Below are positions 1-64,000 of a stretch of 64,000 nucleotides of DNA, one piece after another. Below the pieces are notes generated by a model. That model was not told the origin of the DNA and ran no database searches. It worked only from the letters and a program-made list of their open reading frames with translations. The DNA lies in NCBI GenBank assembly GCA_017512425.1, contig JAFWGI010000015.1, positions 186,001 to 250,000 of the forward strand, given 5' to 3'. Positions within the stretch are counted from its first letter, which is position 1; every line of letters starts with the position of its first letter. Origin of the DNA: Hyphomicrobium sp. (lineage in GTDB: Bacteria; Pseudomonadota; Alphaproteobacteria; Rhizobiales; Hyphomicrobiaceae). Both the position numbers and the translations under genes were made by a program.

Positions 1-2
1 AC

Positions 3-335
3 TGTGGCTTCAAAGGGCAGTGGGATACCCGTACGGCCAGGTGTAACGGCAAACGGAAACGTGTCACTGCGTCGCCAGCTATTGACGATGCCGCGGCACG
101 CTACAGACTCGCGCTTCTCGACGCGGCGCAGGTCGCGGATACCATCGCTGCCGATATGGTCGGTGCCGACCAGTCGCCCGATTTCGTGAACCGCTTGCAC
201 CAGTTGAGCAGTCAGATGCGCGCCTTCGCGGGGCATACGGCGCCGGCGTCGTTTGAGGATCTATCTCAGCCGAAATCGGCCAATCGTGCAGGCGCCGCTC
301 TGATGGCGATCATCCGCAAAGCGCGGTCGTGGTAG
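3..335 (+). CDS. 3' end of an unrecognised gene, cut by the window edge
   Basis: A reading frame is open from base 3 to a TAG at 333-335, giving at least 110 residues with no start inside the window that must be used. The C-terminal part is rich in Ala, Arg and Asp and looks helical (for example AAARYRLALLDAAQVAD), and a basic stretch CNGKRKR lies near the visible start. I do not recognise the family. It ends 42 bases before the start of the large Avs-like gene on the same strand, so it could be co-transcribed with it. Function unknown; the main support is an uninterrupted frame with plausible composition. Confidence 0.5.
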   Translation, partial: CGFKGQWDTRTARCNGKRKRVTASPAIDDAAARYRLALLDAAQVADTIAADMVGADQSPDFVNRLHQLSSQMRAFAGHTAPASFEDLSQPKSANRAGAALMAIIRKARSW

Positions 336-377
336 TCAACAATCGCTCTCGGGGCGGCATGTTGACGAGCTGATTCG

Positions 378-3300
378 GTGATGAGCCCATTGCGTAGACA
401 TTTTAAATCGAAGCAAAATCAAATGGCAGCAACGAGCGAGAATATTGGCGGCCTCTACAGCAAGCTCGGCAACCGCTACGAGGCGAAATGGCTGGTCCTC
501 AAGCTGCTTGAGGTTTTGAGTGGCAAGGCACGCAGCCTCAAGGTTGAAGGTGTCGGCCCGGAATTCGCCGGCTTTGAGGCTGCTGTCGGTTACGGCGACT
601 GCTTCGACTGGCATCAGACCAAGATCAATGCGCCGAACGGCAATTGGACTCTTGGTGCGCTTCGGCGAGAAGGCGTGCTCGACGCCTTCAAGCGGCGCCT
701 CGAGGCTTCACCGACCGACCGGTGCTGGTTCATATCACAAGATCCGGTGCGTGCTTTTCGCAACGTACCGAAGAAGGCACGCTCAACGGACGGCGAGGTC
801 GATTTCCAACGCCTGCTCAATAAGGAAGAGCGGGATGCCATCCACGAACTGGCGAGGCATTGGGGCACCGAACCGGACATCACGCGGCAATGGCTGGCGC
901 GCTGTATCTTTGAGATCGCAGGTGAAGACGCAATCCAGCGAGAAACAGAACTCTATCTTGATTGGTACTTCGAGGATGCCGCGAGCGCGTTCGCAGTTCT
1001 CCGCGACCACATCGAGCAGAATTTCAACAAGACGATCTCGACAGAGAAATTGCGGAGCGCACTGCGCTCAATCGCTGGCCTTAAGCTGAAACCGGAGGTG
1101 ATGGACCCGACCATTCTTGAGCGGATCAGACGCGAAACAGTCGACTACCTGAAAACTTATGTTCCATTCGGCGCCGACGGGCACACCATCGAAAGATCGC
1201 AGACAACGGTGGTTCACGATCTTCTGTCGCAATCTGGGGGCCCGACCATCGTGCTCCTCACGGGCGTGGCGGGCAGTGGCAAGTCAGAAGTGGTGCGTGG
1301 CGTTGTTGAGCAGCTTGAGCAGAGCAGCCTATTGACGCTCGCGTTCAGGGTGGACCAACACCTTGCCTGCAAAAATTCAAAAGACCTCGGAATTGATCTC
1401 ACCGGACGGGCCGAGAGCCCGGCATTGACGCTGGCACGGATATCTCCCGGCAAGACAAGCGTGCTCGTAATCGATCAAGTTGACGCCATTAGTGAAGTAT
1501 CCGGACGCAATGGCGCGGTGCGCGAGACCGTACTCCGTTTGCTCGACGAGGCCCACAATCTGAAGACCGTCCGGGTTCTCCTGGTGTGCCGCACATTCGA
1601 TCTCGACAACGATGCTCGGCTCAAGACCTGGAAGCAGGCCGCTCAAGTGATCGAGGTCGGAGTACCCCTGCTCGATTGGACAAACGAGGTTCAGCCGTTT
1701 CTCGTATTGCGCGGAGCGAGCACCGGCGCTTTGACCGCGGGTCAGAAGGACCTGTTATGCCTTCCCCTAAATCTGGCACTGTTTCTCGAGGCCTCCGGCG
1801 ATGATTTGTCGTTCGTCAGCCGCAACGACCTTTTTCTGCGCCTGCTGACAAAAAAGGAAAGAGCGATCGCTCAGGACCGGGTATTGGGATGGACGGCATC
1901 TGCGGCGCTGGCCGAGCTGGCTCGATGGATGAGCGACCGGCAGCGGCTCGATGCTCCGGCAAGCGTGCTTGACAGATATCCAAGAGCAACCGACTTGCTT
2001 GCTTCGGAGCATCTGGTCGTCAACGTGCGTGAGAAGCTCAACCTTTTCCACGAGAGCTTCTTCGATTTCCTCTTTGCCCGTCAGTTCGTTCATCAGCGGC
2101 AATCGCTGCATGATTTGTTAATGTCGACGGAGCAGCACCTTTTCCGCAGGACGCAAACCCGACAGATCCTCGAGGCCCTGCGGCAAGCCGACCGGCCGCG
2201 CTACCTGCGCGAGCTGACGGAGCTGGTGGAGAGCGGCACGATTCGCTTTCATATCAAGAACGTCGTCGCGCTATGGCTCGGAACGCTGCGCGATCCAACG
2301 TCGGACGAGTTCAACATCGTCTATCGACTCGATGATCCGGGAAAGGGGTTGCCGCTCATCGTGCGCGACGCGCTTCTGGGATCGTCGGGCTGGTTCGATT
2401 TGCTCGCTGCAGCCGGATGGATTGACCAGCAGCTTGAAAGTGTTGTCGAGGAGCGCCGAGAAGCCGTGTTCCGGTGGCTCGATCGAATGGCTGCTGAGCG
2501 CCCCAACGAGATCGCAGACCTACTCGAACGATGGTGGGGGAGCGATACTGCTCGCGGACGCATACTGCTTGGGTGGTTTCGTTTCGTCTCTAAAGGACCT
2601 GGAGACGAGGCGCTCGAGCGGCTGTGCGAGCTGGTCATTCGCAATACCCCAATCGATGCTAACTGGAACCCATTGGGCAAGAACAACATGCTTCTGCCGA
2701 AGTGGGTTGCTGAACGTAGGGAGCACGGCGGAACCATTCTGCGCGCATTGTTTGATGCCTGGTTTAAGGCCAACTCGGGCCGGCATCCGTTCGAGCGCGA
2801 CATCATTCAAGATATCGACGATCATTGGCTTAGCGAGTTAGCGAAAACCTCGCCAGAGGCCTTCCTCGAGGGCGCTGGCCCCGCCCTAGTAACGACTCTG
2901 ACCGTCATCGCAGCTAAGGAGGCGCACGGGGAGCGGGATTACACTTTCGATCGGCACCCTAGAGCCGGTGAGGTTTACGGAGCCGATGCATTTCTGGCGC
3001 TCTACCGAAGCTCGCTCTGTCAGCTTGCTGCCGATGCACCTGAGGTTGCGCGGGGCCTGCTCACGACGTTCGATCCCTCTCTCCATCTCTTCTTCCGACA
3101 CCTGCACTTGGAAACTATCGCGGCAAGCCGCGGCGCGCTCGGCCAGAACCTCGTGGCTCTCCTGAGCTTCCCGGATCTTGGCAAGGCCGGCTGGGCTGGT
3201 GTCCCGTGGTTGTCGTTGGCTAAAGCGGCTAAGGCCTCCTTGCCGTGTTTGGCGGAAGACGAGCGGAAGCAGCTGGAAGCGTATTTGATTGCTCTAAACG

Positions 3301-5021
3301 GTGAGCTGTCGGACGCACGCGATCTGGTTCATGAGATACGGAAGAACGGCGAGGACGGATGGCGCAATCGGAAATACTTGATGCACCTGCTGTCGCGATC
3401 AGGCCATGCGCGGTGGTGCGTGTTGAAAACGGTCGGGCCTCAGCAGCTGTCCGCCACGGGGCAGAAACTGCTCGATGAGGGTGATCGCAAATTCCGCGGC
3501 GAGACGGTGCCGGAAGCCGATCGCATGCGCGGCGGCTGGGTCCATTCCCCAATCGCCAGAGAGCGGGCAGCATTCATGAGCGATGTCCATTGGCTCAAGG
3601 CGATGAAGACATACGACAGCGGCCGTAAGGAGGATCGGCGCGATATTCTGGCCGGCGGCCCGTCGCAACTCGCTGGCGAGCTGCAGCATCTAACGAAGAC
3701 TGATCCTCATCGGTTCGTCGCTCTGATGCCGCGCATCCCTTACACGGCGAATGCCGTCTATATCGACAACATTCTGGGCGGGTTGGCCGAGAGCATTGAT
3801 GTTGTCACCCCGATCCTGAAGGAGGCTGTGCTGCATGCGCACGGCCGCTCGGTCCATCAGCACGCAAGCGCGATCGTCAGGATCTTCGAGCGGCACCCGA
3901 GCCTCGCCGAAGATGCCGAGATGATGGCGTTACTGTTCTGGTACGCCAAAAACGCTGAGATCGGAGCGGATGCAGCGATCGACATTGGTTCGGAGAAGGA
4001 CATCGTTACTATTGATGATCTGCTGGATAGGGGAGCGCGGCTCCACGTGCGCGGCATCAATGGTCCGCGCGGCGCAGCGATGGAGGCCCTTGGTCAGGTG
4101 CTCTGGCAGGTGCCTTCCGCCATCGAGCAGGCTTGGACACTGCTTGATGAGCGCATCGCGTGTGAGCAGTCCATCGCGGTCCGCTGTTGCATGACGCGGC
4201 CGTTAACACCGCTCTTCAACGCGGATCGGCAGAGATGTGCCGCATTATTCGAGAAATTGCCGCTGAGCACGACAGACGATACAGGAGCGGACGCCGATGA
4301 TTTCGATCGTGGTCTCGCCCCGCTCGCCACATATGAAGCGACTCGGCTAATGCCGTACTTTGTCCATCAAGTCCCCGAGGCGGGTCGGCGTCTCGTCGAC
4401 CGGCTTCTGGCGTCGCGCAGTGAGACGTTCCGTCGGATCGGCGCCTGGCACGCGATTGGAGCGAGCTTCTCGATCGAAAGCTACGCCGGAATCGCCGACC
4501 TCCTCGTCGAGGAAAGCGTTGAAATCCGCCGCCTTGCCGCGGCCACCGCTGCAGGTGCTGCAGAGCATCAGGAGTTCCGGGGCCGGGCGGAAAGCTGGCT
4601 CAAACGGTTCTTCGATGATCCGGACAAGCTCGTGCGCGGACAGGCCGCCGACGTATTCCGTGGCATTGAAAGTACAGATTTCGGCAGGTTCGTGCCGCTG
4701 GCCAAGGCGTTTCTCGACAGCCTCGCCGCGATCGATTCCTCCTGGAGCTTGCTGCATGCGCTCGAAAGCGCGACGTGCGACACGCACGGGCTTGTCGTAA
4801 AGGCGGCTGTACGACTGACGACTGACCTCGATGCCCGCGGCACGGCCGGTGGCCGGCATATGTCGGAGCTTCACACTCTTCAAGACCTTATACGCAGAGA
4901 CTATGCGGCCTCGGAAGGGAACGCGGCGCTTCGCACGCAACTGCTTGATGTCATCGATCGCCTGCTCTCGGGAGGTTACTATGGTGTCGAGGCGATTATA
5001 AAAGCGCACGAAAGAAGCTAG
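378..5021 (+). CDS. Avs-like STAND NTPase with N-terminal Cap4/DUF4297-type nuclease domain
   Basis: The protein has 1547 residues from the GTG at 378; an in-frame ATG at 423 (residue 16) still lies before the conserved region. Residues 23-215 resemble the Cap4/DUF4297 dsDNA nuclease fold: YE at 34-35, an acidic pair D74/D77, QTK at 80-82 and WT at 90-91. Residues 285-575 form a STAND/NACHT-like NTPase: Walker A GVAGSGKS at 296-303, Walker B VLVIDQVD at 362-369, a sensor-like LLVCRTFD at 401-408 and the STAND-typical HESFFDFLFARQF at 558-570. The remaining 960 or so residues are helical, with HEAT-like repeats toward the end. In known antiviral STAND proteins such C-termini sense phage proteins and release the N-terminal nuclease. 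The domain order is visible; the antiviral role is inferred from architecture and from its place beside recombinase elements. No partner gene is needed in that family. Confidence 0.75.
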   Translation: MMSPLRRHFKSKQNQMAATSENIGGLYSKLGNRYEAKWLVLKLLEVLSGKARSLKVEGVGPEFAGFEAAVGYGDCFDWHQTKINAPNGNWTLGALRREGVLDAFKRRLEASPTDRCWFISQDPVRAFRNVPKKARSTDGEVDFQRLLNKEERDAIHELARHWGTEPDITRQWLARCIFEIAGEDAIQRETELYLDWYFEDAASAFAVLRDHIEQNFNKTISTEKLRSALRSIAGLKLKPEVMDPTILERIRRETVDYLKTYVPFGADGHTIERSQTTVVHDLLSQSGGPTIVLLTGVAGSGKSEVVRGVVEQLEQSSLLTLAFRVDQHLACKNSKDLGIDLTGRAESPALTLARISPGKTSVLVIDQVDAISEVSGRNGAVRETVLRLLDEAHNLKTVRVLLVCRTFDLDNDARLKTWKQAAQVIEVGVPLLDWTNEVQPFLVLRGASTGALTAGQKDLLCLPLNLALFLEASGDDLSFVSRNDLFLRLLTKKERAIAQDRVLGWTASAALAELARWMSDRQRLDAPASVLDRYPRATDLLASEHLVVNVREKLNLFHESFFDFLFARQFVHQRQSLHDLLMSTEQHLFRRTQTRQILEALRQADRPRYLRELTELVESGTIRFHIKNVVALWLGTLRDPTSDEFNIVYRLDDPGKGLPLIVRDALLGSSGWFDLLAAAGWIDQQLESVVEERREAVFRWLDRMAAERPNEIADLLERWWGSDTARGRILLGWFRFVSKGPGDEALERLCELVIRNTPIDANWNPLGKNNMLLPKWVAERREHGGTILRALFDAWFKANSGRHPFERDIIQDIDDHWLSELAKTSPEAFLEGAGPALVTTLTVIAAKEAHGERDYTFDRHPRAGEVYGADAFLALYRSSLCQLAADAPEVARGLLTTFDPSLHLFFRHLHLETIAASRGALGQNLVALLSFPDLGKAGWAGVPWLSLAKAAKASLPCLAEDERKQLEAYLIALNGELSDARDLVHEIRKNGEDGWRNRKYLMHLLSRSGHARWCVLKTVGPQQLSATGQKLLDEGDRKFRGETVPEADRMRGGWVHSPIARERAAFMSDVHWLKAMKTYDSGRKEDRRDILAGGPSQLAGELQHLTKTDPHRFVALMPRIPYTANAVYIDNILGGLAESIDVVTPILKEAVLHAHGRSVHQHASAIVRIFERHPSLAEDAEMMALLFWYAKNAEIGADAAIDIGSEKDIVTIDDLLDRGARLHVRGINGPRGAAMEALGQVLWQVPSAIEQAWTLLDERIACEQSIAVRCCMTRPLTPLFNADRQRCAALFEKLPLSTTDDTGADADDFDRGLAPLATYEATRLMPYFVHQVPEAGRRLVDRLLASRSETFRRIGAWHAIGASFSIESYAGIADLLVEESVEIRRLAAATAAGAAEHQEFRGRAESWLKRFFDDPDKLVRGQAADVFRGIESTDFGRFVPLAKAFLDSLAAIDSSWSLLHALESATCDTHGLVVKAAVRLTTDLDARGTAGGRHMSELHTLQDLIRRDYAASEGNAALRTQLLDVIDRLLSGGYYGVEAIIKAHERS

Positions 5022-5028
5022 CTGAGTG

Positions 5029-5063
5029 CTGGCGCCGACTAGGCATTTGCAGCCGAAAGCATG
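5029..5063. repeat. Left boundary motif of unit A
   Basis: TGGCGC at 5029-5034 and CCGAAAGCATG at 5053-5063 correspond to TGGCGC at 8199-8204 and CCGAAGCATG at 8238-8247 in front of unit B. The T-arm-like sequence present in the second copy is missing here, so this copy is degenerate. Confidence 0.4.
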
Positions 5064-5115
5064 TCTAACACGTGGGGCCGCTTGCCGCATCCGTAAGGGT
5101 CGGCCGTCGATGCCA

Positions 5116-5272
5116 GAACCGACTGGACTTCGCCGCGGAAGCACGCATTGGTGTCCGTGACGGTAGCCACTGAAGTGGATTGACCGGAGACAAGGGTCAG
5201 CCTCGCAGAACGCGGGGCTTTGGGTGGTGGGAGCGCCAACTATGGCACTCCGAAAACCACGGTGCCCTCGTC
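5116..5272 (+). promoter_or_regulatory. Conserved structured leader of unit A
   Basis: About 150 bases before the DUF3489 start codon are related to the leader of unit B. The best block runs 5212-5237 and differs from 8415-8440 at one of 26 positions; an earlier shared patch includes CGCATTGGTG. Reading it as protein in either direction is not needed to explain the conservation. GGCAC at 5244-5248 can pair with GTGCC at 5262-5266, and the GGTGGTGGG at 5223-5231 can pair in part with ACCAC at 5256-5260, just before the ATG. It probably controls translation or contains a recombinase binding site. Confidence 0.55.
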
Positions 5273-5644
5273 ATGACCACAAAGACAATCGACAAATCCA
5301 CCAAATCGGAACGGTCGCCCGTTGCACCACGCGTGTCCAGCAAGAGCGACAAATCTAGCCGAGCTCAGGCAGCGACTGCGACCAAGGCTCGCAAACGCGA
5401 GGAGACGCCCGAGCAGCAATCCGGCCAAGCGCCAACGACAAAGCGCGCACAGCTGCTCGGACTTTTGAGCCGTCCGGAAGGCGCGAGCATTGAGGAGTTG
5501 ATGCGCGCCACTAATTGGCAGCAGCACAGTGTTCGCGGCTTTCTGGCCGGAACGGTTAAGAGAAAAATGGGTCTCGCGCTGACCTCGTCCAAGGTCGACG
5601 GTGAGCTTAGGCGATACCGGATCGCCGCACGCCGGGGCCGCTGA
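5273..5644 (+). CDS. DUF3489 family protein, unit A
   Basis: A 123-residue protein. The ATG at 5273 is chosen because it matches the start of the unit B homologue (MTT) and because the sequence upstream aligns with the noncoding leader of unit B. The N-terminal half is low complexity and rich in Lys, Ser, Thr and Ala. The conserved C-terminal 65 or so residues (RAQLLGLLSR to the end, including TNWQQHSVRGFLAGTVK) are typical of DUF3489 and look like a winged helix-turn-helix. The stop is followed one base later by the DUF2924 start. DUF3489 has no assigned biochemical role; DNA binding is inferred from the fold-like pattern and the basic tail. Confidence 0.8.
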   Translation: MTTKTIDKSTKSERSPVAPRVSSKSDKSSRAQAATATKARKREETPEQQSGQAPTTKRAQLLGLLSRPEGASIEELMRATNWQQHSVRGFLAGTVKRKMGLALTSSKVDGELRRYRIAARRGR

Positions 5645-5645
5645 G

Positions 5646-6095
5646 ATGGCCAAGCTAGCCCTTGATGTCGGCGCGGAGATCGCGCGGCTTGAGCAACTCA
5701 CGCTCGATGCGCTTCGCGAAGAATGGCGGCGGATACATCAGACGCCGCCGCCGCGGCGATTGAGCCGGGACATGCTGCTGCGCGGGCTTTCCTACAAGCT
5801 GCAAGAGGACATATTCGGCGGCTTGCCGAAGGTCCTTCGCCGAAATTTGCAGGCTTCCGACCCAAGCGTAACGTCACCGTCTGCTGAGCGGTCACTACGG
5901 GCATCGTTCAAGCCGGGCACGCGCCTCGTGAGGGAATGGCACGGTGTCACGCACACGGTCGTTGTCCTTGAGAATGGCGTCGAATGGCGGGGGAAGCACT
6001 ACAGATCATTGTCGGTCGTCGCGCGCGAAATCACCGGAGCTCACTGGTCTGGACCGCGGTTTTTCGGCCTTACGGCGGAGCGCACCGATGGATGA
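5646..6095 (+). CDS. DUF2924 family protein, unit A
   Basis: A 149-residue protein starting at the ATG one base after the DUF3489 stop; the corresponding start in unit B is at the same place. The N-terminal part (IARLEQLTLDALREEWRR, then LSRDMLLRGLSYKLQE) is helical and characteristic of DUF2924. The C-terminal part is a small beta-rich module (GTRLVREWHGVTHTVVV, then YRSLSVVAREITGAHWSGP) that resembles the RAMA-type module found beside DNA methylases; that comparison is by eye. The ATGGATGA at its end couples it to the next small ORF. Co-occurrence with DUF3489 and a recombinase suggests an accessory DNA-binding or directionality role, which is inference. Confidence 0.8.
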   Translation: MAKLALDVGAEIARLEQLTLDALREEWRRIHQTPPPRRLSRDMLLRGLSYKLQEDIFGGLPKVLRRNLQASDPSVTSPSAERSLRASFKPGTRLVREWHGVTHTVVVLENGVEWRGKHYRSLSVVAREITGAHWSGPRFFGLTAERTDG

Positions 6096-6288
6096 GCGCG
6101 CTCGCATCAAGTCCACAAGACTGGTCTTCGCAAGGGTAACAGGAGAAATGGAGGACGCATCGGTTGCTGCCGCTGAGGGGCAGGCCATTGCGGATCTCGC
6201 CACAGCACAACGTGCGTGTGATCGCCTAATCGTTCTCTTGGAAGTTTGTCTAAGGCGCCTACGTCGATTGCGACGGAGCCTCGGATGA
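6088..6288 (+). CDS. Small helical protein between DUF2924 and recombinase, unit A
   Basis: A 66-residue protein whose ATG overlaps the DUF2924 stop by 8 bases and whose TGA overlaps the recombinase ATG (ATGA). The residues after about 20 are predicted helical, ending in a very basic leucine-rich stretch (RRLRRLRRSLG). Its counterpart in unit B is 65 residues and sits in exactly the same overlapping position, although the sequences have diverged strongly. Conservation of position and of both overlaps is the main evidence that it is translated. Function unknown. Confidence 0.65.
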   Translation: MDERARIKSTRLVFARVTGEMEDASVAAAEGQAIADLATAQRACDRLIVLLEVCLRRLRRLRRSLG

Positions 6289-8012
6289 CGCGTATCGCTT
6301 GTGCAATCTACACGCGCAAATCGACCGACGAAGGGCTTGAGAAGGAATTCAATTCTCTCGATGCTCAGAGAGAGGCCTGCGAAGCGTATATCACGAGTCA
6401 GAAGCATGCCGGTTGGACTGCCGTTCGCGACATGTATGACGATGGTGGCCTTTCCGGCGGAACGATGGAGCGTCCCGCGCTGATGCGTCTGCTCACCGAT
6501 ATCAAAGCGGGAAAGGTGCAGATTGTCGTTGTCTACAAAGTCGACCGGCTGACGCGATCTCTTGCTGACTTCGCCAAGATCGTCGACGTGCTTGACGCTC
6601 ACGGCGCCTCATTCGTCTCGGTGACGCAGCAGTTCAACACGACGACATCGATGGGCCGTCTGACGCTCAACATGTTGCTCTCCTTTGCGCAGTTCGAGCG
6701 CGAGATCGCTGGCGAGCGGATACGCGACAAGATTGCGGCGTCGAAGGCGAAGGGTATGTGGATGGGCGGCACTGTTCCGCTCGGATACGACGTCAAAGAT
6801 CGCAAGCTGCTCGTCAACGAGACCGAAGCCAAACTCATTCGAAGAATCTTTTCGCGATACGCAGAGTTCGGCTCAGTGAGCCTGCTTCAGGCGGAACTCG
6901 ACACTCAAGGCTATCGCAGCAAGCGCCGCGAAGGCGCCAACGGACGTTCGAACGGTGGTCGACGTTTCTCGCGCGGGATCCTGTATCTCATCCTGCAGAA
7001 CCCGCTCTATCGTGGCAAGGTCGCGCATAAGGGGAATGTCTATGATGGCCAGCAAGAGGCGATCATCGATGCAAAGCTGTGGGACTTGGTTCAGGCCAAA
7101 CTCGCATCGAACCGGACGGAGCGCGCACTTGCCGTTGGGGCCGAAGCACCAAGCCTACTCTCGGGCCTAATCTTCGATAGAGATGGCAATCACATGACGC
7201 CTACCCACGCGAACAAGCGTGGCAAACGCTATCGCTACTACATCTCGGCGCCACTGCTGGATCGTGGAACCCCTGGTGAAAACCCCATTCGCATCCCGGC
7301 GCTGGAGGTCGAAGGATTAGTCTGTGACCGCCTCCGAAACCTGCTTGCACGGCAAACAGAACTCGTTCGGCGGTTGTCGCCTCTTCATCTGACCGTCACT
7401 CAGCTCGAGGTGTCTCTCAGGACGGCCGCCTCATTGACGGGATCGTGGACATCACTCCCGCCTGATGAAATCAAGGCATTCGTGCAGGACGCTGTCGATC
7501 GCGTAGTCGTGCAACCCCGCGAGATAGAAATCACGGTTTCGGTTTCGGGTCTGGCGCGGCGTCTTGGTGCCAAACTCAAGATCGAGCGTAGTGTTGTCGA
7601 CGAGACCTTTATACTGCATGTCGCCGCGCATCTCCGAAGTGCCTGGAAGGGCAAACGGATTATCGTTGGTGAGCAGATCGGCCCTAAGCCCGATCACCAA
7701 TGCCTCAAGTTGTTTCGGGAGGCTTTTGCGGCGCGTGCCCTGGTTATCTCGGAAGGCAACGAGAGCCTTACTGCGATTGCGAGGCGACTTGGGAAGTGTC
7801 AGGTCCGGCTCACCGGGCTGGTTCGCCTGTCCTATCTGGCGCCGTCGATCGTCGAAGACTTGGTCTCGGGGAGGCATCCGATCGGGCTGTCGGCCAAGCA
7901 GCTCTTGCGCCGCTCGAAAGACCTGCCGGTGGACTGGCAGCAACAACGCAAATTCCTCGGGCTTGCGGAGGCCGTTCCAGCACCGTTCGCTCGTGCGTTT
8001 CCTGGCCGCTGA
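6285..8012 (+). CDS. Large serine recombinase, unit A
   Basis: A 575-residue recombinase, started at the ATG that overlaps the small ORF stop; this gives the same N-terminal spacing as the unit B enzyme. The resolvase-type catalytic domain holds the nucleophile Ser13 in YTRKST, the active-site arginine region VDRLTRSLADF, and the helix SFAQFEREIAGERIRDKI. The recombinase domain follows (VPLGYDVKDRKL to about residue 280), with the motif ILYLILQNPLYRGKV. The usual zinc-ribbon region (GLIFDRDGNHMTPTHANKRG) has lost the paired cysteines, as in many alphaproteobacterial relatives. It would cut and exchange DNA at att sites to move or excise the unit. The enzyme looks intact. Confidence 0.9.
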   Translation: MTRIACAIYTRKSTDEGLEKEFNSLDAQREACEAYITSQKHAGWTAVRDMYDDGGLSGGTMERPALMRLLTDIKAGKVQIVVVYKVDRLTRSLADFAKIVDVLDAHGASFVSVTQQFNTTTSMGRLTLNMLLSFAQFEREIAGERIRDKIAASKAKGMWMGGTVPLGYDVKDRKLLVNETEAKLIRRIFSRYAEFGSVSLLQAELDTQGYRSKRREGANGRSNGGRRFSRGILYLILQNPLYRGKVAHKGNVYDGQQEAIIDAKLWDLVQAKLASNRTERALAVGAEAPSLLSGLIFDRDGNHMTPTHANKRGKRYRYYISAPLLDRGTPGENPIRIPALEVEGLVCDRLRNLLARQTELVRRLSPLHLTVTQLEVSLRTAASLTGSWTSLPPDEIKAFVQDAVDRVVVQPREIEITVSVSGLARRLGAKLKIERSVVDETFILHVAAHLRSAWKGKRIIVGEQIGPKPDHQCLKLFREAFAARALVISEGNESLTAIARRLGKCQVRLTGLVRLSYLAPSIVEDLVSGRHPIGLSAKQLLRRSKDLPVDWQQQRKFLGLAEAVPAPFARAFPGR

Positions 8013-8198
8013 CCCGCAAACGCAAGTCCCCGAAATCGCCGAACAGAGACGCGACCGGGTTTCGGCCCGCAAACGGCGGTCTCGGACGTCTCTTTGGCGG
8101 TAACGGAATGTGCGGTAGCCGCTAACTCGCGGAAAGTCGGGGGGAAGTCGGCGCTGGCGTAAAGCCAGCCGTGACGTCTCTACACCCTTAAAGTGGAC
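8013..8198. other. Noncoding tail of unit A
   Basis: No convincing gene. A CTAACTCGCGGAA at 8122-8134 has a near copy (CTAACGCGCGGAA, 11312-11324) in the tail of unit B, and each lies about 64 bases before the following TGGCGC junction. This argues that the two tails are homologous. Confidence 0.5.
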
Positions 8199-8250
8199 TG
8201 GCGCTTCGAGCATGATTCGAACCTGAAGCATTCACTTCCGAAGCATGCTC
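8199..8250. repeat. tRNA-Arg 3'-end-like junction between units A and B
   Basis: Bases 8199-8225 match 22 of 27 bases of the tRNA-Arg 3' end at 11388-11414, including TGGCGC (which covers the encoded CCA) and GATTCGAACCTG. An inverted repeat, GAGCATG at 8208-8214 and CATGCTC at 8244-8250, frames the site. The T stem could not form, so this is not a working tRNA. It fits an old attachment-site junction. Confidence 0.45.
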
Positions 8251-8321
8251 CATGGCGTTTCATCGAGCCGCAAGACTCGCTATTAACTGACCCGTCCAGG
8301 ACGCGCTTCTCCAGCCGATTT

Positions 8322-8478
8322 TGAACTCGACTTCTGCCGCAAAGGACGCATTGGTGGTGTGACAGACGCCGGCGATAAGGGTGCCGAAAATTTGCAGGGC
8401 TCGCCTCGCGGATTGCGGGGCTTGGGGTGGTGGGAGCGCCGATAGGGCGCGACCCGTGAACCCTCGGAGCCCACCACC
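8322..8478 (+). promoter_or_regulatory. Conserved structured leader of unit B
   Basis: Related to the leader of unit A, with a 26-base block at 8415-8440 that has one mismatch. GGTGGTGGG at 8426-8434 is exactly complementary to CCCACCACC at 8470-8478, which ends at the base before the ATG. Inside it GCGCC at 8436-8440 pairs with GGCGC at 8446-8450. The outer stem would bury the ribosome-binding region of the DUF3489 gene, suggesting translational control of the whole operon. Confidence 0.6.
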
Positions 8479-8844
8479 ATGACGACAATTGAAGCCCGCG
8501 CCGCAAGTCAGACAAAACGAGCCACACCCTCGACGTTGGCCAAAGCGGCCAAAGCGAAGGCAATTGGGACGTCGACTACGGCCAAACTCACCTCTGTCAA
8601 AAACGCCGCAAGAGACGACGTGCACGCGGCACGCGTCACCAAGCACGATCGCATTCTGACATTGCTGAGCCGGCGCGAAGGCGCGACCGTTCCGGAAATG
8701 ATGGAAGCGACGGGATGGCAGCAGCACAGCGTGCGCGGCTTTCTCGCCGGCACGGTCAAGAAGAAGCTCGGCTTCACGATGGCCTCGTCAAAGGCACCGG
8801 GCGAATTGCGTCGTTACCGCATTGAAGCCAAGCGGGGCCGCTGA
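8479..8844 (+). CDS. DUF3489 family protein, unit B
   Basis: A 121-residue protein with a Lys/Ala/Thr-rich N-terminus and a conserved C-terminal module (LTLLSRREGATVPEMMEATG, then WQQHSVRGFLAGTVKKK). It is clearly homologous to the unit A protein at 5273-5644. The ATG directly follows the 3' arm of a 9-bp perfect inverted repeat, so its translation may be switched by leader structure. Its stop is one base from the GTG of the DUF2924 gene. The role is unknown; the winged-helix-like C-terminus suggests a DNA-binding regulator. Confidence 0.8.
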   Translation: MTTIEARAASQTKRATPSTLAKAAKAKAIGTSTTAKLTSVKNAARDDVHAARVTKHDRILTLLSRREGATVPEMMEATGWQQHSVRGFLAGTVKKKLGFTMASSKAPGELRRYRIEAKRGR

Positions 8845-8845
8845 C

Positions 8846-9304
8846 GTGAGGAAAGCAAAACTCGACGTCGCGGCTGAGCTTGCGCGGCTCGAAGCGTTGA
8901 CAAGCTTCGACCTGCGCGGCGAATGGCGGCGGCTGCACGGAATGCAGCCGCCAAAGCGCCTCTCCCGAGATCTCATGATCCGCGGCATCACATACAAACT
9001 GCAGGAGCGGGCGTACGGCGGCCTCGCCAAGTCTGTGCTGCGCCGGATTTCCGGGGCGGAGCTTGAGACGTTGTCAAAATGTGAAAACCGCAAAGCTCCT
9101 CGTGTGACCGTACAGCCGGGCACGCAGCTGGTTCGCGAATGGAATGGGCAGACGCACACCGTTCTCGTCCGCTCCGACGGCGTCGAATGGCGCGGCAAGC
9201 GCTACCGGTCGCTGTCGGTCGTCGCACGCGAAATCACCGGCGCGCACTGGTCGGGTCCGCGGTTTTTTGGCCTGACTTCGAGCAAGGGGGCCAGCGATGG
9301 CTGA
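8846..9304 (+). CDS. DUF2924 family protein, unit B
   Basis: A 152-residue protein. The GTG at 8846 is chosen because it is one base after the DUF3489 stop, as in unit A, and gives the matching N-terminus (RKAKLDVAAELARLEAL). The helical N-terminal region with LSRDLMIRGITYKLQE and the beta-rich C-terminal region with GTQLVREWNGQTHTVLV and YRSLSVVAREITGAHWSGP are shared with the unit A protein. The final 20 or so conserved residues are nearly identical in the two units. It overlaps the next small ORF by 8 bases (ATGGCTGA). Function unknown, likely linked to recombinase action. Confidence 0.8.
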   Translation: MRKAKLDVAAELARLEALTSFDLRGEWRRLHGMQPPKRLSRDLMIRGITYKLQERAYGGLAKSVLRRISGAELETLSKCENRKAPRVTVQPGTQLVREWNGQTHTVLVRSDGVEWRGKRYRSLSVVAREITGAHWSGPRFFGLTSSKGASDG

Positions 9305-9494
9305 CAGCCGTCTCGATGCTGTCTGTGAGGCATTCGCTGAACTCACTGGCGCCCTTGAAGACGCGGCGCTCATCGCATCTGTCGGTCAAGGCGTCAAAAC
9401 GGTCGAGGACGGACGGCGTCAACTCCAGCTCATCTCGAAAGAGTTTGATCGGATCGGCCGCTGCCTCGACCGACTACAGGGGCTTCTCCGATGA
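9297..9494 (+). CDS. Small helical protein between DUF2924 and recombinase, unit B
   Basis: A 65-residue, mostly helical protein (LDAVCEAFAELTGALEDAAL, then FDRIGRCLDRLQGLLR). It begins inside the DUF2924 stop and ends inside the recombinase start (ATGA). Only weak similarity to the 66-residue unit A protein is visible, but the position, length and overlaps are the same. That argues for a real translated gene evolving faster than its neighbours. No function can be assigned. Confidence 0.65.
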   Translation: MADSRLDAVCEAFAELTGALEDAALIASVGQGVKTVEDGRRQLQLISKEFDRIGRCLDRLQGLLR

Positions 9495-11179
9495 AAAAGC
9501 TGAACTGCGCCATCTACACGCGCAAATCGACTGAGGAAGGTCTCGAAAAGGAGTTCAACTCGCTCGATGCCCAGCGAGAGGCGTGTGAGGCGTACATTGC
9601 GAGCCAGAAGCATGCAGGCTGGTTTCCAGTCCGCGACATGTATGACGACGGTGGCCTTTCCGGCGGCACGATGGAACGGCCCGCGCTTCAGCGCCTGCTT
9701 GCCGACATCAAGGCCGGCAAGGCGCAGATCGTCGTCGTCTACAAGGTCGACCGGCTGACGCGCTCGCTCGCCGACTTCGCCAAAATCGTAGACATTATGG
9801 ACGCTCACGATGCTTCGTTCGTCTCGGTGACGCAGCAGTTCAACACGACGACGTCCATGGGCCGTCTTACACTCAACATGCTGCTCTCATTTGCTCAGTT
9901 TGAGCGGGAGATCGCGGGGGAGCGCATCCGCGACAAGATTGCGGCGTCGAAAGCCAAAGGCATGTGGATGGGCGGCAACGTTCCGCTCGGCTACGACGTC
10001 AAAGATCGCAAGTTGATCGTGAACGAGGCAGAAGCAGAGATGATCCGCATGATCTTCGGGCGGTACGCCGAGATTGGATCAGTTCGGCTTCTGAAATGCG
10101 CGCTGGACGAGCGCGGGATTGTAAGCAAGCGCCGTGCGAAAGCCGGTGTCGTGCGTGCAGGCGGCAACCGACTTTCCAGCGGCGCGCTTTATAACCTCCT
10201 GCGGAATCCGATCTACCATGGCAAGATTGGGCATCAGGGCAAAGTCTATCCAGGGCAACATGAGGCGATCATCGATCCCGACCTCTGGCAACGCGTCCAG
10301 GGCATGCTTGCTGGCAGCCTGTATGCCCAAAAGATTGGGGCGGCAGCCGAGGAGCCGAGTCTGCTTGCCGGGCTGATCGTGGACGGCGACGGGCGCCGCC
10401 TGAGACCGATGCATGCCGTTAAAAAGGGCCGCCGTTACCGGTACTACGTGTCGCCACCGTTCAAGAGCGCCGAGCGAAAAGCTTCCGACGGCTGGCGCAT
10501 TCCTGCGGCTGACATTGAAGAAATTGTCCTCGATCGCCTCCGCACGTTCTTTGCCTCGGAGCAGGGCGTTGAAGAGGCCTTGGTATGCCTCGACCTTGAC
10601 GACGTCCATCTTCGGTCGGCCCGTTTAACGGCAACTGGTCTCGCCGAAGCTTGGTCAGACTTGTCGTCGATCGAAATTCGTGAGCTTGTCCAAGCTTTTG
10701 TTGAGAAAGTCGTCGTAAGCGAACAAGGGGTTGTCGCTTCGATCAAACGGGCGGCCGTTGCATCTCGCCTGCTGGACAATTGTAGACCGCCATTGGAGGG
10801 TGAAGCCGGTACGATCGAACTGCGCGTCGAAGCCAAGCTGCGCCGCGCGGGCCAAGGAATTCGGTTGGTCATCTGTGGCGGCGTGGAAAATCCCAATAAG
10901 CAGATGATTGCCCTGCTGCGAGATGCGCACGCAACGCGTGAGTCGCTTTTGACTGGACGCGATGCAACGATCGACGCGATGGCGCAGCGGCTTGGTGTCA
11001 AACGAGACCATCTGACAGCGCACATTCGCCTGACGTATCTCGCGCCGCACATCGTGTTTGCGCTGGCGACACGTCGCCCGCCAGTGGGACTGACTCCCGC
11101 GCGTCTGCTCTCGGTGTGCAAAGACTTGCCGCACGACTGGCAGGGCCAGTGCGCAGTCCTCGGACTTGAGACGCGATAG
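9491..11179 (+). CDS. Large serine recombinase, unit B
   Basis: A 562-residue resolvase/invertase-type recombinase. Ser13 in YTRKST is the expected nucleophile; VDRLTRSLADF and SFAQFEREIAGERIRDKI complete the catalytic domain; VPLGYDVKDRKL opens the recombinase domain. The region LLAGLIVDGDGRRLRPMHAVKKG stands where a zinc ribbon is normally found but has no cysteine pairs. The C-terminal DNA-contacting part differs strongly from the unit A enzyme while the catalytic part is almost unchanged, so the two may recognise different att sequences. The start overlaps the small ORF stop. Confidence 0.9.
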   Translation: MKKLNCAIYTRKSTEEGLEKEFNSLDAQREACEAYIASQKHAGWFPVRDMYDDGGLSGGTMERPALQRLLADIKAGKAQIVVVYKVDRLTRSLADFAKIVDIMDAHDASFVSVTQQFNTTTSMGRLTLNMLLSFAQFEREIAGERIRDKIAASKAKGMWMGGNVPLGYDVKDRKLIVNEAEAEMIRMIFGRYAEIGSVRLLKCALDERGIVSKRRAKAGVVRAGGNRLSSGALYNLLRNPIYHGKIGHQGKVYPGQHEAIIDPDLWQRVQGMLAGSLYAQKIGAAAEEPSLLAGLIVDGDGRRLRPMHAVKKGRRYRYYVSPPFKSAERKASDGWRIPAADIEEIVLDRLRTFFASEQGVEEALVCLDLDDVHLRSARLTATGLAEAWSDLSSIEIRELVQAFVEKVVVSEQGVVASIKRAAVASRLLDNCRPPLEGEAGTIELRVEAKLRRAGQGIRLVICGGVENPNKQMIALLRDAHATRESLLTGRDATIDAMAQRLGVKRDHLTAHIRLTYLAPHIVFALATRRPPVGLTPARLLSVCKDLPHDWQGQCAVLGLETR

Positions 11180-11387
11180 CCGCCACACGACTTACTGTAA
11201 ACGATGCGAATCTGACCGGCCGAAAATTGGCGGCAGAGATAAAACGGGCAATCAGCCGGCGTGCGTGACGGAGAGACGGACCCTTATGCGCGACGGAAAA
11301 AACCCAGGCCTCTAACGCGCGGAATTTGCGGTGAATTTTTGCACGCAGAAATCGCGTAATATGCAGTTATATCAATGTGTTATATCT
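11180..11387. other. Noncoding tail of unit B
   Basis: No gene seen. It carries CTAACGCGCGGAA at 11312-11324, matched in the unit A tail, and an AT-rich stretch at about 11355-11387 just before the tRNA-Arg 3' end. Confidence 0.5.
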
Positions 11388-11464
11388 TGGCGCACCCGGC
11401 AGGATTCGAACCTGCGACCTCTGCCTTCGGAGGGCAGCACTCTATCCAGCTGAGCTACGGGTGC
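11388..11464 (-). tRNA. tRNA-Arg (anticodon CCG)
   Basis: The reverse complement folds as a full cloverleaf: acceptor stem GCACCCG/CGGGTGC with discriminator G and an encoded CCA, a D arm with AGCTGGATAGAG, the anticodon arm CTGCC-CTCCGAA-GGCAG giving anticodon CCG for the CGG codon, and a T arm with GGTTCGAATCC. Its 3' end faces the recombinase units. tRNA 3' ends are common insertion sites for genomic islands. Confidence 0.95.
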
Positions 11465-11547
11465 TGACAGAGCCGACTAGATAGCCCATTCGGCACGTGC
11501 GGGCAAATGCGGCGATCGGCGCCCCGCTATAAAGCCCGCAGTCACGC

Positions 11548-11579
11548 AAAAAAGGGTGGGTCGCTCGCGCGCCCACCCT
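11548..11579 (-). terminator. Rho-independent terminator of the small exported protein gene
   Basis: On the minus strand AGGGTGGG and CCCACCCT form a strong stem around a GC-rich loop and are followed by six T residues. It lies 24 bases after the stop of the gene at 11603-11923. Confidence 0.85.
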
Positions 11580-11602
11580 CTCAATCTAAATCCGGCCGGC
11601 CG

Positions 11603-11923
11603 TTAGCGGCACGGACGCGCAACGACCGTGCAACGAGCCTGCAGGATTGCGCCCTTCTTGCAGTCCCAGAAGACGCGGCGGGCTTTGGCGAAATTGCCGA
11701 AGGAATCTCCGTAAATGATCGACGCGCGCGATTCCCACTCATAACGGGCCAGGCGGCGGGCTTCCGCCGTTCCTTTGCCGAACAGACCTTGGCCGGTTGC
11801 GGTGCCGCGCAACGGCGCCTTGCAGACCGCGGCTTCGGCGTCGGGTGCGGAAACCGTCATACCGGCGGACAGCGCCAGCGCGCCAACGGCGGCGAGCGTC
11901 GAAATCTTGGCCAACTTGACCAT
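11603..11923 (-). CDS. Small exported protein of unknown function
   Basis: A 106-residue protein with a clear Sec signal peptide (MVKLAKISTLAAVGALALSA, likely cleaved near AEA-AV). The mature part has four cysteines, a basic tail and the segment ARRLARYEWESRASIIYG followed by a DCKKG motif. Similar small periplasmic proteins are common in Hyphomicrobiales without known function. It is transcribed away from polA and ends in its own strong terminator, so it is probably a single-gene unit. Confidence 0.75.
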   Translation of the reverse strand: MVKLAKISTLAAVGALALSAGMTVSAPDAEAAVCKAPLRGTATGQGLFGKGTAEARRLARYEWESRASIIYGDSFGNFAKARRVFWDCKKGAILQARCTVVARPCR

Positions 11924-12158
11924 GCGTTTACTCCCTCAACAAGCGTTGCTGAAAATCATCGTTCGATTGTAGTGGCGAGGCTGGACCTGCCGCTACAACA
12001 GTGTGCCACCGGCACGTTGAGCCACGCGGGAGTGGCGCTGTCAATCTGGCTACAAAGGCGCTGTGTCGGGTCTTGGGCTGCTCTGTGTCTCGCGAGTGAC
12101 GGCGCAAGCGGCGATGTTCGGCTGACGCGGGTGACGCGACCCCCTATAGTCCGCGCCC

Positions 12159-15152
12159 ATGACCGACCCAACTCAAAATAAGCCTGTCACATCAGACAAC
12201 GGCATCTTCGTTCCTGGCGGCGAAACGGTGCCCGTCATGAAGGGCAGCCACGTCTATTTGATCGACGGCTCTGGCTACATCTTCCGCGCTTTCCACGCCC
12301 TGCCGCCGTTGACGCGGCCATCGGACGGACTGCCCGTCGGCGCGGTCCACGGCTTTTGTGCGATGCTCTGGAAGTTGCTGCGCGAGACCAAGTCATCCGA
12401 GGCGCCGACGCATATGGCCGTTATTTTTGACGCCGGCCGCGAGACGTTCCGGAACAAGATCTACGACAAGTACAAGGCGCAGCGTCCGCCGCCGCCTGAA
12501 GAGCTGATCCCGCAGTTCCCGTTGATCCGCGACGCGGTCAAGGCCTTCAACGTCGCCGCAATCGAACAAGACGGGTATGAGGCCGACGATCTGATCGCCA
12601 CCTATGCGCGCGATGTCGTCAATGCTGGTGGCGACGTGACGATCGTATCGTCCGACAAAGATCTGATGCAGCTGATCCGTCCCGGCATCACGATGTTCGA
12701 CGGCATGAAGGCGAAACGCATCGCGCGCGACGAAGTCTTCGAGAAGTTCGGGGTGTGGCCGGAGAAAGTCATCGACGTCCAATCGCTCGCAGGTGACAGC
12801 GTCGATAACGTGCCCGGCGTTCCGGGCATCGGCATCAAAACGGCCGCCGAACTGATCACTGAGTATGGCGATCTCGATACGTTGCTCGCAAGCGCGGGCA
12901 ATATCAAACAGCCGAAGCGCCGCGAAAAGCTGATCGAGTTTGCCGAGCAAGCGCGCATCAGCCGCGATCTCGTGACGCTCAAGTGCGACGTGCCGGTGAA
13001 CGTCGGCGTCGAGCAAACCGGCGTTCAAGACCCGGACGCGAACACACTGCTGACGTTCCTAAGGCTGATGGAATTCAACTCTCTCACGAAGCGCTTTGCC
13101 GAAGGCCTCGGAGTCGCCGCGCCGCCGCCGCTGGAGGCATCCGTCGGATCGAGCGTCGCGAAATCGAAAGCAAAGGCGGCTGACGATGCGCCTGCGCAAA
13201 AGACAATAGGCGGCGCGGGATCACCCGACGCGGCGGTTGCCCACGCCGCCGCGAGACTTGCGGCGGTGCCGTTCGATCGTGCGAAGTACGAGACCGTAAC
13301 GACGTCCGGTGCGCTCGATGATTGGATCAAGGCTGCGTACGACACCGGCTACGTCGCCTTCGATACCGAAGCGACGGGCCTTGATTGCCATACGTGCGAT
13401 CTCGTCGGGGTGTCGCTCGCCACGGCGCCGGGCAAGGCCTGCTATATCCCGCTCGGTCATACTACGGGCTCGAACGATTTGTTCGGTGGCGGCGGGCTCG
13501 CGGCCGGACAACTGCCGCTCAACGAAACGCTGGCGCGCGTCAAGCCGCTGCTCGAAGACGCAAGCGTTCTGAAGATCGGCCAGAACATCAAATTCGATAC
13601 GCTGCTGCTTGCGCGCTACGGCATCAACGTCGCGCCGATCGACGACACGATGCTGCTTTCATATGTGCTCGATGGCGGCCGCGGCAGCCACGGCATGGAT
13701 GATCTATCCGAGCGCCATCTCGCGCACACCTGCATTTCGTTTTCATCCGTCATCGATCACGCGCCGGGTGCGAAAAAATCCGAGAAAACGTTCGCCGGCG
13801 TGCCGATCCCGCAGGCGACCGAATATGCGGCCGAAGACGCCGACGTCACGCTGCGGCTCTGGATGAAATTGAAGCCGCGTCTCGCTGCCGAGCACATGGC
13901 CAACGTCTACGAGACGCTGGAGCGTCCGCTTGTGCCAACCATCGTCGCGATGGAACAAGCCGGCATCAAAGTCGACCGCAATATTCTCTCGCGTCTCTCG
14001 GGCACGTTTTCGCAACGCGCCGCGCGGCTCGAAGAGGAGGTCTACCAACTCGCCGGACACAAGTTCAATTTGGCGTCGCCGAAGCAGCTCGGTGAATTCC
14101 TGTTCGACAATCTGAAATTGCCGGGCGGCAAGAAGACCAAGTCTGGGCAATGGGAAACGCGCGCCGGTCTGCTCGATGATCTGGCGAATAACGAAGAATT
14201 GCCCGACGACGCGCGGCGTCTCGTCAACACGATGATGGAGTGGCGTCAGCTCACGAAACTGCAGTCGACCTACACGGACGCGCTACCGGAGTATATCGAC
14301 CAGAGCGGCCGCATTCACACGAGCTACGCATTGGCCTCAACGACGACGGGCCGTCTGGCGTCGTCGGAACCGAATTTGCAGAACATCCCGATCCGTACAA
14401 AGGAAGGCCGCGAAATTCGCACCGCCTTCATCGCGGGCGAGGGTATGCAACTCGTCTCGGCCGACTACAGCCAGATTGAACTGCGCGTGCTTGCGCACAT
14501 CGCCGATATTCCGCAGCTGAAGAAAGCCTTCGCCGACGGTCTCGACATTCACGCAATGACGGCGTCGGAAATGTTCGGCGTACCTGTCAAGGATATGCCG
14601 AGCGATGTGCGCCGCCGGGCGAAAGCCATCAACTTCGGCATCATCTACGGCATCTCGGCGTTCGGTCTCGCCAATCAGCTCGGCATCTCGCGCGAGGAAG
14701 CTGGCGATTACATCAAGACGTACTTCGTGCGCTTTCCCGGCATCCGCGATTACATGGATGCGACCAAGAAGGCCGCGCACGCACAGGGCTACGTCGAGAC
14801 GATCTTCGGGCGGCGCATTCATTACCCCGAGATCAACACCAAGAACCCGTCGATGCGCGGCTTCCTCGAACGCGCCGCGATCAACGCGCCGATCCAGGGT
14901 TCAGCGGCCGATATCATTCGCCGCGCGATGATCCGCATGGCGCCCGCCTTGGAGAAAGGCAATTTGAAATCAGCGCGCATGCTGCTGCAAGTTCACGACG
15001 AACTCGTCTTCGAAGTGCAGAAAAGCGAAGCTGACAAGCTGATAAAAATCGCACGTCAGGTGATGGAGACGGCAGCCGAGCCAGCCGTCAAACTCTCGGT
15101 GCCGATCCACGTCGATGCCAAGGCCGCCAGCAACTGGGACGAAGCGCATTGA
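12159..15152 (+). CDS. polA: DNA polymerase I
   Basis: A 997-residue polymerase I acting in Okazaki-fragment maturation and excision repair. The N-terminal third is the 5' nuclease domain (LIDGSGYIFRAFHALPP, then GVPGIGIKTAAEL). The middle holds an apparently active proofreading exonuclease: FDTEATGLD with D402 and E404, GQNIKFDT and the YAAEDAD motif. The polymerase domain has motif A SADYSQIELR (D769), motif B RRAKAINFGIIYG and motif C QVHDE (D947). The first ATG gives about 26 extra residues before the conserved start; an in-frame ATG at 12237 (MKGSHVYLID) is an alternative. It converges with the mgtC-like gene. Confidence 0.97.
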   Translation: MTDPTQNKPVTSDNGIFVPGGETVPVMKGSHVYLIDGSGYIFRAFHALPPLTRPSDGLPVGAVHGFCAMLWKLLRETKSSEAPTHMAVIFDAGRETFRNKIYDKYKAQRPPPPEELIPQFPLIRDAVKAFNVAAIEQDGYEADDLIATYARDVVNAGGDVTIVSSDKDLMQLIRPGITMFDGMKAKRIARDEVFEKFGVWPEKVIDVQSLAGDSVDNVPGVPGIGIKTAAELITEYGDLDTLLASAGNIKQPKRREKLIEFAEQARISRDLVTLKCDVPVNVGVEQTGVQDPDANTLLTFLRLMEFNSLTKRFAEGLGVAAPPPLEASVGSSVAKSKAKAADDAPAQKTIGGAGSPDAAVAHAAARLAAVPFDRAKYETVTTSGALDDWIKAAYDTGYVAFDTEATGLDCHTCDLVGVSLATAPGKACYIPLGHTTGSNDLFGGGGLAAGQLPLNETLARVKPLLEDASVLKIGQNIKFDTLLLARYGINVAPIDDTMLLSYVLDGGRGSHGMDDLSERHLAHTCISFSSVIDHAPGAKKSEKTFAGVPIPQATEYAAEDADVTLRLWMKLKPRLAAEHMANVYETLERPLVPTIVAMEQAGIKVDRNILSRLSGTFSQRAARLEEEVYQLAGHKFNLASPKQLGEFLFDNLKLPGGKKTKSGQWETRAGLLDDLANNEELPDDARRLVNTMMEWRQLTKLQSTYTDALPEYIDQSGRIHTSYALASTTTGRLASSEPNLQNIPIRTKEGREIRTAFIAGEGMQLVSADYSQIELRVLAHIADIPQLKKAFADGLDIHAMTASEMFGVPVKDMPSDVRRRAKAINFGIIYGISAFGLANQLGISREEAGDYIKTYFVRFPGIRDYMDATKKAAHAQGYVETIFGRRIHYPEINTKNPSMRGFLERAAINAPIQGSAADIIRRAMIRMAPALEKGNLKSARMLLQVHDELVFEVQKSEADKLIKIARQVMETAAEPAVKLSVPIHVDAKAASNWDEAH

Positions 15153-15153
15153 C

Positions 15154-15169
15154 GGCGAATGACTTCGCC
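15154..15169. terminator. Short inverted repeat between convergent polA and mgtC-like genes
   Basis: GGCGAA at 15154-15159 and TTCGCC at 15164-15169 can form a small hairpin in the 18-base gap. There is no T run, so a terminator role is only possible. Confidence 0.3.
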
Positions 15170-15170
15170 T

Positions 15171-15659
15171 TCAGTCGCCGGAAGATGTTGTTTGAGACTT
15201 TTTCTCGTCTGGATGCGGCGGTGGCTTGCCGTGCTTTTTGCCGAACAACGGATCAAGCACCAAGTCGGCTGCCAGCACGAGCACGGCGAGGAACACCGCG
15301 AAGGCCGCGATCTTCAATTCGCCGAGACCGCATAGCAGGCCGACGGCTGCGGTAAACCAGATCGCGGTCGCCGTCGTCAGTCCTTTGACGTCGCGCAGAT
15401 CGCCCTTCTGCAAAATGACGCCGCCGCCAAGAAAGCCGATGCCGGTGATGATGCCTTGCGCGACGCGGCTGAAGCCGTCGGAATCACCCGCCTTGATGGC
15501 CGCGAGAACGGCGACGCACGACCCGAGACAGACGAGCGCGAGCGTTCGCATACCCGTCGGCATACGCCGCAAATCGCGTTCGAGGCCAACGACACCGCCA
15601 AGCAGAACCGCAGTCCCGAGGCGGGTCATCGTCTCGAACTCTTCCGGCTGAACAACCAT
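15171..15659 (-). CDS. MgtC/SapB family membrane protein
   Basis: A 162-residue inner-membrane protein. The N-terminal hydrophobic domain carries the family pattern (LGGVVGLERDLRRMPTGMRT, then GIITGIGFLGGGVILQKG) and about four to five membrane helices. The ATG at 15659 is preferred over a TTG 15 bases upstream because a GGGG lies just before it and it starts the conserved region. The C-terminal tail is short and charged, so this is the small type without a long cytoplasmic domain. MgtC proteins influence magnesium stress and ATP synthase in pathogens; the role in an environmental bacterium is not established. Confidence 0.85.
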   Translation of the reverse strand: MVVQPEEFETMTRLGTAVLLGGVVGLERDLRRMPTGMRTLALVCLGSCVAVLAAIKAGDSDGFSRVAQGIITGIGFLGGGVILQKGDLRDVKGLTTATAIWFTAAVGLLCGLGELKIAAFAVFLAVLVLAADLVLDPLFGKKHGKPPPHPDEKKSQTTSSGD

Positions 15660-15729
15660 GATATCCCCGCGCAACTCTGCTCGCCGCTAACGCGCAACCG
15701 GCAAATTCGTTGCACGATGCGTTTGCTGA

Positions 15730-17106
15730 TTATTCGCCGGGCGAAAGCGGATGCGAACGGCCGCTTCCATTGAGGTGCCCGTTCACTTTGCCAGAATGGC
15801 TCCAGTCGGCGGTGCTATCGACCGTCATGACTTTCGCCACCGGCTTGCGCACCGCGCCGGCGCCGGCCTGCCGCTTGTACTGGATCGTGCGGATGAACTC
15901 GCGAATGCGCGGCTGGATTTCCGTGCGCCAGCGGGTGCCGTTGAACACGCCGTAGTGACCGACGCCCGGCTGCATGTAGTGGACCTTCTCGTCCTCGGGG
16001 ATCGACACGCACAGATCGTGCGCCGCCGCTGTCTGGCCGATACCGGTGATGTCGTCGCGCTCGCCTTCGATCGTCATCAGTGCGGTGCGCGTGATGGCGC
16101 CGCAATCGACGAGCTCGTTGCGATGGACGAGCTTGCGGTCAGGCAGCAAGTGATCCTGGAACACAACCTTGATCGTCTGCAGGTAGAACTCCGCCGTCAA
16201 ATCCATGACGGCGAGGTATTCCTCGTAAAAGTCCTGGTGCTGCTTGACGCTGTCGCAGTCGCCCTTGACGAGATCGTTGAACAGATCGACGTGCGCATTC
16301 ATGTGGCGTTCGAGGTTCATGGTCATGAAACCTGTCAACTGCATGAAGCCCGGATAAACCGGACGCATGAAGCCTGCGTGCGGAAACGGCACCGCAGAAA
16401 TGACATTCTGCTCGAACCAATTCAGCGAGCGCGTCGACGCCAGCTCGTTGACCTTCGTTGGATTGCGGCGCGTATCGATTGGCCCACCCATCAATGTCAA
16501 TGTCGCTGGCGCACACGGGTCGTTGTGTTGCCCCATGACAGCGGTCGCTGCCAGACACGGTACAGCCGGCTGACAAACGGCGATGATGTTGGTGTTCGGT
16601 CCAATGAATTGCGTGAACTCGATGACGTAGTCGATGTAGTCGTCGAAATCGAAACGGCCGACGGTCAGTGGCACATTGCGCGCATCGGCCCAATCGGTGA
16701 TGTAGACATCATGCTCGGGCAGCATCGCATCGACGGTGCCGCGCAGAAGGGTTGCATAGTGGCCCGACATCGGTGCGACGATCAGCACTTTCGGATCGTT
16801 GCGTGGACCCGACACCGTTTCATCGCGCACGAAGCGGATCAGATTGGCGAACGGCTTCGTCAGTACGATCTCTTCGTTGACCGGCACAGTAAGGCCGTTG
16901 ATGTGCGTCGCCTTCAACCCGAACTCAGGTTTGCCGTAGCGGCGCGTGATGTTCTCGAAGACTTCGCAGGCAGCGATGAGGTTTTTCCCGACCGGCGTTT
17001 TAGCGACAGGGTTCATTGGCCACTCAAGTGAGTGACGCAAGGCCTGCATGCCGAAGCGCCAAGGGGACATGAAAGCGTGGGCCATTTCGTAGGCGTAATA
17101 ATTCAT
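15730..17106 (-). CDS. phaZ: Intracellular polyhydroxybutyrate depolymerase
   Basis: A 458-residue cytoplasmic enzyme that degrades stored polyhydroxybutyrate. The sequence MNYYAYEMAHAFMSPWRFG is the usual N-terminus of intracellular PhaZ, so the ATG at 17106 is preferred over starts further upstream. The lipase-box equivalent VCQPAVP (Cys178) carries cysteine instead of serine, as known for this depolymerase type. The sequence around VGHYGVFNG supplies the catalytic histidine, and IVAPMSGHYATLLRGTV is also typical. The alpha/beta-hydrolase fold is complete. A phasin-like gene at 25381 and this gene together suggest PHB storage. Confidence 0.9.
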   Translation of the reverse strand: MNYYAYEMAHAFMSPWRFGMQALRHSLEWPMNPVAKTPVGKNLIAACEVFENITRRYGKPEFGLKATHINGLTVPVNEEIVLTKPFANLIRFVRDETVSGPRNDPKVLIVAPMSGHYATLLRGTVDAMLPEHDVYITDWADARNVPLTVGRFDFDDYIDYVIEFTQFIGPNTNIIAVCQPAVPCLAATAVMGQHNDPCAPATLTLMGGPIDTRRNPTKVNELASTRSLNWFEQNVISAVPFPHAGFMRPVYPGFMQLTGFMTMNLERHMNAHVDLFNDLVKGDCDSVKQHQDFYEEYLAVMDLTAEFYLQTIKVVFQDHLLPDRKLVHRNELVDCGAITRTALMTIEGERDDITGIGQTAAAHDLCVSIPEDEKVHYMQPGVGHYGVFNGTRWRTEIQPRIREFIRTIQYKRQAGAGAVRKPVAKVMTVDSTADWSHSGKVNGHLNGSGRSHPLSPGE

Positions 17107-17371
17107 CCTCAGCTTCCCCGATCGCTGCGCCGCACCTAAAGCACGGTTTTTCATCAATGGTGCTGCGCAAAGTATAGGCTGACTCTGTTCTGTCACAATG
17201 CGCAAATCGCCATGCTGGCTAATGCGACGTTCGTAGGTGTGTATTTCTCGCCGCGGTTATAGGCCGGTTCGTGCCCGCTTGCGGATTGTTGAGCAGGAAC
17301 GGCATGTTCACGGGGCTGGTGCGGCGAATCGGTTCGCTGGCGATGGGGCAAATGAGAGGGCGGCAGGTCAT

Positions 17372-18691
17372 ATGACGGCAGACGAATCCGGGCCTGCTGC
17401 GGCGCCGAAGTCGCAATTGCGCGGTCTTGTGGATATCCGGCCTGGGGAAGGCGCTGCTCTGGCCGCGTCGTTCATCATGTTTTTTGCGCTGCTTTCGGCC
17501 TACTACATCGTCCGTCCGGTCCGTGACGAAATGGGCGTCGCCGCCGGAAAAGATGCCCTGCACCACATTTTTTCGATCGTGTTCGTTGTCATGCTGGCGG
17601 CCGTGCCGTTGTTTGGATGGCTCGCGTCGCGCTTCCCCCGCCGCACCGTGCTGCCGGCGGTGTATCTGTTTTTCGTGCTCAACCTAATTGGCTTCTGGGC
17701 GCTTTTGAAAAGCGATGCCTCCGGACCGCTGAGCGCGGCCGCGTTTTTCGTCTGGGCGAGTGTCTTCAATCTCTTTGTCGTATCGCTGTTCTGGAGCTTG
17801 ATGTCGGAGCTCTGGTCGAATGCGGAAGCCAAGCGCCTTTTCGGGTTCATCGGCGCGGGAGGAACAGCCGGCGCGCTTGCTGGCCCGGCGCTGACGCAAT
17901 GGCTCGCCGCGTCCGTTCCTGTTGCCGATTTGTTGCTCGTGTCAGCCGCGCTTCTGACGGTTTCGATGCTCGCCGGTATCGCGGTTCGTCACGTTCATCG
18001 CGGTGCGGCCGGCGACGATCGTTCGCCTGCGGGCGGCGGTATCCTTGATGGCGCGTCGAAAATTTTCGCCTCGCCCTATCTCGGCAAGATCGCGCTGTAC
18101 GTTTTTCTCGCCAACATCGTCGGCACGTTCTTCTATCTCGAACAGTCGCGGCTCGTCGGCGCAACGCTTGCGTCGAGCGCCGAGCGCGTGCAGTTTTTTG
18201 CAAGCCGCGACCTTATTGTCGGGTTTGCGACGCTTGCAATTCAGATGTTCGGGACGGCGCGTATCATCGACCGTCTTGGCCTGACCGGCGGACTGATTGC
18301 TTTACCGCTGACCGCAACGGCGGGAACGCTAGCGCTCGCGTACGATCCGGTCCTCGCGATTGCCGGTGCCGTCATGGTCGCCGAGCGCGTCATCGGATTT
18401 GCGCTCTCGAACCCTGCGGTCAAGATCATGTTCACGCTGACGCCGGCGGACGAGAAGTACAAGGTGCAGAACTTCATCGATACCGTCGTCTATCGCGGCG
18501 GCGACGCCGTCTCGGGCTGGATGTTCGCAGGTATCAGTGGCGGCGCTGGGTTTGCATCGATTCTGACGGCGCTCGCAGCATTGCCGGTTGCCGCGCTCTG
18601 GCTTTGGACGGCGCGCGATTTAGGGCATGAGCACGCCCGCCGTGCAGCGCGGGCACCGATCGCGCCGTCGCAAAATAGAAGCGGCGCTTAA
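17372..18691 (+). CDS. MFS/NTP-NDP exchanger-like membrane transporter
   Basis: A 439-residue membrane protein from the ATG at 17372, which has a GGCAGG seven bases upstream. About 12 hydrophobic helices are visible. The pattern SFIMFFALLSAYYIVRPVRD near the start, LFGFIGAGGTAGALAGP and ADEKYKVQNFIDTVVYRGGD in the second half match the family that includes Tlc-type ATP/ADP translocases and their free-living relatives. The substrate is not known; free-living members are not shown to exchange ATP. It is divergent from phaZ and converges with infA. Confidence 0.75.
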   Translation: MTADESGPAAAPKSQLRGLVDIRPGEGAALAASFIMFFALLSAYYIVRPVRDEMGVAAGKDALHHIFSIVFVVMLAAVPLFGWLASRFPRRTVLPAVYLFFVLNLIGFWALLKSDASGPLSAAAFFVWASVFNLFVVSLFWSLMSELWSNAEAKRLFGFIGAGGTAGALAGPALTQWLAASVPVADLLLVSAALLTVSMLAGIAVRHVHRGAAGDDRSPAGGGILDGASKIFASPYLGKIALYVFLANIVGTFFYLEQSRLVGATLASSAERVQFFASRDLIVGFATLAIQMFGTARIIDRLGLTGGLIALPLTATAGTLALAYDPVLAIAGAVMVAERVIGFALSNPAVKIMFTLTPADEKYKVQNFIDTVVYRGGDAVSGWMFAGISGGAGFASILTALAALPVAALWLWTARDLGHEHARRAARAPIAPSQNRSGA

Positions 18692-18700
18692 AGCGCCGCT
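18680..18700. terminator. Bidirectional terminator-like palindrome between transporter gene and infA
   Basis: AGCGGCGCTT and AAGCGCCGCT form a 10-bp perfect palindrome with a single central base, and the transporter stop codon lies within it. The 3' side on the minus strand is moderately T-rich. Confidence 0.55.
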
Positions 18701-18723
18701 CCATAGTTTCGATGATGACAATT

Positions 18724-19026
18724 TTAACGTCCGCCCGGCCTGCGCGGCGGGCCACCCGGACGCGAGCCGCCGCCTGGCGGACCGCCTTCGGTCTGGCCCG
18801 GACGAACGTCTTTGTGGCGGAAGTTGATGCGGCCTTTGGTCAAGTCGTACGGCGTCATCTCAACCGTCACGCGGTCGCCCGCAAGAATCCGGATGCGGTT
18901 CTTCTTCATACGGCCGGACGTGTAAGCGATCACCTCGTGACCGTTGTCGAGCTTGACGCGGCAGCGGGCGTCGGGGAGCACCTCGTCCACCACGCCTTCG
19001 AATTCGAGCATTTCTTCTTTGGCCAT
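18724..19026 (-). CDS. infA: Translation initiation factor IF-1
   Basis: A 100-residue protein. The OB-fold core ([20 protein letters not shown], then [19 protein letters not shown] and [18 protein letters not shown]) is standard IF-1, which binds the 30S A site during initiation. The start at 19026 gives the canonical N-terminus. After the normal end near residue 72 comes an extra tail of about 28 residues rich in Gly, Pro and Arg ([20 protein letters not shown]). Such tails occur in some alphaproteobacteria; its role is unknown. Confidence 0.95.
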
Positions 19027-19181
19027 TCGGTCCCCTCGGGCCTGTTGTGCGGCCCGTTGTGCGTAACAGCGCGTTCGGCGCCTGGTTATCCGGCGCGATC
19101 TGCGCCACATCATTCGGGCGCCTTATGCGCCGTTTTCAGTCGCTTGTCGTCTGCCGCTATGTCGCTGTGGACGGCGATATG

Positions 19182-19213
19182 AAAAGCGGGGAGCAGATGC
19201 GACTGCTCCCCGC
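19182..19213 (-). terminator. Rho-independent terminator of cspA
   Basis: An 11-bp perfect stem (CTGCTCCCCGC at 19203-19213 with GCGGGGAGCAG at 19186-19196) closes a six-base loop. On the minus strand it is followed by TTTTC. Confidence 0.85.
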
Positions 19214-19239
19214 CAATTAAAGTGTCTAATTAAATACCC

Positions 19240-19446
19240 TTAGAGCGGCCGCAGGTTGACGGCCGCGATTTTGCCGTTACGGCCACGTTCGGTTTCAAAA
19301 GCAATTTTCTGACCTTCACGAAGCGACTGAAGACCAGCGCGTTCAACCGCCGAGATGTGGACGAATACGTCGCTGCCACCTTCTTCCGGCTGAATAAACC
19401 CGTAACCCTTCTGACCGTTGAACCACTTGACAGTGCCGTTAGACAT
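19240..19446 (-). CDS. cspA: Cold-shock family RNA chaperone
   Basis: A 68-residue CspA-type protein with both RNA-binding motifs, KGYGFIQPE (RNP1) and DVFVHISAV (RNP2). It melts RNA secondary structure and is often induced by cold or in stationary phase. A GGAGG six bases before the ATG gives a strong ribosome-binding site. The long upstream gap before the next gene leaves room for a regulated 5' UTR. The exact paralogue (cspA or another csp) cannot be told from sequence alone. Confidence 0.93.
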   Translation of the reverse strand: MSNGTVKWFNGQKGYGFIQPEEGGSDVFVHISAVERAGLQSLREGQKIAFETERGRNGKIAAVNLRPL

Positions 19447-19801
19447 TCATGCCTCCAAAGCATTTATTCGTCTTCAATCGAATGACCGAAGACAATCAAA
19501 TCGCGCGATGGAGACGCTTAGGGCAGGCGGTAGGCACTGTCTTAGGGTAAGCCAAGGCGTGTTCGACGGCGCCTTTATGCCCCGGTTGCTGGGGAAAGGC
19601 AAGAACGTCGCAGCCAGGGGCAGCGTGACCAACTCTGGCGAAAGCCTCAACTTTTCGGCTCTGAACGCTCATTTTTTAGTCTGGTTTACCCTCGCCGGCC
19701 GGTGGCAAAGCAGAGGGGCAGCGAAGCGCAGGAAACCGCTCGCTGCCCTTGACGGTCGCCAGTTTAAACCGGCGCCACTTTCAAGTTCCCAGACCGTAGT
19801 A
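19447..19801. other. Intergenic region upstream of cspA
   Basis: No gene. It should hold the cspA promoter and 5' UTR and the 3' region of the M15-like peptidase gene. I see no confident promoter hexamers. Confidence 0.5.
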
Positions 19802-20272
19802 TCAGCCGCGGCGGTGCGACGGACGGCCAAGCGCCACAAAACGCGGGCCAATGTCGACGTGGACGTGGTCCATATCCGAGTAGGTCATTGTGCCGCCGCT
19901 GTGGTGGTTGGCGCGCAACCAAGCGACGACCGCACCCTTCTTGCCCCGCACGCGGAAGTCGATGGCGTTACCCGACGCATGCTTCGAAATCTTGCCAGAT
20001 CCAGCGATACGCGCGCCCGGACGGCACGTCGAAATGATCTGGACGCTGCCAAAATGGCTTTCGATGCGGCCGAGAAGCGCCCTTGCCGCACCCGTCAGGC
20101 ACGAACGCGAAGCGCCGCCCCCCTTGGAGGCGTACTTGCGATGCGTGGCGCGGTTGGTCAGCGAGCGATGCTTCATGCTGATGCCGTCGTTGCTGTAGCG
20201 CTTGGCTTCAGCGGCGACGGGCGTAAAAACGGCGATCATGGTGGCGAGAGCGGCAAGCGTAACTTTACGCAT
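19802..20272 (-). CDS. Exported M15-like D-Ala-D-Ala carboxypeptidase-type protein
   Basis: A 156-residue protein with a signal peptide (MRKVTLAALATMIAVFTPVA, cleavage near AEA). The mature domain shows the zinc-site pattern of the M15/YcbK-like fold: SKHASGNAIDFR (His and Asp ligands) and DMDHVHVDIG (third ligand). Cysteines in RSCL and STCRPG may form a disulfide. These proteins act on peptidoglycan peptides in the periplasm. GAGGA six bases upstream supports the start. The exact substrate is not known. Confidence 0.75.
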   Translation of the reverse strand: MRKVTLAALATMIAVFTPVAAEAKRYSNDGISMKHRSLTNRATHRKYASKGGGASRSCLTGAARALLGRIESHFGSVQIISTCRPGARIAGSGKISKHASGNAIDFRVRGKKGAVVAWLRANHHSGGTMTYSDMDHVHVDIGPRFVALGRPSHRRG

Positions 20273-20707
20273 TGAAAGTCCTCATACGTTTGAAATGATG
20301 TTGAATGCCGCGGCAAGGCGAACGCGCATCGGACCGATGCACCCCTGACACGGGGCCCCGAGTTTCAAATTGTAAGGGGCATGCAATGAGGGATACCGCG
20401 AGCGCCAGCCATCCCCAGGCTGCAGGGCCGACCAAAGGGCACTCGCGAATGAGAGCCTCGATCCAACCACGGTGCGTCTCGGGCGAACCCCCCAGCATCC
20501 GTTGTGCAGCGCAACGAAATCAGTAAATCGCTACGGCAGAAGTAAGGCAATGTCCGTAGTGCCGCGGCCGGTGCGACGCGGCGGCGCAAGGCTCGGCACA
20601 AGTGCCTGTAATTCCGTCGGAGAAAATGGAATAGTCGGCCGCGAACGGCTTTGGGGTGGCTCAGTTCGACGGTTTCAAACTGCCGGGGAAGACAAAGGGA
20701 GACACAA
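20273..20707. other. Intergenic region with no supported gene
   Basis: Divergent spacer between the peptidase gene and a membrane protein gene. Short open frames here lack plausible ribosome-binding sites or composition. It should carry both promoters. Confidence 0.5.
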
Positions 20708-21169
20708 ATGAATTTTCTAAAGGGGATCGTGCTCGGTTTCATTGCCGGCGCGATTGCTGCCTTGACGGCGCACGAATTTATCAGCTGGCTGTTCAGCAAT
20801 ACGGGTCTTTGGGTCGGTTGGGATCGCACGCCCTGGAGCCAGGAGCCGGTCAACAACGTCCTGCTTCCCGGTATCGAAGTCCCGCAAATCATCAGCACGA
20901 TGCTCTGGGGCGGCCTTTGGGGCGCTTTATTCGGCATCATTCTCGGGCCGCGGCCGCAAGGCTCGATGACCATTCAGGGCGCGATCCTTGGCATCTTTGG
21001 TCCGGCACTGATCGGCGTGCTCGTTGCCATTCCTCTGCTGACGCAGGCTTATCCGATCTTCTATGACGGCGACGCCGGCAAAGTCGTGCCGGTCCTTGCG
21101 ATGACGGCCGGCTTCGGTGCGGTCACCGCGTGGCTTTACGGCATGTTCCGATACGGCCGTCTGCCATAA
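20708..21169 (+). CDS. Small multi-pass membrane protein, unknown function
   Basis: A 153-residue protein with about four hydrophobic helices (LKGIVLGFIAGAIAALTA, TMLWGGLWGALFGIILG, AILGIFGPALIGVLVAIPLL and a C-terminal one). An AAGGGAG before the ATG supports this start, which gives MNFLKGIVLG. A conserved-looking Trp/Pro-rich loop (GWDRTPWSQEPVNNVLLPG) follows the first helix. No family is recognised with confidence. A strong terminator follows. Confidence 0.75.
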   Translation: MNFLKGIVLGFIAGAIAALTAHEFISWLFSNTGLWVGWDRTPWSQEPVNNVLLPGIEVPQIISTMLWGGLWGALFGIILGPRPQGSMTIQGAILGIFGPALIGVLVAIPLLTQAYPIFYDGDAGKVVPVLAMTAGFGAVTAWLYGMFRYGRLP

Positions 21170-21197
21170 CGCGCGGCGGGGCTGTACTGTGTACAAG

Positions 21198-21227
21198 GGC
21201 GGCATCTTGACGGTGCCGCCTTTTTTT
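21198..21227 (+). terminator. Rho-independent terminator
   Basis: GGCGGCA at 21198-21204 pairs with TGCCGCC at 21214-21220, followed by seven T residues. It terminates the membrane protein gene ending at 21169. Confidence 0.9.
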
Positions 21228-21284
21228 GTGACCGGGGCACGCCATATGATCGGCAGATATCGACATCATCGAAGGACACACTTC

Positions 21285-21533
21285 ATGCAGATGCTTGTGA
21301 TCGCCGCGGTGACGACAGCCATTCTTGCCGCGGGTTTGATAGCTGCTGCAGAGGCTGCTGAGCGCCGCTCAAAAGCAGCCGTGCCAGCCAAACGCGATCG
21401 CGACTGCACGCCGATCAACGGCCGGTACGGCTATTACGGCAACCCGTGGTGCGACACCGGCTCTTACCGGATGGAAGACATCGAGTTCCGCGAGCGCATG
21501 GCGCGGCAGCGCAAGCAATCGTTTGCACGCTGA
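21285..21533 (+). CDS. Small exported protein, unknown function
   Basis: An 82-residue protein starting at an ATG with GAAGGA eight to nine bases upstream; an ATG at 21246 would add 13 basic residues. The signal peptide is MQMLVIAAVTTAILAAGLIA. The mature part contains DRDCTPINGRYGYYGNPWCD with two cysteines, then a charged C-terminus (RERMARQRKQ). Similar small periplasmic proteins are seen in Hyphomicrobiales. Function unknown. Confidence 0.7.
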   Translation: MQMLVIAAVTTAILAAGLIAAAEAAERRSKAAVPAKRDRDCTPINGRYGYYGNPWCDTGSYRMEDIEFRERMARQRKQSFAR

Positions 21534-21622
21534 AATATCGCGATTCCTAAGTCTTCAGCGCAACCAAACATTTGCGCGCGCGTTTCTTGTGCGACCGAAT
21601 TGCAGCACAGGAGACGCACCTC

Positions 21623-21895
21623 GTGACATCCTTGATGAGAGCCGCGGCTGCGGCCGCAATCCTAACAGCGTCGAGCGCCGCCGTTCTGGCCGATGGCCGC
21701 GCGCCGACAGCTGAAGAAAAAGCGACAATCGAGACCGCGCTCAAGGGTCAGGGCTTCTCGACTTGGGGCAAGATCGAATTCGACGACGGTAAATGGGAAA
21801 TCGACAACGCCATGCATTCGGATGGCAAGACGTATGATGTCGATCTGGCGAAAGCCGATCTCGCTGTGTTGAAGAAAGAACTCGACGCAGACTAA
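21623..21895 (+). CDS. Exported PepSY-like small protein
   Basis: A 90-residue protein. The GTG at 21623 has AGGAG nine bases upstream and gives a normal signal peptide (MRAAAAAAILTASSAAVLA after four residues). The mature domain has the PepSY-like pattern GKIEFDDGKWEIDNAMHSDG followed by KTYDVDLAKADL. PepSY domains bind or inhibit partners in the periplasm; no partner is evident here. Family call is by motif pattern, so moderate. Confidence 0.7.
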   Translation: MTSLMRAAAAAAILTASSAAVLADGRAPTAEEKATIETALKGQGFSTWGKIEFDDGKWEIDNAMHSDGKTYDVDLAKADLAVLKKELDAD

Positions 21896-21917
21896 CACTG
21901 TCACGTTACAGAAATCA

Positions 21918-21951
21918 GCGGCCGCGTTGATCGAAGCGCGGCCGCATTATT
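21918..21951. terminator. Terminator-like inverted repeat
   Basis: GCGGCCGCG at 21918-21926 pairs with CGCGGCCGC at 21937-21945 and is followed by ATTATTT. It lies between the PepSY-like gene and the convergent GAF-PRTase gene and could serve both. Confidence 0.65.
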
Positions 21952-21961
21952 TGTAACGGTG

Positions 21962-23041
21962 CTAGTTTGGACCAATCCACGCTAAAGCCGCGATATGGTC
22001 CGCGATACGCCGGAGAGACATAACTGAGAGTTCTATATGGCGGCCGGAGGTTGCGACGTCATCCAGCACGAGTACCGATTCGAATTTTTGAGTGCTCTTT
22101 AGTTTCGGAGGCTTTAGCATAACATTTTTTCGAGGGTGGGATGTACCCTCCCGATCGACGTGTTCGAACACGCGATCAAATGGAACTTCTAAAAGTTGCG
22201 CGACGCGTCTGGCGATTTGCACAGACAGACATTCGTGTTCTTTGCTGTGGCCGCACGGCACAGGAACCACAACGCTGAAGCGCGGATTTCCAAAAATTTT
22301 CCGAACTTGTTGAGCGATCTCTTCGGCAATCGCGTCGACAAAATTGCCGTCTGGATTTTTTTTAGCGATTGTCAGCGCTTTGATCTGATGATCCTTGATC
22401 GTCTTTGACCAAGTCCGCAACGTGATGAATGCCACATCTTTGCGGTTTCGAATTGATGTTCGATTTAAAAGCGTTGAGAGCAGAAATTTTCCAGAAGTGT
22501 CGATTGACGCGTCGGGGGCTGGGCTCGCAGTGCGCGCCTCACTGAAGCCTTCAGGCGTTGCGCTGCTTGGGCCAACCTCTTGCGGAAACGTCTTGTCCAT
22601 CTCGATAGCATCGCCGACCAACATCGCAAGTTCTGTCAATATGCCGGTGACAGTCGCCGTCAGCGGCCACTTCATACCGATATTGGCCAATGAGATCGAT
22701 GCCTCGACGTCGGCATGATGCCCATGCACTGGCACATGGACCAAGTTTCTCATAAATGGCGCTGCAGTTAGCAGGGGGTGGTTCTTAAAATTGGCGTCAC
22801 GTCTAACGTTCGCAATAAACGTCATATTCGGAATACGGCCCATGGCTGGCACATCATCCCAATTGCCTTGCTTGCCCCCCAGGAAGGTACCATGAGTTCC
22901 AATGATACAGAGCTTGCGGCCGATGCGAAGCGTGACGAACCCGGCCTCGGATTTCGCCGTAGCGGCGGCGATCCTCGCCACGCGGTGATAGATCTGCGGC
23001 AGTTGCTCCGGCGCTGCAGATGGACTCACTTTGAATTCCAA
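21962..23041 (-). CDS. GAF-like domain fused to a phosphoribosyltransferase-like domain
   Basis: A 359-residue protein in a locally AT-richer stretch. Residues 15-150 look like a GAF sensor domain (LRIGRKLCIIGTHGTFLGGK, then IANVRRDANFKNHPLL and FMRNLVHVPV). Residues 200-359 look like a ComF/type I phosphoribosyltransferase: VVVPVPCGHSKEHECLSV at 257-274 and the PRPP-binding pattern VLVLDDVATSGRH at 323-335. A low-complexity linker joins them. I know of no well-studied protein with this fusion, so the substrate is open. A regulated PRPP-dependent enzyme is inference. The ribosome-binding site is weak, and the gene appears alone. Confidence 0.65.
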   Translation of the reverse strand: MEFKVSPSAAPEQLPQIYHRVARIAAATAKSEAGFVTLRIGRKLCIIGTHGTFLGGKQGNWDDVPAMGRIPNMTFIANVRRDANFKNHPLLTAAPFMRNLVHVPVHGHHADVEASISLANIGMKWPLTATVTGILTELAMLVGDAIEMDKTFPQEVGPSSATPEGFSEARTASPAPDASIDTSGKFLLSTLLNRTSIRNRKDVAFITLRTWSKTIKDHQIKALTIAKKNPDGNFVDAIAEEIAQQVRKIFGNPRFSVVVPVPCGHSKEHECLSVQIARRVAQLLEVPFDRVFEHVDREGTSHPRKNVMLKPPKLKSTQKFESVLVLDDVATSGRHIELSVMSLRRIADHIAALAWIGPN

Positions 23042-23404
23042 TAACTTTGTTTAGCCTTCAGATGCTCACGCGTTTTGCGCTTCAGTCCGTTGTATACCAT
23101 CGACGGCAGCAAAACTGCCGCTGATGCATGTTATTGCAAATAGAGAGACAGGATAATCAGTCTGCGGTTTGATATCGCTTACGAAGGGCATCACGTTTTA
23201 GATAGTCGCGATTTGCGTGATTAACTTTTGGTCGAATAAAGTGTTTTTGAAATACAATTGAACTCGGCTGTGACACGCTTTGACACGTTTTGACAGAGCG
23301 AGTGAGCGGTATCTGATCGAACTTATTAAACGATGATTAGTTGCAACGAATGAGACCGAAGATCAAACGGTCATGATCCAAGCGCAGCATTTCGCAACGC
23401 GGGA
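23042..23404. other. AT-richer intergenic region upstream of the GAF-PRTase gene
   Basis: No gene. It contains a short hairpin (CGGCAG/CTGCCG near 23102-23120) and three phased direct repeats at 23271-23300. It must hold the GAF-PRTase promoter and the lepA 3' end. Confidence 0.5.
23271..23300. repeat. Three 10-bp phased TGACA repeats
   Basis: TGACACGCTT, TGACACGTTT and TGACAGAGCG follow each other with exactly 10-bp spacing, so they lie on one face of the helix. This is a plausible operator about 240 bases upstream of the GAF-PRTase start. Confidence 0.5.
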
Positions 23405-25207
<1,803 letters not shown>

Positions 25208-25380
25208 GGCCGGGTGCTTAGCATTTGCACCACTTACACAAAAGGGGCTTATCTGGCGTCATCAGCCCATCCGGGCTGGTCAAGGCGTCGCGCCTATATG
25301 CGTAGACCGGCAACTCTGGTGCCGGCGTCAGCGTTGTGCGATGGTCAACCCGATCCCCCCAACGGCAGTGGAGCCGCATC

Positions 25381-25956
25381 ATGTCTAACGGAAACTCGAA
25401 CTTCTTTAATCCGGCCGCCTTCAACGCGCTGGGAGACGAGCAGCGCAAGGCGATGACCGCCGCGTTCGACGCCATGTCGAACTGGCGTCAGGAGCTCAAC
25501 GCCATGCAGGAAAAAAACAGCGCTGCCGTTTTCGACAAGATGTCGAGTGCCGCCAAATCGCTCGGCTGGCCGACGGAGTTCGTCGAGTTGACTCGCCAGC
25601 AAATTCAAAACGTCTCGAAAATGCAGTCGCAGGCGATCGAGCAAGTTATGGATGTCTGGGAAAAGCAGGCAACCACCGCTGCCAACGCCGGCTCGAAGCT
25701 CGAAATGCCGAAGTTCCCGGGTTTCGGCAACATGCCGTCGTTCCCAGGCATGCCGTCGTTCGGCGGCTCGTCGGGCAATTCGATGTTCCCCGGAATGCCG
25801 GACATGAGCACGCCGATGATGCCGATGCAGCTTTGGATGCAAGCCGCTGAGATGTGGCAAAAGAGCTTCCAGCAGGCGATCGAATCCTGGACCGAAGCTC
25901 AAAAGTCGATGATGAACGCTGCCAGCGGATCGTCGAAACCCGGCTCGGGCCGCTAA
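25381..25956 (+). CDS. Phasin-like PHB granule protein (tentative)
   Basis: A 191-residue protein with no signal peptide. Residues 18-105 are amphipathic helices (FDAMSNWRQELNAMQE, then LTRQQIQNVSKMQSQAIEQV) of the kind seen in phasins. A Pro/Met/Gly-rich linker (FPGFGNMPSFPGMPSFGG) leads to another helical region, MQLWMQAAEMWQKSFQQAIE. GGAG seven bases before the ATG supports the start. Together with phaZ this suggests coating of PHB granules. No single diagnostic motif is present, so a general hypothetical protein remains possible. Confidence 0.5.
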   Translation: MSNGNSNFFNPAAFNALGDEQRKAMTAAFDAMSNWRQELNAMQEKNSAAVFDKMSSAAKSLGWPTEFVELTRQQIQNVSKMQSQAIEQVMDVWEKQATTAANAGSKLEMPKFPGFGNMPSFPGMPSFGGSSGNSMFPGMPDMSTPMMPMQLWMQAAEMWQKSFQQAIESWTEAQKSMMNAASGSSKPGSGR

Positions 25957-25985
25957 CGGCTCGCGTCTCACGCGCAATCGTCTTG

Positions 25986-26015
25986 CAACGCCCCGGTCCG
26001 CAAGCTGGGGCGTTG
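25986..26015. terminator. Terminator-like inverted repeat after the phasin-like gene
   Basis: CAACGCCCC at 25986-25994 pairs with GGGGCGTTG at 26007-26015. The downstream sequence TTGCGTTAA is only mildly T-rich. Confidence 0.5.
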
Positions 26016-26202
26016 TTGCGTTAACGAAGCAGCGGTGGATTGGATTGTCCACCGTTCACGAGCTGCCTTGCAGCACGAAAGTACAATGTCTATCGTCCGG
26101 CCGGTTTTGGGGACGTGCCGCGGCTGAGCTGCCGGCATAACAATAAGCATAACGGCAGGGAGCGCGCTGTCGCGGCTCTCGCCGCAAGCGCTGGGGGACG
26201 AT

Positions 26203-27768
26203 ATGGCATCGACGGACGCACGCTCTACGACGGGCAGACCGGCGCTTCCCGATACGTTCAGCAGTGATTTGCTGGCGTCGATCGTCGTTTTCCTCGTTGC
26301 TCTGCCGCTGTGCATGGGCATTGCGATCGCATCCAACATGCCGATCGCGGCCGGTCTCGTCACCGGCATCATTGGCGGCATCATCGTGGGTTCGATTGCC
26401 GGGTCGCCGCTCCAGGTCAGCGGTCCCGCTGCGGGTCTCGCGGTCCTCGTCTGGCAACTCGTCGAACAGTTCGGCATCCCGACGGTTGGCGTCATCGTGT
26501 TCTTCGCGGGTCTCATACAAATGCTCGCAGGGGTGCTGAAGCTCGGCCAATGGTTCCGTGCCGTGTCGCCGGCCGTGATCCACGGCATGCTCGCCGGCAT
26601 CGGCATACTTATTCTCGTTTCGCAGTTCCACGTCATGTTCGATTCAGCGCCGCTCGGCAGCGGCATCAAGAACCTGATCGGTATTCCGGGCACGCTGATG
26701 AGCGCTATTGGCAATGGCGGCCATCAATTGTCGGCCGGCATGATTGGCGCCCTGACGATCGCCTCGATTTTTGCATGGGCAACTTACGCGCCGAAATCGC
26801 TCAAAGTCCTTCCAGCGCCGCTCGTCGGCGTTGCCGTCGGCATGATCGCTGCCAACATTCTTCATCCAGACGGCATCCGCTATGTCACGGTGCCGGACGC
26901 GATCTTTCAGAACCTGATGTCCGGCGCGACGCTGCCGTCGTTTGAAGGCTTGCTGCGCATTCTCGAACCTGCCGTGCTGATCGGCGCTGTTTCGGTGGCG
27001 TTTATCGCCAGTGCCGAGACGTTGCTGTGCGCGACCGCGGTCGATGCCATGCATTCTGGCGTGCGTACCAAATACGATCGCGAATTGACGGCGCAAGGCT
27101 TTGGCAATTCGCTCTGCGGATTGCTCGGCGGTCTGCCGATGACAGGCGTTATCGTGCGGTCCGGCGCAAACGTCGAGGCGGGTGCGAAAACCCGCGCGTC
27201 GACGATCCTGCATGGCATCTGGCTCCTGCTGTTCGTCGCGCTCATTCCGTGGACGCTCGGCTATATTCCGATGGCCGCCCTCGCCGCTGTGCTTGTCTAC
27301 ACCGGGTACAAACTCGCCTATCCGAAGATCGTGCCGCAGCTGCGCAAATACGGCACGGCCGAAGTCCTGATCTACGCGATCACGATCATCATGATCGTCT
27401 CGACCGATCTTTTGAAGGGCGTCGTCACGGGGCTTGTGCTGTCGCTGCTCAAGCTGTTGTACGCGTTCTCGCGTCTCGACGTGCGCAAGGAAGAAACCCC
27501 TGCGCAGAACCGTATCGACCTGCATTTCGACGGTTCAGCGACGCTTGTCCGCCTGCCGATCCTGGCGCGCGCGCTTGAAACGCTAAAGCCCGGATCCAAC
27601 GTCTACGTGCATATCGGCGAACTCGATTACATCGATCACGCCTGCCTCGATCTGCTCGGCAATTGGGAAAAGCAGCACAAGGCGACCGGCGGCACGCTGA
27701 CGATCGACTGGAAGGCGCTCGAAGGAAAATACCATGAGCGCCACGGCACCGGGCCGGCGGCGCCATAA
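26203..27768 (+). CDS. SulP family anion transporter with C-terminal STAS domain
   Basis: A 521-residue inner-membrane protein. The SulP core has about 10-14 helices and the family signatures LLASIVVFLVALPLCMGIAI, GSIAGSPLQVSGPAAGLAV and GGLPMTGVIVRSGANVEAGA. The last 90 or so residues form a short STAS domain (GSNVYVHIGELDYIDHACLD). Substrates in the family are sulfate, bicarbonate or dicarboxylates; no carbonic anhydrase gene adjoins, so none can be chosen. A GGGGGA just upstream of the ATG fits as ribosome-binding site. It converges with the sterol-desaturase-like gene. Confidence 0.9.
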   Translation: MASTDARSTTGRPALPDTFSSDLLASIVVFLVALPLCMGIAIASNMPIAAGLVTGIIGGIIVGSIAGSPLQVSGPAAGLAVLVWQLVEQFGIPTVGVIVFFAGLIQMLAGVLKLGQWFRAVSPAVIHGMLAGIGILILVSQFHVMFDSAPLGSGIKNLIGIPGTLMSAIGNGGHQLSAGMIGALTIASIFAWATYAPKSLKVLPAPLVGVAVGMIAANILHPDGIRYVTVPDAIFQNLMSGATLPSFEGLLRILEPAVLIGAVSVAFIASAETLLCATAVDAMHSGVRTKYDRELTAQGFGNSLCGLLGGLPMTGVIVRSGANVEAGAKTRASTILHGIWLLLFVALIPWTLGYIPMAALAAVLVYTGYKLAYPKIVPQLRKYGTAEVLIYAITIIMIVSTDLLKGVVTGLVLSLLKLLYAFSRLDVRKEETPAQNRIDLHFDGSATLVRLPILARALETLKPGSNVYVHIGELDYIDHACLDLLGNWEKQHKATGGTLTIDWKALEGKYHERHGTGPAAP

Positions 27769-27810
27769 ACATCGTCGCGACGCACTTCTACGGATACGCC
27801 AAGCGCGGCG

Positions 27811-28836
27811 TTATTCCGCTGGTGCCGGCATGGCGGCCGGCATCGCGCCCGATGTAGCGTCAGGCGTCTTGAACCTTGACGAAAGAACGCGTGCTGCGGC
27901 TGTGAACGGGCGGAAATAGATGACGCTCAGCGAACGGAATTCGCGCGTCTCTTCACCGATGCCGAAACGCTCGATCGTGCTCTTGTCGCCGGCCAGATGC
28001 AGCGAACCCGCAATCCGGTCCCACACCGCCAGCGATCCACCGAAGTTGCGGTCGAAATGTTCGACTTTGTCCGAGTGATGGATCTGATGCATCGCCGGCG
28101 AAATAATCCATTTCTCGATTGCCGGCCCGAACGAGATGTAGAACGGCGAATGGCGCAGCGCGCCACCACAGATATTGAAGACGAACAGGAAGACGTTGGC
28201 ACCCATGATCGTCGAAACCGTCAGTTTGTCGCCGAAAAGGCCGATGAACAGACCGTTGACGAGGCCATAGGCGAACGTCGTCAAGGCTGTCGTTGCGATG
28301 ACCTCAAAGGGATGGTGCCGGTCGGCGGTCACGAAATTCAGTTGCTCGGCGGAATGATGCACCTTGTGGAATTCCCACAGTTCGGGAATCGCGTGGAACA
28401 TGTAGTGCGCGAACCACTTCAAGAGATCATCGACGACGAACAGTGTCAGCGTCAGTGCAATTCCGAGCGCGATCGCCGCGCCATCGGTTGCTGTTCCGGA
28501 AACGCCGGCGGAATGCAGCGCCGACACCACCCAGGCCGATACCGGTTCCCAATGGATCATCAGCGCCGACAGCACCGTCAGGCGTAGCACTGGCGTTAGG
28601 ACGACAATAACGTAGTCGTTGCGTGCGCTCGGCGACAGCCACATCTCTTTATCGAGCAGCGCATCCTGGAAGCGGCGCTCCTGCTTGTGCTTGTGCCAGC
28701 CATAGGCGGCAATCGCGATGCCGGTCAGGCAGTACAGCCAATAAAAGCGCGAGTTGCCATCGGCAAAAAAGTCGACGACCGGCTGCAACGCGCCGACGAC
28801 GGCGTAGAGAATGGTTTGATTGAACCAGTCGAGCAT
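27811..28836 (-). CDS. Sterol desaturase / fatty acid hydroxylase family protein
   Basis: A 341-residue membrane-bound di-iron enzyme. The histidine clusters that bind iron are visible: HYMFH, HKVHHS, and HQIHHSDKVEHFDRNFGG near the C-terminus. Four or so membrane helices surround them. The ATG at 28836 (MLDWFNQTIL) is preferred over a start 12 codons upstream because the conserved hydrophobic N-terminus begins there. Bacterial members hydroxylate lipids, including hopanoid or carotenoid-like substrates; the substrate here is unknown. Confidence 0.88.
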   Translation of the reverse strand: MLDWFNQTILYAVVGALQPVVDFFADGNSRFYWLYCLTGIAIAAYGWHKHKQERRFQDALLDKEMWLSPSARNDYVIVVLTPVLRLTVLSALMIHWEPVSAWVVSALHSAGVSGTATDGAAIALGIALTLTLFVVDDLLKWFAHYMFHAIPELWEFHKVHHSAEQLNFVTADRHHPFEVIATTALTTFAYGLVNGLFIGLFGDKLTVSTIMGANVFLFVFNICGGALRHSPFYISFGPAIEKWIISPAMHQIHHSDKVEHFDRNFGGSLAVWDRIAGSLHLAGDKSTIERFGIGEETREFRSLSVIYFRPFTAAARVLSSRFKTPDATSGAMPAAMPAPAE

Positions 28837-28990
28837 CGATGTGCATCCGCGATAAAGGCCGCAATCGGCCAAGGATGCGCAAAACGTTAACTGTGCCGGG
28901 TGAAGAACCCCTTAAGACGGTTATCGGCGGCACCCGCGACACAATCGATTTTTGTGATCGCCATCAGAACGTTATCTGATAGGCGACGTT

Positions 28991-30244
28991 TCAGTACGGG
29001 CGCTTTCGCTTTCCGTCCGCTGGCTTTCCGGCGCGCTCAAAGAGATCGGCGTCTTTATCGGTCTTGCCTGTTGCCCACTTGGTCGCGATCTCCGACGCGA
29101 TCATGCTGAACGTGATGCCGTTGCCGCCGCATCCGAGGATCGCGAGGCAGCCCGGCATTTCGTCGATCTCCTGAATGATCGGAAGTCCGGTCGGGCTTGT
29201 CGCGAAGGCACCTGCCCAAGCATAGGCAATTTTCAATTCGCGCCCCGGCAGAAGCGTCTCGATCGCCTTCAAGAGCTTTGCCGATTTGGTGGCAATAGCC
29301 GCATCGCGCCGCTCGGGATCGTTGAGACCTGAATCTTCGCCGCCCGCGAGGATCCGATTGTCGGCCGTAGCGCGCATATAAAGATAAGGATCGGCGGCTT
29401 CCCAGATCAGGCATTTCGTTGGCCAGAATTCGGACGGTGCGATCGGCTCCGTTGCAATCGCCCACGACGACGTAATTTCGAACAGGTTGCTCGGCAGGCC
29501 CGGCACGGTCTCATAGCCGGTCGCCAGAACGACTTTTTGCGCGGTGATACTTGCGTGCGCGCCGACCGAGAGCGTAACGCCGTCGTCACCACAGTCGATG
29601 TGCGTGACTTCGCACTCGCCGTAGATGCGCGCGCCGCCTTCGGCCTGTGCGGCCTTCAATGCGCCGGCCGTCAGCTGCGCCGGGTTCACTTCAGCCGCGC
29701 CCTTTGAGAGGATCGCGCCGGTGCGGTCGATGCCGAAGCGCCGCCGCAATGTTTGAGCATCCAAAAACCGAGACGGCAGTCCTGCGGTCTTGCGCAGCGA
29801 CGCCTCATGCTGCAGCCCGCGCCAGCCAAGCTCGTCGCCAGCGAGATACAGCGCCTCGCGATCCGCCCATTCCGCCTGAATATCGTGTTTTTCGATCAGC
29901 GCCTTCAAGTGCTTCACGGATTGCAGCGACCGCTTGTAGGCCCGAACGGCTTTCGCGCGGCCGATTTTGTCAATCAGCTCCGTCAACGGCGTATCGAGTT
30001 CGAATTGGATCATGGCGGTGCTCGCCGCCGTACTGCCGCATCCCGGCATGCGCCGGTCGATCACGACGACGTCGAACCCGGCATCGACGAGCGCCAACGC
30101 GGTTAACGCGCCGCTGACGCCACCGCCGACAACGGCAATGTCACATGTTACGTATTTCAATACGCGCCGGACACGCACAGACGAGCCGGTCGCTTTGGCC
30201 CACAAGGGGTATCCGCCGCGCAAGTCCTTTTTGCGTGTGATCAT
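28991..30244 (-). CDS. FAD-dependent oxidoreductase (DAO family)
   Basis: A 417-residue cytoplasmic flavoenzyme. The dinucleotide-binding motif VVGGGVSGALTALALVDAG lies about 35 residues in from the ATG at 30244; the matching C-terminal FAD motif is PGCLAILGCGGNGITFS. The glycine/amine-oxidase-type (DAO) fold is supported by the overall length and by WAGAFATSPTGLPIIQEI. An upstream ATG at 30346 would add 34 residues without conserved features. The substrate is not predictable from sequence. Confidence 0.85.
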   Translation of the reverse strand: MITRKKDLRGGYPLWAKATGSSVRVRRVLKYVTCDIAVVGGGVSGALTALALVDAGFDVVVIDRRMPGCGSTAASTAMIQFELDTPLTELIDKIGRAKAVRAYKRSLQSVKHLKALIEKHDIQAEWADREALYLAGDELGWRGLQHEASLRKTAGLPSRFLDAQTLRRRFGIDRTGAILSKGAAEVNPAQLTAGALKAAQAEGGARIYGECEVTHIDCGDDGVTLSVGAHASITAQKVVLATGYETVPGLPSNLFEITSSWAIATEPIAPSEFWPTKCLIWEAADPYLYMRATADNRILAGGEDSGLNDPERRDAAIATKSAKLLKAIETLLPGRELKIAYAWAGAFATSPTGLPIIQEIDEMPGCLAILGCGGNGITFSMIASEIATKWATGKTDKDADLFERAGKPADGKRKRPY

Positions 30245-30460
30245 TCGAGGTTTGTCCGCAAATTCGGGAGTGCCGAATAGAACGCAGCTTTTGACGCAAT
30301 CGTTCCGTGTAAACATGATGCATCGGCATCCGTCCCGGGGCGGCAAATGCTGATTTTACCGTCGCATGCGAGGGCTAAGCCTCACTTCAGCCATACTGAC
30401 TTGACGCATTCGGCGTGCCTGTCACATTGCCCACGCTTTTTCATCGATCAAAGGGTCTTC

Positions 30461-31708
30461 ATGCGCTCGTCTGTTCTGCTCGTCCCGCTGGTGCTCGCCG
30501 CCGCGACGGCGTTTTCTCATGTCGCCGCCGCTCAAACCGGGCACGTCGCAGCCCCGCCGCCGTCGAAGGATCGCAACTGCCGTAACGACGTGCCGTTCTC
30601 GCGTTGGATCGTCGATTTCAAGAAGGAAGCCATCGCTGAAGGCATCAAGGCTTCGACGCTCGAAGCCAATATCGGTGGCATGACGCCGGATCAGTCCGTT
30701 ATCGGTCGCGATCGCAAGCAGGGCTTTTTCACGCAGACCTTCATCGACTTCTACGGCAAGCTGGCAACCAAGAACCGCGAGCAGATGGGGCGCTCGTACC
30801 TCAACAAGTACGCGTCCATCTTCGAGCGCGCGGAAAGCGAGTTCGGCGTGCCGGGCCCCGTCATCACCGGATTTTGGGCACTCGAAAGCGACTTCGGCGT
30901 CGGCATGGGCAGCTTGCCGGTCATGCGCTCGTTGTTGACGCTTGCATGGGATTGCCGCCGCGGCGAACTCTTCCGCGAAGAACTCAAGGCCGCCATGAAG
31001 ATCATCGAGCGCGGCGATCTTAGAGCCGACGAAATGATCGGCTCGTGGGCCGGCGAACTTGGCCAGACGCAGTTCCTGCCGCAGCACTATTATAACTTTG
31101 CGCTCGACTACGACGACGACGGCCGCCGCGATCTGATCACCGACATTCCCGACATCATCGGCTCGACGGCGAACTTCATCAAGGCGCTCGGCTGGCGTGC
31201 GGGCGAACCGTGGATCGAGGAAGTCAGGCTGACCCAGGATTTGCCGTGGGATCAGGCCGACCTCGCGATCAAACTGCCGCGATCGCAGTGGGTCAAATGG
31301 GGCGTGACGGGCGTTAAGGGGCAATTGCCGTCCGACGATATGCCGGCATCGCTGCTGCTGCCGATGGGCCGTAATGGACCGGCTTTGCTCGCGTATCCGA
31401 ATTTCAGTATTTACACCTCGTGGAACCAGTCGCTGACCTACGCAACGACGGCGGCACATTTGGCAACGCGCATGGCGGGCGCGCCTTATCTCTCAAAGGG
31501 GAATGGCCAGCCGATCCCGTCGCTGAGCTACGAGCAGATCAAGGAATTGCAGGTTCTTCTGACAAACCACGGTCATGATGTTGGCGAAGCGGACGGCAAG
31601 ATCGGTGCTGGCACGCGCGCTGCCGTCAAAGCCATGCAGCAGGAATACGGTCTGCCGGCCGACAGCTATCCGTCGCCCGAGCTGCTCTCAGCGCTGCGCT
31701 CGCGCTGA
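30461..31708 (+). CDS. Lytic murein transglycosylase (MltB/GH103 type) with peptidoglycan-binding domain
   Basis: A 415-residue periplasmic protein that cleaves glycan strands to 1,6-anhydro products. The signal peptide is MRSSVLLVPLVLAAATAFSH. Catalytic Glu142 lies in GFWALESDFGVG, followed by family motifs AGELGQTQFLPQHY and DYDDDGRRDL. The C-terminal 60 or so residues form a PG_binding_1 domain (IKELQVLLTNHGHDVGEADG). AAAGGG five bases or so before the ATG supports the start. A strong terminator follows. Confidence 0.92.
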   Translation: MRSSVLLVPLVLAAATAFSHVAAAQTGHVAAPPPSKDRNCRNDVPFSRWIVDFKKEAIAEGIKASTLEANIGGMTPDQSVIGRDRKQGFFTQTFIDFYGKLATKNREQMGRSYLNKYASIFERAESEFGVPGPVITGFWALESDFGVGMGSLPVMRSLLTLAWDCRRGELFREELKAAMKIIERGDLRADEMIGSWAGELGQTQFLPQHYYNFALDYDDDGRRDLITDIPDIIGSTANFIKALGWRAGEPWIEEVRLTQDLPWDQADLAIKLPRSQWVKWGVTGVKGQLPSDDMPASLLLPMGRNGPALLAYPNFSIYTSWNQSLTYATTAAHLATRMAGAPYLSKGNGQPIPSLSYEQIKELQVLLTNHGHDVGEADGKIGAGTRAAVKAMQQEYGLPADSYPSPELLSALRSR

Positions 31709-31724
31709 TCGCATTTCCCAAATG

Positions 31725-31763
31725 AAAACGCCGGAGTGCAGCATTGCATCCGGCGTTTTTTTT
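31725..31763 (+). terminator. Rho-independent terminator between convergent genes
   Basis: AAAACGCCGGA pairs with TCCGGCGTTTT, with an inner TGCA/TGCA helix, and is followed by eight T residues in all on the plus strand. The minus strand has four T residues, so it may also serve the convergent ndh gene. Confidence 0.93.
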
Positions 31764-31786
31764 ATTCGTTGGGTATCGCAGCGCTC

Positions 31787-33166
31787 TCAGTGCAGCTTGA
31801 CCTGTGGCTCGGTGCGCCGCGTCAACAGACGTGACAGCGTATCGAGCGTCACTTTGACGGGACCGTGCAGCGCGGTCTCGTGCATCTTGTACAGCGAGCG
31901 GTACATGATTTTCGCGATCCATCCCTCGATGCGCATCGACTTGCCGGACACGAAGCCCATCAAATTGCCGACCGTCGAGTAGTGGCCGAGCGAAACGAGC
32001 GAACCGAAGTCTGTGTATTTGAACGGCGCAACGATTTGCTCGCCGGCAACGCGCCGCTGCAATTGTTTGACCAGATATGACGACTGCTGATGCGCCGTCT
32101 GGGCGCGTGGCGGCAAAGGGTCCGTGCTTCCCGGCAAAACGCAGTAGGCACAGTCGCCGAGCGCGAACACATTATCGTCCAGCGTCGTCTGCAACGTCGG
32201 CTTGACGACCAGCGTATTCGTGCGGCTGACTTCAAGACCATCGAGGTTCGCGAGCACCGCCGGGCCTTTGACGCCCGCCGCCCACACGACCAATTCTGAT
32301 GGGATCGTATTTCCGTCAGCGAGTTTCAAGCCTTGCTTTGTCACTTCGGTCACGCGCGCGTTGGTGCGCACATCGACCTGCAAGTCCTTCAGCACTTTCG
32401 TGACGGACGCGGACATTCGTTCAGGAAGCGCCGGCAAAATGCGGTCGCTCGCTTCCACGAGCGTGATCTTGATGTCCTTCGCCGGATCGATCTTGTCGAG
32501 ACCGAATGACACGAGCCCACGCAGGCTCGAATGCAATTCGGCCGAGAGTTCCGTGCCCGTTGCGCCCGCGCCGATGATCGCGACGTGCAATTGACCGGGA
32601 CGCACCGGCCCCGGCTGCGCGTTTGCACGCACGCAGGCGTTCAACAAACGGCGATTGAAGCGTTCGGCTTGCTCCGGCGTATCGAGCATGATCGCATTCT
32701 CGTAGACGCCCGGCGTGCCGAATGCGTTCGACACGCTGCCGATAGCAACAACAAGCGTGTCATACGGCAGCCAACGATCCGGCGTGATTTGGCGGCCGTC
32801 TTCGTCCACCGTCTCGGCAAGATGCACGCGCTTATTCGTGCGATCGAGACCGATCATTTCGCCGTAGCGATATTTGAAGCCGTGCCAATATCCCTGCGCC
32901 TGATATTCGAGCTCGTGGCGATCGACGTCCATGCTACCGGCCGCGATCTCATGCAGCAGCGGCTTCCAGATGTGCGTCCGCGAGCGATCGACGAGCGTGA
33001 TATGGGCCTTCTTCTTGCGTCCAAGCTTGTGGCCGAGCTGCGTAGCAAGCTCCAGCCCGCCGGCGCCGCCGCCGATGATCACGATGTGATGCGTATCGTC
33101 CTGACGCCCGAGCACGATCGACGGCATAGGCGATTCAAGTCCGGACGGTGGAGCAATTTCTGTCAT
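31787..33166 (-). CDS. ndh: Type II NADH dehydrogenase (NDH-2)
   Basis: A 459-residue FAD protein of the membrane surface that passes electrons from NADH to quinone without pumping protons. FAD-binding motif VIIGGGAGGLELATQLG and NADH-binding motif VAIIGAGATGTELSAELH are both intact. VFALGDCAYC binds the flavin in the second FAD motif, and KLLHEI-like IWKPLLHEIAAGS and a C-terminal amphipathic part (IAKIMYRSLYKMHE) are typical. GAGG eight bases upstream supports the ATG. It is distinct from complex I. Confidence 0.9.
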   Translation of the reverse strand: MTEIAPPSGLESPMPSIVLGRQDDTHHIVIIGGGAGGLELATQLGHKLGRKKKAHITLVDRSRTHIWKPLLHEIAAGSMDVDRHELEYQAQGYWHGFKYRYGEMIGLDRTNKRVHLAETVDEDGRQITPDRWLPYDTLVVAIGSVSNAFGTPGVYENAIMLDTPEQAERFNRRLLNACVRANAQPGPVRPGQLHVAIIGAGATGTELSAELHSSLRGLVSFGLDKIDPAKDIKITLVEASDRILPALPERMSASVTKVLKDLQVDVRTNARVTEVTKQGLKLADGNTIPSELVVWAAGVKGPAVLANLDGLEVSRTNTLVVKPTLQTTLDDNVFALGDCAYCVLPGSTDPLPPRAQTAHQQSSYLVKQLQRRVAGEQIVAPFKYTDFGSLVSLGHYSTVGNLMGFVSGKSMRIEGWIAKIMYRSLYKMHETALHGPVKVTLDTLSRLLTRRTEPQVKLH

Positions 33167-33296
33167 AGAGGTACCTCAGAAAGCGCGCGCGCAAGAGCGC
33201 CGCGATACATCGCATCGAAACCACGTTGCATCGCTTCGCGCTCAAGCACGCGAGTTGCCGACGTAGGCTGCCAAAACCACAAAACCAAGCCGAAGT

Positions 33297-35729
33297 TTAC
33301 CCGCGAATTTCTCCGCCCGTCGCCTTTTTTACGTCCGCGATGACCTTCTGCACGATTTGTTCGATCGCCGCATCCGTGAGGGTTTCGGTCGCAGGCTGCA
33401 GCGTCACTTCGATGGCAAGGGACTTCTTGCCGTCAGCCGCCAGGCTGCCGCCTTCGAACACGTCGAAGACGTTGACCGACTGGATCAAAGCCTTGTCCGC
33501 CCCCGTGGCCGCCTTGATGACATCGCCTGCCGCAACATCCTTTGCCACGATGAACGCGAAGTCGCGTTTCACCGGCAAGAGGTCGGAGACGGCAAACGCG
33601 GTCCGCGCCCGCGACTTTTTCTTTTCAGGCGGCAACGCATCGAGGAAGATCTCGAACGCCGCAACAGGCGCCTCGACATCAAGGGCTTTCAGCGTCGCTG
33701 GATGCACGTCGCCGAAATATGCAAGTACCGTCTTCGGTCCGAGCCGCAGCGTGCCTGACCGGCCTGGATGATACCAGCCCGGCGCATCGCGTGTGATCTG
33801 TGCTTTCGACGGATCAACGCCGAGCGCGCTCAAGGCCGCGAACACGTCGGCCTTGACGTCGAAGACGTTGGCGTTGTCGGCTTTGCCATCCCAGTGTCGC
33901 CCGCTGCCAGGAAGCTTCGCTGTGCCGGCGCGCACGCCTGCCGCCGAGATGTATTGATCCTCAGGCGTCGCGCCGCGATAGCTCTGGCCGAGTTCAAACA
34001 GCGCTACGTCATTGGCACCGCGATTGCGGTTGCGCGTCACGGCCGTCAGCAGTCCCGGCAGCAAGCCCGGCCGCATCGACGACAGCTCGCTCGAAATCGG
34101 ATTGGCGAGATCGAGGCTGGCCTGCCCGCCGCCGAAGTGCGCCGCCTGATCCTTGGTAATGAAACTCCACGTCACCGCTTCCGTCAGCCCGCGCGAGGCG
34201 AGAAGACGGCGCATGCGGCGGGCGCGCTTCTGCTTGTCCGTCAGCACCGCGCTCGTCACGCCATACATGCGCGGCAACGGCGTTGCAGGAATGCGGTCGA
34301 GACCGGCGATGCGCACGACTTCTTCAACGAGGTCCGCAGCACCGTGCATGTCCGGACGCCACGTCGGCACCGTCACTTTGGCCGTGTTCGGCTTGCCGGC
34401 GATCGTGCACCCAAGCGCTTCGAGGATCGCCGTGATCTCATCGTCGCCGATGGCGATCCCGGACAACTTCGCGACGCGCGCGTAATCGAAATCGATGACG
34501 CGCGGCGTGATCGGCTCCTTGCCCGCGACTTTTGCCTTGCTTGGCGTGCCGCCGCAGAATTTCAGGATCATGTCGGTCGCGAGATCGAGGCCCGGACGCA
34601 CGGACGCGGGATCGACGCCGCGCTCGAAGCGATAGCGTGCATCTGTCTGCAGACCCGCCTTGCGCCCGGTCGTTGCGGTTCTAACGGGGTCGAAGTATGC
34701 GCTTTCAATGAATACGTTTTGCGTTGCCTCGGTCGAGCCTGACGCTTCACCACCCATGATGCCGCCGAAGCCGAGCGGGCCGGTATCGTCAGCGATCACG
34801 CACATTGTCGGGTCGACAGTGTGCTCCTTGCCATCGAGGCCGATGAACTTCTCGATCTTGTTGCCGAGGCGTGCACGAACAGCGCCCTTCAGCTTGTCGG
34901 CGTCATAGACGTGCAGCGGCCGTCCGCGATCGATCGAGATGTAGTTCGTCACGTCGACGAGTGCATTGATCGGACGCTGGCCGATCGCCGTCAGGCGGTT
35001 CTGCATCCACGCAGGCGAGGGGCCATTCTTGACGCCCGATACAACCCGGCCTGCAAATACCGGGCACGCATTCGCCGTCTCAGGCGTGAAGTCGAGCTTG
35101 ATGTCGATCGGGCAATCGGGTTTGCCGTCGACCGCGCCGAGCTTAGGCTCAGGCTTCAGCGTGCCCATGCCGGCCGCTGCGAGATCGCGTGCGATGCCGC
35201 GCACGCCCGTGCAATCCGGCCGGTTCGGCGTCAGCTTCACTTCGATGACCGGATCGTTGAGACCCGCAACGTCGATGTAGCGCTCGCCGACTTTGCTTTC
35301 CCAGTCAGCGGGCAAATCGAGAATGCCGTCGCTTTCGTCAGACAATTCAAGTTCGGCCGCCGAGCACATCATGCCGTTCGAGACGACGCCGCGCACCGGC
35401 TTCTTTTCCAGCGTGATTTTCGAACCCGGAATATACGTGCCGAGCGGCGCGAACACCGCGATCATGCCCGCGCGCGCGTTCGGCGCACCGCAGACGACTT
35501 CCATCAGCGGCTTGCCCTTGGCGATCTCGACCTGGACGACTTGCAGCTTGTCGGCGTTCGGATGTTTTTTTGCTTCGACGATCTTCGCAATCGTGAAGCT
35601 GCCTAACTGCTTCGCCGGGTCTTCGATAGCCTCGACCTCAAGGCCGATTGCGTTCAACTTCGCCGCCAGCTCATCGACGGACTTGTCCGTCTCAAGATGG
35701 TCCTTCAGCCAGGAGAGTGTGAATTTCAT
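33297..35729 (-). CDS. pheT: Phenylalanine-tRNA ligase beta subunit
   Basis: An 810-residue subunit of the alpha2-beta2 enzyme that charges tRNA-Phe. The canonical start MKFTLSWLKDHLETDKSVD fixes the ATG at 35729. The order is tRNA-binding EMAP-like domain (residues 40-150), B3/B4 domain with editing site (GGIMGGEASG), B5 domain, core and C-terminal FDX-ACB domain (LLPVKRDFAFIVAKDV). It follows pheS after 11 bases, so the two are co-transcribed. Confidence 0.97.
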   Translation of the reverse strand: MKFTLSWLKDHLETDKSVDELAAKLNAIGLEVEAIEDPAKQLGSFTIAKIVEAKKHPNADKLQVVQVEIAKGKPLMEVVCGAPNARAGMIAVFAPLGTYIPGSKITLEKKPVRGVVSNGMMCSAAELELSDESDGILDLPADWESKVGERYIDVAGLNDPVIEVKLTPNRPDCTGVRGIARDLAAAGMGTLKPEPKLGAVDGKPDCPIDIKLDFTPETANACPVFAGRVVSGVKNGPSPAWMQNRLTAIGQRPINALVDVTNYISIDRGRPLHVYDADKLKGAVRARLGNKIEKFIGLDGKEHTVDPTMCVIADDTGPLGFGGIMGGEASGSTEATQNVFIESAYFDPVRTATTGRKAGLQTDARYRFERGVDPASVRPGLDLATDMILKFCGGTPSKAKVAGKEPITPRVIDFDYARVAKLSGIAIGDDEITAILEALGCTIAGKPNTAKVTVPTWRPDMHGAADLVEEVVRIAGLDRIPATPLPRMYGVTSAVLTDKQKRARRMRRLLASRGLTEAVTWSFITKDQAAHFGGGQASLDLANPISSELSSMRPGLLPGLLTAVTRNRNRGANDVALFELGQSYRGATPEDQYISAAGVRAGTAKLPGSGRHWDGKADNANVFDVKADVFAALSALGVDPSKAQITRDAPGWYHPGRSGTLRLGPKTVLAYFGDVHPATLKALDVEAPVAAFEIFLDALPPEKKKSRARTAFAVSDLLPVKRDFAFIVAKDVAAGDVIKAATGADKALIQSVNVFDVFEGGSLAADGKKSLAIEVTLQPATETLTDAAIEQIVQKVIADVKKATGGEIRG

Positions 35730-35740
35730 AACTGCTTTCC

Positions 35741-36808
35741 TTAACTCGACAGCCCGCCGCCCATGGTCGGCACGTCGAGCATGTTGAAGCCGTAATGGCG
35801 CAGCCACTTGAGATCGCCCGCGAAGAACGCGCGCAAATCCGGAATGCCGTATTTCAGCATCGTCAAGCGATCCAAGCCGACGCCGAACGCGAAGCCCTGA
35901 TACTTCTCGGGATCAAGCCCGCAATTGCGCAGCACATTCGGATGCACCATGCCGCAGCCCAAGATTTCGAGCCACTGACCCGGCTTGCCGATCGCTTCCG
36001 CGCCGATATCGACTTCCATCGACGGCTCGGTGAACGGGAAGTGCGACGCGCGGAACCGCATCTTCACTTCATCGACTTCGAAGAACGCCTTGCAGAATTC
36101 CTGCAGCACCCATTTGAGGTGCCCCATGTTCGTCGTCTCGTCGATGACGAGGCCTTCGACCTGATGGAACATCGGCGTGTGCGTCTGATCGCTATCGCAA
36201 CGATACACGCGGCCCGGCGCGATGATGCGGATCGGCGGCTTCGACGACACCATCGTGCGGATTTGCACGGGCGATGTGTGCGTGCGCAAAAGCAGCCGCG
36301 ATCCATCCTCGCGCGGATTAAAATAGAACGTGTCGTGGTCCTGACGCGCCGGATGCTCCGCCGGAATGTTGAGCTTGTCGAAATTCATCTCGTCCGTTTC
36401 GATATCCGGACCTTCGGCGACCGCGAAACCCATGTCGGCGAAAATCTCGATGACTTCGTCGAGGACCTGCGAAACCGGATGAATGCGGCCCTCGGCCTGC
36501 GGTCCCATCCGCACCGGCAACGTAACGTCGGCGCGTTCGGTCTTCAAACGCGCGTCGAGCGCCGCCGTCTCGAGCACCGCCTTGCGCGCGTCGAGCGCGT
36601 CGGTGACCTTGGCTTTCAGAATGTTGACCGCTTGCCCGAACGCTTTCTTTTCCTCGTTCGGCAACGAGCCAAGCTTGCTCATGAGTTCCGAGACGCGGCC
36701 CTTCTTGCCGAGGCTCGCGACGCGCACGGCTTCGATGGCCGCGAGATCACCCGCGCCCGCGATTTCGCCGAGCAATTCGCTTTCGAGTTTCGTCAGATCA
36801 TTCGACAT
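35741..36808 (-). CDS. pheS: Phenylalanine-tRNA ligase alpha subunit
   Basis: A 355-residue catalytic subunit. The N-terminal coiled coil ([20 protein letters not shown]) binds tRNA. Class II motif 2 is [20 protein letters not shown] and motif 3 lies in [20 protein letters not shown]. Length is normal. It lies upstream of pheT and downstream of the rpmI-rplT terminator, so it may have its own promoter in the 36809-36853 gap. Confidence 0.97.
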
Positions 36809-36853
36809 GATGCGCCACGGTTTGTGAGTGTTTAGCGAGCGTGCCTATAGCAC

Positions 36854-36886
36854 AAAAAATGCGGACGCCGAGCCCGGCATCCGCAT
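36854..36886 (-). terminator. Rho-independent terminator after rplT
   Basis: On the minus strand ATGCGGA pairs with TCCGCAT around an inner GCC/GGC helix, followed by six T residues. It separates rpmI-rplT from pheST. Confidence 0.85.
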
Positions 36887-36923
36887 GTATGAGAGGGCCT
36901 AAACGCCGCTTGCTCGCTGCTCC

Positions 36924-36964
36924 GTCGCGGGCGGCCGGCTCCCCGGAGGGGAGTCGCCCGCGAC
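36924..36964. repeat. 41-nt covarying hairpin repeat, copy 1
   Basis: Arms GTCGCGGGCG and CGCCCGCGAC (10 bp), bulge GCCGG opposite T, inner stem CTCCCC/GGGGAG, loop GGA. The outer arm differs from the other copies but pairs perfectly. Located between pheS and rplT; preceded by a shared CTTGCTCG and GCTCC upstream patch. Confidence 0.8.
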
Positions 36965-36970
36965 AATCAA

Positions 36971-37363
36971 TTAAGCAGCCTTCTGCGCGACGTCCTTGCG
37001 CACCGGCGACGACGCAGCCGTGGCGGCCTTGTCGACGAGCGCCTTGAAGCCAACCGGATCGTTGATCGCGATGTCGGACAGCACCTTGCGATCGATGTCG
37101 ATACCGAGGTTCGAGAGGCCATTGATAAATCGGCCGTAGGTCGAACCGTGCTCGCGGACAGCAGCGTTGATGCGCTGGATCCAGAGCGCGCGGAAATTGC
37201 GCTTACGACGCTTGCGGTCGCGATAAGCATACTGCATCGATTTCTCGACAGCCTGCTTTGCGACGCGGATGGTATTCTTGCGGCGGCCATAAAAGCCCTT
37301 CGCGGCCTTCAGAACCTTCTTGTGCTTGGCGTGGGCGGTAACGCCACGTTTGACGCGTGCCAT
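36971..37363 (-). CDS. rplT: 50S ribosomal protein L20
   Basis: A 130-residue L20, needed early in 50S assembly. The canonical start [19 protein letters not shown] and the motif [20 protein letters not shown] are present. The C-terminal tail after residue 118 ([13 protein letters not shown]) is longer than in many species but usual for this order. GAGGAG precedes the ATG. It follows rpmI in the same direction. Confidence 0.97.
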
Positions 37364-37421
37364 GAGAGGAAACTCCTCAGTGAATTAGATGTGCTTCAAG
37401 GATTGGCTGGCTCAGTGCTCC

Positions 37422-37462
37422 GCGCCTTCCGGCCGGCTCCGCGAAGCGGAGTCGGAAGGCGC
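37422..37462. repeat. 41-nt covarying hairpin repeat, copy 2
   Basis: Arms GCGCCTTCCG and CGGAAGGCGC, bulge GCCGG opposite T, inner stem CTCCGC/GCGGAG, loop GAA. Both inner and outer stems carry paired changes relative to copy 3. It lies between rpmI and rplT. Confidence 0.8.
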
Positions 37463-37474
37463 AAACAAAAGAGT

Positions 37475-37675
37475 TCAGCGCGCGTAAGGCATGTACTTCT
37501 TGACGATCTTCGCATCCGACTCGTTCAGCACGCCTGTGCCGCGCGCGGTCTGGATGAACTTCGCCGTCCGCTTGATCATGCCGTGACGCTTACCGGCCTG
37601 ACCGGCTTTGACCTTGCCGGTCGCCGTCATCTTGAAGCGCTTTTTGGCGCCGCTCTTGGTCTTCATTTTAGGCAT
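37475..37675 (-). CDS. rpmI: 50S ribosomal protein L35
   Basis: A 66-residue L35. The start at 37675 gives the canonical [20 protein letters not shown]; the remaining [12 protein letters not shown] is family-typical. No infC lies directly upstream in this window, unlike the order in many bacteria. The spacer to rplT contains a 41-nt hairpin repeat. Confidence 0.96.
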
Positions 37676-37753
37676 TTTGCTTGTGTCCTTATATTCGCTC
37701 ACGGGCCGCACCGATCAAATGCTCGCGCATTTGATCTGGCCCTCCGCGGGGGC

Positions 37754-37797
37754 GGCGCTTGCGCCGGGCTGCATTGCAGCCTCGGACCGTTGGTCCG
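37754..37797. repeat. Run of three short hairpins
   Basis: GGCGC-TT-GCGCC, GGCTGC-ATT-GCAGCC and CGGACC-GTT-GGTCCG follow each other almost without gaps, 16 bases before hairpin repeat copy 3. Such a run upstream of rpmI may be an L20 or L35 leader structure or a mosaic repeat. Confidence 0.55.
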
Positions 37798-37813
37798 AAG
37801 TGCGGTGCAAACC

Positions 37814-37854
37814 GGCGCTTCCGGCCGGCTCCCCGGAGGGGAGTCGGAAGCGCC
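37814..37854. repeat. 41-nt covarying hairpin repeat, copy 3
   Basis: Arms GGCGCTTCCG and CGGAAGCGCC, bulge GCCGG opposite T, inner stem CTCCCC/GGGGAG, loop GGA, followed by the common tail CAAACAAAAGAG. Confidence 0.8.
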
Positions 37855-38126
37855 AAACAAAAGAGCCTTTGAGACAAGCCGAGCGCACGGGATAACCCGG
37901 CGACAATGGCGAGCTTCAAGGCGCTGCGTGCCCAGGCCCGTCGCCGGACCTCCTTCCTGCGAAGGGATGCTTTTTGCGAAAACCGTTTGTTTTTCAAAAG
38001 CATAACAACCGCCACGGCATGCCTCGCCGGGCGGCTGTGCGAGGGTTATACGGGGGAAATGCCAGCGAAGCAAGAGCGTCGACCTCTAACGGCTTTGCAC
38101 CCCATGAGGTCGGGGGCAGTATTCAC

Positions 38127-39797
38127 ATGATTCGATTTTGGGGAAATTGTGTGTCCGACGAACAAAAACTTACAGATCGAGTATTTCTACTAAAAAGGCA
38201 AATAGAAGCCGGCAAACTAAAATTTGCCGACCATCTATTTGCTGGCTTTGTCGAAAGCCTCAGGGCAATCAAGTTGGACGATAAGGGGCATGTTATTCCG
38301 TCGAGTGTTGATGGAAGAGTCAGGGCGACTCTGAGTGCCGTATCGTATTTCGATGAAAGGGAAAGGCAAAAGAAAGCGAATAGCCTTCTCGATATTCAGT
38401 ATGCATATTTTGAAACCCTCTCGAAAAATTTCGAAAAGTTATTCGATTTCATGAACAGGGAGAAATTGGACCCAAATCGTGTGGCGCACATTGCGTCCCG
38501 CGATAAAGAATACGTGCGCGATTTTACTAGAGCAGTTGATGGATTTCTCGATTCGATTGCTGAATTTTGGGAAAGTTGGTCCGATGTAACACGATATCAC
38601 CTTCAAGATATAGCCGGCCTTAAAGCATCATTCGGTGGCGATATATTTCCGGCGCACCAAGAGAGCATTGTTTCAACCGCGGGACTTTACGTTGACACGA
38701 TTGTTCTGCCGTGTCCGCTTTTGAAGTGCGCGCCGTTGGTTGCGCACTGGACCGAACAGAAGAAAATCTACTTCGTTGTGAAGCATGCTCTGACTTGTCT
38801 TACCTACAAAGGAGCAGCGCTTGCTGATGTCTGGCCTCCGATTGTGGCGGTGCTTCCGGAAAGCGCTCAGGATAAAGAAAACGCTTCTCGTATCTCGGAG
38901 GTTGCGGCTGCGCGTCACGCTTCGGAATTGTTTGGAAAAACGTTCTCTTCTGCCGATGATGTCGCCTCTTTTCTTACAGGTTTAAAGACTTCAGAAGAAA
39001 TTATACGAGCTCTCAGGCGAAGCGAGCTTCTTGTGTTCAACACGGAATGGACCGGCACAAAGCTTGATCAGTTGCAAAGATTTGTCAGTGAACAGTCGGG
39101 ACAGTTTTCCGGCCCGCTAGCCAATCAGAATGTTGGGATGACTGTTTTTATGCACATAGTTGGGCGAATGTCTCAAGCGGCTGCAGCTCAACTGCGATGT
39201 CAAGAAATTGGGTCAACGCCGATTATATCAGCCGAGACGTCTTGGCAGCACTATAATTGGAAAATTCGGTACGATGCTTGCGATGGGAGTTGTGTTCCCG
39301 AGCCAAACCACGTTTCGCATGTTGTGCGCGCCCTAGAAGGGGAGGTGGATAACAATCTAACGTGGCTTGGGCGAGTGCCGCATCAAAATATCATTGAAAT
39401 TAGGAAGAACGGATTGGGCGAGGAAGTCAGGGCGATTTTGGCTAACGGCTTGAGGCCGCTCTTGGATGCCAACCCGAATAACTTCCATAGAACAGCGGAT
39501 AAAGTTATTCATAATCTGGACGAGGCTTTTGTTACGCACCAAAAGGATCTGAGGGTGCTTCGAGAGAAAAAATTGCGATTGTTCGGAATTGATGTCCCTG
39601 CGTGTATTGCGGTTGGTTCAATTGCTATAGGTGCTGCTCTTACCAATAATGCCTCACTGGGTGCTTTATCGGGCGGGTTAGGAATGCTCGGGGTAGCAAA
39701 TTTAAAGGACATAAAGTCGCGATACTCAGATATCGCTAATAAACAAGACGAAATAGCGAGATCGCCGACTGGATTGTTGTTCAAACACTTAGAGTAG
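38127..39797 (+). CDS. Unrecognised 556-residue protein in an AT-rich insert
   Basis: The protein starts at ATG 38127 (MIRFWGNCVSDEQKLTDRVF). No domain is recognised. The N-terminal 200 residues are helical and charged, the middle has a beta-rich part (VDTIVLPCPLLKCAPLVAHW, then KIYFVVKHALTCL), and residues 505-535 hold hydrophobic segments (ACIAVGSIAIGAALTN, then LGALSGGLGMLGVANL) before a charged end, LLFKHLE. Base composition is clearly more AT-rich than the neighbouring ribosomal and cell-wall genes, and codon choice differs, which suggests acquisition. It is bordered by hairpin repeats and a large palindrome. A defence or mobile role is possible but unsupported. Confidence 0.7.
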   Translation: MIRFWGNCVSDEQKLTDRVFLLKRQIEAGKLKFADHLFAGFVESLRAIKLDDKGHVIPSSVDGRVRATLSAVSYFDERERQKKANSLLDIQYAYFETLSKNFEKLFDFMNREKLDPNRVAHIASRDKEYVRDFTRAVDGFLDSIAEFWESWSDVTRYHLQDIAGLKASFGGDIFPAHQESIVSTAGLYVDTIVLPCPLLKCAPLVAHWTEQKKIYFVVKHALTCLTYKGAALADVWPPIVAVLPESAQDKENASRISEVAAARHASELFGKTFSSADDVASFLTGLKTSEEIIRALRRSELLVFNTEWTGTKLDQLQRFVSEQSGQFSGPLANQNVGMTVFMHIVGRMSQAAAAQLRCQEIGSTPIISAETSWQHYNWKIRYDACDGSCVPEPNHVSHVVRALEGEVDNNLTWLGRVPHQNIIEIRKNGLGEEVRAILANGLRPLLDANPNNFHRTADKVIHNLDEAFVTHQKDLRVLREKKLRLFGIDVPACIAVGSIAIGAALTNNASLGALSGGLGMLGVANLKDIKSRYSDIANKQDEIARSPTGLLFKHLE

Positions 39798-39808
39798 CGC
39801 TTTGCTAA

Positions 39809-39913
39809 CCGCCTTCAAAAGCGATGCAGTTGCGGGCGTAGCCCGCGCGCGATGCGCGAGCGCACGCGCGGCCAGCGCTTCTCGCTGGCCAACTGCATCG
39901 CTTTTGAAGGCGG
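39809..39913. repeat. 105-nt nested palindrome after the AT-rich gene
   Basis: A perfect 24-bp inverted repeat (CCGCCTTCAAAAGC... at 39809-39832 and its complement at 39890-39913) encloses three hairpins: GCGGGC/GCCCGC, CGCGC/GCGCG with an inner TGCG/CGCA, and GGCCAGCG/CGCTGGCC. On the plus strand it is followed by GGCTGATTTTT, so it could be an elaborate terminator. Confidence 0.85.
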
Positions 39914-39967
39914 GCTGATTTTTCGTGGGCCTCGCCGAACGCACTAGCGCTGCTTGCTCGATGCTCC

Positions 39968-40008
39968 GTCGCTTCCGGCCGGCTCCCCGCAGGGGAGTCG
40001 GAAGCGAC
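39968..40008. repeat. 41-nt covarying hairpin repeat, copy 4
   Basis: Arms GTCGCTTCCG and CGGAAGCGAC, bulge GCCGG opposite T, inner stem CTCCCC/GGGGAG, loop GCA, followed by AACGAAGA. The upstream patch CTTGCTCGATGCTCC matches that of copy 1. Confidence 0.8.
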
Positions 40009-40160
40009 AACGAAGAAACTGCTCGACGAAGGAGAGTCGCCGGGCGCAACGACAGAATCTCACCAAGCGCTAACCAAGAACCTCCCCTTGTCGTGCGCGA
40101 GCGGTCGCGTAGAATTACAAAGGCGTCCCACACCCCGCGCGCACCAGAAGGGCACCGACC

Positions 40161-40511
40161 ATGCCGAAGGCACTGCATCACGCTCGACGCTGGATCGCCT
40201 GTTCCGGCCTGGTTCTTTGCGCGGCAGCCGTAGCGCCCGCGCATGCCGACGACATCGACAGCCTCAAGGGTCAGTTCACGTTCAATTGGTTCACTGAACC
40301 GGGAAGCACCAAATGTGCGGCCGTCGGCGACGAACTGCTCGCGCAATTCAAGTCCGACGCCTTCAAGTGCGATCTGACCGTCATCACGAACACGGCGTCC
40401 GGTGAACCGGCGCGCGTCTGCACCAAAGGCAGCGAGGCCGAATACATGGTTTTCGCGACCGAGAAATCCTGCGAGAGCGAGCGCTCGGCGCAAGAGTCGA
40501 ACAGCGAATAA
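40161..40511 (+). CDS. Small exported cysteine-containing protein, unknown function
   Basis: A 116-residue protein with a signal peptide (RRWIACSGLVLCAAAVAPAH-A) and a mature part starting DDIDSLKGQFTFNWF. It has conserved-looking cysteines in STKCAAVG, FKCDL, RVCTKG and KSCESE, enough for two disulfides. GAAGGG before the ATG supports the start. No family recognised; periplasmic location inferred. Confidence 0.75.
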   Translation: MPKALHHARRWIACSGLVLCAAAVAPAHADDIDSLKGQFTFNWFTEPGSTKCAAVGDELLAQFKSDAFKCDLTVITNTASGEPARVCTKGSEAEYMVFATEKSCESERSAQESNSE

Positions 40512-40549
40512 CGCGCTTCCGGCCGGCTTCTGGAAGGGCGTCGCGCGCA
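40512..40549. repeat. Degenerate hairpin repeat, copy 5
   Basis: GCGCTTCCGGCCGGCTTCTG keeps the left arm and the GCCGG bulge of the 41-nt family, but the inner stem and right arm no longer pair well. Confidence 0.5.
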
Positions 40550-40960
40550 ACAAACAAACTATCCTCCCTGCTAACCACGACGCAAAAAATCTCGCGTCCC
40601 CGCGCGCAAAGTTATCCCCCTGCCGGCAGCACATCGCATACTTGCGGCAACCGCTTTACAAAGGGCGGCGTCGAGGACGCTCGATGCGGCTGAAGCGGTG
40701 GCATTCGACTGCCTGCTGCGTAACGTGTGCTGCGGGCTTAGGGGCAATCGCCGTTCGCGGTGGGGTGAGATTCCCATTGTGCAGAGCAGCCTGCTGGTGA
40801 AAGTGGCGGCGCTCCGCCCCAACACTCGATTGTCACGGACCGGTTCCGGGTTCGCACTTTGACTACACTTTCGACGCGGCCCCGCGGCCGGTCCGTACTT
40901 TATTGCTTAGCGCAACCGACACGCCTCCGGCGCGCCGGCGCACTGCTCATGTCTTCCAAC
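40550..40960. other. Intergenic region with no supported gene
   Basis: No open frame with plausible start and composition. A GC-rich stretch at 40800-40915 includes several short inverted repeats. Nothing else is supported. Confidence 0.5.
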
Positions 40961-40992
40961 AAAAAAACACCCGGCGTTGCAGCCGGGTGTTT
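40961..40992 (-). terminator. Rho-independent terminator of the Gly/His-rich exported protein gene
   Basis: AAACACCCGGC and GCCGGGTGTTT form an 11-bp stem with a six-base loop; on the minus strand seven T residues follow the first three stem bases. Confidence 0.9.
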
Positions 40993-41020
40993 CAGTTGAG
41001 GGGGTGCTGCGTGCAGCGGT

Positions 41021-41527
41021 TTAGCCCGTGCAGTTATAATATCTTGCGCGCCAGATCGAGCGGCCGGTCTGCTGCCACTTGCGCCAGTAGTATTGGCAGC
41101 CATCGTCCCACGCCGCGTAGCCGTAGTCGTAATAGTCGTTGTAGTAGTACGGCGCGCCGTACGAATAGAAGCGCAAGCCGCCGCGGTGACGGTTGTGATG
41201 GCGTGGACCGGTCCAGTTGCCATTCCAATTGCCGTGCTTCCTGCCGCCGTTCCAGTTACCGAAGTTGCGCGGACCGTGATCACCGATCCGCGGGCCACGC
41301 GAAATCGAGCCGCCATCAAATCGCGGTGCGCGCGAGAAATTTCCGCCACCGAGATGACCGCCGCCGCGCTGGAATCCTCCGCCGCCCATACTGTGGCCGC
41401 CGCCGCCGAAGCCGGCACCGCCACCATGGCCGCCACCATGGCCGCCGCCTTCACGTGCTAGAACCGGCGGCGCGATCAGCACCGCTGCGAGTGCTGCTGC
41501 ACCACAGATTTTTGCTATAGCCTTCAT
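41021..41527 (-). CDS. Exported Gly/His/Tyr-rich protein
   Basis: A 168-residue protein starting at the ATG preceded by GAGAGAGG. Signal peptide MKAIAKICGAAALAAVLIAP is followed by a Gly/His-rich segment (GGGHGGGHGGGAGFGGGGHS), an Asn/Trp/Arg-rich middle and a Tyr-rich part (YGAPYYYNDYYDYGY), ending in DGCQYYWRKWQQTGRSIWRA and a final YYNCTG. This kind of protein is common in Hyphomicrobiales and methylotrophs. A surface or envelope role is inferred only from export and composition. Confidence 0.78.
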   Translation of the reverse strand: MKAIAKICGAAALAAVLIAPPVLAREGGGHGGGHGGGAGFGGGGHSMGGGGFQRGGGHLGGGNFSRAPRFDGGSISRGPRIGDHGPRNFGNWNGGRKHGNWNGNWTGPRHHNRHRGGLRFYSYGAPYYYNDYYDYGYAAWDDGCQYYWRKWQQTGRSIWRARYYNCTG

Positions 41528-41944
41528 TGTTGCCTCTCTCGACTGCCGTACAGTCTGTTGTGCGATTTGGCGCACACGATGCGCATCAAATCTATGGCCT
41601 TGGAAACCGACCACTGACCGGTTCGTTCCATCGGCTTCTAATGACGAATATGTAATCAACCTGACTCCGATAACAATGGCGGACCGTTCGGTGTGGAACA
41701 ATTTCGCGGCGCGTGCGTTAGAATGGGCTGCGTTGAATTGCGCTCGGGACCATCAATCGCCTTTTCGCATGGCACTGCGAACGGGCCACGGTTTAGGAAG
41801 ATTTCTCTCGCCGGAAATTTTGATCTTCGAAACCATGAGACCAGTCTCTTGGCGGCATTCATTCACGGTTCACTTACGATCTGCAAGCCTGTCGTCATCA
41901 TGCTACCCCTCGCGTACGAAAGCTTTTGGAAAGGAGACTAGCTC
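41528..41944. other. Divergent intergenic region
   Basis: Spacer between two small exported-protein genes read in opposite directions. No gene is supported; both promoters should lie here. Confidence 0.5.
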
Positions 41945-42265
41945 ATGCGTATCGCTACACTCGTTGCCGGCGCCCTCATGGCTCTCGGCATGGTCACGGT
42001 TTCTACGCCTTCGGTCGCCGCGCCTGTCGTGCCGAAGCAGTCGATTGCGGCGGACAGCAATCGTAACGTCATCGATGTCCGTCAGCGCCCCGGTCATAAT
42101 GGCTGGCGTCACCGCCGTTTCGGGGGCCCGCGTATAATCCTCGGACCGAGCTACGGTTATGGCTACGGCTACAATCGCTGCCGGCAGGTTCGCCGTTCGT
42201 GCGGATATAACTTTGGTTGGGGCTCACGCGCCTTCTACCGCTGCGTCGGCCGCCGCGGCTGCTAA
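41945..42265 (+). CDS. Small exported Arg/Gly/Tyr-rich protein
   Basis: A 106-residue protein with AAGGAG seven bases or so before the ATG and the signal peptide MRIATLVAGALMALGMVTVS (cleavage near VAA-AP). The mature part is basic (HNGWRHRRFGGPRIILG), Tyr/Gly-rich (YGYGYGYNRC) and ends with four cysteines in the last 30 residues. A terminator follows at 42297. Function unknown. Confidence 0.78.
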   Translation: MRIATLVAGALMALGMVTVSTPSVAAPVVPKQSIAADSNRNVIDVRQRPGHNGWRHRRFGGPRIILGPSYGYGYGYNRCRQVRRSCGYNFGWGSRAFYRCVGRRGC

Positions 42266-42296
42266 GCTCGTCTAGTTCTCGCTCTGCCGCAAAATG

Positions 42297-42328
42297 GCCC
42301 GCTGCACCTCGTGTGCGGCGGGCTTTTT
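42297..42328 (+). terminator. Rho-independent terminator
   Basis: GCCCGC-T-GCAC pairs with GTGC-G-GCGGGC and is followed by five T residues. It ends the small exported protein gene and insulates the mraZ operon. Confidence 0.88.
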
Positions 42329-42366
42329 CGTGCGGTGCCGACCCATCAAGAATAGTTAATAATCCA

Positions 42367-42406
42367 TTGACGACCATATTAACCCATGATATCCCATTTA
42401 TGCCCG
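42367..42406 (+). promoter_or_regulatory. Candidate mraZ promoter with MraZ-box-like repeats
   Basis: On the minus strand CGGGC, TGGGA, TGGGT and TGGTC follow one another with exactly 5-bp spacers over 42371-42406. TGGGN repeats with 5-bp spacing are the known binding pattern of MraZ. On the plus strand a TTGACG at 42367-42372 lies 17 bases from TATCCC, a possible weak -35/-10 pair. The orientation is opposite to that of the known examples I recall. Repression of its own operon by MraZ is inferred. Confidence 0.55.
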
Positions 42407-42541
42407 ACCGCACCGGGTAAGGATCCGTGGCAGGGCGCCGGGCTGGTAGAGGGCCCAGCCTTGAGCGGCCGCCACGGCCTCCCACTCTTGTTGGTTTCGT
42501 GCGACGCGCGTTCCGCGCGCCGGCCGCCCGAAACGATCACG

Positions 42542-42582
42542 TCCGCTTCCGGCCGGCTTCCCGCAGGGGAGTCGGAAGTGCC
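42542..42582. repeat. 41-nt hairpin repeat, copy 6
   Basis: Arms TCCGCTTCCG and CGGAAGTGCC pair over eight positions including one G-T wobble. The inner stem CTTCCC/GGGGAG also has one wobble. Tail CAACGAAAGA is shared. It lies in the mraZ leader. Confidence 0.7.
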
Positions 42583-42595
42583 AACGAAAGACTTC

Positions 42596-42636
42596 AGCGC
42601 TGGCGGCCGGCTCCCGGAACGGGAGTCGCCAGCGCC
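42596..42636. repeat. 41-nt covarying hairpin repeat, copy 7
   Basis: Arms AGCGCTGGCG and CGCCAGCGCC pair over nine positions; inner stem CTCCCG/CGGGAG, loop GAA. The TGG/CCA and G/C changes relative to other copies are compensated on both strands. Confidence 0.8.
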
Positions 42637-42663
42637 AACGAAGAATGAGTTTTGTGAGTGAAC

Positions 42664-42704
42664 CGGCGCTTCCGGCCGGCTCTCCGCAGGGGAGTCGGAA
42701 GCGC
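42664..42704. repeat. 41-nt covarying hairpin repeat, copy 8
   Basis: Arms GGCGCTTCCG and CGGAAGCGCC, inner stem CTCTCC/GGGGAG with one wobble, loop GCA, tail CAACAAAAGAG. It ends 22 bases before the mraZ start codon. Confidence 0.8.
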
Positions 42705-42726
42705 CAACAAAAGAGTCTTTCAGGGG

Positions 42727-43221
42727 ATGGACCGCTTTGTCTCGACATTCACAAATAAAATCGACGCCAAAGGCCGCGTATCTGTCCCAGCCTCGTTCCG
42801 CGCCGTCCTTGAACGCGACGGCTACGCGGGCGGCATCTACTGCTACCCCTCGCTCGATGCTCCAGCGCTCGATTGCGGCGGCGAAAGACTTGCGAAAAAA
42901 ATCGATGGGCTTCTCTCGGGCCTGCCGGACTATTCGGACGAGCGAGATCAGCTCTCTGTCGCGCTCTACGGCGACGTCCAGGTTCTCTCGATCGATGGCG
43001 ACGGCCGCATCGTGCTTCCTGAAAGCCTTCGCACGCACGCCGGTCTCGACGCCGCAGTCACGTTTGTCGGCCTTGGTGACAAGTTTCAAATGTGGGAACC
43101 TCAGCGCTTCGAAAAGCGCCGAGAAGAGGCCCGCAACAAAGTGCAAGTTACCCGAAAACTTTTCGGCGCGGGGAGCCGCTCGTCCGGTGACGGCGGCAGC
43201 GACGGGAGCGCACGGGAATGA
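42727..43221 (+). CDS. mraZ: Transcriptional regulator MraZ
   Basis: A 164-residue AbrB-like regulator that in other bacteria controls the division and cell-wall operon. Two SpoVT/AbrB-like halves are visible: [18 protein letters not shown] near the start and [16 protein letters not shown] in the middle. The ATG at 42727 gives the usual N-terminus [15 protein letters not shown] lies immediately before the ATG, closer than normal, so translation may depend on the hairpin-rich leader. The stop overlaps the rsmH start. Confidence 0.95.
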
Positions 43222-44267
43222 GGCGGCGAGGCGCGTCGGGGGACGCTCCGCGATCCACTAAACCGGAGCGCGACCGCCACATTCCCGTGCTGCTCTCGGA
43301 AGTCATCGAGAGCCTTGCACCAGAAGATAATCAGCTCTTCATCGACGGCACGTTTGGTGCGGGCGGATACACGCGCGCTATTTTGCGAGCGGCGAACTGC
43401 CGCGTCATCGCGTTCGATCGCGATATCACTGCGGTTCGCGCGGCAGCCCCGATGCTCGCCGAATTTTCAGACCGCTTGCGGCTGATCAACAAGCCTTTTA
43501 GCGACATGGAACCGTCCGCGCGCGCCGCCGAACAGTCGGCAGCAGATCACGCCTTCGTCGATGGCGTCGTACTCGACATAGGCGTCTCGTCGATGCAACT
43601 TGACCAGGCCGAGCGCGGGTTTTCGTTTCAAGCGGACGGGCCGCTTGATATGCGGATGTCCGATGCCGGTGAAAGCGCCGCCGACTTCGTCAACACGGCC
43701 GAAGAAGAAACACTCGCGAATGTCATTTACACCTACGGCGAGGAGCATAAGTCGCGCAGCATCGCGCGTGCGATCGTCAAGGCGCGTGCTGAGAAGCCGT
43801 TCGCCCGCACGCTCGAACTGGCGGACGTCGTATCGCGCGTTTTTCATGGCCGGAAAGTCGATGGCCGCCATCCGGCGACCCGGACATTTCAAGCGCTGCG
43901 CATTTACGTCAACGACGAGCTCGGCGAACTCGCGAGCGCGTTGCACGCCGCCGAGCGCATCTTGAAGCCCGGCGGCCGTCTCGTCGTCGTGACGTTCCAC
44001 TCACTCGAAGATCGCATTGTTAAAAAATTTTTTAACGGCCGCGCGGGCAAGGAATCCAGGGGTTCCCGGCACCTGCCAGAACAATCGATAAAAAGCGAAC
44101 GACCAAGTTTCCAAATTTTTAACGGACGCCCGTTAACACCTTCTAAAGGTGAATGTGAGGTGAACCCGCGTGCCCGTTCAGCGCGTTTGCGGGCCGGTCT
44201 CCGAACTGACGCCGCGCCGTGGCCCCTCGATCTCGACGATTTGGCGGTGCCACAGCCCGAACTGTAA
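43218..44267 (+). CDS. rsmH: 16S rRNA (cytosine-1402 N4)-methyltransferase
   Basis: A 349-residue SAM-dependent methyltransferase (also called MraW) that modifies C1402 in the ribosomal P site. [16 protein letters not shown], the SAM-binding [14 protein letters not shown] and the family motif [11 protein letters not shown] are present, as is [15 protein letters not shown] near the C-terminus. The ATGA overlap with mraZ suggests coupled translation. Confidence 0.96.
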
Positions 44268-44285
44268 TCGAGGGGATAGACCGCG

Positions 44286-44597
44286 ATGCGCTTAACAAAC
44301 ATTGCTGCATTCTGCTTCGCCGTTGCCAGCGCCTTTTTGCTCTACAGCTTGAATTACGAGACCCGCCGCCTTGAGGCGCAAATCCAGGCGCAGGAGCGTG
44401 AAAGCCAGAAAGCCAAGAGCGATATCGCCGTCCTGAAGGCCGAGCGCAGCCATCTGAGCCGCCCGGAGCGCATCGATCCCCTTGCGCGTAGTCAGGGCAT
44501 GATGCCGCCACGCGCCGATCAACTCGTTCCAGATAACGTCGCCGCCTCGGCAAAGCCTGATGCAGCTCCGCTGCGCCGCCTCGCCGAAAGCGAATAA
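44286..44597 (+). CDS. ftsL: Cell division protein FtsL
   Basis: A 103-residue bitopic protein with one membrane helix at residues 4-22 (TNIAAFCFAVASAFLLYSL) and a periplasmic coiled coil (RRLEAQIQAQERESQKAKSD). It joins FtsB and FtsQ in the divisome and activates FtsW-FtsI. Position between rsmH and ftsI is the standard one. Sequence conservation in the family is low, so the call rests on topology and place. Confidence 0.9.
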   Translation: MRLTNIAAFCFAVASAFLLYSLNYETRRLEAQIQAQERESQKAKSDIAVLKAERSHLSRPERIDPLARSQGMMPPRADQLVPDNVAASAKPDAAPLRRLAESE

Positions 44598-44598
44598 G

Positions 44599-46269
44599 AT
44601 GCAGCGCCTTGCGCCGGCAGATGCAAGCGTTCTGGATGACAATTGGCGCCGTCGCCGCGCGCCCTATGTCAACGCCACGCTGATCGGTTCCGCGCTTATG
44701 GTTTTCGGAATTGTCGGCGCGCAGATATTGAGCCTTGGCTTGACGGCGCGGCCGCATCTGTCGCTCGCCGTTTCCGAACCCGTCGCGACGAGCTTCAGCC
44801 GCCCGGACATCATCGATCGCAATGGCCGCTTGCTCGCGACCGACGTCGAAGCGCCGTCGCTGTTCGCCGATCCGGCGATCGTTATCGATCGCGACGAGGT
44901 TGTCGAAAAGCTGTTGACCGTATTGCCCGATCTCAACGCGTCGGAATTGCGTGCAGCACTCTCTGATAAAGTCCGCCGCTTTGTCTGGGTGCGCCGAGGT
45001 CTGTCGCCCGCCGTCGCGCAGCGCATACACAATCTCGGTCTGCCGGGCTTAGCCTTTCGCAAGGAACTGCGCCGTGCCTATCCGGGCGGCGCACTTGCAG
45101 GCCATGTGTTGGGGACAGTCAATGTTGATAACAAGGGCACGTCGGGCATAGAGAAATATATCGACGACGCGATTGGCGTCGATCCTGTCAACTCGGCAAC
45201 CTTGTCGACACAAGCGCCCGTTCGCCTGTCGCTCGATATCGGCGTGCAGCACGCACTCGAAGATGAGCTTGATACGGCCGTCCGCCGGTACTCCAGCCAG
45301 GGTGCGGCCGGATTGGTGCTCGACATCAAGACGGGCGAAATCGTCGCCAGCGCATCGTTGCCGCGGATCGATCCGGCACGCGCGCCGAATTTGAGCGACA
45401 GTTCGACGACAGACAAAATATCCGGCGGTACTTACGAGCTCGGATCGGTCTTTAAAACACTCACAGTCGCGATGGCTTTGGACGCGGGCTTCGCCAAGCC
45501 GTCATCGATCTATGACGTGCGCGAGCCACTTGTCGCCGGACGCCACACGATTCGCGATGCCCACGGCATTGGACGGCCGTTGACGATGTCCGAAATTTTC
45601 ACGCACTCGTCGAACGTCGGCGCAGGCATGCTCGCGTTGCAAGCCGGTCCGGACCGCACCCGTGCTTTCCTGAAAAAGTTGGGGCTTCTCGATGTTATGA
45701 AGACGGAGGCTGGTGCCGTTCCAGCGCCGCAGTTGCCATCGCGCTGGGAGCGTGCCGAACTGATTACGGTCTCGTATGGCCACGGCATTGCGGTTGCGCC
45801 GTTGCAGTTTGCGGCGGCAGCGGCGTCCATTCTCAATGGCGGTGTCAGCGTCAAGCCGACGTTGCTCAAATATCAGCCAGGAACCAATGCGCGCGCATCG
45901 CGCCTCGTTACGCGCGAAACGTCGGCAGGCGTTGCGAGCATGATGCGTCTCAATGTTATGGAGAGCGACGGCACCGGAAAACGCGCCGACGTTCCGGGAT
46001 TCCGCGTTGGCGGAAAGACCGGCACTGCAGAGCTTGCAGAAGGTGGGCGCTATAACAAGTCGGCCGTCTTGTCGTCGTTTCTCGGCGCGTTTCCGATGGA
46101 CGACCCCCAGTATCTGACTTTCATACTGCTATTCGAGCCGAAGGGCTCTGAAGAAACGAACGGCCAGCGTACGGCCTCGACGAACGCCGCGCCGGTCACG
46201 GCCAGGGTGATCGGGCGCATTGCGGGACAACTCGGTGTGGTGCCCGTGAGCACGGTCGCGACACAATAA
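44599..46269 (+). CDS. ftsI: Septal peptidoglycan transpeptidase FtsI (PBP3)
   Basis: A 556-residue class B penicillin-binding protein. One membrane helix near residues 28-48, then the dimerisation domain, then the transpeptidase domain with SVFK (Ser283, Lys286), SSN (337-339) and KTG (473-475), all intact. It cross-links septal peptidoglycan with FtsW. The ATG one base after the ftsL stop is preferred; an upstream in-frame start would overlap ftsL. Confidence 0.96.
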   Translation: MQRLAPADASVLDDNWRRRRAPYVNATLIGSALMVFGIVGAQILSLGLTARPHLSLAVSEPVATSFSRPDIIDRNGRLLATDVEAPSLFADPAIVIDRDEVVEKLLTVLPDLNASELRAALSDKVRRFVWVRRGLSPAVAQRIHNLGLPGLAFRKELRRAYPGGALAGHVLGTVNVDNKGTSGIEKYIDDAIGVDPVNSATLSTQAPVRLSLDIGVQHALEDELDTAVRRYSSQGAAGLVLDIKTGEIVASASLPRIDPARAPNLSDSSTTDKISGGTYELGSVFKTLTVAMALDAGFAKPSSIYDVREPLVAGRHTIRDAHGIGRPLTMSEIFTHSSNVGAGMLALQAGPDRTRAFLKKLGLLDVMKTEAGAVPAPQLPSRWERAELITVSYGHGIAVAPLQFAAAAASILNGGVSVKPTLLKYQPGTNARASRLVTRETSAGVASMMRLNVMESDGTGKRADVPGFRVGGKTGTAELAEGGRYNKSAVLSSFLGAFPMDDPQYLTFILLFEPKGSEETNGQRTASTNAAPVTARVIGRIAGQLGVVPVSTVATQ

Positions 46270-46374
46270 TCGCCGCTGATTTGACGCTTTTCCTGGCGCA
46301 CCCTAAGAACCGGCTTTATAGCGATCCTCGGTCCGCTCGAGGGCTGATATGATACTTCCCGCGCGTGAGGGACT

Positions 46375-47844
46375 ATGCGGCTCGCCGACGCTCTGCCTGC
46401 TGGTATACTGCCGCCCGCAGGCGCGGAAGAGATTGACGTTCTCGGAATTACGGCTGCGAGCGCCGCAGCAGCGCCTGGGATAATTTTCGCCGGGTTGCCG
46501 GGCACGAAGGCCGACGGCGCGACGTTCATTCCTGATGCCATTTCGCGAGGAACGCGCGTCGTTATCGCCGGTCGCGGCAAAGCTGCGGCGGTCCCTGAAG
46601 CCGTGACGCTGCTTGAAGTCGATAATCCCCACCGCGTCCTGGCTTTGATCGCGGCTAAGTTTGCGGGTCGCCAGCCGGATATAGCCGTGGCGGTCACGGG
46701 GACCAGCGGTAAGACATCCGTTGCCGACTTCACGCGACAAATTTTTGCAGCATTGGGACGGAGCGCCGCGTCGCTCGGCACCATCGGCGTCGTAAAGCCG
46801 ACTGGTGCGATATACGGCTCATTGACGACCCCCGATCCGGTGACGTTGCACGCAACGCTTGCGGGCCTTGCGGACGAGGGCGTCACGCATCTTGCGTTTG
46901 AAGCATCGTCTCACGGTCTCGATCAGCATCGCCTCGACGGCGTGCGATTGACCGCTGCCGCTTTCACAAATCTTGGCCGCGATCACATGGACTACCATGC
47001 GAATGTCGAAGACTATCTCGCCGCGAAGTTGCGTCTCTTCACCGAACTTCTGCAGCCAGGACAAACGGCCGTCGTCAACACTGATGGCGCGTATGCGGAT
47101 CGCGTGATTGCTGCAGCTCAGCAACGCGGCTTGAACGTGCTGACCGTTGGCAGCACCGGCGACACGCTGCGTCGCGCGACGCTCACGACTGATGGCTTCC
47201 GGCAGAAAATGTCGATCACCGCTGATGGCAAGACCTACGAAATTCTCCTCCCGCTGGTTGGCGCGTATCAGGCCGAGAACGCGTTGACGGCGGCCGGTCT
47301 TGCAATTGCCGCAGGCGAAGATACAGCGCGCGTGCTTGGCTCGCTTCAGACGCTCAAAGGCGTTCCTGGCCGGCTCGAAATTATTGGCGAACGAAACGGC
47401 GGCCTGGCAATCGTCGATTATGCCCATAAGCCAGAAGCGCTATCGGCGGCGCTTGCCGCGTGCCGCCCATTCGTCACCGGCAAACTCATTTGCGTGTTCG
47501 GTTGTGGCGGCGATCGCGACAAGGGCAAGCGTCCGCTCATGGGCGCGATCGCAAACCAGGAAGCTGACGTCGCCATTGTTACTGACGACAACCCGCGCTC
47601 CGAAGTGCCGTCCGCGATCCGCGCCGAAATTCTCGCGGCAGCACCGGACGCGATCGAAATCGGAGACCGGACGGAGGCGATCCGTCATGCCGTTGGCGGC
47701 ATGGGCAAGGGTGATGTTGTGCTGGTTGCCGGTAAGGGTCACGAGACGGGTCAGATCGTCGGCACGACCGTACTGCCGTTCTCCGATCATGCCGAAATCA
47801 AGAAGGCCCTGTCTGGCACTGAGCACGGGCAGGCGCACGAATGA
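46375..47844 (+). CDS. murE: UDP-MurNAc-L-Ala-D-Glu:meso-diaminopimelate ligase
   Basis: A 489-residue cytoplasmic ligase adding meso-DAP to the peptidoglycan precursor. ATP-binding VTGTSGKTSVADF is present, and the DDNPR motif in the C-terminal domain is the hallmark of meso-DAP rather than lysine use. The 105-base gap after ftsI is one of the few in the cluster and may contain a secondary promoter. The stop overlaps the murF start. Confidence 0.96.
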   Translation: MRLADALPAGILPPAGAEEIDVLGITAASAAAAPGIIFAGLPGTKADGATFIPDAISRGTRVVIAGRGKAAAVPEAVTLLEVDNPHRVLALIAAKFAGRQPDIAVAVTGTSGKTSVADFTRQIFAALGRSAASLGTIGVVKPTGAIYGSLTTPDPVTLHATLAGLADEGVTHLAFEASSHGLDQHRLDGVRLTAAAFTNLGRDHMDYHANVEDYLAAKLRLFTELLQPGQTAVVNTDGAYADRVIAAAQQRGLNVLTVGSTGDTLRRATLTTDGFRQKMSITADGKTYEILLPLVGAYQAENALTAAGLAIAAGEDTARVLGSLQTLKGVPGRLEIIGERNGGLAIVDYAHKPEALSAALAACRPFVTGKLICVFGCGGDRDKGKRPLMGAIANQEADVAIVTDDNPRSEVPSAIRAEILAAAPDAIEIGDRTEAIRHAVGGMGKGDVVLVAGKGHETGQIVGTTVLPFSDHAEIKKALSGTEHGQAHE

Positions 47845-49271
47845 GCGAAGCGCTATGGCAATTTTCTGATCTCGTTGCTGCGTCTGGCGGAAGAGCCGAC
47901 GGTACGCCAAGCGGCGCGATCACTGGATATACGTTCGATACACGCGCGATTGAGCTTGGCAACGTTTTCGTTGCCTTGAAGGATCAGCGCGACGGTCATG
48001 ATTTCGTGACGACCGCATTCAAGAACGGCGCGTCGCTCGCGATTGTCTCGGAGGCCTACGTGCGCCAGCCGGGCGACGGCGCGCTGTTGCGGACAAACGA
48101 TCCGTTAAAGGCGCTGGAAAAAATAGGCATCGCCGCGCGTGCGCGTTTGTCGTCGGATGCCCGCGTGATCGCCGTCACGGGAAGTGCGGGCAAAACGACG
48201 ACCAAGGAAATGCTGCGCGCGTGTCTTACGAAAGTCGCGCCCGGCCGCGTCCACGCATCAGAAAAATCCTACAACAATCATTGGGGCGTGCCGCTGACGT
48301 TGGCGCGGATGCCGGCAGATACGCAGTACGCCGTCTTTGAAATCGGCATGAACCACGCTGGTGAAATCCGGCCCTTGACGAAAATGGTTCGGCCGCACGC
48401 GGCGATCGTGACCACGGTCGAGGCCGTGCATCTCGAACACTTTCCGAACGTCGAAGCTATTGCCGATGCAAAGGCCGAAATTTTTGAAGGACTGGAGCCG
48501 GGCGGGAAGGCGATCATCAAATTACGCAACGCGCATGCGGATCGCCTCGCGGGTCTTGCCCGGCCAACCAATGCGTCAGTCTTGACGTTCGGCTTCGATG
48601 ACTCCGCAGATGTCAGTGGTGTGATGACTGGCGATGATGGTGCTTATCAGAAGATCGACGTGCGACTTCGGAGCGGCCGAACGTCTACGATTGTTCTTGC
48701 TATGCCTGGTCATCATAATGCGGAAAACGCGCTCGCCGTTGCGGCCGCGCTCGACGCCGCCGGTGCGCCACTCGAGTCAGCGCTAACGGCGCTTCGCGAA
48801 CTTGCGCCACCCCCTGGGCGCGGTGCGCGCACGAGGCTTTCCGCGCCCGGCGGCGATGTCCTGCTGATCGATGAGAGCTACAACGCCAATCCAGCATCGA
48901 TGCGCGCCGCGCTCGCGACGCTCGCGGCCGTCTCTTTGGTCCAATTCCCGCGGCGTATCGCGGTACTGGGCGACATGTTGGAACTCGGGCCAGCTGCGCC
49001 GCAATTGCACCGCGATCTGTTCGATGCTGTGGATGAGGCAGGCGTTGACCTGTTGTTTGCCTGTGGTCCGTTGATGAAAGGCCTTTATGATGCCGCGCCG
49101 TCGGCTATGAAGGGCGGCTATGCGGCGACGGCAGCAGAGCTCACGCCGCTGGTTTTGTCGCATATGCAGGCGGGTGATGTGCTGATGGTCAAAGCATCGA
49201 ATGGCACAAAACTCGGAGCGCTGGTAGACGCCGTCAAAACGCGCTTTGCCAAAGCCGGTGAGCTGCGCTGA
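47841..49271 (+). CDS. murF: UDP-MurNAc-tripeptide D-Ala-D-Ala ligase
   Basis: A 476-residue Mur ligase that adds the D-Ala-D-Ala dipeptide. ATP-binding VTGSAGKTTTKEML, the motif FEIGMNHAGEIRPLT and the C-terminal LIDESYNANPASMRAAL are all typical. The ATGA overlap with murE suggests coupled translation. Product feeds MraY. Confidence 0.96.
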   Translation: MSEALWQFSDLVAASGGRADGTPSGAITGYTFDTRAIELGNVFVALKDQRDGHDFVTTAFKNGASLAIVSEAYVRQPGDGALLRTNDPLKALEKIGIAARARLSSDARVIAVTGSAGKTTTKEMLRACLTKVAPGRVHASEKSYNNHWGVPLTLARMPADTQYAVFEIGMNHAGEIRPLTKMVRPHAAIVTTVEAVHLEHFPNVEAIADAKAEIFEGLEPGGKAIIKLRNAHADRLAGLARPTNASVLTFGFDDSADVSGVMTGDDGAYQKIDVRLRSGRTSTIVLAMPGHHNAENALAVAAALDAAGAPLESALTALRELAPPPGRGARTRLSAPGGDVLLIDESYNANPASMRAALATLAAVSLVQFPRRIAVLGDMLELGPAAPQLHRDLFDAVDEAGVDLLFACGPLMKGLYDAAPSAMKGGYAATAAELTPLVLSHMQAGDVLMVKASNGTKLGALVDAVKTRFAKAGELR

Positions 49272-49319
49272 AATTTGCGTTTAAGTTGATGCTGAACGAA
49301 ACGGAGATCGCACGATCAC

Positions 49320-50420
49320 ATGCTGTACCAACTGGTGAACTTCAGCGATCAGATCAGCGCGCTCAATGTGTTCCGCTACATTTCTTTTCGCACTGGCGGC
49401 GCGATTTTCACGGCGCTTCTGTTTGTCATGATGTTTGGTCCGGCGATCATCGATCTGCTGCGGGTCAAGCAGGGCAAGGGCCAGCCGATCCGCAGTGACG
49501 GCCCGCAGTCGCATCAGCTGAAGCGTGGCACGCCGACGATGGGCGGTCTCATGATCCTCGCCGGCGTTCTTGTTTCGACGCTGTTATGGGGGCAGCTTGA
49601 AAACGGATACGTCTGGGTCGTTATCGGCGTCACGCTGGCGTACGGCATGATCGGGTTCTACGATGATTTCTTGAAGGTAACGAAACGCTCGAGCGACGGG
49701 TTCTCCAGCCGTGCGCGCATATCGCTTGAGATTTTGGTCGCGGCCATCGCCGGCTACTTCATCATGCAGCTTGCGCCGCCCGAACTTGCCCACAAGCTCA
49801 CATTCCCATTCTTCAAGGATCTGACGCTCGATATGAGCTGGCCGGTCGGTCTCGGCATTGGCTTCATTCTCCTGTCGATCCTTGTGATTGCGGGCGCCGG
49901 AAACTCCGTCAATTTCACGGACGGCCTCGATGGCTTGGCGATCGTACCGGTGATGATCGCCGCCGGAACGTTCGGCGTCATCGCGTATCTTTGTGGGAAC
50001 GCAAAATTCGCGACGTACCTGCAAATCCATTTCGTCCCCGGCACAGGCGAACTTGCCGTCATCTGCGGAGCGTTGATTGGCGCCGGCCTCGGTTTTCTTT
50101 GGTTCAACGCCCCACCCGCCATGATTTTCATGGGCGACACCGGATCGCTTGCCCTTGGCGGTGCGCTCGGGGCCATCGCGGTCGCCATCAAGCACGAGAT
50201 CGTTCTCGCAATCGTCGGTGGGCTGTTCGTTCTTGAGACCCTGTCCGTCATCATCCAGGTCGTATCATTCAAGTGGACGGGCAAGCGTGTTTTCCGTATG
50301 GCGCCGCTGCACCACCACTATGAGCAAAAGGGCTGGAAGGAATCGACAATCGTGATCCGCTTCTGGATCATTTCGGTCATCCTGGCGCTGATTGGACTTG
50401 CGACCCTGAAGCTGCGCTGA
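49320..50420 (+). CDS. mraY: Phospho-MurNAc-pentapeptide translocase
   Basis: A 366-residue multi-pass inner-membrane enzyme that makes lipid I on undecaprenyl phosphate. Catalytic motifs are intact: [21 protein letters not shown] (Asp pair), [10 protein letters not shown] and [12 protein letters not shown] (His triad). About ten helices are visible. It lies 48 bases after murF. Confidence 0.97.
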
Positions 50421-50462
50421 GGCCACACGCCAAAACATCAGTTCTGCGTTAGATTTCTCCCG

Positions 50463-51881
50463 ATGATTCGCGCCACAACATTTGCTGGAAAGGCGGTTGC
50501 CGTGTTCGGCCTTGGCGGCTCGGGCAAGGTCGCCGTCCAATCGTTGTTGGCGGGCGGCGCGATGGTCGCCGCGTGGGATGACGGCGAGGCGAGCCGTGCC
50601 GCAGCAGCCCAAGCCGGCGTACCACTTGTAGATCTGACGGAGGCGGACTGGTCGAAGTTCTCAAGTCTCGTTTTGGCGCCTGCCGTACCACTGACGCATC
50701 CCGAACCGCACTGGATTGTCGCCAAGGCGAAAGCTGCTGGCGTCGAAATCATCGGCGATATCGAAATCTTCGCCCGCGAGCGCGCGGCGCGTCTGCCAGA
50801 TGCACCGTTCATCGCGATCACCGGCACAAACGGTAAGTCGACGACGACGGCACTGATCGCGCACATCTTGCGCTTTGCCGGATACGACGTGCAGATGGGT
50901 GGCAATATCGGCGTCGCTGTTCTGCAACTGGAAGAACCTGCACTGAAGCGCTTCCACGTCGTAGAAATGAGTTCGTTTCAAATCGATCTGACGCCGACAC
51001 TCGCGCCGACGGTCGGCATTCTGTTGAACGTGACGCCCGATCACCTCGACCGCCACGGAACGATTGAAAACTATGCGCGCGTCAAGGAGCGTTTGATTGG
51101 CGGCGCCGATATTGCAGCGATCTCTGTCGACGACCGCTACTGCGTCGATATTCTGAAGCGCCGCGTCGCGGCTCAGTCCGCCGCCGTTGCCTTCAGCGCA
51201 AAAAATAAGCTGGCGCCGGGTTACAGCATGTTGGGCGACGAGATCGTTTGCGCAAATCGCGAGGGGCTTGCCGTCAAGCTCGGCAATCTCGCCGGCATCG
51301 GGACTTTGCGCGGCGGACACAACGCGCAGAACGCGCTCGCTGCCGTTGCCGCGGTGCGCGAAGCACTCGCCGCGCTCGGAATGCCAACAGATATTGACTG
51401 GCAGGGCGCGCTGTCATCTTTCGGCGGGCTAGCGCACCGCATGGAAGAGCTCGGCAATCTCGGGCGCGTGCTATTCATCAATGATAGCAAGGCGACGAAC
51501 GCCGACAGCACCGAAAAAGCGCTGCTATCGTTCCCGCGCGACGTCTACTGGATTCTCGGCGGCAAACCCAAGGACGGCGGCATTGAAACGCTCGCGCCGT
51601 ATTTTGCGGGCATTACGAAAGCCTATCTGATTGGCGCGGCAACCGATGCGTTCGCGCAATCTCTCGATGGCAAGGTCGCGTACGAACGGAGTGGAACGCT
51701 CGACGCTGCGGTCGCTGCGGCGACGCGTGACGCGTCGGCGTCGGCGGCTGGTCAACCCGTCGTGCTGTTATCTCCAGCCTGCGCAAGCTACGATCAATTC
51801 AAAAACTTCGAAGTTCGCGGCGACGCTTTCCGTGCTTTGGTAGCAGAGCTTCCCGGCATCACGATGCGAGGCCGAGCATGA
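50463..51881 (+). CDS. murD: UDP-MurNAc-L-alanine:D-glutamate ligase
   Basis: A 472-residue cytoplasmic Mur ligase that adds D-Glu. FGLGGSGKVAVQSLL marks the nucleotide-like N-terminal domain, ITGTNGKSTTTALI the ATP site and INDSKATNADSTEKAL the C-terminal domain. The stop overlaps the ftsW start by four bases. Confidence 0.96.
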   Translation: MIRATTFAGKAVAVFGLGGSGKVAVQSLLAGGAMVAAWDDGEASRAAAAQAGVPLVDLTEADWSKFSSLVLAPAVPLTHPEPHWIVAKAKAAGVEIIGDIEIFARERAARLPDAPFIAITGTNGKSTTTALIAHILRFAGYDVQMGGNIGVAVLQLEEPALKRFHVVEMSSFQIDLTPTLAPTVGILLNVTPDHLDRHGTIENYARVKERLIGGADIAAISVDDRYCVDILKRRVAAQSAAVAFSAKNKLAPGYSMLGDEIVCANREGLAVKLGNLAGIGTLRGGHNAQNALAAVAAVREALAALGMPTDIDWQGALSSFGGLAHRMEELGNLGRVLFINDSKATNADSTEKALLSFPRDVYWILGGKPKDGGIETLAPYFAGITKAYLIGAATDAFAQSLDGKVAYERSGTLDAAVAAATRDASASAAGQPVVLLSPACASYDQFKNFEVRGDAFRALVAELPGITMRGRA

Positions 51882-53068
51882 GCTTCAGCCGGGCCGACAA
51901 AAGCCGCTTCGCCGAATGGCTTTTCACGATCGATCGGACGCTGTTGTCTGCCCTGCTATCGCTCGTCGTTATCGGCCTGATATTGTCGTTCGCGGCCTCG
52001 CCAGCCGTGGCGCTGAAGAAGGGCTTCCACACCTATCATTTCGTCGAGCGGCACGTCGTGTTCGCTGCAGCATCCGTCATACTCATGCTGTCGCTTTCTT
52101 TTCTTTCGCCGTCGCGGATACGGCGATTTGCGGCAATACTGCTTTTGGCTGCGCTTGCCGGCATGGTGACTGTTCTTCTGACGGGCGCTGAGATGAACGG
52201 TGCGCAGCGCTGGCTGTCATTCGCCGGATATTCGTTGCAGCCGTCAGAATTCGCAAAGCCTGCATTTGTCGTCGTGATGGCCTGGCTGTTCACTGAGGCC
52301 GTTGGCCGCCACGATGTTCCTGCCGCGCCGATCGCGATTGTTCTGTGGGCCTTGTTCGCCGCGTTGCTCGTCTCGCAGCCCGATGTCGGGCAGACCGTTC
52401 TGATCAGCACGACGGCGGGCATCATGTATCTGCTTGCCGGTCTGCCGATTGCTGGTGCCGCCGCGCTCGCCTTGATTGGCGGTGCTGGCCTCTGGCTCGC
52501 GTATGAAAATCTAGGTCATGTCCAGTCGCGGTTGGATCGCTTTTTCAGCCCGCTCCCATTCGAAAACTTTCAAGTCGATCGCGCCATGCAGTCGTTTGCC
52601 GAAGGCGGCCTGTTCGGGCGCGGCCCTGGCGAAGGCACGATCAAGTCCGTGCTGCCGGACGCGCATACCGATTTCATTTTTGCGGTCGTCGCGGAAGAAT
52701 ACGGCGTTATCGCCTGCCTGGTGTTGCTCAGCATCTTCGCGACGATTGTCATCAAAGCGCTCATTCGCGCAGCAGAAGAACCGCAAGCCGCGGATCGGCT
52801 TGCGATCCAGGGCTTGGCGATCATGTTCGGCTTGCAGGCGCTGATCAATATGGGCGTCAACATCGGCATGCTGCCGCCGAAGGGAATGACGTTGCCATTT
52901 ATTTCCGCAGGTGGCTCATCGATGATCGCGCTCGCCGTTACGTCCGGCATGCTGTTGGCGCTGACACGCTATCGTCCCGACCCGCAACGCCTTAAAAAGC
53001 CGCGATTGGTCGCGACGCTCGACACGCTCGATTACGCGCGCGGCGAGCAGCAAATTGAGACGCGGTGA
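51878..53068 (+). CDS. ftsW: Septal peptidoglycan glycosyltransferase FtsW
   Basis: A 396-residue SEDS-family polytopic membrane protein that polymerises lipid II at the septum with FtsI. The SEDS patterns GAQRWLSFAGYSLQPSEFAK, SQPDVGQTVLIS and PPKGMTLPFISAGGSSM are present, and about ten helices can be seen. ATGA overlap with murD. Confidence 0.95.
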   Translation: MSFSRADKSRFAEWLFTIDRTLLSALLSLVVIGLILSFAASPAVALKKGFHTYHFVERHVVFAAASVILMLSLSFLSPSRIRRFAAILLLAALAGMVTVLLTGAEMNGAQRWLSFAGYSLQPSEFAKPAFVVVMAWLFTEAVGRHDVPAAPIAIVLWALFAALLVSQPDVGQTVLISTTAGIMYLLAGLPIAGAAALALIGGAGLWLAYENLGHVQSRLDRFFSPLPFENFQVDRAMQSFAEGGLFGRGPGEGTIKSVLPDAHTDFIFAVVAEEYGVIACLVLLSIFATIVIKALIRAAEEPQAADRLAIQGLAIMFGLQALINMGVNIGMLPPKGMTLPFISAGGSSMIALAVTSGMLLALTRYRPDPQRLKKPRLVATLDTLDYARGEQQIETR

Positions 53069-53075
53069 CGAACGC

Positions 53076-54176
53076 ATGACAACACCAACGACCGTAATGT
53101 TGGCCGCAGGCGGCACAGGCGGACATTTGTTTCCGGCATTCGCGCTCGCCGAAGAACTGCAGCGCCGCCGCATCGCCGTCGATCTGATCACAGACATGCG
53201 CGGCGATCGCTATGGCTCCGGCTTTCCGGCGCGGACTGTCTATCAAGTTCCCGCCGCGACACTCGCAGGCAAATCACCGATCGCTGCAACCAAGACGGCG
53301 CTTGCGCTGGCGCGGGGTACGAAAGCGGCCCACGCAATCCTTGGCGCGGTGCGCCCAAGCGTCGTTATTGGGTTCGGCGGATATCCGACGTTCCCGCCGC
53401 TCATGGCGGCGCGGCTTCGCGGCATTCCAACCATTCTCCATGAGCAGAATGCCGTCCTTGGACGCGCCAATCGCATGCTGGCAAAACGCGTTACGGGCAT
53501 AGCGACGTCGTTTGAATCAACGAAATACCTCGACGGTGAATTGACAGCTATAGCGCGCTTCACGGGTAACCCCGTTCGCCAAGTTGTCATTGATGCGTCG
53601 GTGGAGCCGTACGTGGCCAGCGGTGGCGATGCGCCTTTCCAAGTGCTCGTGTTCGGCGGCAGTCAGGGTGCGCGTTTTTTTTCCGATGCTATGCCGCCGG
53701 CGTTAGCGGCGCTGCCGTCTCAAATCAAACAGCGGATGCGCATTACGCAGCAAGCGCGCGACGAGGATATCGACCGCGTTCGCCTCGCTTACGCAGAAAG
53801 CGGGATCGCCGCCGACGTTGCCGCCTTCTTCAAAGACTTGCCGTCGCGCATGGCAAAATCGCATCTCGTCGTCGGCCGGGCGGGCGCATCCACCGTCGCA
53901 GAGTTGACCGTTGTCGGCCGCCCCGGGTTGCTCGTTCCATTGCCGCACGCCCTCGACAATGATCAGCTTAACAATGCGCGCCGGCTTGCCGAATCGGGCG
54001 GCGGTTGGTGTATCGAGCAAAAAGATCTGACGCCGGAGCGCCTGTCGTCCGAAGTTGCCCGGTTAGCCGGCGCGCCGGATGCTCTTGCGGCGGCCGCCGT
54101 TGCCGCTAAAAAAGCCGGACGCCCGGATGCCGTTGCGCGTCTCGCGGATTTTGCGCTCGAAATTGCGGCGCGCTGA
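53076..54176 (+). CDS. murG: Lipid II synthase MurG (GlcNAc transferase)
   Basis: A 366-residue GT28 glycosyltransferase on the inner face of the membrane, adding GlcNAc to lipid I. LAAGGTGGHLFPAFALAEEL is the N-terminal lipid-binding glycine motif, and VGRAGASTVAELTVVGRPG and PLPHALDNDQLNNA are the C-terminal UDP-GlcNAc site. The ATG at 53076 is preferred over an upstream ATG-like start that overlaps ftsW. Confidence 0.96.
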   Translation: MTTPTTVMLAAGGTGGHLFPAFALAEELQRRRIAVDLITDMRGDRYGSGFPARTVYQVPAATLAGKSPIAATKTALALARGTKAAHAILGAVRPSVVIGFGGYPTFPPLMAARLRGIPTILHEQNAVLGRANRMLAKRVTGIATSFESTKYLDGELTAIARFTGNPVRQVVIDASVEPYVASGGDAPFQVLVFGGSQGARFFSDAMPPALAALPSQIKQRMRITQQARDEDIDRVRLAYAESGIAADVAAFFKDLPSRMAKSHLVVGRAGASTVAELTVVGRPGLLVPLPHALDNDQLNNARRLAESGGGWCIEQKDLTPERLSSEVARLAGAPDALAAAAVAAKKAGRPDAVARLADFALEIAAR

Positions 54177-54261
54177 CGCAGCGGAGCCGCCATCGTAATC
54201 GCCTAACACTGTCGCGTTTATCACGTCCCACGCGCCACGTCAGACGAGGAACTTTCACGCG

Positions 54262-55695
54262 ATGCAAATGCCGGCCAACATCGGTCCGTTCCATATTATC
54301 GGCATCGGCGGCATCGGTATGAGTGCCATTGCCGAAATTCTCGTTGCCAAGGGCTACACGGTCCAGGGTTCGGATCAAAAGGATAGCGCCAACGTCAAGC
54401 GGCTCCGCGCGAAGGGCATTCGCGTTTTTGTCGGGCATGATGCGGTCAATTTGATCGGCGCGCGCTACGTCGTCATTTCGACGGCCGTCAAAGCATCGAA
54501 CCCAGAACTGATAGCCGCGCGCGACAAGGGGCTGACGATCATCCGGCGCGCCGAAATGCTCGCTGAATTGATGCGGCTCTATTCAACGGTGTCCGTTACC
54601 GGCACGCACGGCAAAACCACGACGACGTCGCTGCTGTCGCATATTTTCACTGAAGCCGGCCAGGAGCCGACGGTCATCACAGGCGGCATTATCAATGCCT
54701 GGGGCTCGAACGCCCGTCTAGGCCAAGGCAAGTGGATGATTGTCGAGGCGGATGAAAGCGACGGTACATTCACACGGCTGCCGACGGAGATCGGCATCGT
54801 CACCAATATCGACCCCGAGCATCTCGATTACTTCGGCTCGGTAGAGGTCATGCATCGCGAGTACGAAGCCTTCCTCAAGAATATCCCGTTCTTCGGTCTC
54901 GCGATTGCGTGCGTCGATCATCCGGTTGTGCGCGCGATGGTCGACCGCCTCAATCTACGGTCCGATGGCCGCCGCCTCCTGACCTACGGTGTCAGCAAGG
55001 ATGCCGATCTTGTCCTTGAGAACGTCCGCATCGAAGGCAACGTCACACGGTTCGACGCGGTGCTTGCGCCGGTCGTGCGCGGCGGTGCGCGACGCCTCGA
55101 CAATTGGACCGTGCCTATTCCCGGCGCTCACAATGCGCTCAACGCGCTGGCGGCCATTGCGGTTGCCACCGAAGCAGGTATCGACGACGCGAAAATTCAA
55201 GCCGCGATGGCAGGCTTCTCTGGCGTGAAGCGCCGCTTCCAGTTGACGGGCGAATGGAACGGCGTCGCCATCTATGACGACTACGGCCATCATCCTGCAG
55301 AAATCACAGCCGTTCTCGCCGCCGCGCGTGGCGGCGCAAAAGGCCGCGTCATCGCGGTCGTCGAACCGCATCGCTATACGCGCGTCCACGACCTCTTCGA
55401 AGATTTCTCCTCGTGTTTCCGTGACGCCGATCACGTCATCGTGGCGCCGCTCTATACGGCCGGTGAAAGCCCGATTGCCGGCATCGACCATCACACGCTC
55501 GCCAAGGGCATTCGCGCAAAGGGCCACGCGTCGGTTGAATCGATCGCGGCGCCAGCTGATCTGGTGCCGGCTATACAAAGGCAAGCACGGCGCGGCGATA
55601 GCGTCGTCTGCCTCGGCGCGGGCTTGTCAACGGAATGGGCGCACGCGTTGCCGGAATGGCTGGCGCAAAGCGGCAATCGCGGGAGTGCCGTTTGA
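54262..55695 (+). CDS. murC: UDP-MurNAc:L-alanine ligase
   Basis: A 477-residue Mur ligase that adds the first amino acid of the stem peptide. [15 protein letters not shown] is the Rossmann-like N-terminus, [14 protein letters not shown] the ATP site, and [20 protein letters not shown] and [17 protein letters not shown] are family-specific. It ends at the murB start with a one-base overlap (TGATG). Confidence 0.96.
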
Positions 55696-56648
55696 TGTTC
55701 GCCGATATCACCGACGATCTCCGCGCGATCATGCCGGACCTTCGCGGGCGCCTTACGGCAAATGCGCAACTCGCCGACATCACGTGGTTCCGCGTTGGCG
55801 GTCCAGCGCAAGTGCTATTCGCGCCTGCCGACGAAGCTGACCTGTCGTACTTTCTGAAAAAGCTTCCCGACAACGTTCCGATCCAGGTCATTGGGCTTGG
55901 ATCGAACTTGCTGGTCCGTGACGGCGGTGTTCCGGGCGTCGTCATTCGGCTTGGCCGCGGTTTCAGCGAAATCAAGGTCGATGGCAATGTTCTGCGCGCT
56001 GGAACCGCTGTGCCGGATGTCAAAGTTGCGCGCGCGGCGGCAGAAGCAGGCATCACCGGCCTTGCATTCTATCGCGGCATCCCTGGATCAATCGGTGGAG
56101 CCTTGCGCATGAACGCCGGCGCGCATGGTCGCGAAACCAAAGATTGCCTCGTATCCGCGCGCGCGGTCGATCTCGACGGCAACGTCTACGTTCTCTCAAA
56201 TGCCGACATGGGCTTCACCTATCGCCATTGCGGAATTCAGGACGGCTGGATTTTTACAGAAGCGACGTATTCCGGGCCGCTCGGCGATCCCGCTGAAATT
56301 CTCAAAGAAATGGATGAGGTCGCCGAGTACCGCGAAAAAAATCAGCCGATCAAGGAGCGCACGGGCGGCTCGACGTTCAAGAATCCGTCGAACAACAGTG
56401 CCTGGAAACTCGTTGATGCCGCGGGTTGCCGCGGTTTACGGGTCGGCGGCGCGAAGGTTTCAGAAATGCACTGCAACTTCCTGATCAACGACCAGCAAGC
56501 GTCGGGCGAAGATGTCGAGACACTCGGCGAAACCGTGCGCGCCCGCGTTAAGGAAACTGCCGGCGTGACGCTCAACTGGGAAATTATTCGGCTCGGTGTC
56601 CCGGTTAACGGCCGCCCGATCGGCGAAGCATTGGCGAAAAAATCATGA
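55695..56648 (+). CDS. murB: UDP-N-acetylenolpyruvoylglucosamine reductase
   Basis: A 317-residue FAD- and NADPH-dependent enzyme that makes UDP-MurNAc. FAD-binding [34 protein letters not shown] and the catalytic-serine motif GGSTFKNP are visible. The ATG overlapping the murC stop is preferred because [18 protein letters not shown] begins the usual N-terminal region; an upstream start lies inside murC. Confidence 0.95.
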
Positions 56649-57598
56649 GCAAGCTTGGTCAAGCTCCAAAGCGGACGCGCACGTCCGTCGCCGTTCTTAA
56701 AGGCGGACTGTCTGCCGAGCGCGAGGTTTCTCTTCGGTCCGGCGCCGCCGTTGCCGAAGCCCTGCGCGGCGAAGGCTACACCGTCGACGAGATCGATGTT
56801 GGTCGCGACGTTGCCGATGTGCTCGCCGCAATGAAGCCGGACGCCTGCTTCAACGCGTTGCACGGCAAATTCGGCGAAGATGGCTGCGTCCAAGGCATTC
56901 TCGAAATGCTTGAAATCCCGTACACGCATTCTGGCGTGCTTTCGTCGGCGCTCGCCATGCACAAAGAGCGTGCGAAAGACGTCATGAAGCTCGCTGGTGT
57001 GCCCGTCGCCGAAGCGCGGCTGCTCACCCGCGGCGAAGCCCTCGAAGCGCACGCGATCAATCCGCCCTACGTCATCAAGCCGGTAGCTGAAGGTTCGAGC
57101 GTCGGCGTCGTCATCGTCCCGCCCGGTGCTGAACGTCCACCGAATTCGATCGCCGCAGGCGGCGACCTTGATCAGATCGTTATGGCCGAGCGCTTTATCG
57201 CTGGTCGCGAGCTAACGTGTGCGGTCATCGGCGACTTCGTCACCGACGTCATCGAGATCGTGCCGCTCAAAGGTCTCGAGTTCTACGATTTCGAAGCCAA
57301 ATACGCGCCCGGCGGCTCGAAGCATGAGCTGCCTGCACAACTTTTACCGGATGTTTACCAATCAGTCCGTTCATTAACCCTTAAGGCTCATCAGGCGCTC
57401 GGATGCCGGGGCGTGTCGCGCGCGGATTTCCGTTTCGACGACACGCCGGGCGGTACGGGCGAATTGATCTGCCTGGAAGTGAATACGCAGCCGGGTATGA
57501 CGGGAACGTCGCTCGTGCCGGAGCTTGCAGGGTACGCCGGGTGGCCGTTTGGCACCCTGGTGCGGTGGATGATCGAGGACGCGAGTTGCAACAGGTAG
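56645..57598 (+). CDS. ddl: D-alanine-D-alanine ligase
   Basis: A 317-residue ATP-grasp enzyme that makes the D-Ala-D-Ala dipeptide used by Mur[20 protein letters not shown] opens the protein, [16 protein letters not shown] is the ATP-grasp lysine region, and [17 protein letters not shown] the metal site. ATGA overlap with murB. Confidence 0.96.
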
Positions 57599-57600
57599 GA

Positions 57601-58578
57601 ATGGGATCGCGGTTCTGGTGGCGGGCGCTCGATGCGCAATCGCCCGAACCGGTCACGTCTCGTCCTCCGGTTCGCATGTTCCACCGTGCGCTGCAGCCGC
57701 GAAAAGCCTCTCCTGCAAACAATGGTCTGACGCTGCAAATTCCGCGCGGCGATCGCCGTCGCGTACCGAGAAAAACGTCGAAGCACTCGCCGTTGGCGTT
57801 GGCTTCGGCCGCCATCATTGCGGCACTTGGTGCAACGAGCGCCGTTGCTTTTTCGCTGTCCGATATGACGCTGAGCGAGGCGCGGAGCAGCTTTGATGAC
57901 GTATCCACGCGCATCATGATTTCAGCCGGTTTCGGTATCGATCAGGTCGGTCTGACGGGGCAGCGGTACACAATCGATACCGACGTTTTCGACGCTCTTG
58001 ATTTGATCAACGTCAGGACGTTCGCATCTCTTGATACGGCTGCCGCTCTGAAACGCATCGAGCGGATATCTTGGGTCGATACTGCGCAGATAACGCGGGT
58101 ATTTCCTGGCATTGTGAACATCGAAATTCGAGAGCGGATACCCGCAGCGATATGGCGCCGCGGCGATAAAAATCTGCTGATCGATGCGACAGGCCGGACG
58201 CTCGGACCGGTGCCGCCAGCGACCAATTGGGCATTGCCGCAGGTCGCAGGCGAGGGCGCGAACGCCGATGCGCCTCTCTTGCTTGCGGCGATCTCAACAC
58301 ATCATGAGATCGCATCGCGCCTCAGCTTTGCCGAGCGAATTGCTGAGCGCCGCTGGAGCATCGCACTGAAGACTGGCAGCAGAATTGAGCTTGCGGCGGA
58401 TCGCGAAATCGAAGGATTGAATTACGTCACGTCCAACGCAACGCTGCGCAAGGCGCTTGCTGGCCCTGCGGTTACGATTGACGTCAGAACGCCTGGCCGT
58501 GCCGTGATCCGATCCGGCGCCACTGTGGCGTCGCACGTCGCAGAGCCGGTATCATCACAGATGAGGGCGGCGCGATGA
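57601..58578 (+). CDS. ftsQ: Cell division protein FtsQ
   Basis: A 325-residue bitopic protein. A cytoplasmic N-terminus of about 60 basic residues, a membrane helix at 64-85 (SPLALASAAIIAALGATSAV), a POTRA domain (ISAGFGIDQVGLTGQRYT) and an FtsQ/DivIB domain (ISWVDTAQITRVFPGIVNIE) are in the expected order. It recruits FtsL-FtsB. The ATG is two bases after the ddl stop; an earlier in-frame start would overlap ddl by 198 bases. The stop overlaps ftsA. Confidence 0.93.
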   Translation: MGSRFWWRALDAQSPEPVTSRPPVRMFHRALQPRKASPANNGLTLQIPRGDRRRVPRKTSKHSPLALASAAIIAALGATSAVAFSLSDMTLSEARSSFDDVSTRIMISAGFGIDQVGLTGQRYTIDTDVFDALDLINVRTFASLDTAAALKRIERISWVDTAQITRVFPGIVNIEIRERIPAAIWRRGDKNLLIDATGRTLGPVPPATNWALPQVAGEGANADAPLLLAAISTHHEIASRLSFAERIAERRWSIALKTGSRIELAADREIEGLNYVTSNATLRKALAGPAVTIDVRTPGRAVIRSGATVASHVAEPVSSQMRAAR

Positions 58579-59855
58579 TGGCACCTTCGAGCAGCGATCG
58601 GCGCAACCAGCAGATTTTCGGCATTCTCGATATCGGAACCAGCAAGGTCGGCGCGGCGATCATTGCGGCGCCGGCGATCGACGTCCGTCCACGCGCGGGC
58701 GGATGGGGTTTGCGCTTCCTAGGGCTCGGACTGCAAAAATCAAAAGGCGTGAAAGCCGGCGTGCTGACAGACCTGGACGCCGCCGAGGATGCAGTACGCG
58801 CCGCGATCAGCCAGGCGGAGCAGGCTGCAGGCTTGAACATCTCGAGCGTCAGCGTTGCGATTGCTGCCGGCCGTTTGGGATCGAGGCATTTCGCCGCCAA
58901 CGCCGATATTGGCAGCGGCGTGGTCAGCGATGGTGACGTCCAGCGCATGATGCACGGTGGCCGCGCGTTTGCCGAGCGCGATGGCCGTATGCTGATCCAC
59001 ATGAACCGTCTTGGCTTCCGGCTCGACGGCACGGAAGGCGTGCTCGACGCACGCGGACTGGCTGCGCGCAAACTGTCAGCCTATTTGCACGCTGTGACCG
59101 CCGACGAAGCCCCGCTGAGAAACCTGCTGCTTCTCATCGAACGGGCGCACTTGGCCTGTGATGGCCTTGTTGCTGCGCCGTATGCCAGCGCCCTTGCTGT
59201 GACGACCGAAGAAGAGCGCGCACTTGGCGTTACAACAATCGATTTTGGCGCAGGCACCACGACGATCGGCATCTTCGCAGACGGACGTTTTGTCGGAGCC
59301 GACGTTGTACCGGTCGGATCGCAGCACATCACGTTCGATATCGCCAAGACGTTGCAGACACCACTCGTTGAGGCCGAGCGAATCAAAACGCTTTATGGCA
59401 CAATGGTCACTGCCCAGTCTGACGAGCATGAAGCGTTCACTTATCCCCTTGCGGGCGAAGAGGACGGCGCGACTTACCAGACGACCAAGGCGCGGCTTAC
59501 GGACATCATCCGCCCCCGCGTTGCCCAAATCCTCGGTCTTGCGCGCGAGCGTCTGGCCGAGAATGGTGCGAGCGCATATGCCGGCGAAAAAATTGTCGTA
59601 ACTGGAGGCGCGAGCCAACTGCTGGGTCTTTCGGAATTCGTCGCTAATCAAATGGGCCGGCCCGTCAGGATTGGCCGTCCGATAGCTATGCCGGAATTGC
59701 CGGAAGCGTTCAGCGGACCTCAATTCGCGACGATTGCAGGACTGGCGATTGCATCAGTTGCTCAGGATACGGGCTTCGGCTCCTACCGTGATCGCGGCGA
59801 TCCCGCGCGCGGATACATTGGCCGCGTGAGTTCGTGGCTTAAAGCCGGTTTTTGA
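58575..59855 (+). CDS. ftsA: Cell division protein FtsA
   Basis: A 426-residue actin-like ATPase that anchors FtsZ to the membrane. Phosphate-binding IFGILDIGTSKVGAAII, the second loop VTTIDFGAGTTTIGIFADG and the adenosine motif VVTGGASQLLGL are intact. The C-terminal GRVSSWLKAGF is an amphipathic membrane-targeting helix. The start overlaps the ftsQ stop (ATGATG). Confidence 0.96.
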   Translation: MMAPSSSDRRNQQIFGILDIGTSKVGAAIIAAPAIDVRPRAGGWGLRFLGLGLQKSKGVKAGVLTDLDAAEDAVRAAISQAEQAAGLNISSVSVAIAAGRLGSRHFAANADIGSGVVSDGDVQRMMHGGRAFAERDGRMLIHMNRLGFRLDGTEGVLDARGLAARKLSAYLHAVTADEAPLRNLLLLIERAHLACDGLVAAPYASALAVTTEEERALGVTTIDFGAGTTTIGIFADGRFVGADVVPVGSQHITFDIAKTLQTPLVEAERIKTLYGTMVTAQSDEHEAFTYPLAGEEDGATYQTTKARLTDIIRPRVAQILGLARERLAENGASAYAGEKIVVTGGASQLLGLSEFVANQMGRPVRIGRPIAMPELPEAFSGPQFATIAGLAIASVAQDTGFGSYRDRGDPARGYIGRVSSWLKAGF

Positions 59856-59946
59856 GTGACAGCAAGCGTCAGTTCCGCGTTCTGAAATAATCGCATTCGC
59901 TGCATGTCAGCAGCAAAGCACAACGACGGTTACACCCGAGGGCGTT

Positions 59947-61527
59947 ATGAGCATTAAGCTGCAACTGCCGAAATTGGTCGATATCAAGCCGCGATTGACG
60001 GTGATCGGCGTTGGAGGCGCGGGCTGCAACGCGGTCAACAACATGATCGCCGCTGGATTGCAGGGTGTCGATTTCGTTGTTGCCAATACAGACGCGCAGT
60101 CCCTTGCAGCGTCGAGTGCGGAACATCGCATTCAATTGGGCGCCAGCTTGACCGAAGGTCTAGGTGCCGGGTCGCGGCCCGAGATCGGTGAAGCCGCGGC
60201 CGAAGAAGCCATGGACGAGATCCGTTCACATGTTGTTGGATCGCATATGGTTTTCATCGCCGCCGGAATGGGTGGTGGCACCGGTACGGGTGCCGCGGCC
60301 GTGATTGCGCGCACGGCACGTGAACTTGGTATTCTGACGGTCGGCATCGTCTGCAAACCGTTCCAGTTCGAAGGTGCCCGCCGCTTGCGTATTGCAGAAG
60401 CCGGCGTTCAATTGCTACGCCAGCACGTCGATACGCTGATCGTCATTCCGAACCAGAACCTGTTCCGCGTCGCCAACGAGCGCACAACGTTTGCGGAAGC
60501 CTTCGTTCTGGCCGACCAGGTGCTTTATTCGGGCGTCGCCTGCATCGTCGAGCTGGTCTTAAAAGAGGGCCTTATCAATCTCGATTTCGCAGATGTGAAA
60601 ACCGTCATGAGCGGCATGGGCACGGCGATGATGGGAACAGGTGAAGCAACCGGCGAACGCCGCGCGATCCTTGCCGCCGAAGAAGCAATCGCCAATCCGC
60701 TTCTCGACGACGTGACGCTGAAAGGGGCACGCGGATTGCTGCTGTCGATCACCGGCGGCCGCGATATGACGTTGTACGAAGTCGATGAGGCCGCAAGCCG
60801 TGTACGCCAGGAAGTCGATCCCGACGCCAACATCATTGTTGGCGCGACGTTTGACGACAATCTCGGTGATCGATTGCGCGTCTCGATCGTGGCGTCCGGC
60901 ATGGGTCGTGTTGGCGAACCACAGCGCCCAGCCGTGGCGCCAGCAAAATCGCCGCTGCAATCAAACGCATCTGGTGCTCAATCCGCACCACAACAGTCGC
61001 GTCCATTTTATCCAGGCCCAGTTCCGGGTCCGGTCGCTGCGCCACAGCAGCCTCCGAATGACGAGATGCAACGCAGGCTCACCGACGTATTGAGCGGCGC
61101 GCAAGCTGCCGAGCCTGTTGCCGTTCCGCCGCCGCATTACGCCCCGGCACTCGCGCAGCGTCGCGAATCGTGGACAGCGCCAAACAACGTCAGCATCGAA
61201 GAAGGGTTCGCGCACATCGGCGTTGGCCAGCACGGCGGAAATCAGCACGGCAGCTACAACACAATGCCGCCGCAACCGCCGAACGCTGGCGTGCCCGCAC
61301 ACTCGCCGTATGCCTATCATCAGACGTTTCAGCCGCAGGCGCCTGTCGAAGCACCGCGGACAACGCGTCGTATTCCAGACCTCGACGAATTTCCTGTCGT
61401 TGGCCAGCGCGACTGGCACGCTAAACAATCGGGAAACTCTGCGAATGGCGCGAATTCGGGCGAGGACAGACGTAAGGGTGGCTTCTTCGGCCGATTCGGA
61501 CGCAAGGCATCGGAGGTTGGTGGATAA
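59947..61527 (+). CDS. ftsZ: Cell division GTPase FtsZ
   Basis: A 526-residue tubulin homologue that forms the Z ring. The signature GGGTGTG at 109-115 lies in [30 protein letters not shown] and NTDAQSL are also present. After the core (about residue 320) comes a long Pro/Gln/His-rich linker of about 150 residues, the conserved tail region [16 protein letters not shown] and a basic end. Long linkers are usual in alphaproteobacterial FtsZ. GAGGG precedes the ATG. Confidence 0.97.
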
Positions 61528-61871
61528 GCTTTACCTATCGGTCATGGTACGCCGAGCCGAGCATGTGTGATTTGTCATATTCGCCAGTGAACGCTGCAAA
61601 AATTGCGTGTTCAGACTATGGATTCCGGCGATGCGGCAATACCTTAGGGATAGTAACACAGTGTAAGAAAGCGTGATTTGTCGAGCATGGGCGAAGCAGT
61701 TAGCGTCCAATATACGAACTGGAAAGGATGTCTCTCAGGCTCGGGTTAAGACGGCAAATAACGCCGCAGACCATAAGCCTAAAAGTAGAGCAGTCTGACA
61801 GTTTCGGGGGTGGTTGACCGCATTAATGCTGGGGAGCAGCGGTTAGCCAATTGCATGAGGGACGGCGCAGA
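61528..61871. other. Intergenic region between ftsZ and lpxC
   Basis: No gene supported. Probably holds the lpxC promoter. A TTGACC at 61814-61819 could be a -35 element, but no matching -10 is clear. Confidence 0.5.
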
Positions 61872-62816
61872 ATGTCGAATCGATTCATCGGTGCGCGGCA
61901 AACAACGCTCGCTCGCGAGGTTCGTTTAACAGGCACGGGGGTGCACAGTGGAGCCCCGGTATCGCTTACGCTGCATCCAGCAGAAGCGAACACCGGGCTC
62001 CGCTTCCTCGTGACCAAACGAGGTCGCGTCGTAGCGGAAATTCCGGCGAGCGTATCTCACGTCAAGAATCTGACGTTGTGCACGGTCATCGGTGACGAAA
62101 CCGGCGTTACCGTCGGCACCGTCGAACATCTCCTCGCCGCGTTGCGCGGTTTGTCGCTCGACAATCTCTATATCGAGATCGACAGCAAAGAAGTTCCGAT
62201 CATGGACGGCTCGTCGGCGGTTTTCGTCGAGGCCATTGACCGGGTGGGGATTCGCGAACTGGCTGAGCCACGCAAGTACATCAAGGTGCTCAAGGCCGTC
62301 CGCGCAGAAGAGAACGGCTGCTGGGGCGAATTGGTTCCGCACACAGGCTTTAGCCTCGACGTCGAAATCGATTTTGCAACGCCCGTCATTGGACGCCAGC
62401 GTCTCGCCTACGAAATGAGCCCCGGCGTATTCCGCCACGAACTTTCCCGCGCCCGCACCTTTGGCTTCATGAGCGATGTTGAAAAGCTCTGGAAAGCCGG
62501 TCTGGCTCTCGGTGCCGATCTGACCAACACCGTCGCTATCGGTGAAGACAAGATCATGAATCGCGAAGGTCTCCGCTACAACCAAGAATTCGTGCGCCAC
62601 AAGATGCTTGACGCAGTTGGCGACCTTTCGCTCGCAGGCGCGCCGCTTCTAGGTGCTTATCGCTCATATCGCGGCGGCCACCGTCTGAACGCGATGGTCC
62701 TGCAGGCGTTGTTCGCGGACGAGTCGAACTGGACGATGGTTCAGGCTCCGCGCACCAAGCCGGCCCGCGCTACCGTTGCGCACGTACCGGCCGCTATGGC
62801 GGCTGCGGCTGAGTAA
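61872..62816 (+). CDS. lpxC: UDP-3-O-acyl-N-acetylglucosamine deacetylase
   Basis: A 314-residue zinc enzyme catalysing the committed step of lipid A synthesis. VRLTGTGVHSGAPVSLTLHP begins the fold; His86 in GTVEHLLAAL and the His and Asp in FVRHKMLDAVGD are the zinc ligands; IMDGSSAVFVEAI is typical. The ATG at 61872 is preferred over a TTG seven codons earlier. Together with bamD it links division to outer-membrane assembly. Confidence 0.96.
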   Translation: MSNRFIGARQTTLAREVRLTGTGVHSGAPVSLTLHPAEANTGLRFLVTKRGRVVAEIPASVSHVKNLTLCTVIGDETGVTVGTVEHLLAALRGLSLDNLYIEIDSKEVPIMDGSSAVFVEAIDRVGIRELAEPRKYIKVLKAVRAEENGCWGELVPHTGFSLDVEIDFATPVIGRQRLAYEMSPGVFRHELSRARTFGFMSDVEKLWKAGLALGADLTNTVAIGEDKIMNREGLRYNQEFVRHKMLDAVGDLSLAGAPLLGAYRSYRGGHRLNAMVLQALFADESNWTMVQAPRTKPARATVAHVPAAMAAAAE

Positions 62817-63049
62817 ATTTCGCGCATTGGACCGCCGCGCTGATCAAATGGCGCGGCGCTCAATATCTACGACTTTGGCGGCTGTTACGTCTTCGGCGCC
62901 ATAATTCAGCTCTTAAAAGCGTGGTTGATAGCCACTGTTTTCAAGGCCTTAATTGGCATTTGATGCTTTTATGGCGGCGGCTTCGATGCTAAGCCAAACC
63001 TTGAAGTCCAATCCGGGCTGACGTCACAATAGCTAGGCTCTGATCTGAG
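62817..63049. other. lpxC-bamD intergenic region with an inverted repeat
   Basis: CGCCGCGC at 62833-62840 and GCGCGGCG at 62851-62858 form an 8-bp stem without a T run, so a terminator is only possible. No gene seen. Confidence 0.4.
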
Positions 63050-63919
63050 ATGACAGTCGTGCCGCAAAAGTTTGCAAATACCCGGCCGTTCGCGGCCCGG
63101 ATTGCAGCATTGCTGATTGCCGCGACGCTGGCCGCCTGCTCGACGACGTCTATCGACGCAACGCAAGCTCTCAATCCCGATCCGCCGTCGAAGATGTTTG
63201 CCGATGGCGACTCGCTGATGTCGCGTGGCAAGTACGAAGACGCAGCGGCGAAATTCGAATCGCTCGACCGCGAGCATCCGTATTCGCCGGAAGCGCGCCG
63301 CGCCATCGTCATGGCGGCCTACGCCTATTATCGCGCTGGTAAGACGCCGGAAGCCATCGCGTCGGCCGAGCGCTATGTGGCCCTGCATCCCGGCACGAAA
63401 GAAGCGCCGCTTGCGCATCACATCATCGCATCGTGCTACTTCGACGATATAAAAGGGGCCAACCGCGATCAGACGGCGACGCGCAAAGCGCTTGAGCAGC
63501 TCAAGATCCTCAAGACGCGCTATCCCGACAGTGAATACGCGGTCAATGCCGACAATCGCATTCGTCTGGCGGAAGACAATCTTGCCGCCGCAGAAATGCA
63601 AGTCGGCCGTTATTACCTTCAGCGCCGCAACTACGTCGCCGCGATCAATCGCTTCAAGACGGTCGTCAGCGATTATCAGACGACGGCCCACGTCGAAGAG
63701 GCATTGGCCCGTTTGACGGAAGGTTACATGGCGCTCGGCATCACAAACGAAGCGCAGAATGCTGCCGCTGTCCTCGGTCACAACTATCCGGACAGCAAGT
63801 GGTACAAGGACAGCTACGCGCTGCTGCAATCCGGCGGACTCGCGCCGCGCGGCGACAGCGACTCGTGGTTGTCGAAGGCCTGGAAGGCCGTTCCGTCGTT
63901 CGGTCTCGGCAGCGGCTGA
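63050..63919 (+). CDS. bamD: Outer-membrane assembly lipoprotein BamD
   Basis: A 289-residue lipoprotein of the BAM complex that inserts beta-barrel proteins. The lipobox TLAAC places the lipidated cysteine at residue 30. Five TPR-like repeats follow (GKYEDAAAKFESLDREHPYS, then GKTPEAIASAERYVALHPG and further ones). The C-terminus after residue 260 is a short Ser/Gly-rich tail. Location downstream of lpxC is common in alphaproteobacteria. Confidence 0.95.
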   Translation: MTVVPQKFANTRPFAARIAALLIAATLAACSTTSIDATQALNPDPPSKMFADGDSLMSRGKYEDAAAKFESLDREHPYSPEARRAIVMAAYAYYRAGKTPEAIASAERYVALHPGTKEAPLAHHIIASCYFDDIKGANRDQTATRKALEQLKILKTRYPDSEYAVNADNRIRLAEDNLAAAEMQVGRYYLQRRNYVAAINRFKTVVSDYQTTAHVEEALARLTEGYMALGITNEAQNAAAVLGHNYPDSKWYKDSYALLQSGGLAPRGDSDSWLSKAWKAVPSFGLGSG

Positions 63920-64000
63920 GCTGACACGTACACCCGTCGAAGCCTTGATTGATAGCTTCGGCTTCTGCGGGCGCCGGTGGAGCTTGCCTCTGAGGCAAAA
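63920..64000. other. Region after bamD
   Basis: CGAAGC at 63938-63943 and GCTTCG at 63955-63960 form a weak inverted repeat. No gene can be supported before the window ends. Confidence 0.4.

Follow-up and report, generated by a model that had tools for sequence, protein, structure and literature searches.

The gene at 378..5021 on the forward strand of the 64,000-nucleotide stretch of Hyphomicrobium DNA analysed here (the window, a portion of contig C6 of a 3.45 Mb genome) very probably encodes a nuclease-armed antiviral STAND receptor, which resembles the Avs proteins in design and belongs to a separate sequence family. The protein consists of an N-terminal Cap4-like nuclease, a central STAND/NACHT NTPase and a long C-terminal alpha-solenoid that we presume to be the sensor. 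By the sequence comparisons made here, the family is widespread, is built like known Avs and NLR-type phage sensors and is without a name in PADLOC or NCBIfam.

Architecture of the protein

The reading frame is intact and without interruption, in agreement with the single 1547-residue protein described in the initial annotation. This length is counted from the GTG at 378, as are all residue numbers used here and in that annotation; translation more likely starts at the ATG at 423 (residue 16), since the homologs open with MxxGGIADKLGNRYE.

The nuclease occupies about residues 24-215 (447..1022, + strand). The predicted structure of the N-terminal half of the protein (residues 17-700, pLDDT 85.8) places its first 220 residues on Cap4 (7yib and 7yia) and on Hachiman (8zue) with a Z-score of 14.4 and an rmsd of 3.4-3.5 Å in each case, and the nuclease region matches 8dgc at Z 13.8. 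The fold is thus that of a Cap4-like PD-(D/E)xK nuclease, as had been proposed for residues 23-215, and the lack of a Cap4 structural match that was to have counted against that proposal did not arise. The QTK motif at residues 80-82 also stands, with K82 present in 25/25 and Q80 in 22/25 aligned sequences. The aspartates D74 and D77, which had been put forward as the nuclease acids, vary among the homologs; the conserved acids are instead residue 67, which is E or D throughout the nuclease-bearing aligned sequences (as GFE or GVD), together with E35 and E57. Across about 30 aligned proteins E35, E57, G65, Q80 and K82 are invariant or nearly so, and the homologs share the spacing E/D67-(12 to 14)-Q80-x-K82, an arrangement typical of PD-(D/E)xK enzymes. 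In profile searches the window protein passes no nuclease model and clears only a general AAA cut-off. It has no match to PF14130 (cut-off 26.2 bits), which is matched by two of 23 family members (best E 4.5e-4) and scores 15.5 bits on a relative from Nostoc (L009). The related nucleases Cap4, DUF4297, Hachiman HamA and LmuA are partnered with SAVED, HerA-binding or helicase components, whereas here the nuclease is fused to a STAND module and a sensor.

The STAND/NACHT NTPase, defined by its motifs and fold matches, spans about residues 243-650 (1104..2327, + strand). The motifs first read from the translation of the gene hold up well in the family alignment. The Walker A motif (GVAGSGKS, residues 296-303) has G296, G299, G301, K302 and S303 invariant or near-invariant in about 30 aligned proteins, and D366, Q367 and D369 of the Walker B motif (VLVIDQVD, 362-369) are shared by every family member in the alignment. 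In the winged-helix histidine motif HESFFDF (558-564), H558 and D563 are invariant. To these the alignment of about 30 proteins adds C404, R405, F407, D408 and L409 of CRTFDL (404-409), Q586, L588 and R591 of QxLxRR (586-591), and R623 and H625, all of them invariant or near-invariant. In the predicted structure about 370-400 residues of this part superpose on NLRP9, NLRP3, NLRC4 and NOD2 (Z 19-22); NLRP9 and NLRP3 score 21-22, with NLRP9 at 22.2. The best Foldseek match is Avs4 (E 5e-13), and Avs3 aligns across both nuclease and STAND module (Z 13.8). The Pfam NACHT score is sub-threshold; P-loop Walker A and B motifs, NACHT fold and winged-helix histidine together place the protein in the STAND/NACHT superfamily.

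The remainder, about residues 651-1547 (2328..5018, + strand), is the presumed sensor. Structure prediction gives an all-helical solenoid for the C-terminal half (residues 600-1547, pLDDT 83), which bears out the 960-residue helical region noted initially. Its best fold matches are to HEAT/ARM proteins, PP2A-A and importin among them, mainly over residues 1050-1547, with Z-scores of up to 15.4 that for repeat proteins show a common arrangement only. HEAT/ARM proteins dominate these matches in a search that leaves room for a TPR match, and Avs chains are not listed in the comparison of this C-terminal model, which is no proof of their absence. Four positions stand out in the aligned homologs: R1112, R1231 and Y1509 are invariant and D1527 is near-invariant.

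Relatives and effector exchange

The closest solved protein by sequence is an 'AAA family ATPase' of 1523 aa deposited as three PDB entries (9n00, 9n01 and 9yix). It is matched at E 5e-22 by the single sequence and at 1.5e-35 by a five-sequence profile, through the nuclease and STAND modules and weakly along a C-terminal stretch. Both proteins thus have a nuclease region with QxK, a STAND core and a weakly similar C-terminus in the same order, but identity is low and most of the sensor shows little similarity. A literature search found no publication for 9n00, and its chain is absent from the fold-library matches.

Full-length relatives at 42% identity were found in Rhizobium phaseoli and Sinorhizobium in a plasmid search. 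The nearest homologs are alphaproteobacterial, and a genome scan recovered 34 loci from many phyla, including Pseudomonadota, Planctomycetota, Aminicenantes, Spirochaetota, Myxococcota and Chloroflexota. Conservation across these homologs, at about 20-46% identity, far exceeds chance. The distribution is patchy (3/289 genomes in the class sample, 5/297 in the order sample and 5/398 in the phylum sample, own genome counted; none of the other same-genus genomes sampled has a homolog) and so resembles that of horizontally moved defence genes. We searched for phage-borne relatives and relatives on viral contigs and found none.

The effector is exchanged within the family. A PNP_UDP (purine-nucleoside-phosphorylase-type) domain replaces the nuclease at three loci (L003, L078 and L079), and a caspase domain replaces it in a cyanobacterium (L072); the family profile nonetheless meets the STAND module and solenoid of these four proteins at E 1e-87 to 1e-110. 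The Nostoc relative L009 retains the nuclease, with a match to LmuA at 6e-10. This joining of the same STAND-solenoid to a phosphorylase or a caspase elsewhere is strong evidence, at the level of sequence, that residues up to about 220 form an effector module and that the remainder is switch and sensor. Together with the 9n00 relative and the fold matches, it upholds the layout of nuclease, STAND module and helical sensor originally proposed. The phosphorylase-STAND-solenoid proteins are about 1750 aa long. The caspase-STAND-solenoid gene (L072:3684-8813) lies on a conjugative cyanobacterial plasmid, with another caspase gene and a trypsin-like peptidase gene next to it.

The initial annotation likened the protein to the antiviral STAND (Avs) proteins, and in design this is correct: the structure predictions and fold matches give an N-terminal nuclease, a STAND core and a long C-terminal repeat sensor, as in Avs1-4 (AVAST) and mainly as in Avs3 and Avs4. 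The difference lies in the solenoid, which matches HEAT/ARM proteins best. Kinship in sequence did not hold. With the cut-off at E<=10, the profile retrieves Avs2 alone among these proteins, at E 0.91 over about 118 residues around the P-loop, so that homology does not extend beyond this region, and the profile points to 9n00. No Avs model was matched in PADLOC or NCBIfam searches, whose libraries were without a positive control for Avs models. Sequence homology to the solved Avs proteins was tested and failed, and we do not claim membership of Avs.

A comparable DNase effector on a NACHT-like switch, in the same tripartite layout, is found in bNACHT25 and bNACHT32, clade 6 bacterial NACHT proteins with a PD-(D/E)XK DNase (PMC12169576); the window protein, with its sub-threshold NACHT score, is likened to them by layout. 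It has no convincing match to any PADLOC or NCBIfam defence model. The nearest models are PDC-M54A and EruA, both of them weak and reached by homologs rather than by the window protein itself. Homologs match the unnamed PADLOC candidate PDC-M54A at 1e-9 to 1e-13 in the STAND part only, and the window protein is unlisted at E<=1. EruA (NF058535, cut-off 1000 bits) is matched weakly and partially, in the STAND/NACHT region, by three of five family members (best E 1.6e-5), and the window gene is absent among the matches of its own genome up to E 10.

Genomic neighbourhood

The STAND gene closes a cluster of antiviral genes. A CBASS operon on the same strand (L044:17933-19835, in window coordinates about -1567 to 335) immediately precedes it. 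It comprises a CD-NTase (PADLOC E 1.8e-130), a 2TM effector and a small Zn-ribbon-like protein, with overlapping reading frames. The last of these genes encodes 135 aa and begins before the window, which holds its 3' part (1..335, + strand); 42-87 bp separate the operon from the start of the STAND gene. A complete Hma system (HmaC, HmaB and HmaA, L044:6740-17066) with a WYL regulator beside it, also just upstream of the window, occupies the opposite strand. HmaC carries a HEPN_Swt1 domain, and a 196-aa protein whose family we did not recognise (L044:12772-13362) is encoded between HmaA and HmaB. Farther upstream, an Mrr_cat restriction-endonuclease-like protein (L044:5350-6279) adjoins terminase-like and ParB-methyltransferase-like genes.

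The homologs keep similar company. At four loci just 0-42 bp separate the STAND gene from a preceding defence gene: it comes straight after HsdS in one type I R-M locus (0 bp, L018), 17 bp after HsdM in another (L029), 3 bp after AbiEii (L043) and about 42 bp after DrmC in a DISARM locus (DrmABC; L032, ATG 9986). At L011 it lies 148 bp after a TIR protein gene, and a Fic gene is also among the neighbours. At L005, L012 and L013 the STAND gene is alone among metabolic or housekeeping genes. These associations are a raw count over about 20 loci with no matched control. With CBASS and Hma at its own locus and DISARM, type I R-M and AbiE genes ahead of its homologs, the gene does associate with defence loci, and the lack of such conservation that the initial annotation had named as evidence against its proposal is not what was seen.

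Downstream, two DUF3489-DUF2924-serine recombinase cassettes lie in tandem between the STAND gene and a tRNA-Arg(CCG) gene (5030-11464; the tRNA at 11388-11464). Their proteins are 57-66% identical and the cassettes are 3.2 kb apart. The initial annotation set the distance between the STAND stop codon and the first recombinase unit at 7 bases; the next ORF, the first of the first cassette, in fact begins at 5180 (TTG), and at 5030 there is just a 6-nt TGGCGC, a weak tRNA-end core. Between the cassettes, at 8199-8225, sits a diverged copy of the tRNA-Arg 3' end (22/27 nt; the next-best site in the 33 kb scanned has 17/27), and its position supports successive integrations at tRNA-Arg as the probable origin of the array. 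The array looks like stacked integrations, which are unusual for serine recombinases. A genome-wide search with the 22-nt tRNA-Arg 3' end, in which as many as 2 mismatches were allowed, gave no second copy elsewhere. Same-genus genomes share the tRNA-polA side, while the opposite side varies in each of the seven compared; to the left of the tRNA there is no synteny over 19.5 kb with these seven, which largely differ among themselves. GC content does not mark an island (0.597 left of the tRNA and 0.598 right). The DUF2924 proteins (5601-6095 and 8822-9304) weakly resemble the RAMA domain known from restriction-associated proteins, at E 4e-4 and 2e-3.

Proposed mechanism and alternative readings

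We consider it likely that this single chain serves as an antiviral STAND receptor in which sensor-triggered oligomerisation pairs the nucleases, DNA is cut, and the infection ends with the cell. At rest the STAND ATPase would hold the protein inactive, probably in an ADP-bound form, as we infer from the conserved winged-helix histidine H558. An infection cue encountered by the HEAT/ARM-like solenoid would lead to nucleotide exchange and thereby to oligomerisation of the STAND modules, and the oligomers would pair the N-terminal Cap4-like nuclease domains as active dimers. These would then cut dsDNA, of phage and host alike, in an abortive response, so that the infected cell probably dies or is arrested as its DNA is shredded. 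Oligomerisation, DNA degradation and the abortive outcome are proposed by analogy with Avs3, DUF4297-HerA and bNACHT25. Tetramerisation of Avs3 switches on nuclease dimers and the DUF4297 nuclease of DUF4297-HerA cleaves dsDNA (PMC11291478); the bNACHT25 nuclease degrades DNA upon infection (PMC12169576); Avs1-4, on which the oligomerisation and DNA-degradation steps draw, are summarised in PMC12931631.

The sensor may recognise a phage protein, as the initial annotation suggested. With the effector unchanged, it may instead guard a host factor or the partner defence operon, or read a phage anti-defence attacker, rather than bind a structural protein of the phage, and the close placement of the STAND gene behind type I R-M, AbiE and DISARM genes, here after the CBASS operon, would suit such a role, as would the indirect detection of phage by bNACHT25 via DnaJ (PMC12169576). 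The partner operons are, however, wholly different among homologs, three loci have no such operon at all, and no common guarded partner is evident; we regard this possibility as somewhat unlikely. A more specific version, in which a portable receptor with swappable effectors has repeatedly been placed at the tail of antiviral operons of unrelated kinds (CBASS, DISARM, type I R-M and AbiE) and acts as a second-line guard when a phage disables or evades the operon, is quite unlikely in our estimate.

Position alone might also suggest an extra CBASS effector triggered by the cyclic nucleotide of the adjacent CD-NTase, given the short same-strand gap and the fact that Cap4 is itself a CBASS effector family. 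But SAVED and CARF models find no match in the window protein, the operon already owns its 2TM effector, and the CD-NTase is absent from every homolog locus examined, which leaves this reading highly improbable. Service to a mobile element, by exclusion of a rival plasmid or element or by maintenance, would agree with the occurrence of homologs on plasmids and beside integrases and, here, with the nearby tRNA-Arg site and its two recombinase cassettes; no antitoxin partner is conserved alongside, however, and the neighbours that can be named are mostly antiviral, so that a role of this kind in place of phage defence seems very unlikely.

The probable antiviral STAND receptor described here points to a widespread family of STAND immune receptors that is unnamed in current defence annotation and combines a HEAT/ARM-like solenoid sensor with at least three swappable effectors. 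The deposited structure of a relative offers a close experimental handle, and the family allows one to ask whether the long alpha-solenoid sensors of bacteria read phage proteins or guard components of the host and its defences.

Follow-up and report, generated by a model that had tools for sequence, protein, structure and literature searches.

Organization of the tRNA-Arg(CCG) locus

The window analysed was a 64-kb stretch (64,000 nt) of Hyphomicrobium sp. contig JAFWGI010000015.1, in which ARAGORN detected a single tRNA gene, tRNA-Arg(CCG). Two four-gene units, designated A and B, are stacked in tandem next to the 3′ end of this gene. The features are as follows, in window coordinates.

378..5021, +, NTPase of 1547 aa with weak AAA/nSTAND1 matches, putative cargo of an island to the left of unit A
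5030..5035, TGGCGC, possible but unproven left border of A
5273..5644, +, DUF3489 protein A (Pfam)
5646..6095, +, DUF2924 protein A (Pfam)
6088..6288, +, small ORF A, 66 aa
6285..8012, +, recombinase A, large serine recombinase, 575 aa (Pfam)
8122..8198, right arm of A, tail motif CTAACTCGCGGAA at 8122-8134
8199..8204, core TGGCGC at the A/B junction, apparent displaced tRNA 3′ end
8205..8250, left arm of B, with GATTCGAACCTG at 8214-8225, resembling a tRNA T-arm
8479..8844, +, DUF3489 protein B, candidate directionality factor (Pfam)
8846..9304, +, DUF2924 protein B, RAMA-like DNA-binding protein, putative cofactor (Pfam)
9297..9494, +, small ORF B, 65 aa
9491..11179, +, recombinase B, large serine recombinase, 562 aa (Pfam; Foldseek matches in the Bxb1 and PhiC31 integrases)
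11312..11387, right arm of B, with the tail motif CTAACGCGCGGAA at 11312-11324 and ATATCAATGTGTTATATCT reaching the tRNA
11388..11393, core TGGCGC (three bases and the encoded CCA), putative proximal junction of B
11388..11464, -, tRNA-Arg(CCG), intact, putative target (attB side) (ARAGORN)

The initial annotation had assigned the same four genes to both units, and Pfam bore this out: each encodes a DUF3489 protein, a DUF2924 protein, a small ORF and a large serine recombinase. It had also placed three copies of TGGCGC at the borders, the third in the tRNA-Arg 3′ end. This third copy does begin at 11388, within the ARAGORN call of 11388-11464, and the second stands at 8199 on the + strand; the first begins at 5030 instead of 5029, so that the spacings are 3169 and 3189 bp instead of 3170 and 3189. 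Unit B is 3189 bp long and free of cargo, and 209 bp separate its recombinase gene from the tRNA 3′ end. PADLOC gave no match for the 1547-aa NTPase.

Proteins encoded by units A and B

Domains PF00239 and PF07508 were above cut-off in both recombinases. The catalytic serine of serine recombinases lies in an N-terminal Y-x-R-x-S motif, and the corresponding YTRKS was invariant across 24 aligned family members. The nine best PDB matches of a recombinase structure model (pLDDT 78.8, pTM 0.39) were all serine integrase structures, including those of Bxb1 and PhiC31 (Foldseek, E 3e-17 to 6e-14). No tyrosine integrase domain was matched among the scanned proteins of A and B, the integrase genes carrying serine recombinase domains. 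The zinc ribbon PF13408 was below cut-off in recombinase B (E 0.0019) and above it in the recombinase of phage AcaML1; in 64 of the 70 family members where this region could be located (out of 93), it contained 0-1 Cys.

The partner proteins were assigned to DUF3489 (PF11994, E 7e-29 in A and 3e-29 in B) and DUF2924 (PF11149, E 3e-45 and 6e-46). DUF2924 has been linked to RAMA (PMC11342252, in part) and probably acts with the integrase on DNA; the DUF3489 protein is a candidate excision (directionality) factor. The small ORFs of about 65 aa are weakly alike, their score being reached by 1 of 1000 shuffles. The two recombinases share 57% identity and are separate in the tree, which rules out a recent tandem duplication as the origin of A and B; recombinase A is 85% identical to that of another unit in this genome (C6:147583-149310).

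Ends of the units

The window contains 55 copies of TGGCGC on its + strand, nine of them from 5030 to 11388, and this hexamer was therefore dropped as evidence of element ends by itself. The tail motif CTAACKCGCGGAA occurs on the + strand of the 64 kb only at 8122 and 11312, beyond chance, so that the matching tails described earlier were upheld. The left motif described with them, CCGAA(A)GCATG, is differently spaced in A than in B, and aligning the two left ends locally gave at best a 7-base match. The tRNA 3′ end matches positions 8199-8225 at 22 of 27 positions, also beyond chance, and the right arm of B resembles those of Gln-targeting relatives. By these sequence comparisons both ends of B and the right end of A were confirmed, and a left end of A at 5030 is suggested.

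Adjacency to tRNA genes across the family

Loci came from four sources: the best 80 of 368 matches to a DUF2924 query, which yielded 79 loci; 40 regions surrounding part of the 69 recombinase-query matches; this genome; and G015. Recombinases were kept when the hit scored at least 380 bits, the length was at least 500 aa and the C-terminus was distinct; broken or edge copies were excluded. This left 93 distinct complete recombinases, 86 of which had at least 600 bp downstream and were evaluable for the tRNA count. DUF2924 accompanied 92 of the 93, partly by selection, since a DUF2924 query was among the sources.

A convergent intact tRNA gene was found within 600 bp in 48/86 family units as against 45/3570 control ORF ends, the controls being any open frame of at least 150 aa and not curated genes; 38 of the 86 had no tRNA gene within that distance. 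With four units having shorter flanks, 52 units faced an intact convergent tRNA gene at 150-401 bp (median 218), and a same-direction tRNA gene was found for 1 of the 93 recombinases. Fifteen tRNA species were targeted among the 52 units, and the tRNA ends read TGG, the encoded CCA, in all 52. The motif GA[CG]T[TG][AG], picked post hoc from inspection of the same sequences, occurred in the final 14 nt before TGG in 22/52 units, compared with 0/468 neighbouring windows and a background of 1.2%. At viral-contig loci no tRNA gene lay within 600 bp of the ORF end used, partly because the C-terminus is in a separate ORF in that clade and many contigs end nearby; a downstream tRNA gene was present at 10/80 of these loci, always convergent and 377-5200 bp from the match.

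Four further units occur in the same genome, and two of these lie close to other tRNA genes, at distances of 208 and 258 bp. Tandem arrays were formed by A and B at tRNA-Arg, by two units at tRNA-Gln(CTG) on contig C7, and at L309 and L305; arrays at tRNA-Gln are found in this and other genomes. The proposal of repeated serine-recombinase insertion at one tRNA gene draws support from the 48/86 count against controls, from the tRNA-Gln arrays and from target-type cores at displaced ends (see below). In the tree, B falls within a clade of 12 whose five other tRNA-adjacent members are at tRNA-Gln(CTG), and B therefore seems, from its sequence, to have switched target.

PF07508 recombinases, intended as a negative control, were themselves tRNA-adjacent, and a second type overlaps tRNA genes. 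Two scans of 30 loci each were made; 8/30 were dropped from one (query without a match there) and 6/30 from the other, in which 3/24 were too near a contig end.

Distal ends and proposed mode of integration

Distal ends begin with six-base cores of the target type (TGGCGC for Arg, TGGCTG for Gln, TGGCGG for Ser), beyond which the arms are specific to the element. An arm of the CAGTCT-n-CGAAC-n-GTCTC type stands behind cores of all three kinds: behind TGGCGC at C6:149497 of this genome, which lies upstream of tRNA-Arg; behind TGGCTG at five sites of Gln type, the one in G020 being 39.7 kb upstream of tRNA-Gln on its own contig; and behind TGGCGG at a single Ser-type site, found on a viral contig with no tRNA gene in view. 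With the core excluded, the C6:149497 and L301 arms aligned with a score of 27, the maximum of 1000 shuffles being 8. Among eight Gln-type ends, C replaces the G of tRNA-Gln(CTG) at position 9 in six and the T at position 13 in six; the exceptions include C7:140100, which differs otherwise at position 9, and L064 12388, identical to the tRNA over 25/25 bases.

When right ends were sought by tail homology instead of a tRNA-like pattern, 14 of 39 tRNA-less units scored above shuffles and met a TGG core; for unit A, one of the 14, this core was put at a TGG inside the unit, some 100 bp before 8199. A T-arm-like motif was present in 6 of these 14 and absent from 8. The 16 distal ends of the motif-based set had been selected on that motif, and T-arm mimicry by all distal arms was consequently dropped. 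A TAACCC dyad, missing from several ends, was not kept either. In some clades the core may extend further, judging from the L294 end, which keeps 14 bases of tRNA-Gln(CTG), and from the L297 and L310 ends, where about 14 bases resemble tRNA-Ser ends in general.

Islander takes as criteria a tyrosine integrase, an adjoining intact tRNA gene and a distal tRNA fragment. Here the elements adjoin an intact tRNA gene; the distal fragment amounts to about six target-like bases in most B-like or CAGTCT arms and to 14-46 tRNA-like bases at other ends; and serine recombinase domains stand in place of a tyrosine integrase.

In our view A and B belong to one family of integrative elements, in which a large serine integrase directs insertion to the 3′ end of a tRNA gene (probability roughly 0.8). 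The target-type core followed by element-specific arms at distal ends points to strand exchange probably at the 3′ terminus of the tRNA gene. The integrase would bring the tRNA 3′ end together with a site on the circular, excised element and exchange strands within the last few bases, CCA and about three more. Exchange so near the end would leave the tRNA gene intact, and the restored gene would again be a target, so that later elements would stack between it and the older element. Tentatively, target recognition may further be divided between constant arms of the element and an exchangeable six-base core taken from the end of the tRNA gene in use. A change of core alone would then retarget an integrase type among many tRNA genes, and each insertion would regenerate the target, yielding minimal, cargo-free elements of 3.1-3.2 kb and recombinase-less derivatives of about 353 bp that stack at tRNA ends.

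Alternative explanations

Crossover might instead lie in the anticodon or the T-loop, a position used by many tyrosine integrases; the distal ends would then be decayed copies of a long tRNA 3′ half. Distal ends as 46-nt decayed halves were in fact the early idea, suggested by an end such as C7:274254, which matches 46 nt of tRNA-Gln(CTG) at 89% (41/46); further ends match over 25-43 nt, and L064 12388 retains its 25 bases. It was demoted after the arms were compared. Against it, most Gln-type arms of different genomes have non-tRNA bases in common at positions 9 and 13, and the arms behind the cores of one Arg-, five Gln- and one Ser-type site are alike. Two 353-bp units, possibly copies of each other, also have near-identical arms unlike their tRNA, and the repeat reported for AcaML1 is 10 bp (PMC3826726, in part). 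We regard crossover in the anticodon or T-loop as improbable. It is also unlikely that the integration modules are dead remnants, fixed beside tRNA genes by old events or homologous recombination and no longer moving. Broken relatives (L077, L070) and copies with internal stops in G080 and G120 would fit, but in this genome all six recombinase genes have intact reading frames, AcaML1 is described as inducible (PMC3826726, in part), and the occupant of tRNA-Gln(CTG) differs among G001, G003 and G020 while the other flank is 91.5-92.9% identical. Among 15 relatives, 12 of them compared over 20-60 kb, no empty allele could be aligned at this tRNA gene; its downstream flanks differ among most of them and are common to G015 and G016.

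Insertion at the tRNA 3′ end leaves two readings of unit A: it may lack cargo, or it may supply the integrase of a larger island carrying a defence system. The larger island, to which we give slightly less than even odds, would span about 44.7 kb, bounded by the displaced core at C6:149497 and by window position 8199, with the Hma defence genes and the NTPase as cargo and TGGCGC at 5030 occurring by chance. The C6:149497 core bears a family-type arm, HmaA/B/C lie between it and A, TGGCGC is common in the window, and the L305 leader has a similar TGGCGC at similar spacing. On the other hand, the distance of 243 bp from 5030 to the DUF3489 match is near the 280 and 283 bp of two relatives without cargo, and the 5030 copy lies 8 bp past the NTPase stop codon.

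Significance

A widespread family of serine integrases at many different tRNA genes would take a role mostly credited to another integrase class. If the whole family and the second, tRNA-overlapping type use tRNA ends, islands of Alphaproteobacteria may have been overlooked by island mapping, and the borders of such islands can now be drawn. The modular core would offer a direct test of the limits on target choice by serine integrases, and enzymes of this family could serve as tools for insertion at conserved sites with the gene preserved.

Comparison with known systems

PMC4383910 and PMC3218068 (both in part) bear out the earlier remark that most known tRNA targeting is by tyrosine integrases, and the latter calls serine recombinase integration into a tRNA gene rare. 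Serine cases at tRNA or tmRNA ends have nevertheless been published. The Mycobacterium AICE elements also integrate into a tRNA gene, tRNA-Leu, by serine recombinases; by that description they differ in being conjugative, in belonging to Actinobacteria and in having eight similar enzymes at one tRNA (PMC3218068, in part). Int of the Ralstonia filamentous phage phiRSM, with core TGGCGGAGAGGGT, is set apart by its description as a small resolvase/invertase-type recombinase using one tRNA only (PMC3816273, in part). The Dehalococcoides ssrA islands (DsiB) likewise combine a serine recombinase, the tRNA-like 3′ end of tmRNA and several islands behind one ssrA; as described, they differ in T-loop insertion, a 20-bp repeat, two serine recombinases and other partner genes (PMC3146451, in part).

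The DUF2924-recombinase gene pair of A and B is also found in Wolbachia phage WO, with a recombinase about 33% identical. A magnesium chelatase gene is named as attB of one WO variant, and the word tRNA is absent from the main text of PMC9203015. Acidithiobacillus phage AcaML1 (JX507079) has the same gene order, a DUF2924 protein and then a serine recombinase. The latter is 51% identical to recombinase B over residues 6-360, and a separate small subunit matches the C-terminus of recombinase B (28%, E 1e-5). AcaML1 differs in being a full phage with a recombinase split over two ORFs and a tmRNA instead of a tRNA target, and no DUF3489 was present in the four proteins scanned. Its attB is reported to be the tmRNA gene (PMC3826726, in part), and the record JX507079 opens with CCACCATTTA and closes with the identical ten bases.

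Organization of units A and B

The window corresponds to G000:C6:186001-250000, a segment of contig C6 of the source genome (3.45 Mb), and the DUF2924 proteins it encodes had most of their best named matches in Hyphomicrobium. DUF2924, DUF3489 and a large serine recombinase of the A/B type were found together at 6 places in this genome, A and B included:

Window 5.0-8.2 kb: unit A, four genes
Window 8.2-11.4 kb: unit B, four genes
C6:146.7-149.5 kb: unit with 85% identity to A; TGGCGC at its end, no tRNA there
C7:140-143 kb: unit 258 bp from tRNA-Gln(TTG)
C7:264-277 kb: two tandem units, the nearer one 208 bp from tRNA-Gln(CTG)

The seventh PF07508 recombinase of the genome was accompanied by neither DUF2924 nor DUF3489. 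Gene set and gene order were identical in A and B, which bears out the initial annotation in calling them related units; their recombinases shared 57% identity, and A and B are therefore distinct elements. B was 3189 bp long and cargo-free, and tRNA-Arg(CCG) faced its recombinase, with 209 bp from the recombinase stop codon to the tRNA 3' end. Similarly short units were seen at tRNA-Gln(TTG) (3117 bp) and in locus L309 (3100 bp). The tRNA-Gln(CTG) unit measured 9558 bp, of which 6.6 kb, including a RelE-HTH pair, lay ahead of the operon. Likeness to a displaced tRNA end was detected at the distal ends (those away from the tRNA) of tRNA-proximal units, at C7:274254 (46 nt), C7:140100 and window position 8199.

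Locus L305 (6844-7549; the same as L076) carried two recombinase-less units of about 353 bp, with a full unit on one side and tRNA-Gln(TTG) on the other. The two were identical at 327/353 positions, were bounded by tRNA-end cores and had the same tail as the full unit. They look like internal deletion derivatives.

Among PDB structures, the AlphaFold model of the recombinase (pLDDT 78.8, pTM 0.39) matched the integrases of Bxb1 and PhiC31. Where the zinc-ribbon region could be located, 64 of 70 members had 0-1 cysteine in it. Any role of DUF2924 or DUF3489 is putative; according to PMC11342252, DUF2924 shows a partial match to the RAMA DNA-binding domain. In phage-borne relatives, namely several viral-contig loci within L154-L218 and the Acidithiobacillus phage AcaML1 (L249), the recombinase C-terminal domain is seemingly a separate ORF, annotated in AcaML1 as a small subunit. 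This subunit matched the C-terminal 136 residues of recombinase B (28%, E 1e-5).

Association with tRNA genes

Loci were gathered with two queries. The DUF2924 query gave 79 genome loci, from the best 80 of 368 matches. Using the recombinase as query, members were identified in 31 of the 103 genomes of the bacterial family. Once copies had been removed, 93 complete recombinases were kept. DUF2924 lay upstream of 92/93, the loci having been gathered in part by the DUF2924 query, and DUF3489 was present with 64/93. An intact convergent tRNA was located within 600 bp downstream of 48/86 recombinases having at least 600 bp of downstream sequence, versus 45/3570 control ORF ends; a same-direction tRNA was seen for 1 of the 93. 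Including 4 with shorter flanks, 52 recombinases adjoined such a tRNA (Gln, Ser, Tyr, Thr, Lys, Leu, Asn, Ala, Met or Arg) at 150-401 bp. On the recombinase tree, target labels changed 38 times versus 47.2 when shuffled (0/200 shuffles as low); with changes below the shuffled value yet numerous, a target is passed on for some time but is frequently exchanged for another. B fell within a 12-row clade whose 5 other tRNA-adjacent members were all at tRNA-Gln(CTG).

The tRNA-Arg(CCG) query matched in 60/60 genomes, and 30 loci were read, two of which (L038 and L053) had contig ends no more than 136 bp from the tRNA. Among these 30, only the source genome's locus had a DUF2924-type recombinase; G003, G013 and G019 had a serine recombinase of another kind, and G008 had a fragment of such an enzyme. 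At tRNA-Gln(CTG), G003 and G020 carried differing family recombinases and G001 had none at the thresholds used; the other flank was 91.5-92.9% identical among the three. The initial annotation had proposed a search for empty, single-unit and double-unit alleles at tRNA-Arg; occupancy did vary, but no clean empty allele was found.

Probable point of strand exchange

The last bases on the tRNA side were TGG (encoded CCA) in 52/52, and TGG also began the distal ends, whether these were located by pattern or by tail homology alone. The motif GA[CG]T[TG][AG], picked after inspection of the sequences, occurred within 14 nt outside the tRNA in 22/52, versus 0/468 neighbouring windows. One arm type, CAGTCT...CGAAC...GTCTC, followed three different cores: TGGCGC at C6:149497 (source genome, upstream of tRNA-Arg), TGGCTG at five Gln-type sites, of which the one in G020 lies 39.7 kb upstream of its tRNA-Gln, and TGGCGG at a single Ser-type site, located on a viral contig. 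This comparison is the clearest test: the core matches the type of tRNA, the arm being the element's own. Relatives of B have a second arm type, which resembles the tRNA T-arm, but its Gln-type ends had C at position 9 in 6/8 and C at position 13 in 6/8, the corresponding bases of tRNA-Gln(CTG) being G and T. Because of the TGG cores, the target-type cores, the elements' own arms and these non-tRNA bases, strand exchange would fall within approximately the six terminal bases of the tRNA gene, at its 3' end.

Longer tRNA stretches were kept at some ends: 14 bases of tRNA-Gln(CTG) in L294, about 14 bases resembling tRNA-Ser in L297 and L310, and 25/25 bases of a displaced tRNA-Gln end at L064 12388, with the intact tRNA about 160 kb away on the same contig. 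Core length may therefore differ between clades rather than being fixed at six. The L064 end would reflect either the recent arrival of a different type of element or a rearrangement.

Candidate left borders of unit A

Two genomic features lie to the left of A:

C6:173240-183566: defence genes HmaA, HmaB and HmaC (PADLOC), outside the window
Window 378-5021: NTPase, 1547 aa, weak AAA/nSTAND1 matches

Unit A may be a cargo-free element of 3169 bp with its left end at 5030, or it may be part of an island of about 44.7 kb whose left end is the displaced core at C6:149497. The island would enclose HmaA, HmaB, HmaC and the NTPase. The latter had no PADLOC match and may be a STAND-type cargo protein.

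Comparison with other serine recombinases at tRNA genes

As a control, the 30 best PF07508 loci were taken from the bacterial family; no DUF2924 match was present in any of them. They contained 24 recombinase ORFs, 21 of them evaluable, with a convergent tRNA in 13/21 and a same-direction tRNA in 0. All 13 overlapped their tRNA. Ten ORFs, nine from this group of 13 plus one located at a contig end, stopped 43 nt inside tRNA-Met(CAT), their C-terminus VAG(A/V)GFEPTTFRL being read from the tRNA antisense strand. Since these controls are also tRNA-adjacent, serine integration at tRNA ends is broader than the DUF2924 family, which makes the phenomenon of more general interest and the window's elements less unique.

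Canonical serine recombinases lacking DUF2924 in L362-L390 (29 loci) often ended inside tRNA-Met, Thr, His or Arg, with the last residues antisense in the tRNA. In G039, an open frame running up to tRNA-Arg (L055, 1548-3059) matched TrwC relaxase and, weakly, the recombinase zinc ribbon.

Full-text searches of open-access papers gave three for DUF2924 and one for DUF3489; judged by their titles and the opening of their abstracts, none of these deals with tRNA integration, and the open-access literature surveyed yielded no paper on the DUF2924-recombinase tRNA family. Serine recombinases at tRNA genes have been called rare, with a Mycobacterium group and phiRSM1 as examples (PMC3218068). For phiRSM, a core at tRNA-Ser has been described (PMC3816273). 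Other cases include a Dehalococcoides one at tmRNA (PMC3146451) and one Paracoccus phage with a serine recombinase at tRNA-Met (PMC6536676); the recombinase of the Wolbachia phage WO (PMC9203015) offers a further comparison. AcaML1, which has the same DUF2924-recombinase pair as the family, is described as inducible and as occupying the tmRNA gene, with a repeat of 10 bp (PMC3826726). Its record ends in a T-arm-like stretch followed by the ten repeat bases, and this independent published case agrees with the point of exchange proposed above.
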